DNA of 36,114 nt from Sulfurovum sp. (GTDB lineage Bacteria; Campylobacterota; Campylobacteria; Campylobacterales; Sulfurovaceae). The notes beneath the pieces are model-generated. The model was given only the letters and a program-made list of their open reading frames with translations, was not told the DNA's origin and ran no database searches. Below, in pieces: positions 1 to 36,114 of the stretch (its first letter is position 1; the number at the start of each line of letters is the position of its first letter). A program made the translations under genes and the position numbers. The stretch covers positions 1 to 36,114 of the forward strand of contig JALWLU010000168.1 of assembly GCA_026996325.1 (NCBI GenBank). The letters are read 5' to 3'.

Positions 1-891
1 TCGGGAAGCTATGCCGTCGTCTGCGAACTTTATCTTCCCCTTGTAGTATTTTCTGATCTCTGCGATCGTCTCAAGCTCCTTGCCTATCGTACGCATCATA
101 CGGTGCGAGAGTATGAGAGTTTTCGGATTTGCCGCTGCGGCGATCTCTCCAATGGTCTTTGGCGTCATATGCAGCTGTGCGGCGACACCTGTCGCTCCCT
201 TTGGCACGGCATTGTGCATCACCAGGATGTCGGTGCCTTTTGCCAGTTTCTCAAGCGTGTGGTAGCTGCCGTTCATATCACCGGAAAAGCTGATGCTTCT
301 CTCTCCCACATTGATGCGATAGGCGACCGCCGGTATGGGGCCGTGGTGGACACTTACCGCTTCGACACTGATGTTGTTCTCCGAAAAGAGCGTCAGCGGT
401 GAACGGGTGTCGGGTATGTCGTTGGGTTTGAGTGCGAACGCGGCACGTCCGTCAAGAAAATCTCCCATATACTCCCACGCTCCCTTGCCGCTTTCAAAGA
501 GCCTGAAGAGAAAGCCGGAGGTAGCGGGCATCACATCGTTGCCTTCAGGACCATAAATAGGCAGGTCGCGTTTTCGCTCACTGAAAAAAGCACCCTTTAT
601 CAACGCGGGAAGGTCAGAAGTGTGGTCGATGTGCAGATGGGTTAGCAGCACGGCATCGAGGTCTTCAATTTTTGCATCGCTCTCCTCAAAACGCAGCGAT
701 GCACCGCCGCCAAAATCGATGAGAAAACGCGCCTTGTCGTCTACCCACACAAGGTAGGAGGCAGAAGCGCGCTTGTCGGTAAGCTCCGGTCCGCCCGAAC
801 CCAGTACCTGCAGGGTCACTTTTTTGGGAGCCTCTGCAGAGAGCAGCATAATCGGAAGCCATAACAGTATCAGTAGAAGTCGGTATCGCAT
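1..891 (-). CDS. Metallo-beta-lactamase-fold hydrolase (RNase Z/arylsulfatase-like), probably exported; 3' end truncated by window edge
   Basis: Reverse-strand reading from ATG at 891 gives MRYRLLLILLLWLPIMLLSAEAPKKVTLQVLGSGGPEL..., with a signal peptide and the HxHxDH motif LLTHLHIDHTSD; open to position 1. Confidence 0.85.
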   Translation of the reverse strand, partial: MRYRLLLILLWLPIMLLSAEAPKKVTLQVLGSGGPELTDKRASASYLVWVDDKARFLIDFGGGASLRFEESDAKIEDLDAVLLTHLHIDHTSDLPALIKGAFFSERKRDLPIYGPEGNDVMPATSGFLFRLFESGKGAWEYMGDFLDGRAAFALKPNDIPDTRSPLTLFSENNISVEAVSVHHGPIPAVAYRINVGERSISFSGDMNGSYHTLEKLAKGTDILVMHNAVPKGATGVAAQLHMTPKTIGEIAAAANPKTLILSHRMMRTIGKELETIAEIRKYYKGKIKFADDGIASR

Positions 892-1060
892 CGTCTATCC
901 TCGCTTTCCATACGGAGTACACATACCAAAGTATATACTAACCTTGTGAAAAGTTTGTGTAGTTGTCGCAAAGCTTCAAAAAAATTATGTAAATAATCTT
1001 ATCGAGTGTCCCCAATCTGGTCATTTATGTACAATCAACACCTTTATAGCTAAAGACTAA

Positions 1061-1111
1061 AACTTAGTTAGTGAAATTATTTAACTTTAGTTAAACTTCT
1101 GTTTCTATAAT
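1061..1111 (+). promoter_or_regulatory. Candidate promoter/operator upstream of hsp20-like gene: half-site AACTTAGTTA, palindrome TTAACTTTAGTTAA (1081-1094), TATAAT (1106-1111)
   Basis: Palindrome with 6-bp arms just upstream of a consensus -10 box; related half-site about 23 bp upstream. Confidence 0.45.
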
Positions 1112-1143
1112 GCTCTTGAGAAATGAGTATAAAGGAGCAGAAA

Positions 1144-1893
1144 ATGCTAAAGAAAAAACTTTCCCTGCTGGCACTTCCCCTTGTGGCAGCCGTCTCTCTG
1201 CAGGCGCAGAGTCCAATGAACGACCCATTCAATGACCCGTTCTTTCAGGATCCTTTTGGAGACGACATCTTCAAGGAGATGATCCAGATGCAGCGTCAGA
1301 TGGATGAGATGTTCAGACGTATGCAGCAGCGTATCAATCAGCGCACAGCAAGGCTGGTACACCCCTCTATGGGAATGTACAAACTCTCTGCACAAAGTGA
1401 GTTTGTGGACAAAGGCGACCACTACGAGCTGGTCACCAATATTCCGGAGAGCAAAGAGAACCATATCAATATCCGTACAGAGAACGGTATGCTCTCCATT
1501 ACGGCTAAAATCGTCCATGAGGAGCAGCAGAAGACCAATGGTATGATCAGTACCTCAAAATCGATCCAGTCCTTCCAGCAGACAACGTCACTGCCTGCTG
1601 ATGCGGATGATGCCAACATCAAAAGTGAATTTAGAAACGGACGTTTGGTGATCATTGTCGGGAAAAAAGCCAAGAGTGCAGTACCCAAAGTAAAACCGAT
1701 TCATACTGCACCTGCTGCAGCAAAACCTGCACCGGCACCGGTACAGCCGGCTGCACCCAAAGCAGAAAAGGTAGATGTGAGCAAACTTAAAAGAGAGGTA
1801 CCCAAGGTCGATGAGAAACTGAAGAGCATTCAGCCTGCGGCACCGGCAAAAAAAGAGTCAAAAAAAGTCGAAGATACAAGTTCTATGATTTAA
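1144..1893 (+). CDS. Hsp20/alpha-crystallin family protein with N-terminal signal peptide and Pro/Ala/Lys-rich C-terminal tail
   Basis: MLKKKLSLLALPLVAAVSLQAQ signal; alpha-crystallin-like core YELVTNIPESKENHINIRTENGMLSITAK...SLPADADDANIKSEFRNGRLVIIVGKKA; RBS aaaggag before ATG 1144. Confidence 0.85.
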   Translation: MLKKKLSLLALPLVAAVSLQAQSPMNDPFNDPFFQDPFGDDIFKEMIQMQRQMDEMFRRMQQRINQRTARLVHPSMGMYKLSAQSEFVDKGDHYELVTNIPESKENHINIRTENGMLSITAKIVHEEQQKTNGMISTSKSIQSFQQTTSLPADADDANIKSEFRNGRLVIIVGKKAKSAVPKVKPIHTAPAAAKPAPAPVQPAAPKAEKVDVSKLKREVPKVDEKLKSIQPAAPAKKESKKVEDTSSMI

Positions 1894-1959
1894 GTGAGCG
1901 TAGTTAAGCGTTTGGTTTCACTCAATAGCTCTGGCAGGTGCAAATGTGAGAAGCGTTTA

Positions 1960-1985
1960 ATGAAAGAGAACTGCTTCTCTTTCAT
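1960..1985. terminator. Hairpin ATGAAAGAGAA-CTGC-TTCTCTTTCAT between convergent genes (possible weak bidirectional terminator)
   Basis: Perfect 11-bp arms with 4-nt loop; no clear U-tract. Confidence 0.4.
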
Positions 1986-2099
1986 AGCTTCGGAACCGAA
2001 ACGGTCAGAGCGAATGCATAGCCGTGTAGGCAACTAAGCCGCCCTGCGGGTTGAGTGCACCTTTGTCGCCATCGAGTGAAACCTTGATAGCCACCATGG

Positions 2100-2924
2100 C
2101 TATAAAAAGAGAGGTTCGCCTCTCTCCTCGTACCATCCAGTAACCGCCTCCCACGCCTCTTCGGCATTTTCCGCATAGACAAAGAGCTCCATGTCCTCTG
2201 GAGCTATGGTTCCCTCTTCAACCAGAAAATCGAAATTGAGTATATTGTCCCAGTGGTAGCGTGAAACAAGCACAATGGGAATGTGCGGGTTCTTGCCGGT
2301 CTGCACCAGTGTCAGGATGTCGAAGAGCTCATCGAGCGTGCCGAATCCGCCGGGAAAGACCACCAGCGCTTTGGCACGCTGCATGAAGTGGAGTTTCCGG
2401 ATACCGAAGTAGTAGAAGTTGAAAGAGAGTTCCGTAGTGATGTAGGGGTTTGGTTTCTGCTCGTGGGGCAGTTTGATATTGAGACCTATCGACTTGGCAC
2501 CTACATCGTGTGCTCCGCGGTTTGCCGCCTCCATAATGCCGGGTCCCCCACCCGTACAGAGTGTCACCTTGCAGTCGTGTGGCCCCTTGCCGCTTTTGCC
2601 CACAAGCTGTCCAAACCTGCGCGCCTCCTCATAGTAGAGACTCTGGCGCAGGGCAACCTGGGCTCTGTTGAGCTCTTTGAGGAGTTTTTCGTTTACTTCA
2701 TCCTCCTTTAGTGCTTTTTCGATGCGCTCTATCTCTTTTTGCGCTTCACTTGTAGGCTTGATACGTGCACTTCCGAATACGACAATGGTATGCTCTATGC
2801 CGGCCTTTCTGATCTTGACCTCCGCCTTTTCATAGTCGAACTGCAAACGAATGCCGCGTGCTTCGTCTGAAGTGAAAAAATCTGCCGACTCTTCGAAAAA
2901 CCCGTATTTATCCTGCATATTCAA
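2100..2924 (-). CDS. TIGR00730/LOG-family Rossmann-fold protein
   Basis: Motifs GGGPGIMEAANRGA and PGGFGTLDELFD are typical of LOG/lysine-decarboxylase-like proteins. Confidence 0.9.
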   Translation of the reverse strand: MNMQDKYGFFEESADFFTSDEARGIRLQFDYEKAEVKIRKAGIEHTIVVFGSARIKPTSEAQKEIERIEKALKEDEVNEKLLKELNRAQVALRQSLYYEEARRFGQLVGKSGKGPHDCKVTLCTGGGPGIMEAANRGAHDVGAKSIGLNIKLPHEQKPNPYITTELSFNFYYFGIRKLHFMQRAKALVVFPGGFGTLDELFDILTLVQTGKNPHIPIVLVSRYHWDNILNFDFLVEEGTIAPEDMELFVYAENAEEAWEAVTGWYEERGEPLFL

Positions 2925-3052
2925 TTCCTGATAGTAGTAATTTTGGAGTTAATTGTAACGTATTTGCATAAAACGAGTGTGTTATCCAACTGACACTTTG
3001 GCTGGGAAAAAAGTGATATAATAGAAAAAACCGTCGGGTAGAAGGAGAAGAT

Positions 3053-4453
3053 ATGGCAAAGGTAGTCTCGTACGGTGCTGCGGAAGTGGTGACCGGGTCG
3101 TGTCATATTCTGCAGATTGAGAAGGGGCCGACAGTCATGATAGACTGCGGAATGTTCCAGGGAAAAGAGGAGGAGCGCAACTACGATCCGTTCGACTTCG
3201 ATCCCACAAGTATCGACATACTGCTCGTTACACATGCCCACCTTGATCACGTCGGCCGCATTCCAAAGCTTGTCAAGGAGGGCTTTTCCGGGAAAATCTA
3301 TGCAACTTCCGCAACGCACGACCTTGCCGAAGTGATACTGCTTGACAGTGCCAAGATCATGGAAGAGGATTACAAGACCCGCTACAAGAAGGCGCAGCGG
3401 CGCGGAAAGGAAGAAGAGGAGAGGGTGCCGCTCTACAGCGAAGAGGATGTCAAGCATACATTTGAGCACGCCTGGCAGATTGTCGAGTACGACACGACCC
3501 TCAAGCTTACCGATGCCATCAAGATAACCTACCGCAATGCCGGACACATTCTGGGCTCAGCTTTCATAGAGGTGGACTACCACGAAAACGGAGTGTGGCA
3601 GCGTGTGGTCTTCTCCGGTGACATCGGCAACGATACCGACATGGTCATGCCCCCGCTTTCGCCCTGCAAAAATGCCGACTATCTCTATGTCGAATCGACC
3701 TACGGAGACCGCAACCACCAGAGTATCGACGCGAGTATCGATGAGTTCAAGCGTGTCATAATAGAGACGATGCAGCAGTGGGGCAATGTCATCATTCCCT
3801 CTTTCGCTGTAGAGCGTACACAGGAGATCCTCTGCATTCTCAAGCAGATGCATGACCGTAAAGAGCTGCCACAGTGCAAGATATTTCTTGATTCCCCCAT
3901 GGCGATGAAAGCCACCGATATCTACCGAAAGTACGCAGAGGAGCTTAGTGAGCACTGCCAGAAGTTCAAGAAAGAGACAGGCACTATCTTCGATTTCGAG
4001 GGGCTTACCTACACACTTGACGTGGAAGCCTCCAAAAAAATAAACGACTACGATCGTCGTGCCATCATCATCGCAGGCAGCGGCATGTGTACGGGCGGGC
4101 GCATCCTGCATCACTTCAAGAACCGTCTGTGGAACCGTAAGAATGCCGTTATCTTCGTGGGCTACCAGGCGGTGGGTACCCTTGGCAGGGACATTGTCGA
4201 CGGCTCTCGCTGGGTGAAGATCTACAACGAAGATATTCTGGTACGCGCTTCTGTCCATACCATCAACGGCTTCTCCGCCCATGCCGACCAGCGCTCCATT
4301 CTGCGGTGGGTTTCGGGTATCGAAGGGCTGAGAAGTATCCATCTGATCCACGGCGAGGAGGACAAAGAGGTGATACTGCGCAGTGTTCTGACCAATGCAC
4401 TGGAGATAAAGACCCATATCGTCGAACCTGAAGAGACGGTCTATCTGGGGTAG
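3053..4453 (+). CDS. MBL-fold beta-CASP RNA-processing exonuclease family protein
   Basis: VTHAHLDHVGRIPKL, SGDIGND, IIIAGSGMCTGGRILHH, SAHADQ motifs. Confidence 0.92.
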   Translation: MAKVVSYGAAEVVTGSCHILQIEKGPTVMIDCGMFQGKEEERNYDPFDFDPTSIDILLVTHAHLDHVGRIPKLVKEGFSGKIYATSATHDLAEVILLDSAKIMEEDYKTRYKKAQRRGKEEEERVPLYSEEDVKHTFEHAWQIVEYDTTLKLTDAIKITYRNAGHILGSAFIEVDYHENGVWQRVVFSGDIGNDTDMVMPPLSPCKNADYLYVESTYGDRNHQSIDASIDEFKRVIIETMQQWGNVIIPSFAVERTQEILCILKQMHDRKELPQCKIFLDSPMAMKATDIYRKYAEELSEHCQKFKKETGTIFDFEGLTYTLDVEASKKINDYDRRAIIIAGSGMCTGGRILHHFKNRLWNRKNAVIFVGYQAVGTLGRDIVDGSRWVKIYNEDILVRASVHTINGFSAHADQRSILRWVSGIEGLRSIHLIHGEEDKEVILRSVLTNALEIKTHIVEPEETVYLG

Positions 4454-4459
4454 GCAACA

Positions 4460-5017
4460 ATGATAGAATACCTGATATCCCACTTCTCCTACACCATACT
4501 CTTCTTCTGGAGTTTTCTGGAGGGTGAGATAGGGCTGGCACTTGCCGGATTCATGATCGAGAAGGGCAGGTTCGACTTTCCTACTGTCTTTCTCATTACA
4601 TTCAGCGGTGCGATGACAGGGGACCTGCTTCTCTTTACTACCGGCCGCCTATTCAAGCAGAAGACCGAAGCGCTGCTGCACCGATACGACAGAAAGCTGC
4701 AGCGGGTAGAGAAGTGGTTCAGGCGTTTTGGAAGCTGGATCGTCGTTTTCGAACGTTTCATCTACGGTACGCACATTCCCGCACTCCTGATGCTGGGAGT
4801 CTCGGGATTCAACTTCTGGAAGTTTCTGCTGCTGGAGATTGTCGGTGTAGCGCTCTGGTCGGTCACGTTCACTTCACTTGGGTACTATTTCGGCCAGACA
4901 GTTATCGACCTGCTCACCTTTACACAGCGACATCTGACCATTGTCTTTCTGGCACTGCTGTTTTTCTATGGTATCTACCTGTTGCAAAAAGATGAAGAGG
5001 AGGAGGAAGAGGCATGA
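4460..5017 (+). CDS. DedA family membrane protein
   Basis: SFLEGEIGLALAGF, FERFIYGTHIPALLMLGVSGFNFWKF, DedA-like topology. Confidence 0.88.
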   Translation: MIEYLISHFSYTILFFWSFLEGEIGLALAGFMIEKGRFDFPTVFLITFSGAMTGDLLLFTTGRLFKQKTEALLHRYDRKLQRVEKWFRRFGSWIVVFERFIYGTHIPALLMLGVSGFNFWKFLLLEIVGVALWSVTFTSLGYYFGQTVIDLLTFTQRHLTIVFLALLFFYGIYLLQKDEEEEEEA

Positions 5018-5712
5018 AACCTTTTGCAACCCTGATACTGCTGCGACACGGGCAGAGTGTGTACAACAAACAGAATCTCTTTACCGGCTGGACCGACGTG
5101 GATCTGAGTGAGCAGGGGAAGAAAGAGGCGCAGGAGGCCGGCAAGATGCTCAAACGTCTGGCACTTTTCCCCGACATCGCCTTTACCTCCTGGCTCAAGC
5201 GTGCCATTCATACCCAGCAGATTGCCCTGGCTGCGATGGTATGGGAGCATATCGATGTGCAAAGAAGCTGGCAGCTGAACGAGCGCCACTACGGTGCCTG
5301 GCAGCAAAGAGACAAGGATGCTGTCAAAGCTGAAGTGGGGGAGGCGCACTTTCTTGCGGTACGTCGCGGATGGGATACCCCGCCCCCGCCACTGCCTGAA
5401 AACGACAGACGCTCTGTCGCTAATGATCCAAAGTATGCCAACATAGATCCCTCGCTCCTGCCAAAGAGCGAATCGCTCAAAGATACCCATGCCAGGGTCA
5501 AACCCTATTTTGAGAGTGCGATCATCCCGGAGCTTCAAAAGGGCCGCACAGTGCTGGTAAGCGCGCACGGAAACTCTCTGCGTGCACTGATAAAGGAGCT
5601 AGAACAGCTCAGTGACGATGCGGTCACGACACTGGAGATTCCCACAGGCAAGCCGCTTTTATACCACTACAACGAATCGCTTGAAGTCGTTTCGAAAATG
5701 GCGCCGGATTGA
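5014..5712 (+). CDS. gpmA: 2,3-bisphosphoglycerate-dependent phosphoglycerate mutase
   Basis: LLRHGQSVYNKQNLFTGWTDVDLSEQG, LNERHYGAWQ, VSAHGNSLRALIK; start overlaps dedA stop (ATGA). Confidence 0.95.
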   Translation: MKPFATLILLRHGQSVYNKQNLFTGWTDVDLSEQGKKEAQEAGKMLKRLALFPDIAFTSWLKRAIHTQQIALAAMVWEHIDVQRSWQLNERHYGAWQQRDKDAVKAEVGEAHFLAVRRGWDTPPPPLPENDRRSVANDPKYANIDPSLLPKSESLKDTHARVKPYFESAIIPELQKGRTVLVSAHGNSLRALIKELEQLSDDAVTTLEIPTGKPLLYHYNESLEVVSKMAPD

Positions 5713-5791
5713 TGTATGTTAACTTTTTTGGAACATAACGGAGTATAATAGTTAAAATGGTTTTTATTTACTTATAACGAAAGGAAACAGC

Positions 5792-8434
5792 ATGCCTGCA
5801 ACATCCGAAGATATAAAAGAAGATGAAAAACACTCAAAGCAGATAGAGGAAAAGGAGGGTGCCCGGGCAGCCACTGCCGGTACACTCAGGGGGCTCAGCA
5901 GCGAAGAGGCGAAAAAACGTCTTGAAAAGTATGGCCCCAATGCCATAGAGGAGAAAGAGGAGAGCTGGCTGCACCGTCTCTTCAGACGCTTCTGGGGACC
6001 GATACCGTGGATGATCGAAGTTGCCGCCATTCTCTCGGCCATGGTCAAGCACTGGGAGGATTTCACCATCATCACCATTTTGCTCCTTGTCAATGCAGTC
6101 GTGGACTTCTATCAGGAGTCCAAAGCGCTCAGTGCGCTAAAAGTCCTCAAAGACAAGCTTGCAAGAAAGGCCCTTGTACTGCGTGACGGCAAATGGCAGC
6201 AAATCGATGCCAAGGAGATCGTGCCGGGTGATATCGTCAAAGTGAAGATCGGTGATATCGTTCCTGCAGACATCAAGCTGCTTCCCGGCGGCGATTTTCT
6301 GCAGGTGGACCAGTCGGCACTCACAGGGGAATCCCTGCCCGTAACGCGCAAGACGGACGATACCGTTTATGCCAACGCCATCATCAAAAAGGGAGAGAAT
6401 ACCGGTCTGGTGCTGGAGACAGGGGAGAACACCTACTTCGGAAAAACGGTCAAACTTGTTGCAAAGGCCGAGAGTGAACAGCGCAGCCACTTCCAGGAGA
6501 TGGTCATCAAGGTGGGGAACTTCCTCATCGCCCTGACACTGGTGATGGTATCCATCATCATCTATTTTGGTATCAGCCGCGGGCAGAGTCTGCTTGACCT
6601 GCTCGAATATGCGCTCATCCTGACCGTTGCGGCGATTCCAGTGGCACTGCCTGCGGTTCTGACCGTCACTATGGCGGCAGGGGCCAAGGTACTGGCGAAT
6701 ATGCAGGCCATCGTCAGCCGCCTCTCTGCCATCGAGGAGCTGGCGGGCATGGATGTGCTCTGTTCGGACAAGACGGGAACGCTGACACAGAACAAGATGA
6801 CGATCAACGACCCCTATACGGTGGGTGACGTCAGTGACGATGAGATCATCTTCTACGCGGCACTCGCTTCCAAAGAGGAGAACAACGACCCCATAGAGGT
6901 GCCCATCTACACCTACCTCAAGGAGCACAACCTCTATGACAAGCTCAAAAGCTATACACTCGAAAAGTTCACGCCGTTCGATCCGGTAAGCAAACGTACC
7001 GAGAGTGTTCTCATCCACGACAAGAAGACCGTTCAGGTGACCAAAGGTGCGCCTCAGGTGATCATCGAGATGTGTGACGAGACGGCATTCGACAAGAAAG
7101 CGGCATACACGCAGGTCGAATCGTTCGCACAGAAGGGCTTCCGTACACTCGGCGTCGCGTGGAAAGAGGTGACCGAAGAGAAGTGGCACTTTATGGGGCT
7201 CGTGCCGCTTTACGATCCGCCAAGAGAGGACTCCAAAGAGGTCATCGCCGATGTCAAGGCACACGGTGTCGCTGTCAAAATGGTCACCGGAGACAATGTC
7301 GCTGTGGCCAAATATATCGCCCAGCTGCTCGATATCGGTGATGACATTCGTGACATCAAGGCGCTCAAGGGCGAGAGCACCGAAGAGTATGTCTTCCTGG
7401 CTGAAGTAATCGCCGAGGCGATCTACAAAAAGCTCGAGCCCGAAAAGGTTTCCGATGACGCGGTAAAAGCGTTCGGCAAAGAGATCAGCAGCGAGGTGCA
7501 GAAACTCCTGCTTGACCGTCCGCTGCCAAAAGGGAGTATCAAGGAGCACGAGTCGGATATCATCAGAGCTATTGAAGAGGCGGACGGTTTCGCGCAGGTC
7601 TTCCCCGAAGACAAATACTTCATTGTCGACAAGCTGCAGAAGGCTGACCGTATCGTCGGTATGACAGGTGACGGGGTGAACGATGCGCCGGCGCTCAAAA
7701 AGGCCGACTGCGGTATCGCCGTAAGCGGTGCGACCGACGCGGCGCGTGCTTCAGCGGATCTGGTACTGCTCGCTCCGGGACTGAATGTCATCAACAATGC
7801 CATCAAGATCGCGCGTATCACATTCGAGCGTATGCAGAGCTATACGATCTACCGTATCACCGAAACGATCCGTGTCATCCTGCTCTTTACGCTGACCATT
7901 TCGATTTTCGACTTCTACCCCATCACAGCCATCGAGATCATTTTGCTTGCACTCTTCAATGACCTGCCGATCCTCGCCATTGCCTACGACAATACCAAGC
8001 TGCGGAAATATCCGGTACGGTGGGATATGAAAGAGGTTCTGGTGCTCTCAAGCTGGCTTGGTATTGCAGGAGTGATGTCGTCTTTCCTGCTCTTCTGGCT
8101 GGTCTACTATGTCTGGCAGGTCAATGCGGAACTGACACAGACGATTTTCTTTGCGAAGCTGATCATTGCAGGACACGGCACGCTCTACAATACAAGACGT
8201 GACGACTGGTTCTGGAAGCGCCCGTGGCCAAACCCCATACTCTGGAACGCGTCACTCTGGTCAGCGGTGGCGGCGGTCATCATCGCTGTCTACGGCTTTG
8301 GGCTCATCTATCCTATGGGGTGGGGCTGGGCGCTGTTCCTGGTAGTCTACCTCTTCGCCTGGTTCCTCTTCAACGATGCGGTCAAGATGCTGGTGCTCAA
8401 CTACTACCGCAAACGCGGCAAACTGGATATTTAA
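5792..8434 (+). CDS. Plasma-membrane-type proton-efflux P-type ATPase (type IIIA)
   Basis: DQSALTGESLPV, CSDKTGTLTQNKM, MTGDGVNDAPALKKADCGIAV; overall resemblance to fungal/plant H+-ATPases. Confidence 0.93.
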   Translation: MPATSEDIKEDEKHSKQIEEKEGARAATAGTLRGLSSEEAKKRLEKYGPNAIEEKEESWLHRLFRRFWGPIPWMIEVAAILSAMVKHWEDFTIITILLLVNAVVDFYQESKALSALKVLKDKLARKALVLRDGKWQQIDAKEIVPGDIVKVKIGDIVPADIKLLPGGDFLQVDQSALTGESLPVTRKTDDTVYANAIIKKGENTGLVLETGENTYFGKTVKLVAKAESEQRSHFQEMVIKVGNFLIALTLVMVSIIIYFGISRGQSLLDLLEYALILTVAAIPVALPAVLTVTMAAGAKVLANMQAIVSRLSAIEELAGMDVLCSDKTGTLTQNKMTINDPYTVGDVSDDEIIFYAALASKEENNDPIEVPIYTYLKEHNLYDKLKSYTLEKFTPFDPVSKRTESVLIHDKKTVQVTKGAPQVIIEMCDETAFDKKAAYTQVESFAQKGFRTLGVAWKEVTEEKWHFMGLVPLYDPPREDSKEVIADVKAHGVAVKMVTGDNVAVAKYIAQLLDIGDDIRDIKALKGESTEEYVFLAEVIAEAIYKKLEPEKVSDDAVKAFGKEISSEVQKLLLDRPLPKGSIKEHESDIIRAIEEADGFAQVFPEDKYFIVDKLQKADRIVGMTGDGVNDAPALKKADCGIAVSGATDAARASADLVLLAPGLNVINNAIKIARITFERMQSYTIYRITETIRVILLFTLTISIFDFYPITAIEIILLALFNDLPILAIAYDNTKLRKYPVRWDMKEVLVLSSWLGIAGVMSSFLLFWLVYYVWQVNAELTQTIFFAKLIIAGHGTLYNTRRDDWFWKRPWPNPILWNASLWSAVAAVIIAVYGFGLIYPMGWGWALFLVVYLFAWFLFNDAVKMLVLNYYRKRGKLDI

Positions 8435-8444
8435 GGAGTCCGAG

Positions 8445-9827
8445 ATGAGAAAAGAGACTACACGAATGAACAGACGACAGATGCTCAAACTCACTGCCGC
8501 AGCGGGAGCGGGTGTCGTACTGATGGGAAGCGAGGCCAAGGCCAATACTCCCAAAGCCAACAGCAAAGAGGCCATCAGCAAAAAAGAGCCGCTGCGCATC
8601 GCCATCATCGGCGGAGGGATGGCGGGTACGGCACTGGCTTACCGTCTGAGCCGTGCCATCACCTACCCCCTCATCACGCTCTATGAGCCGCAGGAGCGCA
8701 GCTGCTGGTATCAGCCCGGTCTTACGATGGTCGGTACCGGTCTGTGGCCGATGGCCGACCTGGCATACGACAGAGAGGACTATATCCCCGAACATGTCAC
8801 CCTCAAAAAAGAGCCGGTTGGCGCCATAGATGCCAGAACACACACGGTCACGGAGGCCGATGGCAAAGAGGTGCAGTACGACTACATCATCGTCGCTACG
8901 GGCCTGCAGCTTGACTACTATGCCATAGAGGGGCTTGGCGGGAACTTCACCTCCCTTGAGCGTATGGAAACGCCGGAAGCGTGGATGGATGACGAAGCCA
9001 TCGGGAGTGTCTATCATCTGCATGGGTCATTCCGCCTTTCGGTACAGCTTGATGCGCTGGTGGAAAAGGCACAAAAGGCTTCAAATACGCAGAAGCTGCA
9101 GGTCTTCTTCACCCAGCCTACCATTCGTACCAAATCGCCCGCTGCTGCCAAGAGTGTACTGCTGACGCTCACACAGAGACTTGAAGAAGCCGGTCTTCGG
9201 GAGAGGGTGGGGATTACACTGGTAGCCGAAGATGGAAAACTTTCACAAAACGATGCGTACGACAAACGCTACCGTACACTTATGAAAAAAAAGGGCGTTC
9301 GTATCGTAAAAGACAGGCTGAGTGCTGTCGATGCAAAAAATAAAAAAGCGACTTTCAAGAGTGCCGGAGCACTCCCTTACGACTTTTTGCACATCACACC
9401 GCCGATGAGGGCCGCCGCTTTCCTTGAGAGTGCAGGCCTGCTCGATGATGCGGGCTTTGTCGATGTCGACAAAGGTACGCTGGAGCATAAAAAGTACCCG
9501 AAACTCTTTGCCATCGGTGATGTCGCGGGATGCAATACCCTCAAAAGCGCTTCGGCCATCAGCGAGCAGGTCAAGATCATTACCGATACCATCCGTGCCA
9601 TAGATGAGGGTGAAAAACCAAAAGCACATTATGACGGCTACGGCTCGGACACGCTGCTCTGTCCGGAGAAAAGCGCGGCGCTCATCGAAGCGTGGGACTA
9701 CAAGGGCAATCCGCTCTCACCGATGATAAGCCTTGACCCGATGCAGTGCCACGGGCTCTATTGGTACACGGTCCGCTATCTTGCAAAAAGCTATATGATG
9801 CAGGGCGTCCTGCGTGGCTGGGCATAG
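8445..9827 (+). CDS. FAD-dependent oxidoreductase, sulfide:quinone oxidoreductase/FccB-like, with Tat signal
   Basis: NRRQMLKLTAAAGAG twin-arginine signal; IAIIGGGMAGTALAYRLS dinucleotide-binding motif; LFAIGDVAGC; start ATG 8445 preceded by aaggag. Confidence 0.85.
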   Translation: MRKETTRMNRRQMLKLTAAAGAGVVLMGSEAKANTPKANSKEAISKKEPLRIAIIGGGMAGTALAYRLSRAITYPLITLYEPQERSCWYQPGLTMVGTGLWPMADLAYDREDYIPEHVTLKKEPVGAIDARTHTVTEADGKEVQYDYIIVATGLQLDYYAIEGLGGNFTSLERMETPEAWMDDEAIGSVYHLHGSFRLSVQLDALVEKAQKASNTQKLQVFFTQPTIRTKSPAAAKSVLLTLTQRLEEAGLRERVGITLVAEDGKLSQNDAYDKRYRTLMKKKGVRIVKDRLSAVDAKNKKATFKSAGALPYDFLHITPPMRAAAFLESAGLLDDAGFVDVDKGTLEHKKYPKLFAIGDVAGCNTLKSASAISEQVKIITDTIRAIDEGEKPKAHYDGYGSDTLLCPEKSAALIEAWDYKGNPLSPMISLDPMQCHGLYWYTVRYLAKSYMMQGVLRGWA

Positions 9828-9835
9828 GAGAAGAG

Positions 9836-9997
9836 ATGAAAAAGCAACTTTACAAAAAGAAGGCGCACATCAACCTGATGAAGCACTTTCCTGGCCACAA
9901 CGACTATCCGGTCAAACATGAGGAGATGCTGTATGACCACGATGTTGTCTGCAAGTTCGACCCTCTCTGTTACAATCAAGGGATGATCGCGCCATGA
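9836..9997 (+). CDS. Small hypothetical protein (53 aa) between the SQR-like gene and the MgtC/DUF4010 gene
   Basis: ATG 9836 after aggagaag; MKKQLYKKKAHINLMKHFPGHNDYPVKHEEMLYDHDVVCKFDPLCYNQGMIAP; stop overlaps next start. Confidence 0.65.
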   Translation: MKKQLYKKKAHINLMKHFPGHNDYPVKHEEMLYDHDVVCKFDPLCYNQGMIAP

Positions 9998-11247
9998 CTC
10001 TCTCTCCAGATCTCATTCACCTTGCGGTAACGATCGTTTTCAGTTTTTTGGTAGGTATGGAGCTTCGCACCTACCGTGAACAGTACCACGCAAAAGAGGG
10101 CAATCTCTACTTCGGTACGGCGCGCACCTATACCTTCATAGGGATTTTAGGCTATCTTTTCTACAGGCTCGACCCCACCGGCTTGACGGTATATATCGCA
10201 GCGTTGCTGGGACTTTCCGTGCTCTTTGCCATGCTCTACTGGCGCAAGCTGGGAGAGGGCAAGTCGAGCATTCTGCCGTATGTGGTGATGCTCTCAGTCT
10301 ACACTTTCGGGCCGCTGACCGAGCGTTTTCCTCTATGGATGCCCTCGCTGCTCTTTGTACTCATCATCTTTCTGCTCAATGCCAAGCAGTCGCTTCAGCA
10401 CTGGGGTGAGACGGTCAATATGCGCGAGTTTGAGACACTGGGCAAGATGGTACTCCTCTCTGCAGTCATTCTGCCGCTGCTGCCAAATACGGACACCATT
10501 CCCTATCTGCCCATCTCTCCGTTCAAGATATGGCTGGCGGTGGTGGTCATCTCCGCTATCAGCTACGGCGGCTATCTGGTACAGAAGTACTTCTTCCCCT
10601 CCAAGGGCTACTTTCTGACAGGCATATTCGGCGGTACCTACTCCTCCACAGCGACGACAGTCGTACTTGCCAGAAAAGCGAAAGTGGGTGGAGACAACCC
10701 GGTTATCGATGCGGCGATCATCGCGGCAACTTCGATGATGTACCTCAGGCTTCTAGTCGTGGCAGCGGTCTTCAACTTCTCTGTCGCAAAAGCACTGATT
10801 CTCCCCTTTGTTGTTATGGCGCTGGGAGGGCTGCTTCTTTCATTCTTCTACCTAAGCCTCAAGAAGCAGCAGATCAATCACGCCGAATTTGTCGACAAGA
10901 ACCCGCTGGAGCTTGGCACAGCCTTTCTCTTTGCCGGCCTCTTTGTACTGATGATGGTCATAACCCATTTTGTCATAGGACACTACGGCAACAGCGGTCT
11001 TCAGGTACTCTCCTTCCTGGTAGGGTTTACGGACATCGATCCGTTCATTCTCTCTTTGCTTACCGGCAAATACACCGTAGCACAGGCAGAACTTGTCACA
11101 GCCATCATGATCGCTGCAGGAAGCAACAATATTCTCAAAGCCATCTACGCTGTCTGGTTTGGCGGTATAAAAGGCGGCAGCCGTTCCGCATTCTGGGTAG
11201 GGCTGCTTGGGGTTCTCACCATCGCCTGGGCGCTCTACGGTATTTGA
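9994..11247 (+). CDS. MgtC/SapB family / DUF4010 membrane protein
   Basis: Polytopic protein; LVGMELRTYREQ...FGTARTYTFIGILGYL and GGTYSSTATTVVLARKA. Confidence 0.85.
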   Translation: MTLSPDLIHLAVTIVFSFLVGMELRTYREQYHAKEGNLYFGTARTYTFIGILGYLFYRLDPTGLTVYIAALLGLSVLFAMLYWRKLGEGKSSILPYVVMLSVYTFGPLTERFPLWMPSLLFVLIIFLLNAKQSLQHWGETVNMREFETLGKMVLLSAVILPLLPNTDTIPYLPISPFKIWLAVVVISAISYGGYLVQKYFFPSKGYFLTGIFGGTYSSTATTVVLARKAKVGGDNPVIDAAIIAATSMMYLRLLVVAAVFNFSVAKALILPFVVMALGGLLLSFFYLSLKKQQINHAEFVDKNPLELGTAFLFAGLFVLMMVITHFVIGHYGNSGLQVLSFLVGFTDIDPFILSLLTGKYTVAQAELVTAIMIAAGSNNILKAIYAVWFGGIKGGSRSAFWVGLLGVLTIAWALYGI

Positions 11248-11340
11248 CAAAACTTAATGCGGGGTCTTGATGCTGACACAGACTGGCATAAAAACTCAGC
11301 CCTGTTTCGCTATGATGTAAAAAAGTTTTAGGAGGAGAGA

Positions 11341-11679
11341 ATGAAAAAAATGGTTTTTGTGCTGCTTGCGGCCAGTAGTTTCACAATGGCGGGGGAGTGT
11401 GCCATTTTCACTTCACCGGTTGATTTCTCGGTCATGAGGGGAGGGTACTCCACCTGGTACACCAGCACACAACCCATTGTAAACATAAAAAAGAACTATA
11501 AGTTCACCTCTTTTGGCGATGCATACAAAGAGTTCGATGAGCATGTGCGCAAAGAGATCAAGGAGATCATCTGCGAAAAGCAGAAGTGGAGCGGAGCAGC
11601 GAACTACAAGATTGTCTGGCAGCAGACAGAACGAAGCTACCAGTTCACAGCGACTTTCGATACATTTGCATATAAGTAG
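11341..11679 (+). CDS. Hypothetical exported protein (112 aa)
   Basis: Signal peptide MKKMVFVLLAASSFTMAGE; RBS aggaggaga. Confidence 0.7.
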   Translation: MKKMVFVLLAASSFTMAGECAIFTSPVDFSVMRGGYSTWYTSTQPIVNIKKNYKFTSFGDAYKEFDEHVRKEIKEIICEKQKWSGAANYKIVWQQTERSYQFTATFDTFAYK

Positions 11680-11936
11680 AACAGCCATGCCGAAAAACAG
11701 AGATTGAAAATCCTGTTGGAGATTGTCAACGAGATTACCGACATATGCGCCATGCTGCTTGAACAGATACGCAAACATGGTATGATAGAAGCGATGCTTG
11801 AGAGTGAAGCGGAGGACTATGCATAGTTCAACTAACCACTATATGGAAATCTGTATTTCAGTTTAAGGGTTGAAGTTTGTAAAAATGGGTAATAAATAGG
11901 GGAGAAAGGTTAAAAAGACATAAGGAGATTATGGCT

Positions 11937-11960
11937 AAAAGCCCGTATAGACGGGCTTTT
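11937..11960. terminator. Intrinsic terminator AAAAGCCCGTATAGACGGGCTTTT
   Basis: Inverted repeat AAAAGCCCGT/ACGGGCTTTT with 4-nt loop directly downstream of the superoxide reductase stop; U-tract present on both strands. Confidence 0.85.
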
Positions 11961-11962
11961 GA

Positions 11963-12349
11963 TTACTCTGCTACTTCTACTTCAACAGGCGTAGATTCCC
12001 AGATACCGTGCTTTGTACAGTATCCGTGTGCTACGAGATTGAGTTTCTTTTTCATTGGTCTGATGTTGAATGTTACTTCAGCGTGAGACTTCTCGTTTCC
12101 GAGTGTTCCCGGTACGAAAGTAGCCATTGCCAGTTTTGTGTCACCGTCAAAGAGAGTGATTGACTCGATGTAGTGGTCGAAATCATCCGGGTGAGTGTAC
12201 TCCTGACCCATTTTTACGTTGACTGCGAGCATTTCACCCTTTTTCGCTTCACCCTGAACGGTGATGAACGGTGAGTGTCTGTCAATGAGGTCTTTTTTCG
12301 CCTCTCTGTCAATTTGGCTGATATCTTCATATTTGTGAATAGTTGGCAT
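11963..12349 (-). CDS. Superoxide reductase / desulfoferrodoxin Fe(His)4Cys-centre family (class II-like)
   Basis: MPTIHKYEDISQ...RHSPF...HPDDFDHYIESI...HGYCTKHGIWES: SOR centre II ligand pattern. Confidence 0.88.
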   Translation of the reverse strand: MPTIHKYEDISQIDREAKKDLIDRHSPFITVQGEAKKGEMLAVNVKMGQEYTHPDDFDHYIESITLFDGDTKLAMATFVPGTLGNEKSHAEVTFNIRPMKKKLNLVAHGYCTKHGIWESTPVEVEVAE

Positions 12350-12459
12350 GTTTGATCCTTTTTCATGTGATTTGGTAGGAGTATTATAGCATAAAAGGTT
12401 AACAAATGGGAGTATTTTACTCTTATTTGTTGAAAATGCTTCCAAAAGTGACATAATTT

Positions 12460-12477
12460 AGACATGTTATAATGTCT
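12460..12477 (+). promoter_or_regulatory. Palindrome AGACAT-GTTATA-ATGTCT containing a TATAAT -10 box (12468-12473)
   Basis: Perfect 6-bp arms in the divergent sor/cls intergenic region. Confidence 0.45.
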
Positions 12478-12496
12478 TCAAAAAACGAGGTGTACC

Positions 12497-13903
12497 ATCG
12501 AACTCTCCGGCTGGTCGATATTCGGCTCCTACCTTTTCATACTCTTTGGCGGCATACTTGTCTTTACCGCGCTTGGGCACATCATCTACCAGAAACGCTC
12601 CTCGACAAGTATGATTTCATGGATGCTCTTTATTATCTTCGTGCCCTACATCGCCGCGCCGCTCTATTTTCTCATAGGCATACGCAAACGTGAAAAGCCG
12701 CACCAGAAGGAGATGGCACAGTTTCCGCATATTAAAGAATATGAAGAGTATCACATCTTCGATACCGAACACGCCCTTGCGAACATTCTGCGCAAAAACG
12801 GCATTCCTGCCGCAAGCAGGGCCAACAGTTTCAGGCTGATTACCAACGATGTCGAGGCCTACGAAGCGATGATGGAGGCCATCGAAAGTGCGCAGGAGAG
12901 TATCGAGATCGCCACATACGTTTTCGAGTTCGACGCGATGACGACAAAGATGGTCGAAGCGCTTACCCAAAAGGCACGCATGGGCGTGACCGTGCGATTG
13001 ATGATGGACACGGTCGGCTCTCTGGGTGCATACCTGCGTCCGGGCAGGTTCGACGCACTTAAAAGGGCAGGGGGAGAGGTGGCCTTTTTCCTTCCGATCA
13101 TCAAGCGCCCCTTCCAGAGCTATATCAATCTTCGAAACCACAGGAAGATCTACCTCTTCGACCAGAAGCTGCTGCTCAGCGGCGGTATGAACCTGAGCAA
13201 CGAGTATATGGGACCGCCGGACGGCACGAAGCGCTGGAGTGACCTGATGTATCGCCTTGAGGGGCCGGCAGTGCAGCATTTCCGTTCCATATTTAAGAAC
13301 GACTGGGAGTATGCCACAGGCAAGACCATAGAGCAAAACAGGGCCCTACTGAAGCATTTTGAGGGTGAGAGTCTGGTGCAGGTGGTGCCGTCGGGCCCGG
13401 ATATTCCCAAAGATGCTCTCTATGAGGCGCTTCTCAATGCAATCTACAGCGCCAAAGAGCGCATCTGGATCGTCACGCCGTACTTCGTGCCCGACGAGAA
13501 CATCATACAGGCGCTGGTGATCGCAGCGCACAAAGGGGTGGATGTCAAGCTCATCACCCCGAAGAACTCCGACCATGTGCTCACAGACCTCGTGCGCTCC
13601 TCCTATATGCGCGAGCTCTATGAAAACAGTATAGATGTGGTGCTTTTCGAAGGAGAGATGCTGCATGCAAAGGCGATACTCATCGACAGCCTTGGCGGTA
13701 TGGTGGGCTCACTCAATCTCGATAACCGCAGTCTCTTCCTCAACTACGAAGTGGTCACGTTCGTCTACTCACCGGAGTTCATCGATGATATGGAGCGCTG
13801 GATGAAGAGGCTGATAGCTTCCTCTGTCAGAGGCATGGAGAAGCCTGGAAAGATGCGGGAGGCTTTCGAGAACATCATGAAAGTCTTCGCACCGATGGTG
13901 TAG
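12497..13903 (+). CDS. Cardiolipin synthase (phospholipase D superfamily); first ATG is at 12611 but the conserved frame extends upstream to an ATC at 12497
   Basis: Two PLD motifs: NHRKIYLFDQKLLLSGGMNLSNEY and LHAKAILIDSLGGMVGSLNLDNRS. Upstream in-frame translation IELSGWSIFGSYLFILFGGILVFTALGHIIYQKRSSTSM supplies the typical first TM helix. Confidence 0.9.
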   Translation: MELSGWSIFGSYLFILFGGILVFTALGHIIYQKRSSTSMISWMLFIIFVPYIAAPLYFLIGIRKREKPHQKEMAQFPHIKEYEEYHIFDTEHALANILRKNGIPAASRANSFRLITNDVEAYEAMMEAIESAQESIEIATYVFEFDAMTTKMVEALTQKARMGVTVRLMMDTVGSLGAYLRPGRFDALKRAGGEVAFFLPIIKRPFQSYINLRNHRKIYLFDQKLLLSGGMNLSNEYMGPPDGTKRWSDLMYRLEGPAVQHFRSIFKNDWEYATGKTIEQNRALLKHFEGESLVQVVPSGPDIPKDALYEALLNAIYSAKERIWIVTPYFVPDENIIQALVIAAHKGVDVKLITPKNSDHVLTDLVRSSYMRELYENSIDVVLFEGEMLHAKAILIDSLGGMVGSLNLDNRSLFLNYEVVTFVYSPEFIDDMERWMKRLIASSVRGMEKPGKMREAFENIMKVFAPMV

Positions 13904-13906
13904 CCG

Positions 13907-14635
13907 ATGTTCCAGCCGCAACAGGTACATCATACCCACTGCTGCAGCGAGAGCGCCAATGCTCTGCCGCTTCCCTTTTCGCTGCTCTGCTGGAATGTTT
14001 ACAAGAAAAACAGGGACGATGGACGCTTTGGCGAATTTCTGCAACGTGTCGATGCCGACCTGCTGCTGCTGCAGGAAGCGGAGTTCAGAGACGGCCAGCC
14101 GTGCAGGGTGGAGGGGTACTCCTACGATGCGGCGGCCAACATCACCTTTGGCACATCAAACTTCGGGGTGCTGACCGCAAGCAGGTGCAGGGCACTTGAG
14201 ACAAGAGCCTACCTCTCACAAACTCGTGAACTCTACTTCGCCACCCACAAAAGCCTTCTGCTTAGCCGCTATGCACTTGGGGACGGCAACAGTTTGCTGG
14301 TTGTCAATGTGCACGCCATCAATTTCAGGGAGAACAGCGCCTACAAAAAAGAGAAAGAGCGCATCCTCGACTTTCTGCGAAGCGATACCGGACCGCTCAT
14401 CGTTGCAGGTGACTTCAATGCTTGGAATGCCTCAAGAGGCGAAAAGCTGCTGCAGATCGCCGACTCGCTTGGTCTGAAGCGGGTGCAGCTTGGCAGCAAG
14501 GATGGGGTCAAGTCGATGTTCGGCAATCCGCTTGACTTTATCTTCTACCGCGATTTGAAACTGTTGGCGTGCGATGTGCTCGATGATGGCGGTATCTCCG
14601 ATCACCGGCCGCTTTTGGCGAGGTTTGGGGTTTAG
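13907..14635 (+). CDS. Endonuclease/exonuclease/phosphatase family protein
   Basis: FSLLCWNVYKKN, LLLQEAEF, IVAGDFNAWN, SDHRPLLARF. Confidence 0.9.
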   Translation: MFQPQQVHHTHCCSESANALPLPFSLLCWNVYKKNRDDGRFGEFLQRVDADLLLLQEAEFRDGQPCRVEGYSYDAAANITFGTSNFGVLTASRCRALETRAYLSQTRELYFATHKSLLLSRYALGDGNSLLVVNVHAINFRENSAYKKEKERILDFLRSDTGPLIVAGDFNAWNASRGEKLLQIADSLGLKRVQLGSKDGVKSMFGNPLDFIFYRDLKLLACDVLDDGGISDHRPLLARFGV

Positions 14636-14637
14636 TG

Positions 14638-14854
14638 ATTGGTAATTGGTGTATTGGTTATTGGGTGTTTTTTGGAACCGGGAATTAATTCCCGGCCGTA
14701 CAATGAACCATCGCTTCCTATGCTTTTTAAAATCGAGTATATCCTATAATTTAACCAAACAATGTCAGGGGCGAAGATTCACTAAAGGTATACACTTCGT
14801 TAAATCTTCGCTTCCAAGAAACTTGTCATCCCGGACTTGATCCGGGATCTTGAC
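14638..14854. repeat. Extragenic palindrome island A (ACCAATA-type repeats, CCGGGAAT hairpin, GCGAAGATT inverted repeat, REP2)
   Basis: Modules shared with islands B, C and D: GGAACCGGGAATTAATTCCCGGCC; GCGAAGATT...AATCTTCGCTTCC; GTCATCCCGGACTTGATCCGGGATCTTGAC. Confidence 0.85.
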
Positions 14855-14861
14855 GCTATTT

Positions 14862-16421
14862 TAGTTGACCGTGAACAACCCATAATTTTCAAGATTTTAG
14901 TGTCCGTGAGATTTTTAAAGTCAATCAGATCAAGAGAAGTTGTCTATTTGATTCTTAATGCAACAGTCTGAACCTCCAATTTCTCCATCGACAGCATAAA
15001 AACAAGCCAAGAAAGCATCTTTTGGTATGCTTTCTTGAACTTGTTGTAGATCTTTTTGAGATTGTATCCACAGGCTGCGAGTATGGTATTGATAAGGTTA
15101 CCGTGCAGTCCTTTGAGAAAGTTCCTTCCCATTCTGTGATCCTGCTTGGTATGGGAGAATACCGTCTCAATGGAAGAACGGCGTTTAAGCTGTGGATGCC
15201 TCTTTTTGTTTTTAGAGCTTTCTATGAGTACTTCGGTATTCCCCTGATAGCCATGGCCCCTATAGCCTTTGTCTGCAAAGAGGTAATCGATCGTTTGATC
15301 TGTCAATGCCTTAAGTGATGCTTTTGTGTGTTCCAGTGCCTCTGTGAGTGTATGCCCGTCATAAGGATTTCCTTCATGGGCATCAGCATGCAGAATGAAG
15401 CACTCTTTGGCAGTCGTAACAAATGTTGACTTGTTCCCAAACTCATAGCATTTATGCGCTTTACCTTTGGAGATACAGACGGTAGCGGGTTCATGGAAAC
15501 TGTAGAGTTTGTTTTTGGAGTTTCTCTTCTGTTCAAAGAGCTGTGTACACTGTTTGAGAAGTACTCTGGCATTCATGTCCAGGGGTAACTGTTGTTCCTT
15601 GGACTTTCTCTCTATCTCACGGATTACTCTACCCAGTCTGTGTTTGAGCTTTTTGAGAGTAGCAGCTTTACGTTTAAACTGTTTGGCATGGTTGTAGCGG
15701 GAGTATTTGATAAGCAGTTTTTTCCCGGCTCTAAGATAACTTTGGCGCTGTTTGATACCAAGACGTTTAGCCAGTTTGGAAAGGTGTACGATCCCTTTAT
15801 AGTAAAGTTTGGCATCGGTGGGGTAGGCGATGTTCTTCTCCTATACGGTCGAATCGATGACCGTACACTCGATGCTTTTGGGTTTGAGTATTTTTGTCTT
15901 GAATCCACTTTTGATAGTCTCTTGCAGCAGTTTGTAGAGTTTCCTCTTTTTCAGGCGTTCTCGAAAGCGGCTCATAGAGCTTCTGTCTATAGGAAAGGTG
16001 TGTTGAAACACTTTCTCCCCACAGAAGTACTGGTAGTAGGGATTTTCAACATATGCCCAGACAATACTCTCATCACTGAGATCAAACATATACCGAAGGT
16101 AATGCAATCCTACCATCAGACGAATCGGCTTATTGGGATGTCCAGTTGTGGAGGGATAGGCTTCTGCGAGATCTTCTTCAATTGATTCCCAGTCAATACT
16201 ATCGGCAAGCTGCACCAATGGATGATTTTCATCGATAATGTCAGCCAACTGTTTATGGCTGTCGAACAGTGTGATTTCTTTGGGGTTTTCCTGGATCATA
16301 AAGGCCCTCAAACTACAAGATTTTTTATGGTTACTTTGTACTTTATGGTAGTTTTAGGATAACAAAAAAGGTCTTTATAGCCATTGAACTCGGGGATTGT
16401 TCGGTTGTTCACGGGGAACTA
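14862..16421 (-). mobile_element. IS5-family-like insertion sequence; candidate imperfect terminal inverted repeats 14862-14880 / 16403-16421
   Basis: DDE transposase ORF (disrupted) flanked by TAGTTnnCCGTGAACAACC and its inverse GGTTGTTCACGGnnAACTA (17/19). Exact boundaries uncertain; no convincing target-site duplication. Confidence 0.65.
14944..16311 (-). pseudogene. IS5-like transposase interrupted by one in-frame TAG (complement of 15841-15843)
   Basis: ...KPKSIECTVIDSTV*EKNIAYPTDAKLYYKGIVHLSKLAKRLGIKQRQ...MNARVLLKQC...FADKGYRGHGYQG...RRSSIETVFSHTKQDHRMGRNFLKG...; same frame on both sides of the stop. Confidence 0.88.
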
Positions 16422-16510
16422 TTTTATAAAATTGACGTAAAGCGTTCCATTTATTGGGAGTCGGTGGATCTATCCAACGAGCGTTGGGAAAATTGGTTCG
16501 AGTTTCAGTT

Positions 16511-16597
16511 GGAACCGAGAATTTATTCTCGGCCAGGGCGAGGACATCCTCGCTTCCGCTTTTGCCTCTCATCCCGGACTTGATCCGGGATCTTGAC
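16511..16597. repeat. Extragenic palindrome island B (CCGAGAAT hairpin, GCGAGGA hairpin, REP2)
   Basis: GGAACCGAGAATTTATTCTCGGCC; GCGAGGACATCCTCGCTTCC; CATCCCGGACTTGATCCGGGATCTTGAC. Confidence 0.85.
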
Positions 16598-16621
16598 GCT
16601 GATTTGATGAGTGACGGAAAA

Positions 16622-19444
16622 TCAATGCTTCCTGCTGCGTCCCCTGTAACCGCCTCTGTGTCTGCCGCCACCCGAACTGCCGCGTTTCTTGCTGCTGTGG
16701 CAGGCGTCGCAGATGGAGAAGCGGTAGGAGAAGTCAAGCACCTTGCCGCAGCGGCGGCACTTTTTGGTAAAGTGCCCCTGGCGCAGGGAGTTTTCGATGT
16801 AGCTGTTAAGCCTGGCCCGCGCTTCAATGGCCTTCTGGGTGTCCTTGAAGAGGTCGGGGAACTTGAAGCTCAGCCAGAGGTAGAGTGATATCTCCCGTAC
16901 GCGATCTTCGGCATTGAGGAGCATGTCGTTGGTCTGCGCGAAAGAGGGGAGGTCGCGCGGCGGGATGTAGAGCACTTCGCTTCCCGCTTCGATCTGGCGG
17001 ATGTAGCGGTGAAAGACCGATTCGATGTAGGGTGAGGAGATGCTTGCCGGCGCACAGCTGAGATAGTAGCGGGTACGCAGGTCAAGGTCGTACTCGTCGA
17101 CGATGGCGGCGATCTCGAGCATGCTTTCGATATTGGCGGCGACAAAAGGGCCGTCAAACTCCATATTCTCCGCAAAGAAGTTGAGGATGGTGGAGATGTT
17201 CTCCGTCTCGAGGATCTCGCCGATGAGCAGCACGTGTTCAAGGCTTGCCATAACGGAGACCGGCAGCTCGATGTCGCTCAGTGGTGTATGGAAGGTCTTG
17301 TCGATGGTCTTTAGCGTATTCTCGTCAAGTGCACCCACGAAACCTTTCTCCTCGATACCGTAGCGTCCCGCACGTCCGGCGATCTGCAGTACCTCAGAGG
17401 GGGTGAGTTCGCGCCGTCTGAGGCCGTCGAACTTGTTGTCCTTGGCAAAGAGGATGGTTCGAATGGGCAGGTTGAGGCCCATGGCGATGGCGTCGGTGGC
17501 GACAAGCACTTCGCTCTCTCCCTCCCTGAAGCGGCGTGCCTCTTCGCGGCGCACTTCAGGCGAGAGGTTGCCGTAGACGACCGAGACCCTGTACTTTTCG
17601 CTCAGCTGCTGCTTGAGCGAGAGTACGTCGCGGCGCGAGAAGGCGACTACAGCGGTCTGGGGTTCTATCTTCTTCATCGGCGTGGCGCGCCTCATCACCT
17701 CCAGCGGGTTCTTCCTCTCGAAGTGGACCACTTCAAGCGGCTCCTCAAGGTATTCGCAGAGCGCTTCGACCGCGTGCAGCGCATCGACAGAACCTGTTAG
17801 GATGACCTTTTTTGCCGGGGCACCGATGAGGGCGTTCGCCCATGCCCAGCCGCGGTCGCGGTCGGCGATCATCTGTATCTCGTCGATGACGCAGACATCG
17901 ACATCGACACTGGCGTTCATCATCTCGATGGTCGAGCTGATATGTGTCGCCTCCTCGTCGATGATCTCCTCCTCACCGGTGATGAGCGAGACGTTGACGC
18001 CGTCGGCTTTGAGGTTCTCGTACCCCTCAAGCGCCAGAAGACGCAGGGGAGCGAGGTAGTAGCCGGTGGTCGCTTCCTTGAGCGCTTTGAGAGCGCTGTA
18101 GGTCTTGCCCGAGTTGGTCGGTCCCACATGAAAGACGATCTGGCGCTTGAGTTCACGTGCAAGCGGAAAGAGGCGTTTGAAGTCACGGATAGTCTTTGCC
18201 AGCAGCTCTTCGCGTTTCTGCTTCTCAAGCAGCGGTTTGATGTACTCTCCAAAATGGAACAGCACGCGGCGCTTGGCTTTCTCTTTGATTTTGAGTGTGC
18301 GTGAGCTCTGTACCTGCGGCGCGATGAAGCGGACGATGAACTCTTCGTAGACACTCTCTTCAAGGTCCAGTTTTTCTGCCATAAGATGCATCTGCTCAAG
18401 CAGATCATCGACTGCGACCCTGAAGTGTGCCAGCAGGTCGTCGTTTACACGGTTGATATCCTCCTTGACCGGCAGCGGTTCTCCTCGCCAGACGAGGTTG
18501 TAGACAAAGGGCTTTTCGTAGGAGACGGAGGTGTTGTAAAAGAGTGTCGTGCCAAAAAGGTCGACGAACTTCTCCTTTTCGATGATGATGTGCCCCGTAC
18601 TCTCGAAGACGTCGTATTTGTCGCTTATATTTTTTAATATCTTTTCGATGATGTAGAAAGGGATAGGTGCGTGGTAGAGCGTCTCATCGGGCGGCATTTT
18701 GCGAAGTGCCTGTGCAATCTCCTCTTCGCTTAGCAGTGGGTGGCGGCGACTGTAGAGCGCTTCGAGGAACGCCTCGATCTCCGCCTCTTTCTTTTTGATA
18801 CATGCCTCTTTTATCTGCTCAAGATAGGCGATCGTCTCCTCTTCCTCTCTCTCCCAGAGGCTGTCGAGCGCTATGGGGTCGCTGACACAGAGCAGCAGCT
18901 TGCTGAAGTCGTGCTCCTTGAGCTTGAAGGTGAAGCTGTGTGTGAACTCTATCTCGTTAAGGGGGTTGAAGACGATGTTGAGCTTTTTCTCAAGCTCTCT
19001 GATACGCTCCTTCATCCGAAGGTAGTGCAGCTTTTTTTCTACCTTCTCCTGTGTGATCTTGGCACTCTTGGTATCGATGAACGATTCGAGAATGAGATTC
19101 TCTTCGTGTTTGGTGTGTTCGACATCTTCAAGCAGGTGCAGGATCTTGTCGACCTTGTCCAGAGGCTGGTTTGACTTTTGCGAATGGATCGCCTTGTGGT
19201 TTTGTGTCAGGTATGAGACGATCAGTTCGCGCGCTCCCACGCCTTCCTCGCTCCAGACGCGTCTGAGCGCACGTATCATCTCGTCGCGTTCGAAGGAGGG
19301 TAGCTGCAGTTCCAGCAGCATAACCAGTTCGAGCAGCTTCTCGTCATCGAGCTGCGCAACCCCTTCGTCGAAGGGTTTGCCTTTAAAGTAGTTTCGTATT
19401 TTGTTGTTGAGTTTTATAAGGTATTTTTTTTTCTTTTTTGCCAT
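16622..19444 (-). CDS. Suv3-like superfamily 2 RNA helicase with C-terminal zinc ribbon and RG-rich tail (alternative upstream ATG at 19477)
   Basis: VFHVGPTNSGKTYSAL, CVIDEIQMIADRDRGWAWANALIG, VATDAIAMGLNLPI, QIAGRAGRYG; C-terminus CRRCGKVLDFSYRFSICDACHSSKKRGSSGGGRHRGGYRGRSRKH. Confidence 0.9.
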   Translation of the reverse strand: MAKKKKKYLIKLNNKIRNYFKGKPFDEGVAQLDDEKLLELVMLLELQLPSFERDEMIRALRRVWSEEGVGARELIVSYLTQNHKAIHSQKSNQPLDKVDKILHLLEDVEHTKHEENLILESFIDTKSAKITQEKVEKKLHYLRMKERIRELEKKLNIVFNPLNEIEFTHSFTFKLKEHDFSKLLLCVSDPIALDSLWEREEEETIAYLEQIKEACIKKKEAEIEAFLEALYSRRHPLLSEEEIAQALRKMPPDETLYHAPIPFYIIEKILKNISDKYDVFESTGHIIIEKEKFVDLFGTTLFYNTSVSYEKPFVYNLVWRGEPLPVKEDINRVNDDLLAHFRVAVDDLLEQMHLMAEKLDLEESVYEEFIVRFIAPQVQSSRTLKIKEKAKRRVLFHFGEYIKPLLEKQKREELLAKTIRDFKRLFPLARELKRQIVFHVGPTNSGKTYSALKALKEATTGYYLAPLRLLALEGYENLKADGVNVSLITGEEEIIDEEATHISSTIEMMNASVDVDVCVIDEIQMIADRDRGWAWANALIGAPAKKVILTGSVDALHAVEALCEYLEEPLEVVHFERKNPLEVMRRATPMKKIEPQTAVVAFSRRDVLSLKQQLSEKYRVSVVYGNLSPEVRREEARRFREGESEVLVATDAIAMGLNLPIRTILFAKDNKFDGLRRRELTPSEVLQIAGRAGRYGIEEKGFVGALDENTLKTIDKTFHTPLSDIELPVSVMASLEHVLLIGEILETENISTILNFFAENMEFDGPFVAANIESMLEIAAIVDEYDLDLRTRYYLSCAPASISSPYIESVFHRYIRQIEAGSEVLYIPPRDLPSFAQTNDMLLNAEDRVREISLYLWLSFKFPDLFKDTQKAIEARARLNSYIENSLRQGHFTKKCRRCGKVLDFSYRFSICDACHSSKKRGSSGGGRHRGGYRGRSRKH

Positions 19445-19521
19445 TGGAGGATTATAGCCAAATGGGGTAAACAGCAATCAGTAGGGAGAAGGGAGGAAGG
19501 AGTAGGTAGAGGGTAGGAACA

Positions 19522-19800
19522 TGTCATTCCTGCGAAAGCAGGAATCTTTGTGTCAATCAACATATCAACGTCAAGATCCCGGATCAAGTCCGGGATGACA
19601 GATAGAAAGGGAAGCGAAGATTGATCTTCGCCAGGCAAAAATGAACCTAAAGTATATACTTCGTTAAATTTTCGGTTCCAAAAACTTCGGAAACGAATGC
19701 TTTGGCTTCGGTTGTAGATCACAGATCGGTTTGCGGCTTGGCGGGGATAAATCCTCCGCTTCCGAAGGGAAGGATAACCACCTGTAACCAATATACCAAT
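19522..19800. repeat. Extragenic palindrome island C (REP1, REP2, GCGAAGAT hairpin, 37-bp A-like block, GCGGGGAT hairpin, ACCAATA repeats)
   Basis: GTCATTCCTGCGAAAGCAGGAATCT; GTCAAGATCCCGGATCAAGTCCGGGATGAC; GGAAGCGAAGATTGATCTTCGCC; GCGGGGATAAATCCTCCGCTTCC; GTAACCAATATACCAATAACC. Confidence 0.85.
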
Positions 19801-19809
19801 AACCCTCTC

Positions 19810-20136
19810 TCAATCCACTGTCTTTATATCGACAAGCTCCACACCCTCACACTCCTTTTTGAGACGCTTGTGGGTACGCGCATCCTCTTCGGCAAGTTCA
19901 AGCAGATCGGCGAAATCGTTCTTGCTTGCAGTAAAAGTGTGTATCGTTTTGGCAGTTTTGAGAGTGACGGGTATATCCTCTTTCGCATTTACCTCAATAT
20001 TACGCAAGCCTTTTGCGAATTCGCCTTTGATGGCACGCAGTACCTTTTCATTTGCAAGCAGTTCGCTCAGTGAAATCTCTATGCGTACATCGTTTTTGCA
20101 CATTACCGTGTAGCTTACCTCTATCGTACCGTCCAT
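19810..20136 (-). CDS. Hypothetical protein (108 aa)
   Basis: MDGTIEVSYTVMCKNDVRIEISLSELLANEK...; RBS aggagag upstream on the minus strand. Confidence 0.65.
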   Translation of the reverse strand: MDGTIEVSYTVMCKNDVRIEISLSELLANEKVLRAIKGEFAKGLRNIEVNAKEDIPVTLKTAKTIHTFTASKNDFADLLELAEEDARTHKRLKKECEGVELVDIKTVD

Positions 20137-20229
20137 TTTTCTCTCCTGCTTTGATTTGTCAAATCGTAACCAAAATGCTCCGGAAGTGTTTGATATATGT
20201 CATTTTGTCATATTTTGGGAACATGTTGG

Positions 20230-20658
20230 CTATTGCTCTGTTACGACCCCCTGTTTGATATAATATGTAGCCTGCTGCAGCAACAAATGGCCCTGCTCCT
20301 CTTTTGAACGAAAATCGCAAATAGTCATCCAGCCTTTTTCCGTAGGTTTGAGAGGTGAACATCTCAGCTCCTCAATCGCTTCGGGATGCTTGAAGTGGGC
20401 TTTCCAATAATCTCTGACGGCATACGGTGTATCTGTCGTATAGTCAACACGGGGTTTGTATCCGAACTTTTGGCGATACGCATTGTATGCTTCTTCGCTC
20501 TCCCCACTCTGGTTCTGTTGTGCACTTGAACTCTCAGGCTGACCGGAGAGGACGGCATGTTCTGTATTCGTCACTCCGCTGGAGTGAGATGTATTCCATA
20601 GCGGTTCAGTTATCCATAAAATGAAAAGTATAAGTATGACAATACCTGCTTTTAACAA
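20230..20658 (-). CDS. Hypothetical protein with N-terminal TM helix
   Basis: MLKAGIVILILFILWITEPLWN...; ordinary coding composition. Confidence 0.6.
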   Translation of the reverse strand: MLKAGIVILILFILWITEPLWNTSHSSGVTNTEHAVLSGQPESSSAQQNQSGESEEAYNAYRQKFGYKPRVDYTTDTPYAVRDYWKAHFKHPEAIEELRCSPLKPTEKGWMTICDFRSKEEQGHLLLQQATYYIKQGVVTEQ

Positions 20659-20686
20659 AAGTTATCCTTTCCTGTATATCTTCTTC

Positions 20687-21445
20687 CTAGGGGAGCAGAC
20701 GGTTGTATTTTGCAATACGCTCCCTGAGTTTCGGGTAACGGTGTGCCAGTGAGGCAAGCTCCTTTTCCAGCCTTTTGCTCAACCCGTGCTGCTTTTTGCG
20801 TATCGCCTGCAAAAAGGCGATGCGTCTTTCGACAAAGTAGAAGTAGAGCAGTACACTGACCACGGCAGCATAAAGACACCATACCGAGGTGAGTCCGTAG
20901 GGGTTTACAAGGTAGATGATGCTCAGACCAATGAAGTTCAGCCAGCCAAAGAGCTGGATGGCGATGCTGCGGCTGAGCATGAGTGAGCCGCAGGTGGTCA
21001 GTACATACCCAAGTCCCAGCCAGAGCTTGTCCGTCATAGGGTTGTAGTAATAAAGCACGCCGTTGACCACGGAGACCTCAGTGGGTCTGATGCTGAGGCC
21101 ATAGAGCGAATAGGCTGTAAGGAAGGCACCAAGGAGCATCAATGCACCAATAAGGCTCTTTCGCCACCCTTTGGGTTCCAGCAGCCACACGGCAAGGGGA
21201 ACAAGAAACTGCAGTATGCCCTGTGCGTAGAAGACAAAGAGTGTTTCGGCCATTTCAAGCGCTCTGTGGTTGATTAGACCCTCCATCCCCAGCCATACAA
21301 AGCCCTGTGTGAACTGGTGCAGGGCAAAAAAGAGCGGCAGTGAGGCAAAGACCACCTCTTTGGGGGTGCTGACCTTGTTGAGGGTCAGAAGCCCCACAAC
21401 AAAGATGGCCCCTGAGAGGGTAAAGTTCAAGATGGCAAAAAACAT
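20687..21445 (-). CDS. Multi-pass membrane protein, DUF6629-like
   Basis: SLPLFFALHQFTQGFVWLGMEG and about 7 predicted TM segments; family call tentative. Confidence 0.65.
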   Translation of the reverse strand: MFFAILNFTLSGAIFVVGLLTLNKVSTPKEVVFASLPLFFALHQFTQGFVWLGMEGLINHRALEMAETLFVFYAQGILQFLVPLAVWLLEPKGWRKSLIGALMLLGAFLTAYSLYGLSIRPTEVSVVNGVLYYYNPMTDKLWLGLGYVLTTCGSLMLSRSIAIQLFGWLNFIGLSIIYLVNPYGLTSVWCLYAAVVSVLLYFYFVERRIAFLQAIRKKQHGLSKRLEKELASLAHRYPKLRERIAKYNRLLP

Positions 21446-21451
21446 AAAGCT

Positions 21452-21688
21452 CTACGCTTCAGTCTTGTTGTGGCACTTCATACTTTCGGCTTTGATCAGT
21501 TTGAGTTTTGTCAGAATATGCGCGAACTGTGCATCTTCCTCTTCATAGCGTTTTTTCAGTGCTTCACGTTTCTCTTCAATCATCTTGATCTGCTTCTCTA
21601 TATCTTTCGGGTCAGCATGACACCCTTTTGCCGCTTCGGCCTCCTTTTCGAGTGCCCAGTCCATCGCTTTTTTGAGAAAATCCATCAT
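21452..21688 (-). CDS. Hypothetical charged/coiled-coil protein (78 aa)
   Basis: MMDFLKKAMDWALEKEAEAAKGCHADPKDIEKQIKMIEEKREALKKRYEEEDAQ; RBS aaaggatc upstream. Confidence 0.65.
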   Translation of the reverse strand: MMDFLKKAMDWALEKEAEAAKGCHADPKDIEKQIKMIEEKREALKKRYEEEDAQFAHILTKLKLIKAESMKCHNKTEA

Positions 21689-21819
21689 AGTTGATCCTTT
21701 AATATCATTGTGGAGTAATTATAGCCTAAAAAATGTGCGAAAGTTGTTAGCCTGGTTACATCTTTGTTAGTGAAGTTGTACTATGATATGCAAATGATAT
21801 ATAACAGAAACTAAAGGAT

Positions 21820-22383
21820 ATGATAATGTGGAAATACCCCAAGGAGCTCGAACAGCTCGAGGTTTTCAGAAAAAATGCAAAGACAGTGGGAATCATTTTG
21901 ATGATTCTCGGTTTCCTAGGGGCGATGTTCCCTGTTGCTGCGTCACTAACGACAGTGCTCTTTGTAGCGTGGCTGCTGCTTTTTGTTGCATTTCTGGTAG
22001 GCTTTTATACCTATAAGAGTGACCCGTCCGACTGGAGGGGGTGGCTCAAGAGCCTCATCTTCTTTGGAGTAGGAGCCTACATGATCGTCTCGCCTGCGGG
22101 CGGCATAGCGACACTGGGACTGATCTTTTCGATCTACTTCTTTATGGACTCCTTCAGCAGTTTCACCTTTATGATGTCGTTCTACCCGAACAAGGGGTGG
22201 GGTATCTGGCTCTTGAACGCCATTCTCTCGCTGCTGATTGCTGTCATCTTCGTTGTCGGCTGGCCGCAGACATCGGTCATGCTCATCGGGCTGCTGGTAG
22301 GCTTCAGCCTCTTCTTTGACGGTCTTGCCCTACTGATGGGCGCGAAACTTTTCGAGGTACCAGGCGGCGATGAGAAAGAGTGA
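21820..22383 (+). CDS. HdeD/DUF308 family membrane protein
   Basis: Six-TM protein with GIILMILGFLGAMFP and VMLIGLLVGFSLFFDGLALLMGAK. Confidence 0.8.
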   Translation: MIMWKYPKELEQLEVFRKNAKTVGIILMILGFLGAMFPVAASLTTVLFVAWLLLFVAFLVGFYTYKSDPSDWRGWLKSLIFFGVGAYMIVSPAGGIATLGLIFSIYFFMDSFSSFTFMMSFYPNKGWGIWLLNAILSLLIAVIFVVGWPQTSVMLIGLLVGFSLFFDGLALLMGAKLFEVPGGDEKE

Positions 22384-23707
22384 TAGCACTACAGCCAAAA
22401 AGGCTTTCGGGCTCTGGTCTGCGGTATTTTTAGGTATCGGCTCCATGGTGGGGGCGGGTATTTTCATTGTCATCGGTGAAGCGGGTGCGATAGCGGGCAA
22501 CCTGGTATGGCTCTCCTTTGTCTTTGGCGGTATTGCTGCGCTGCTGAGCGGCTACTCGCTGGCAAAACTCGCCATTGCCTACCCCTCACGCGGCGGTATT
22601 GTGGAGTATCTGGTGCAGGGGTTTGGTGAGGGCGTCTTCTCCGGAAGTGCCGGCGTGCTTTTCTACTTTTCCCAGCTCATCGCCATTGCGGCGGTGGCCA
22701 AGTCCTTCGGTACCTATGCGGCAACGCTTACGGGCGGGAGTGAGATGGCAAATTGGTACGCACTTGGTATCGTTGGCTTCTTTACGCTTATCAATCTGCT
22801 GGGGGCTTCGCTGGTGGCAAAGTCCGAGAATGTCATTGTCTTCATCAAACTGAGTGTTCTGGTGCTCTTTACCGGTATTGCACTCTTCTACATTGACCCG
22901 AAGCTTCTAAGTGCTTCTGATATGCCGCCGATGAAAGATATGCTCTTTGCCGTGGGGCTGACTTTCTTCGCCTATCAGGGCTTCAGCGTCATCACCAATA
23001 CGGTCGAAGATATGGAAAACCCCGCCAAAACGATGCTTCGTGCGATGGTGATCACCATCTTGCTTGTGGGTGCGCTCTATATTCTCACTTCGGTCGCGGT
23101 GCTGGGGAATCTGACTCTGCCCGAAGTGATCAAGAGTCAGGACTATGCACTCGCGCAGGCGGCACAGCCCATCTTTGGTAACATAGGCTTCAAGGTAATG
23201 GCAGTCACCGCACTGCTGGCCACCGCTTCGGCGATCAACGCTACGCTTTATGCGGCAACGGAGATCGGCTACACACTGGCAAAAGAGGGCGAGCTTCCAA
23301 AGGTGTATGCCTACAATGTCTTTCAGTCATTTGAAGGGCTCATTGTCAGCGCGCTACTGATCGTACCGATGATTCTCTTTTTGGATCTTTCAGAAGTGAC
23401 AACCATTGCAGCACTGGTGGTACTGATCATCCAGGGGATCACCCACGTGGGGCATCTTTTCCGTATCAAACAGACCGGTGCGAATATCATTGTCGTACTG
23501 CTGGCTGTGATTGCGATGTTTGCCATTGCGGCACTGACACTCTACCACACCAGCCAGAAGATGCCCGACCTCGGTTTCTACCTGATGGGGGCGTTCGTGA
23601 GCGCGTTTGGTGTGGAGGTGGCACTGCGCCTGTTGAACCACCGTACCATCGCAAAGCAGACAGGCAAGAAAAGTTTACTTTCAAAGATAGAAGATAAAAT
23701 AAGATAA
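22370..23707 (+). CDS. APC-superfamily amino acid permease
   Basis: GLWSAVFLGIGSMVGAGIFIVIGEAGAIAG, FFAYQGFSVITNTVEDMENPAKTM. Confidence 0.9.
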   Translation: MRKSDSTTAKKAFGLWSAVFLGIGSMVGAGIFIVIGEAGAIAGNLVWLSFVFGGIAALLSGYSLAKLAIAYPSRGGIVEYLVQGFGEGVFSGSAGVLFYFSQLIAIAAVAKSFGTYAATLTGGSEMANWYALGIVGFFTLINLLGASLVAKSENVIVFIKLSVLVLFTGIALFYIDPKLLSASDMPPMKDMLFAVGLTFFAYQGFSVITNTVEDMENPAKTMLRAMVITILLVGALYILTSVAVLGNLTLPEVIKSQDYALAQAAQPIFGNIGFKVMAVTALLATASAINATLYAATEIGYTLAKEGELPKVYAYNVFQSFEGLIVSALLIVPMILFLDLSEVTTIAALVVLIIQGITHVGHLFRIKQTGANIIVVLLAVIAMFAIAALTLYHTSQKMPDLGFYLMGAFVSAFGVEVALRLLNHRTIAKQTGKKSLLSKIEDKIR

Positions 23708-23733
23708 CGGGTAATACCGAAGGAGCAAGCAAT

Positions 23734-24654
23734 ATGGGAAACATTTCTAAATCGATCGTTTTCGCATTCAAAGAGATCGTCCAGTGGCATACGATGAAGT
23801 ATATTCTGCTAAGCGGTATGGTCGTGACGGCACTCTGGCTGGGGCTTGGATACGTGATGTGGGACGGTATCGTTACATTCAGTGCAAAGATCATTGAGAT
23901 GGTGCCGTTCTCGCTGGTACGTTCAAACGGGGCTTGGATGCTCTCTACATTCCTCTGGTTTCAGCTGGTGCTCATTACTTTCGCTTTGACCTACGCTTTC
24001 TGGGGCAACCTCATTCTACGTAAAATAAGCAAAGAGAAGTACACTGCCTTTTCGCTGCTCATTCTTGCCGCTTCCGGAGTTTTCTGGGCAGTAGTGTGGT
24101 ACTTCAAAGGGCACTACATCTACGAGCAGTTCATCAAGCTGCTTACCTGGCTGCCCTTTGAGACTGTAGAGAAGGGGATTGCCTTCCTGATAGGCTTCTA
24201 CTTTATCTACAATGCGATTGTCGTGACGATGCTCTTTGTGACAAGTATGGTCAGTGAAGCGATCGTCGAAGATATAGAGATACGTGAGTTTGGCGAGGAC
24301 GATATCGTTAGGGACAACACCTTCAAGACAGTCAAATATACACTCAGAGACAGTGCAATCTTCATCGTCGTCTCTCTGATCGCAACGCCGCTGCTCTTCG
24401 TACCTGTACTCAACATCTTTATCCAGGTCGCCCTGTGGATATGGCTGACCAAAGATACCATCTCCTATGATGCACTTGTCCTTACGCACCAGAAGGTGAC
24501 GCCGACGCTCAAGAGTCTCTACAGGGGTGGTATCTGGATGATTACCCTTGTAACGGTACTCTTCAACTTCATTCCGGTGCTTAACATATTCGGTCCATTC
24601 TTCGGTCTGACAGCGATGTTCCATTACGTCAAAAATTCCCAGAAGGAGGCGTAA
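23734..24654 (+). CDS. EI24-domain (CysZ/EtfA-like) membrane protein
   Basis: Polytopic; TPLLFVPVLNIFIQVALWIWLTKDTISYDALVLT is typical of EI24 proteins. Confidence 0.72.
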   Translation: MGNISKSIVFAFKEIVQWHTMKYILLSGMVVTALWLGLGYVMWDGIVTFSAKIIEMVPFSLVRSNGAWMLSTFLWFQLVLITFALTYAFWGNLILRKISKEKYTAFSLLILAASGVFWAVVWYFKGHYIYEQFIKLLTWLPFETVEKGIAFLIGFYFIYNAIVVTMLFVTSMVSEAIVEDIEIREFGEDDIVRDNTFKTVKYTLRDSAIFIVVSLIATPLLFVPVLNIFIQVALWIWLTKDTISYDALVLTHQKVTPTLKSLYRGGIWMITLVTVLFNFIPVLNIFGPFFGLTAMFHYVKNSQKEA

Positions 24655-25086
24655 GTGCGTCTCTTGGCTCTTCTATTCCTTTCTCTCTCCATTCTCGCTG
24701 CTTCCGGTGCCAAAGAGGAAGCTGCGCTGATCGGTGCCGAGACGAACTTCGATACGGCACTTGCCAAGGCAAAAACGCAGAAGAAGATGCTGGTGATGGT
24801 GGTGGTCAAGGAGCACTGCCGCTGGTGTGAGAAGCTGGTAAAAAGGACGATGGCCGATCCAAAGGTGGAGGAGGTACTCAAGCGCGACTTCATCACGCTC
24901 ATCATCGACCGCTACGACAGCTACCCCAAGGCATTCAGAGAGGACTTCTTCCCTTCCATCTTCTATATCGACTACGCAACCGGACAGAGTGTCTACGAGA
25001 ATGTAGGCTATGTCGGGAAGAAGTGCTTTCTGAACGATCTTGACGGCGCACAGAAGACGCGCGCGAGCCTCTACGAAAAAGAGTAG
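24655..25086 (+). CDS. Exported thioredoxin-fold protein (GTG start)
   Basis: Signal peptide MRLLALLFLSLSILAASGA; KEHCRWCEKLVKRTMADPKV CxxC motif. Confidence 0.8.
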   Translation: MRLLALLFLSLSILAASGAKEEAALIGAETNFDTALAKAKTQKKMLVMVVVKEHCRWCEKLVKRTMADPKVEEVLKRDFITLIIDRYDSYPKAFREDFFPSIFYIDYATGQSVYENVGYVGKKCFLNDLDGAQKTRASLYEKE

Positions 25087-25091
25087 CCGGT

Positions 25092-26423
25092 ATGATACTC
25101 AAATTGATCGCCGCAGCTGTGCTTACCGGTCTGATCAGCGGGTTTTTCATTACCTTCTATGAGCTGCTCATTACGTTTCTTACCTACTTCTTCTTTATGG
25201 GAGATCCCTTTGAGACTATACCGACACTGCCGGTATGGTACCTCTATGCACTCCCTACGGTAGCTATTTTTATCGTCAATCATCTGATAAGCCGTGACAA
25301 GAACATCCGTGAGTATGGTGTCTCCGAGATTGCCGATTCGATCGCACAAAATACGATGACACTGCGTGTCAAGACACTCTTTATGAAGGTCATAGCCTCC
25401 GCACTCTCACTCTCGACAGGATTTGCCGTAGGAACGGAGGGCCCCAGTGCCGGGATCGGTGCGATGATCGCCTACCAGATACACAAGTTCTTCAATATGC
25501 CGCAGATGCTCATCAAGATGATGATAAGCGTAGGCGCCAGCAGCGGAATTGCCGCGATTTTCATCTCTCCCATCACCGGTATGGCCTTTGCCATCGAGAA
25601 TATCGCCTACCAGTTCATCAAGCAGTATGTCACCTACCTGATTCTGGCTTCGGTCATTGCTTTTGCGATCAGCCTGAACTACCTTGAACCCATTATCTTT
25701 CAGCACTCCACGGGACGGCGGCTCGATCTGAGTTATCTTTTGGCGAACCTGCTTTTCATTCCATTCATTACCGCCTTTGTCTACTTCTACCTCTTTTTGA
25801 AGCAGCGTCTGCTCCACTTCATCGACCTGGAGATTTTCAAGAAGTTTTCACGCTATCGTAACCACATTTTCGCACTCATCGGCGGCAGCGTGGTGGGAAC
25901 GGTACTGCTCATCGAGCCGCATGCAGCCTTTTCGGGTAAAGCAGTGGTGATGTACCTGATGAATGCGCAAAGCAGTATTCCAATCTATTTCATCCTCGGT
26001 ATCATCGTACTGCGTATCATTGGTACGACGGTGGCCATCTACTCCAATGCTGTTGGCGGAATCTTCCTGCCGCTGATGAGCATCGGTGCGCTGATTGGGT
26101 ACGGTTTTGCCGAAGCCTTCAGTATGGTACACTTTCCCGTAGAGCCTTTCTACTTTGCCGCCATAGGTGCTGCAGTCTTCATGGGGGTGCTGATGAAGCT
26201 GCCGCTGACCGCGGTCATTCTGGCGATGGAGACGACCTTTGACTACAATGTTGTCATTGCAACGGGTATCAGCGTCGTGCTGGTAGAGTACCTCTCCAAT
26301 ATCTACTTCCATATCCGCCGTCGCACCGCCACACAGGCCTACAAGTCACACGAAAAGAGTACACCGCAAAAAGAGGAATCAGAGGAGAAGCCTGAAGCGC
26401 AGACAGAAGAGAAAGGGAAGTGA
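25092..26423 (+). CDS. ClC-family chloride channel/antiporter
   Basis: GTEGPSAGIGAMIAY (GREGP-like), ASSGIAAIFISPITGMAFAIE, GGIFLPLMSIGALIGYG. Confidence 0.9.
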   Translation: MILKLIAAAVLTGLISGFFITFYELLITFLTYFFFMGDPFETIPTLPVWYLYALPTVAIFIVNHLISRDKNIREYGVSEIADSIAQNTMTLRVKTLFMKVIASALSLSTGFAVGTEGPSAGIGAMIAYQIHKFFNMPQMLIKMMISVGASSGIAAIFISPITGMAFAIENIAYQFIKQYVTYLILASVIAFAISLNYLEPIIFQHSTGRRLDLSYLLANLLFIPFITAFVYFYLFLKQRLLHFIDLEIFKKFSRYRNHIFALIGGSVVGTVLLIEPHAAFSGKAVVMYLMNAQSSIPIYFILGIIVLRIIGTTVAIYSNAVGGIFLPLMSIGALIGYGFAEAFSMVHFPVEPFYFAAIGAAVFMGVLMKLPLTAVILAMETTFDYNVVIATGISVVLVEYLSNIYFHIRRRTATQAYKSHEKSTPQKEESEEKPEAQTEEKGK

Positions 26424-27274
26424 TGGAGGTGTACTACTACCTTCGTATGCTTGCATTTGTCACGTTTGCAGCACTGCTTTTTGTTGCCTATCAACTCTAT
26501 AGATGGTACAAAAGAGAGCAGCTGCTTGAGAGGATAGCACAGATGCCTTTTGCTCCAAAATTTAGAAAAATACTGCAAAAGACCCCTCACTACCGTCATT
26601 TGTCTGAAACTGACAAAGCGAAGATAGAGCGCTCCATTCTGCGTTTTATCCATACCAAGGAGTTTATTGGCGTGAAAATGGAGGTTACGGATGAAATGAA
26701 GGTCATCATCGCCTTTTACGCCTGTCTGCTGCTACTGCACATCGATACAGACAATTGTTATGATAACCTGAAAACGATTATTCTCTACCCGTCACCGGTG
26801 GTATTGGACAGCCTGCAAAACAGTGGGGGCATCTACACCAAGGAGGATTTCGTCATCGACGGGCAGTCGGCAAACGATACGGTAGTGCTCGTCTGGCACG
26901 ACGCACGCTATGAAGCTTACCATCTGCGCCACGACAATGTCATCGTGCACGAGTTTGCTCATGAGATCGACTATATGGATGGTGAGGTGGACGGTGTGCC
27001 GCCACTGGAGCACTCCAAGTATGACAGCTGGACGAAAGTGCTGCTGGAGGATTTCAAAAAGCTCAACAGTATTGCACTGAAAAACCGGGACTGGGGAAAG
27101 TACAAACTGCTTGGCAGTTACGCCGCAACGAATGAAGCGGAGTTTTTCGCTGTGGTGACAGAACGCTTCTTCGAATCGCCACACAGTCTCAAACGCCACT
27201 TTCCAGAGCTCTACAGAGAGATGAAGGAGTTCTATAAGATCGACCCTGCCGAGATACTCCCACAAAGAGCATAG
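26423..27274 (+). CDS. MtfA-family zinc-dependent peptidase
   Basis: HEFAHEIDYMDGEVDGVP; ERFFESPHSLKRHFPELYREMKEFYKIDP. Confidence 0.88.
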   Translation: MEVYYYLRMLAFVTFAALLFVAYQLYRWYKREQLLERIAQMPFAPKFRKILQKTPHYRHLSETDKAKIERSILRFIHTKEFIGVKMEVTDEMKVIIAFYACLLLLHIDTDNCYDNLKTIILYPSPVVLDSLQNSGGIYTKEDFVIDGQSANDTVVLVWHDARYEAYHLRHDNVIVHEFAHEIDYMDGEVDGVPPLEHSKYDSWTKVLLEDFKKLNSIALKNRDWGKYKLLGSYAATNEAEFFAVVTERFFESPHSLKRHFPELYREMKEFYKIDPAEILPQRA

Positions 27275-27277
27275 CGT

Positions 27278-27877
27278 ATGAAAAAGTATCTTTTTCTTCT
27301 ATTGCTGCTGACCATACTCTTCGTATCGTTTCGTATCTACAAGATAGACGGTACGAGCATGAACTACGGTCTGGTGGAGGGGGATATCGTTCTCTCGACA
27401 CACTTCTATGACACAATAGAACGTGGCGATCTGCTGGTGATACGTCACCCTGAGGATCCGCAGCAACGTCTCTACATCAAACGGTGTGCTGCAGTGCCTG
27501 GAGACAGGTATTTTGAGGAGAATAGGGCATTCTATCTTCAGATAGCTGGAGATTCCGACAGAACAAGAGCGCTGGCGGAAAAGTACGGGTTGATACTGGT
27601 AAAGCGCAAGGAGGGCTATTTCATACAAGAGCCCTATGCGAAATATTACGGTGTGGTACACGACTGGCGACTGCGTGTGCCGCACGAGCTTACCTCACTG
27701 CCATTGAAAACAGTGGCATCGGAACACTACCTGATACTGGGGGACTTCAGGGACAACTCTGCCGACAGCCGATTTTTCGGTGCGGTTCCCAAAAAGTGGG
27801 TGATGTCAAAGGTGATCTGGATATTCAAGCGCCCCAGAAGCTGGCGGGAGCTGCTTGAGATCAAAGAGGCGGACTAG
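27278..27877 (+). CDS. lepB: Signal peptidase I (S26 family)
   Basis: IDGTSMNYGLVEGDIVL (Ser), RLYIKRCAAVPGD (Lys), LILGDFRDNSADSRFFG. Confidence 0.85.
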   Translation: MKKYLFLLLLLTILFVSFRIYKIDGTSMNYGLVEGDIVLSTHFYDTIERGDLLVIRHPEDPQQRLYIKRCAAVPGDRYFEENRAFYLQIAGDSDRTRALAEKYGLILVKRKEGYFIQEPYAKYYGVVHDWRLRVPHELTSLPLKTVASEHYLILGDFRDNSADSRFFGAVPKKWVMSKVIWIFKRPRSWRELLEIKEAD

Positions 27878-28080
27878 ATCAGCCCGAGTTCGGCAAGGAT
27901 CGCTTCGACTTTCGGGGAGATCTGTGCCAGTTCGTTGAGGAAGGTGCCCCACGCTTTGTCTTCGGCGTACCACTCCTCAATGTGTTTGAAGGAGTTGCTC
28001 TTCTCCTCCTCTGTCAGTTCGGTGGATTTGTCGATATTCTCTTTGATACGTTCGAGGTGTTTGAGGTTGCTTTGGCTCAT
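27874..28080 (-). CDS. Small hypothetical helical protein (68 aa)
   Basis: MSQSNLKHLERIKENIDKSTELTEEEKSNSFKHIEEWYAEDKAWG...; aaggag RBS on minus strand. Confidence 0.65.
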   Translation of the reverse strand: MSQSNLKHLERIKENIDKSTELTEEEKSNSFKHIEEWYAEDKAWGTFLNELAQISPKVEAILAELGLI

Positions 28081-28089
28081 GAAATCTCC

Positions 28090-28299
28090 TTAGTAGTTGT
28101 CGTACTTGCCGTCAGCAATTTCAGCTTTGAGGGTGTCGAGTGCTTCCTGCATCGTCTGTGCAATGAGCTCTGCAGACTTTCTGTCGTCGTTTTCGGGGAT
28201 GTCCCAGTCAAAAATTTTCATATTGGCTTTGAAGATGGCTCTGATCTCTTTTTCGATCTCGCCTTTCATCATCTCAAGCTCTTTCTCCTGTGGTGTCAT
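28090..28299 (-). CDS. Small hypothetical protein (69 aa)
   Basis: MTPQEKELEMMKGEIEKEIRAIFKANMKIFDWDIPENDDRKSAELIAQTMQEALDTLKAEI; aaggagtg RBS upstream. Confidence 0.6.
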   Translation of the reverse strand: MTPQEKELEMMKGEIEKEIRAIFKANMKIFDWDIPENDDRKSAELIAQTMQEALDTLKAEIADGKYDNY

Positions 28300-28430
28300 A
28301 TGCCACTCCTTATCTTTTCTTTGGTTATGTGAATGATAACACTTTTTTATTAACGAAATTACCCTACAATTTCAAAAGCGGCCTCAAAGGGGGCAATGCG
28401 TACAATCACTATATTTTTTCAGGAGAGAGA

Positions 28431-29255
28431 ATGAAACCGTTATTCTATCTGTTTGCAACAGCAACACTTCTTTTTACGACAGCATCGGCAAAGACACTCA
28501 AGAGTTGGGATACCGTTACCAAAGCAGGCATAGTCTATGAGCGTAATGCTACAGAGCCCTTTACCGGTACGGTACGTTCCTACTATCCGGGAGGCAAACT
28601 CTCCGAAGAGCGTCCACTTCAAAACGGTGTGACCGAAGGGGTGGTGACCACCTGGTTTGAGAACGGAAAGAAAGCTTCAGAGACAACCTACCACAAGGGG
28701 CAGAAAGAGGGGAAGTGTACCAAATGGCACAGAAACGGCGCGAAGAAGTACGAAGCAACCTTCGTCAAAGGAAAAGAGGAGGGGGAGGTTATTTACTGGT
28801 ACAAGAACGGCACCCCGAGAAAGAAGTTGCATTTCAAAGAGGGTGTGCGTAACGGAAAGCTTGAAATGTGGTACGACAGCGGGGAGAAGCGTGCACTGAT
28901 GCACTTTAAAGATGGCAAGTACGACGGTGAGCGAAAAACCTGGTACAAAAATGGAAAGCTCAGCAGTGAAGGGCACTTTGACCGGGGACGCAAAGAGGGG
29001 CACTTTGCCGATTACTTCGAAAACGGTCAGAAGCGTTTTGACGCTACCTATACGAAGAACAAACTACACGGCAAACGCACCATCTGGTTTGCAAACGGTC
29101 AGAAAAAACACGAAGGGAACTTCAAGCACGGTGTACCTGACGGTTACGACATTATCTGGTTTGCAAACGGCCAGAAGCAGCACGAAGCAGTCATTAAAAA
29201 CGGTAAAGCTGTCTCTGTGAAGGTGTGGCACAAAGACGGTACACGGGTAAAATAG
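28431..29255 (+). CDS. Exported YwqK/MORN-like repeat protein (about ten 22-24-aa repeats)
   Basis: Signal peptide MKPLFYLFATATLLFTTASA; repeats of the type WYxNGKxxxExxFxxGxxxG; RBS aggagaga. Confidence 0.82.
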   Translation: MKPLFYLFATATLLFTTASAKTLKSWDTVTKAGIVYERNATEPFTGTVRSYYPGGKLSEERPLQNGVTEGVVTTWFENGKKASETTYHKGQKEGKCTKWHRNGAKKYEATFVKGKEEGEVIYWYKNGTPRKKLHFKEGVRNGKLEMWYDSGEKRALMHFKDGKYDGERKTWYKNGKLSSEGHFDRGRKEGHFADYFENGQKRFDATYTKNKLHGKRTIWFANGQKKHEGNFKHGVPDGYDIIWFANGQKQHEAVIKNGKAVSVKVWHKDGTRVK

Positions 29256-29261
29256 CGCTTC

Positions 29262-30149
29262 TTACAGCAGCTCTTTCAGCGCTCTCTGGGCACGCTCATA
29301 CCCCAGAGCGATCATCTCCTCCGCACGGTCGAACTCAAGCGTCCCACAGGCATTGCGCGGGATCTCTATGGTGAAGTCCGGCGGATAGGCGGCAAGCTTC
29401 TCCCTTGCGATCGTCCCCTGCATCGCATCGAATGCCTGGTCGGCAATATCGTACATGTCAAAATCTATATCGGCTAGTGATGCGGTGTTGTGCTTCAGTT
29501 CGCGTATGAAGCGGCGGATTCTGTTTGAGAGATCATTGTCCGTGTGTCTGGATACAGGCTGCGGTTCGCTCTTTTTCTCTTCGAAGCGTTTTTCGGGCTT
29601 CGCACCGAGGTTGACGGCAATGGTCATCTCCGTAGTGTCATGAAAGGTAGGGGCAATAGGAACGGGGTTGAGCACGCCGCCGTCGATGAGTTTTTTTCCG
29701 TTATACTCGAATGGCGTGAAAAAAAGAGGCAGGGAGATGGAGGCGCGAATGGCATCAAAGAGTCTTCCGCTGCTGATCCACACCTCTTTTTCGCGTTCGA
29801 TATCGAGCGCTACTGCCGTGTAGCGGATGGGCAGCGATTCGATATGCTGGTCACCGACGAGTTCGATGAGCGTATTGATGATCTTGTCTCCCTTGAAGAG
29901 CCCGGATCCCTGCCAGGCGATGTCGAGCAGACCGACAATATCCATCTTGTCGATAGCTTTGACCCACGCTTCATACTCATCGAGTTTCCCCATTGCATAA
30001 ACACCGCCAATGAGTGCACCGATGGAGGAGCCGGAGATCGAAGCGATATGAAACTTATGCTCTTCAAGCCATCGGATGACGCCGATGTGTGCCAAGCCTC
30101 GTGCTCCACCGCTTCCAAGCACCAGGGAGATCGTTTTTTGTTTTGGCAT
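29262..30149 (-). CDS. Patatin-like phospholipase family protein (RssA-like)
   Basis: LVLGSGGARGLAHIGVI, SGSSIGALIGG (GxSxG), DGGVLNPVP (DGG). Confidence 0.92.
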   Translation of the reverse strand: MPKQKTISLVLGSGGARGLAHIGVIRWLEEHKFHIASISGSSIGALIGGVYAMGKLDEYEAWVKAIDKMDIVGLLDIAWQGSGLFKGDKIINTLIELVGDQHIESLPIRYTAVALDIEREKEVWISSGRLFDAIRASISLPLFFTPFEYNGKKLIDGGVLNPVPIAPTFHDTTEMTIAVNLGAKPEKRFEEKKSEPQPVSRHTDNDLSNRIRRFIRELKHNTASLADIDFDMYDIADQAFDAMQGTIAREKLAAYPPDFTIEIPRNACGTLEFDRAEEMIALGYERAQRALKELL

Positions 30150-30213
30150 GGGTTGCTTCCTCTTCTGTTCTATGTATGTAGTATGGCATAATTGGTTTAA
30201 AAGCGGTTTTTCA

Positions 30214-30483
30214 TGTCATTCCCGCGAACGCGGGAATCTCATGATGTTGATCTGGCAAATGATATCAAGATCCCGGATCAAGTCCGGGATGACAAGTGTT
30301 TTGTCCGTCACTCCTGCGAAAGCAGGAGTCTTTGCGTCAATCAACCAAGATTCCGGATCGGGTCCGAAATGACGCAGAAATGGAAGCGAAGATTTAAACC
30401 TTTAGGTACACCTTCACTCCAGCCGTGAATACATTCACGGTTCCTATAGTCACCAATAACCAATACACCAGTTACCAATAACG
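30214..30483. repeat. Extragenic palindrome island D (REP1, REP2, REP1, degenerate REP2, GGAAGCGAAGATT, CCGTGAAT hairpin, ACCAATA repeats)
   Basis: GTCATTCCCGCGAACGCGGGAATCT; ATCAAGATCCCGGATCAAGTCCGGGATGAC; GTCACTCCTGCGAAAGCAGGAGTCT; CCGTGAATACATTCACGGTTCC; CACCAATAACCAATACACCAGTTACCAATAACG. Confidence 0.87.
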
Positions 30484-30486
30484 ATG

Positions 30487-31467
30487 TTAAAAGAGGCTGT
30501 ACTCTTCCTTGATCGTGTTGAGGATAGAGCGGTCTGCATTGTAGATGAAGGCGTAGTTGAAGTGCATGCTTTTAAGCAGCTCGCGTACCTCCTCTTCGGT
30601 TTCGAACCAGTGAGGGTGGTCGATACCGGGTACCTTTGTCTTTGGCGGGGTGAGGACGATGCTCTTGACCCACATGTTGGAGCGTTTGACATACTCTCGC
30701 GCCTTCTCGATATCGGGCAGGTTGTCGACGAAGATGGCGACCTTGTCACTCATGCTCGATTTGGTGGAGTTGAGCTTGTGGTCGATGAATACCGGAATGA
30801 AGTGCTTGGTGTAGCGGATACGGTCGACCGAGTAGGGGAGATCGTTGCGTTTGCAGAAGTCGACCACGCGCAGCAGGTACTCCAGGTGGAACGGCGCCAT
30901 CTCCTTCTCCTGGTAGACAAAGCCGTCAACCTTGAAGGTGGTACGGAAGAGGGTGTCGGAGATGGCATACCCCTCGACCTCTTTGTTGAGTCGCGGGACA
31001 TCGGGTTTGATCATCTGCATCAGCTCCTTGTCGCTGCCGACAAAGAGGATGTCATCGGAGTTGAGGATCTGCTCGAAGGCTTTGCGCCAGTCGTCTGCGA
31101 TGAAAGCGATGTTGCCCTTGTGGGTAAGGATCATCTTCAAAAAGCTCATCTCATGCTCGAGCAGCCAATAGAATTTCGCCTCTTTCTGGATGATGACGTA
31201 GCGCAGCAGTTTGAATGCCGCAAGCTGCACGTCAGAAACCTTGATCCATGCGATCTCGTCGTCGTTTCTGACAATCTCTTCACTGTCGTAGACGATGGCG
31301 TAGGCACCGTTGGCGACAGCCTTGTCAATCTCCTCCTGCGAAGAGGAGAAGAAGAGGTCGCCATGGTCTACCTTGGAGGGGTAGACGGTCGCGCCTTCGA
31401 TGGCCTGTACCTGTGGTGAGTTAGAGAGCGTACCCTCGGTGAGATTTACGATATCTTCTATTTTCAT
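30487..31467 (-). CDS. MurF/MurE N-terminal-domain-like protein of unknown function, upstream partner of metG removed by 2 bp
   Basis: VQAIEGATVYPSKVDHGDLFFSSSQEEIDKAVANGAYAIVYDSEE resembles the Mur ligase N-terminal domain; no P-loop seen. Confidence 0.7.
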   Translation of the reverse strand: MKIEDIVNLTEGTLSNSPQVQAIEGATVYPSKVDHGDLFFSSSQEEIDKAVANGAYAIVYDSEEIVRNDDEIAWIKVSDVQLAAFKLLRYVIIQKEAKFYWLLEHEMSFLKMILTHKGNIAFIADDWRKAFEQILNSDDILFVGSDKELMQMIKPDVPRLNKEVEGYAISDTLFRTTFKVDGFVYQEKEMAPFHLEYLLRVVDFCKRNDLPYSVDRIRYTKHFIPVFIDHKLNSTKSSMSDKVAIFVDNLPDIEKAREYVKRSNMWVKSIVLTPPKTKVPGIDHPHWFETEEEVRELLKSMHFNYAFIYNADRSILNTIKEEYSLF

Positions 31468-31469
31468 TC

Positions 31470-33419
31470 TTATCCTATCGGGGTGCCGGGTTTTTTTGGC
31501 TTTTCGGGACGGATCATGCAGAGACCATCCTCATCTTTTGCTGCCAGCAGCATGCCTTCGCTGGTGTAGCCCATCAGTTTGGCAGGTTTGAGGTTGGCGA
31601 CGACACACACCTGTGTGCCAAGCATATCTTCCGCGCTGTACCACTCTTTGATACCCGCAACGATCTGTCGCGGCTTCTCTTCGCCAAGGTCGACCTGTAA
31701 CAGCAGAAGTTTCTTGCTCTTTGGCACCTCTTCTGCCTTGATAACGGTACCGACCTTGAGTGAGGTCTGGAAGAACTGGTCGATGCCGATCAGCGCGATA
31801 CCTTCCTCTCTCTTCTCCTCTTTTTTCGCAGGCGCTTTTTTGGCCTCCTCTTTCGTGTCGGCCGGTTTTGCCTGCTCGAGCAGCGGCTCTTCGATGCGTG
31901 GGAAGAGCGGCGGGATCTTCTCGATAGTAAAGGCTTCGATGTGCTGTTTGTTTTTAATAAGCCTCTGCCAGCTGTCGTTGTCGATGCTGAAGCCGAGTGC
32001 TGCAGCGATCTTGGGACAGATCTGCGGCATAACGGGGTAGAGCATCACCGAGACTTTTGCAAGAATGGTGGCGATGAGGCCGTTGAGTGCCATCGCCTCC
32101 TCCTCTTTACCCTCTTTCATAAGCATCCATGGCTGGTACTTGTCGATAGCCTTGTTGGCAACCGTCAGCGGTCGCCAGAGCTCTTCGAGATAGCGGTGTA
32201 TCTGCATCTCGAAAAGCAGCGGTTCGAGTTTGTCAAGGGAGGCTTCGACCTCGTCGAGTTCCGTCTGGTAGTATTTGGTGACATTGGATGCGTCGACACG
32301 TCCATCGAAGTACTTGCCGCTCATACCGATGAGACGGTTGAGGAGGTTGCCAAGGTCGTTGCCAAGGTCAGAGTTGATACGGTCGATGAGCGCTTTCTGG
32401 CTGAAGTCGCCGTCTCCGCCAAAAGGGACCTCTCTTAGCATGAAGTATCGGAAGTTATCCAGTCCGTAAGCGTCTGCTACCTCTTTGGGGTTTATGACAT
32501 TGCCTTTGGATTTACTCATCTTCTCGCCGTCTCTGGTCCACCAGCCGTGCGCGGCGATGTGCTTTGGCAGCTCGAGTCCCAGGCTCATCAGGAAGGCAGG
32601 CCAGTAGATGGCATGGAAACGCAGGATATCCTTGCCGATGAGGTGGACGCGCGCGGGCCAAAAGTCCATCTTGGCTTCATCGGTGCCGTAGCCAAGAGCA
32701 GTGACGTAGTTCATCAGCGCATCGAGCCAGACATACATGACGTGCTTGGGGTCGTTGAGCTCTTCGGGAAGCTTCACACCCCAGTCGAAACTGGTACGGG
32801 TGATGGAGAGGTCTTCAAGGCCTCCTTCTACAAAGCGGATCACTTCGTTTCGCTTGCTGCGCGGCAGAATGCACTCAGGGTGTGCGTCGTACCACTCCAA
32901 TAGTCTGTCCTGGTATTTGGAGAGCTTGAAGAAGTAGCTCTCCTCCTCGACGACGGTGGTAGGCTTGCCGCACTCGGGACAGAATTCACCGTCTACGAGC
33001 TGGATCTCGGGGAAGAAGGTCTCACAGGAGATACAGTAGTGCCCCTTGTAGACATCTTTGTAGATGTCGCCGTTGTCGTACATGACCTTGAAGGCTTTCT
33101 GTACACCCTTCATATGGTCTTCGTCGGTGGTACGGATGAATTTGTCGTAGCTGATGCCAAACTCGTCCCAGAGGTTCTTGAACGTCGCGGAGATCTCGTC
33201 AGCGTACTCCTGCGGACTTTTGCCGCGTGCCTTGGCGGACTCTTCGATCTTCTGGCCGTGTTCGTCGGTACCGGTCAGAAAGAAAGTTTCAAGGCCGCTC
33301 ATACGGGAGTAGCGTGCCAGTGTGTCGGCGATGATGGTCGTATAGGCGTGGCCGATATGGGCAATGTCGTTGACGTAGTAGATGGGTGTGGTGATGTAGG
33401 CTTTGTGGCAAGATGACAT
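31470..33419 (-). CDS. metG: Methionyl-tRNA synthetase
   Basis: TTPIYYVNDIAHIGHAYT, GEKMSKSKGNV, zinc-binding cysteines, C-terminal EMAP/tRNA-binding domain. Confidence 0.97.
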   Translation of the reverse strand: MSSCHKAYITTPIYYVNDIAHIGHAYTTIIADTLARYSRMSGLETFFLTGTDEHGQKIEESAKARGKSPQEYADEISATFKNLWDEFGISYDKFIRTTDEDHMKGVQKAFKVMYDNGDIYKDVYKGHYCISCETFFPEIQLVDGEFCPECGKPTTVVEEESYFFKLSKYQDRLLEWYDAHPECILPRSKRNEVIRFVEGGLEDLSITRTSFDWGVKLPEELNDPKHVMYVWLDALMNYVTALGYGTDEAKMDFWPARVHLIGKDILRFHAIYWPAFLMSLGLELPKHIAAHGWWTRDGEKMSKSKGNVINPKEVADAYGLDNFRYFMLREVPFGGDGDFSQKALIDRINSDLGNDLGNLLNRLIGMSGKYFDGRVDASNVTKYYQTELDEVEASLDKLEPLLFEMQIHRYLEELWRPLTVANKAIDKYQPWMLMKEGKEEEAMALNGLIATILAKVSVMLYPVMPQICPKIAAALGFSIDNDSWQRLIKNKQHIEAFTIEKIPPLFPRIEEPLLEQAKPADTKEEAKKAPAKKEEKREEGIALIGIDQFFQTSLKVGTVIKAEEVPKSKKLLLLQVDLGEEKPRQIVAGIKEWYSAEDMLGTQVCVVANLKPAKLMGYTSEGMLLAAKDEDGLCMIRPEKPKKPGTPIG

Positions 33420-33503
33420 ATGTGGGGTTCCTTAAACAAATGAGTTTATTAAATTAGGGAATATTTTAGCCAAAAAGTGCTGTGGAGCGGGTAAACTAAC
33501 GGT

Positions 33504-33752
33504 ATGTATTATCTCTACATCCTCGAATGTGCCGATGGCACGCTTTATACCGGCATCACGACAGACCTTGAACGGCGCCTCGAAGAGCACAACAGCTCAG
33601 AAAAAGGGGCGAAGTACACCCGTACCAGACGCCCGGTGAAGCTCTGCTACTCTGAAGTGTATGAAGACAGAAGCAGCGCTTCCAAACGTGAGTGTGAAGT
33701 CAAAAAGATGCCCCGTGCACAAAAGCTTCGGTTAATCGAAGAGAGTCTATAA
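33504..33752 (+). CDS. GIY-YIG nuclease superfamily protein (YhbQ/UPF0213-like)
   Basis: YYLYILECADGTLYTGITTDLERRLEEHN. Confidence 0.92.
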   Translation: MYYLYILECADGTLYTGITTDLERRLEEHNSSEKGAKYTRTRRPVKLCYSEVYEDRSSASKRECEVKKMPRAQKLRLIEESL

Positions 33753-33782
33753 TATATTTAAGAATATGAAATAGGATGAATG

Positions 33783-34172
33783 ATGTTTGAGCTACAGGAA
33801 GAGGGTGCCTCCTCAAACGAGAAGCGTTTCAGCCCGGAAGAGAAGAAGAAGATCATGGAGAGGCTGAATGAACGCAGGCGTCAGGAACAGAAGAGCAAAG
33901 AGGCGATACGGCGCTACCTCTCGAGAAAGAAGATTTACAATTATCAGGGCAGAGAGTACTACAAAATAAAAGACTACAAGTACAGTTTCTACATCAGCAA
34001 AGAGGTGATGGAATCACTTGCCGATACAGTTGTGGAAGTGGAGCTTGAACGCAGCGGCTATACTGCCAACCGGAAGCAGAAAGGTTTCATCAAGTGGGAC
34101 CCGGTGCGCCAGAGCATTCTGGTCTCACTGAGCAAGGTACGTATCTACTACAAACCTTTCGAAGTGGAGTAG
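33783..34172 (+). CDS. Hypothetical basic protein (129-130 aa)
   Basis: MFELQEEGASSNEKRFSPEEKKKIMERLNERRRQEQKSKEAIRRYLSRKKIYNYQGREYYKIKDYKYSFYISKE... Confidence 0.7.
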   Translation: MFELQEEGASSNEKRFSPEEKKKIMERLNERRRQEQKSKEAIRRYLSRKKIYNYQGREYYKIKDYKYSFYISKEVMESLADTVVEVELERSGYTANRKQKGFIKWDPVRQSILVSLSKVRIYYKPFEVE

Positions 34173-34173
34173 T

Positions 34174-34371
34174 TTAGAATTCGAATCCGCCGCCGGTTCC
34201 TTTGTTCATACTGTCGTAGACCGCTTTGACATAGGCATCACGCAGTTCACATACAAGCAGCTTCTCACACTGCATACAGCTTGTTACTTGCTTCTCCTGT
34301 TGACACTTTTTCAGTTCTTCGGTTTTGACACGAAGGGCGATCTCCCACTCATCCAGTACCGCTTCAGCCAT
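34174..34371 (-). CDS. Small cysteine-containing hypothetical protein (65 aa)
   Basis: KKCQQEKQVTSCMQCEKLLVCELRDAYVKAVYDSMNKGTGGGFEF; start overlaps the fbp stop (TAATG). Confidence 0.75.
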   Translation of the reverse strand: MAEAVLDEWEIALRVKTEELKKCQQEKQVTSCMQCEKLLVCELRDAYVKAVYDSMNKGTGGGFEF

Positions 34372-35225
34372 TACGCTTTGACTCCGTAGGCAACTTTAAG
34401 CTTTTCTATCTCATAGTTGGAGCCAAAGAAGCAGGGGCTGGTGTCGTGCGGATGGGAGGGGACAAGTTCCATCAGGCGTCTTCCCTTGTGGTCGATGGCC
34501 TGACCGCCTGCCTGTTCATAGATAAACGCAAAGGGGATCACTTCAAAAAGCTGACGCAGCTTTCCGTCGGGTTTGTCAGACGTGCCGGGATACGAGAAGA
34601 TACCGCCACCTTTGAGGAGTATCTGGTGCAGGTCCGGAACCATACCGCCCGAGTAGCGTAGACGATACCCCTCTGCGAAGAGATCGTCGACGAAACTCTT
34701 GTGGTAGTCGCACCAGTTCTGCTGTGTACCGCCGGGAGCGTTGAGCTTGCCTTTTTCGTTCAGCACGAGCTCCTTGCAGACAAGGTTGAAATAACCTTCT
34801 CCGGCACGGTAGTGCATGGGGCGTTCGCCTCTTATCGCACGAACGATCTCGATGCGTGGTCCGTAGACGACGTAGGCGGAGGCAACGAGGTTCTCAGCCT
34901 TCAGCTCACCTTCATAGATGCCGAAGATGGAGCCGACAGAGAGGTTGACATCGGCAAGGCTGGAGCCATCGAGCGGATCGTAACAGATGGTGTACTTGCC
35001 ATCTGTATGCAACTGCAGCTCTCCCTCTTTCTCTTCACTCACAAGCGATTTGACAAGCGGCACGTTTTTGAAAGCCTCTTCGATGATGTAGTCACTTTTG
35101 ACATCGAGCTTGAGCTGGTCTTCGCCTGAAGAGTTCTCCGTATCGCAGTAGCCGAGATCTTCGGTCTTAATGGCGTTGTCTATTTTTAGGGCGCACTGTT
35201 CAATTGTTTCGAATATGGTATGCAT
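34371..35225 (-). CDS. fbp: Class 1 fructose-1,6-bisphosphatase
   Basis: [53 protein letters not shown]; start MHTIF at 35225. Confidence 0.93.
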
Positions 35226-35235
35226 TGGTGGTCCT

Positions 35236-35733
35236 TTATATGGCTTTTGCGTTGTTGTCGATCCACGACAGGATGGCATCGAGGTCATTGAGATCGAGAA
35301 TATCGATATTCTCGGGAATTTCGTAGGCAGCGAGGTTAACCGTATCATCTACAGCGATCGCTTCGGAGCAGGCGAAGTAGCTCTCGTCGATGCCACCCCT
35401 GAAGATGGCAATTCGGGGCAGGGGAAGGGTTTTGAGGCCTTCAACGAGCAGTATGTCGAAATCGTTTACCATGGAAACGATCTCGTCAAGCCTCTTTTCT
35501 CGGTGTGAAAAGTAGGTGGTACGTGTGGGTGAAGTAACAACGACCTCCGCACCTGTCTGGAAGAATCGGTAGCTGTCTTTGCCCGCGACATCGAACTGCG
35601 CCTTGTCTTTTGGGTCGTTCTTGACAATGGCAACTTTGCGTGTTTGTATAAGCGCTTTAGCGACCTTTTCCACAAGTGTGGTCTTGCCGCTTCCTGAGGG
35701 GCCTGTAAAGGCGATGGCAACTCTGGTTCTCAC
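35236..35733 (-). CDS. mobB: Molybdopterin-guanine dinucleotide biosynthesis protein B
   Basis: [23 protein letters not shown]-loop; [32 protein letters not shown]. Confidence 0.92.
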
Positions 35734-35827
35734 ACGGTTTCCTTCGGTAGTTAAGTAGTGGGATTATACATCAACCTTTATTGAAACTATGTTAAAATCG
35801 CTCAAGCAATCAAAAGAAGGAGCAGCG

Positions 35828-36114
35828 ATGCGGACAATAACGGCAGCACTCTCTTTCGGGCTCCTTCTTGTCGGCTGTTCAACGAAAGAGTATACGAAAC
35901 TCGAGCAGTCGTACGAAAAAGAGAAAGCCTACCATGCCAAGCTCATCAAGACCGAAAAAGCGCAGATTTATGAAGATGGCCTTACCAAGCTGCTCCTGAC
36001 AGCAACCTACCTCAATGAACAGAACGCTTCCAAAAACGCTTCAGAAGAGGATGAGCGCTTCATTGTCGGACTCTATGTTGATGAGAGTATGGACAACAGC
36101 GTGCTGAACGACTT
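35828..36114 (+). CDS. Lipoprotein of unknown function; 3' end truncated by window edge
   Basis: Lipobox MRTITAALSFGLLLVGCSTKEYTKLEQSYEKEK; RBS agaaggag; open to end of window. Confidence 0.8.
   Translation, partial: MRTITAALSFGLLLVGCSTKEYTKLEQSYEKEKAYHAKLIKTEKAQIYEDGLTKLLLTATYLNEQNASKNASEEDERFIVGLYVDESMDNSVLND

Follow-up and report, generated by a model that had tools for sequence, protein, structure and literature searches.

Cardiolipin synthase of Sulfurovum is probably initiated at a conserved AUC codon

The cardiolipin synthase gene (cls) studied here lies in the window, by which we mean the whole stretch of 36,114 nucleotides analyzed. It belongs to contig C168 of a draft genome (1.84 Mb, 223 contigs, ~85% complete) of the sulfur-oxidizing genus Sulfurovum. 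Comparison with homologous sequences strongly supports the ATC at position 12497 as the predicted start codon of this gene. We consider it very probable that AUC initiation of cls is genuine, carried out by initiator tRNA on a Shine-Dalgarno (SD) sequence, that it would provide for a low synthesis sensitive to initiation factor IF3, and that it had a single origin in a Sulfurovum clade. The parts of the locus are as follows.

12465 to 12473, plus strand: extended -10 promoter element of cls, TGTTATAAT, with TATAAT at 12468 to 12473; the TATAAT is kept in all five closest orthologs
12487 to 12492, plus strand: SD sequence GAGGTG, at an aligned spacing of 6 nt to the ATC; duplex with the anti-SD tail of -7.2 kcal/mol
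12497 to 12499, plus strand: putative AUC initiation codon of cls; ATC, ATA or ATT in 29 homologs; codon periodicity starts here
12500 to 12610, plus strand: cls codons 2 to 38, with the first transmembrane helix, a linker and the N-terminal half of PLDc_N
12497 to 13903, plus strand: cls, cardiolipin synthase of 468 amino acids with two PLD domains
12611 to 12613, plus strand: first in-frame ATG (Met39), judged to be an internal methionine and not a start

According to the original prediction, the cls frame contains no ATG, GTG or TTG between the in-frame TAA at 12470-12472 and the ATG at 12611, a GAGG at 12487-12490 ends 6 nt before the ATC, and the only nearby ATG, at 12472, belongs to another reading frame and overlaps the TATAAT box; all these coordinates were verified. 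Its reading of the open frame was correct in that the frame is open from 12473, but the residues encoded first are CLQKTRCT, and IELSGWS begins only at 12497. When the ATC is counted as codon 1, the ATG at 12611 is codon 39, and codons 2 to 38 hold the first membrane helix, as had been expected. Since the ATG at 12472 overlaps the TATAAT box, the transcript probably begins downstream of it; judged from the -10 element, transcription probably starts at ~12480, which would leave a 5' leader of ~15 to 20 nt. The neighboring upstream gene, which encodes a desulfoferrodoxin domain, is divergently oriented, which excludes a translational coupling of cls to a gene upstream.

The AUC-started protein matched the TIGR04265 (bac_cardiolipin) model with 304.3 bits, as compared to 291.6 bits for the form starting at the ATG at 12611 (cut-off, 290). 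Matches to PLDc_2 and PLDc were also obtained, whereas PLDc_N (PF13396), covering residues 20 to 61, was matched in the AUC-started protein only. The product is thus of the ClsA type, with TIGR04265 above its curated cut-off, two PLD domains and PLDc_N, and shares this architecture with other ClsA-type cardiolipin synthases.

To establish the conservation of the start, 82 cls homologs were gathered from the genus, the family and the order, and in-frame starts with an SD sequence were sought. Starts were assigned by hand from tables of start codons and SD sequences; the assignment was ambiguous for L018, L051 (ATT directly before ATG) and L049 (ATC before ATA), and the start was left unassigned for L082, L121 and L126. 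An AUH codon (ATC, ATA or ATT) behind an SD sequence was found as start in 29 genes from 28 species-level genomes, namely, ATC in 25, ATA in 3 and ATT in 1, and the aligned SD spacing was nearly always between 4 and 6. The five closest orthologs (80 to 89% protein identity) all have ATC and not ATG at the codon corresponding to 12497. The recurrence in 29 homologs supports one of the options initially put forward, a rare initiation at AUC like that of infC. Together with the strong purifying selection on codons 2 to 38, it rules out another, a truncation of the protein by mutation of ATG to ATC. Given that the AUC start has been kept by dozens of relatives, it appears to be a real, selected feature and not a sequencing error.

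In a tree computed after removal of the N-terminal columns, the 29 AUH-started genes all fell into one clade of 41 genes, with a support of 100/100 in the careful tree and an SH-aLRT value of 99 in the quick tree. Most genes of this clade are from Sulfurovum, and two belong to a different family of the order. In the remaining 12 members, ATG, GTG or TTG occupies the ATC site or a place within two codons of it, and the ClsA-type homologs outside the clade, unlike the window cls, start with ATG, GTG or TTG wherever a start could be assigned. Parsimony yielded 6 start-codon changes in the tree, for which the simplest history is one gain followed by several returns to a standard start. Since the AUH codon is replaced only by ATG, GTG or TTG at or near the same place, it behaves as a start codon and not as an ordinary isoleucine codon. 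ATC accounts for 86% of the AUH starts, a figure inflated by shared ancestry, as compared to 36% of the isoleucine codons in the same genes, and this was the highest value among 19 isoleucine-rich columns. One genome (G046) contains two cls copies (L023 and L048), which belong to separate branches of the clade; one of them starts with ATT, the other with ATA. Another cls sequence, L052 (G019:C108), whose start reads ATG, gives fragmentary matches interrupted by stop codons and appears to be either a pseudogene or a misassembled gene.

Codon differences were counted over the 15 genome pairs formed by the window genome and its five nearest orthologs. In codons 2 to 38, there were 233 synonymous and 42 nonsynonymous codon differences, and the differences per site amounted to 0.081, 0.029 and 0.461 at codon positions 1, 2 and 3, respectively. 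The corresponding values for the 8 codons upstream of the ATC were 0.267, 0.342 and 0.200, with 8 differences of the synonymous and 53 of the nonsynonymous type. Purifying selection on the cls frame thus sets in at codon 2. In the homologs L042 and L044, a stop codon is located just 4 codons ahead of the ATC, with no standard start in between. The gene combines the absence of a usable upstream standard start, a fixed SD distance across species and coding-type evolution from codon 2, three sequence features of conserved AUH-started genes.

We also surveyed 1.52 Mb of genome G036 and 0.76 Mb of genome G029, both of which have an AUC-started cls, for other genes of this kind. The 548 orthologous gene pairs were inspected for an AUH codon with an SD sequence, no earlier standard start, and coding-type conservation before the first standard start. 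Three genes qualified, namely, cls, recO and a gene for a TrkA-C domain protein, with a conserved stretch of 38 to 66 codons. The two genes other than cls are located as follows.

L172, 9912 to 10526, minus strand: recO, with coding conservation over 66 codons ahead of the first standard start
L229, 14296 to 15717, plus strand: gene for a TrkA-C domain protein; AUH start in 8 and ATG or TTG in 25 of 33 readable genomes

The differences by codon position were 1, 0 and 15 for recO (ATC), which matched NF010483 and RecO_N_2, and 3, 1 and 7 for the TrkA-C gene (ATC). A fourth, doubtful candidate (G036:745736), with ATA and a stretch of 15 codons, showed differences of 1, 1 and 1, and a candidate at G036:935751 was dropped, since all changes in it (6, 0, 0) concern the first codon position. 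A looser survey without the SD requirement revealed no further convincing case. At L216:4736-5116 (plus strand), a 127-amino-acid protein with no Pfam or NCBIfam match might conceivably start at an ATA that precedes the first ATG by 15 codons.

The recO and TrkA-C starts were read in further genomes by short start-codon patterns, matched by hand to gene positions. Among the matches listed, the recO start was ATC in 36, ATT in 1 and ATG in 2 of 39 readable Sulfurovum genomes; recO of the window's own genome (G000:C88:8251, plus strand) starts with ATC. Among the matches listed from outside the genus, the recO start was readable in one genome, G212, where it is GTG. The starts of the TrkA-C gene were more varied, with 5 ATC, 2 ATA, 1 ATT, 20 ATG and 5 TTG among the matches listed from 33 genomes other than that of the window. 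AUC starts in Sulfurovum are hence rare, at well under 1% of the surveyed genes, yet recurrent and kept. It is conceivable, although doubtful, that this small set (cls, recO, the TrkA-C gene and perhaps more) forms a regulon controlled by IF3 or the state of the ribosome, which, if true, would tie membrane lipid synthesis, DNA repair and ion transport to the stringency of initiation.

The use of AUC by several unrelated genes of one genus (cls, recO and the TrkA-C gene), as well as the switching of the cls start to and from ATG and TTG, would also be expected if AUC initiation were real and nearly neutral, the lineage simply tolerating AUC through a relaxed discrimination of start codons, with no selection for low output. 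We regard this as unlikely. Only 3, perhaps 4, of the 548 gene pairs qualified, indicating that AUC is still strongly avoided genome-wide, and recO and cls keep ATC instead of drifting freely. Furthermore, the initiator-type tRNAs carry the normal anticodon: the 1.52 of 2.19 Mb of G036 covered contain two different initiator-type tRNA-Met genes, both with CAU (C1-A72, GGG/CCC anticodon stem), and no AUC-reading initiator tRNA was found in this portion. The strength of the SD sequences was compared as well. The median pairing energy was -8.2 kcal/mol for the AUH-started cls genes and -5.9 kcal/mol for the canonically started genes of the same clade (Mann-Whitney p = 0.03, kinship ignored). In three of the canonical genes with strong SD sequences (L015, L017 and L018), these are located 10 to 12 nt from the start. 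When SD sequences were scored at proper spacing in independent pairs, 3.6 of 5 went in the expected direction and 0 in the opposite one, a sample size at which significance is unreachable. Stronger SD sequences would fit both a compensation for the weak codon and a selection for a set, low output.

A translation from the ATG at 12611 would yield a shortened enzyme and leave the beginning of the frame as an untranslated remnant. No standard in-frame start precedes this ATG, which gene callers limited to ATG, GTG and TTG would pick, and the resulting protein still barely passes the TIGR04265 cut-off. However, codons 2 to 38 evolve as coding sequence, a start at 12611 would forfeit the PLDc_N match and the first membrane helix, and no SD-like sequence precedes this ATG. 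Moreover, sister genes have ATG, GTG or TTG at the place of the ATC, with the YQKR motif following ~30 codons later, and a methionine aligned with Met39 is common in homologs whose ATG start lies far upstream. We therefore consider this start very improbable.

It is also very improbable that ribosomes initiate at the out-of-frame GTG at 12490, or at some other site, and then shift into the cls frame: the window shares this GTG with its nearest relatives, but it sits within the SD sequence itself and is missing in L008 to L014 and most other members, which keep the SD sequence and the ATC, and no conserved slippery site was seen. The probability of a sequence error, either in a true ATG codon or in the A6 run at 12480-12485, which with one base fewer would bring the ATG at 12472 into frame, is negligible despite the fragmented draft assembly, since relatives with A7 (L004, L005) or without an ATG at the place of 12472 (L006, L007) keep the ATC in an unchanged frame, that ATG overlaps the -10 box, and ATC occurs in 25 homologs from separate assemblies, in some of them within one contig (G036, L013), so that one error would have to be common to all of them.

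Initiation at AUC may be pictured as follows. Because the initiator tRNA anticodon is the normal CAU, AUC must be read with a third-base mismatch, and the tRNA would sit on the codon in this way, assisted in its placement by the GAGGUG SD sequence 6 nt upstream on the very short leader. Formylmethionine would probably be inserted at position 1. The weak codon may hold the synthesis of this membrane enzyme low and render it sensitive to IF3, which rejects codons other than AUG, GUG and UUG. The arrangement would have had a single origin, at the root of the Sulfurovum cls clade, and been kept in most lineages, with several reversions to ATG, GTG or TTG.

Precedents exist for such an arrangement. 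The infC gene starts with ATT in Escherichia coli and ATC in Streptomyces, and Streptomyces sigR has a GTC start that is subject to repression by IF3 and lies behind an extended SD sequence, AGGAGGTG; public genomes misannotate this start (PMC5472188). In vitro, strong third-base pairs are favored by IF3 (PMC10158994). Since IF3 rejects third-base mismatches in the infC and sigR systems, cls is probably translated at a low, IF3-sensitive rate; by this analogy, IF3 control is what we best infer for cls. A low expression as the purpose of the rare start appears modestly supported by the SD comparison.

The likeness to infC consists of an AUH start that is evolutionarily kept together with an SD sequence (PMC5472188); the two differ in that cls is another gene and in that the infC codon closes the self-feedback loop of IF3. 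In Sulfurovum itself, infC starts with TTG behind AGAAGG or a similar sequence in all 30 genomes read (L086 to L115), and an autoregulatory loop of IF3 through an AUH codon is thus absent. The IF3 gene was found above the cut-off in 65 of 78 genomes of the genus, including that of the window. Like cls, sigR is a gene outside the translation machinery with an SD sequence and a conserved codon beyond ATG, GTG and TTG; however, this codon is GTC instead of ATC, and IF3 control is experimental for sigR, whereas it is predicted for cls. Another single enzyme gene with a rare start is pcnB of E. coli, which has an AUU start and a low expression; it encodes a different enzyme in a different phylum.

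In the literature searched, mostly without subscription papers, AUC starts were not described for cls, for recO or for Sulfurovum. Rare AUH starts define a recognized but very small kind of gene, to which, as far as this literature shows, cls and recO add two new conserved cases. The bacterial genes known to retain a start codon other than ATG, GTG and TTG are few, and standard annotation is blind to them; the annotated N termini of cls and recO are therefore probably truncated. As conserved rare starts in ordinary enzyme genes, both represent natural tests of the purpose of such codons. Paired genomes of all prokaryotes could be searched in the same way for codon periodicity ahead of the first standard start.

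Downstream of cls, a gene of the endonuclease/exonuclease/phosphatase family (13907 to 14635) starts 3 nt past the cls stop codon and is probably part of one operon with cls. Further downstream, at 14944 to 16311, two neighboring minus-strand ORFs resemble, by eye, the halves of a broken insertion-sequence transposase.
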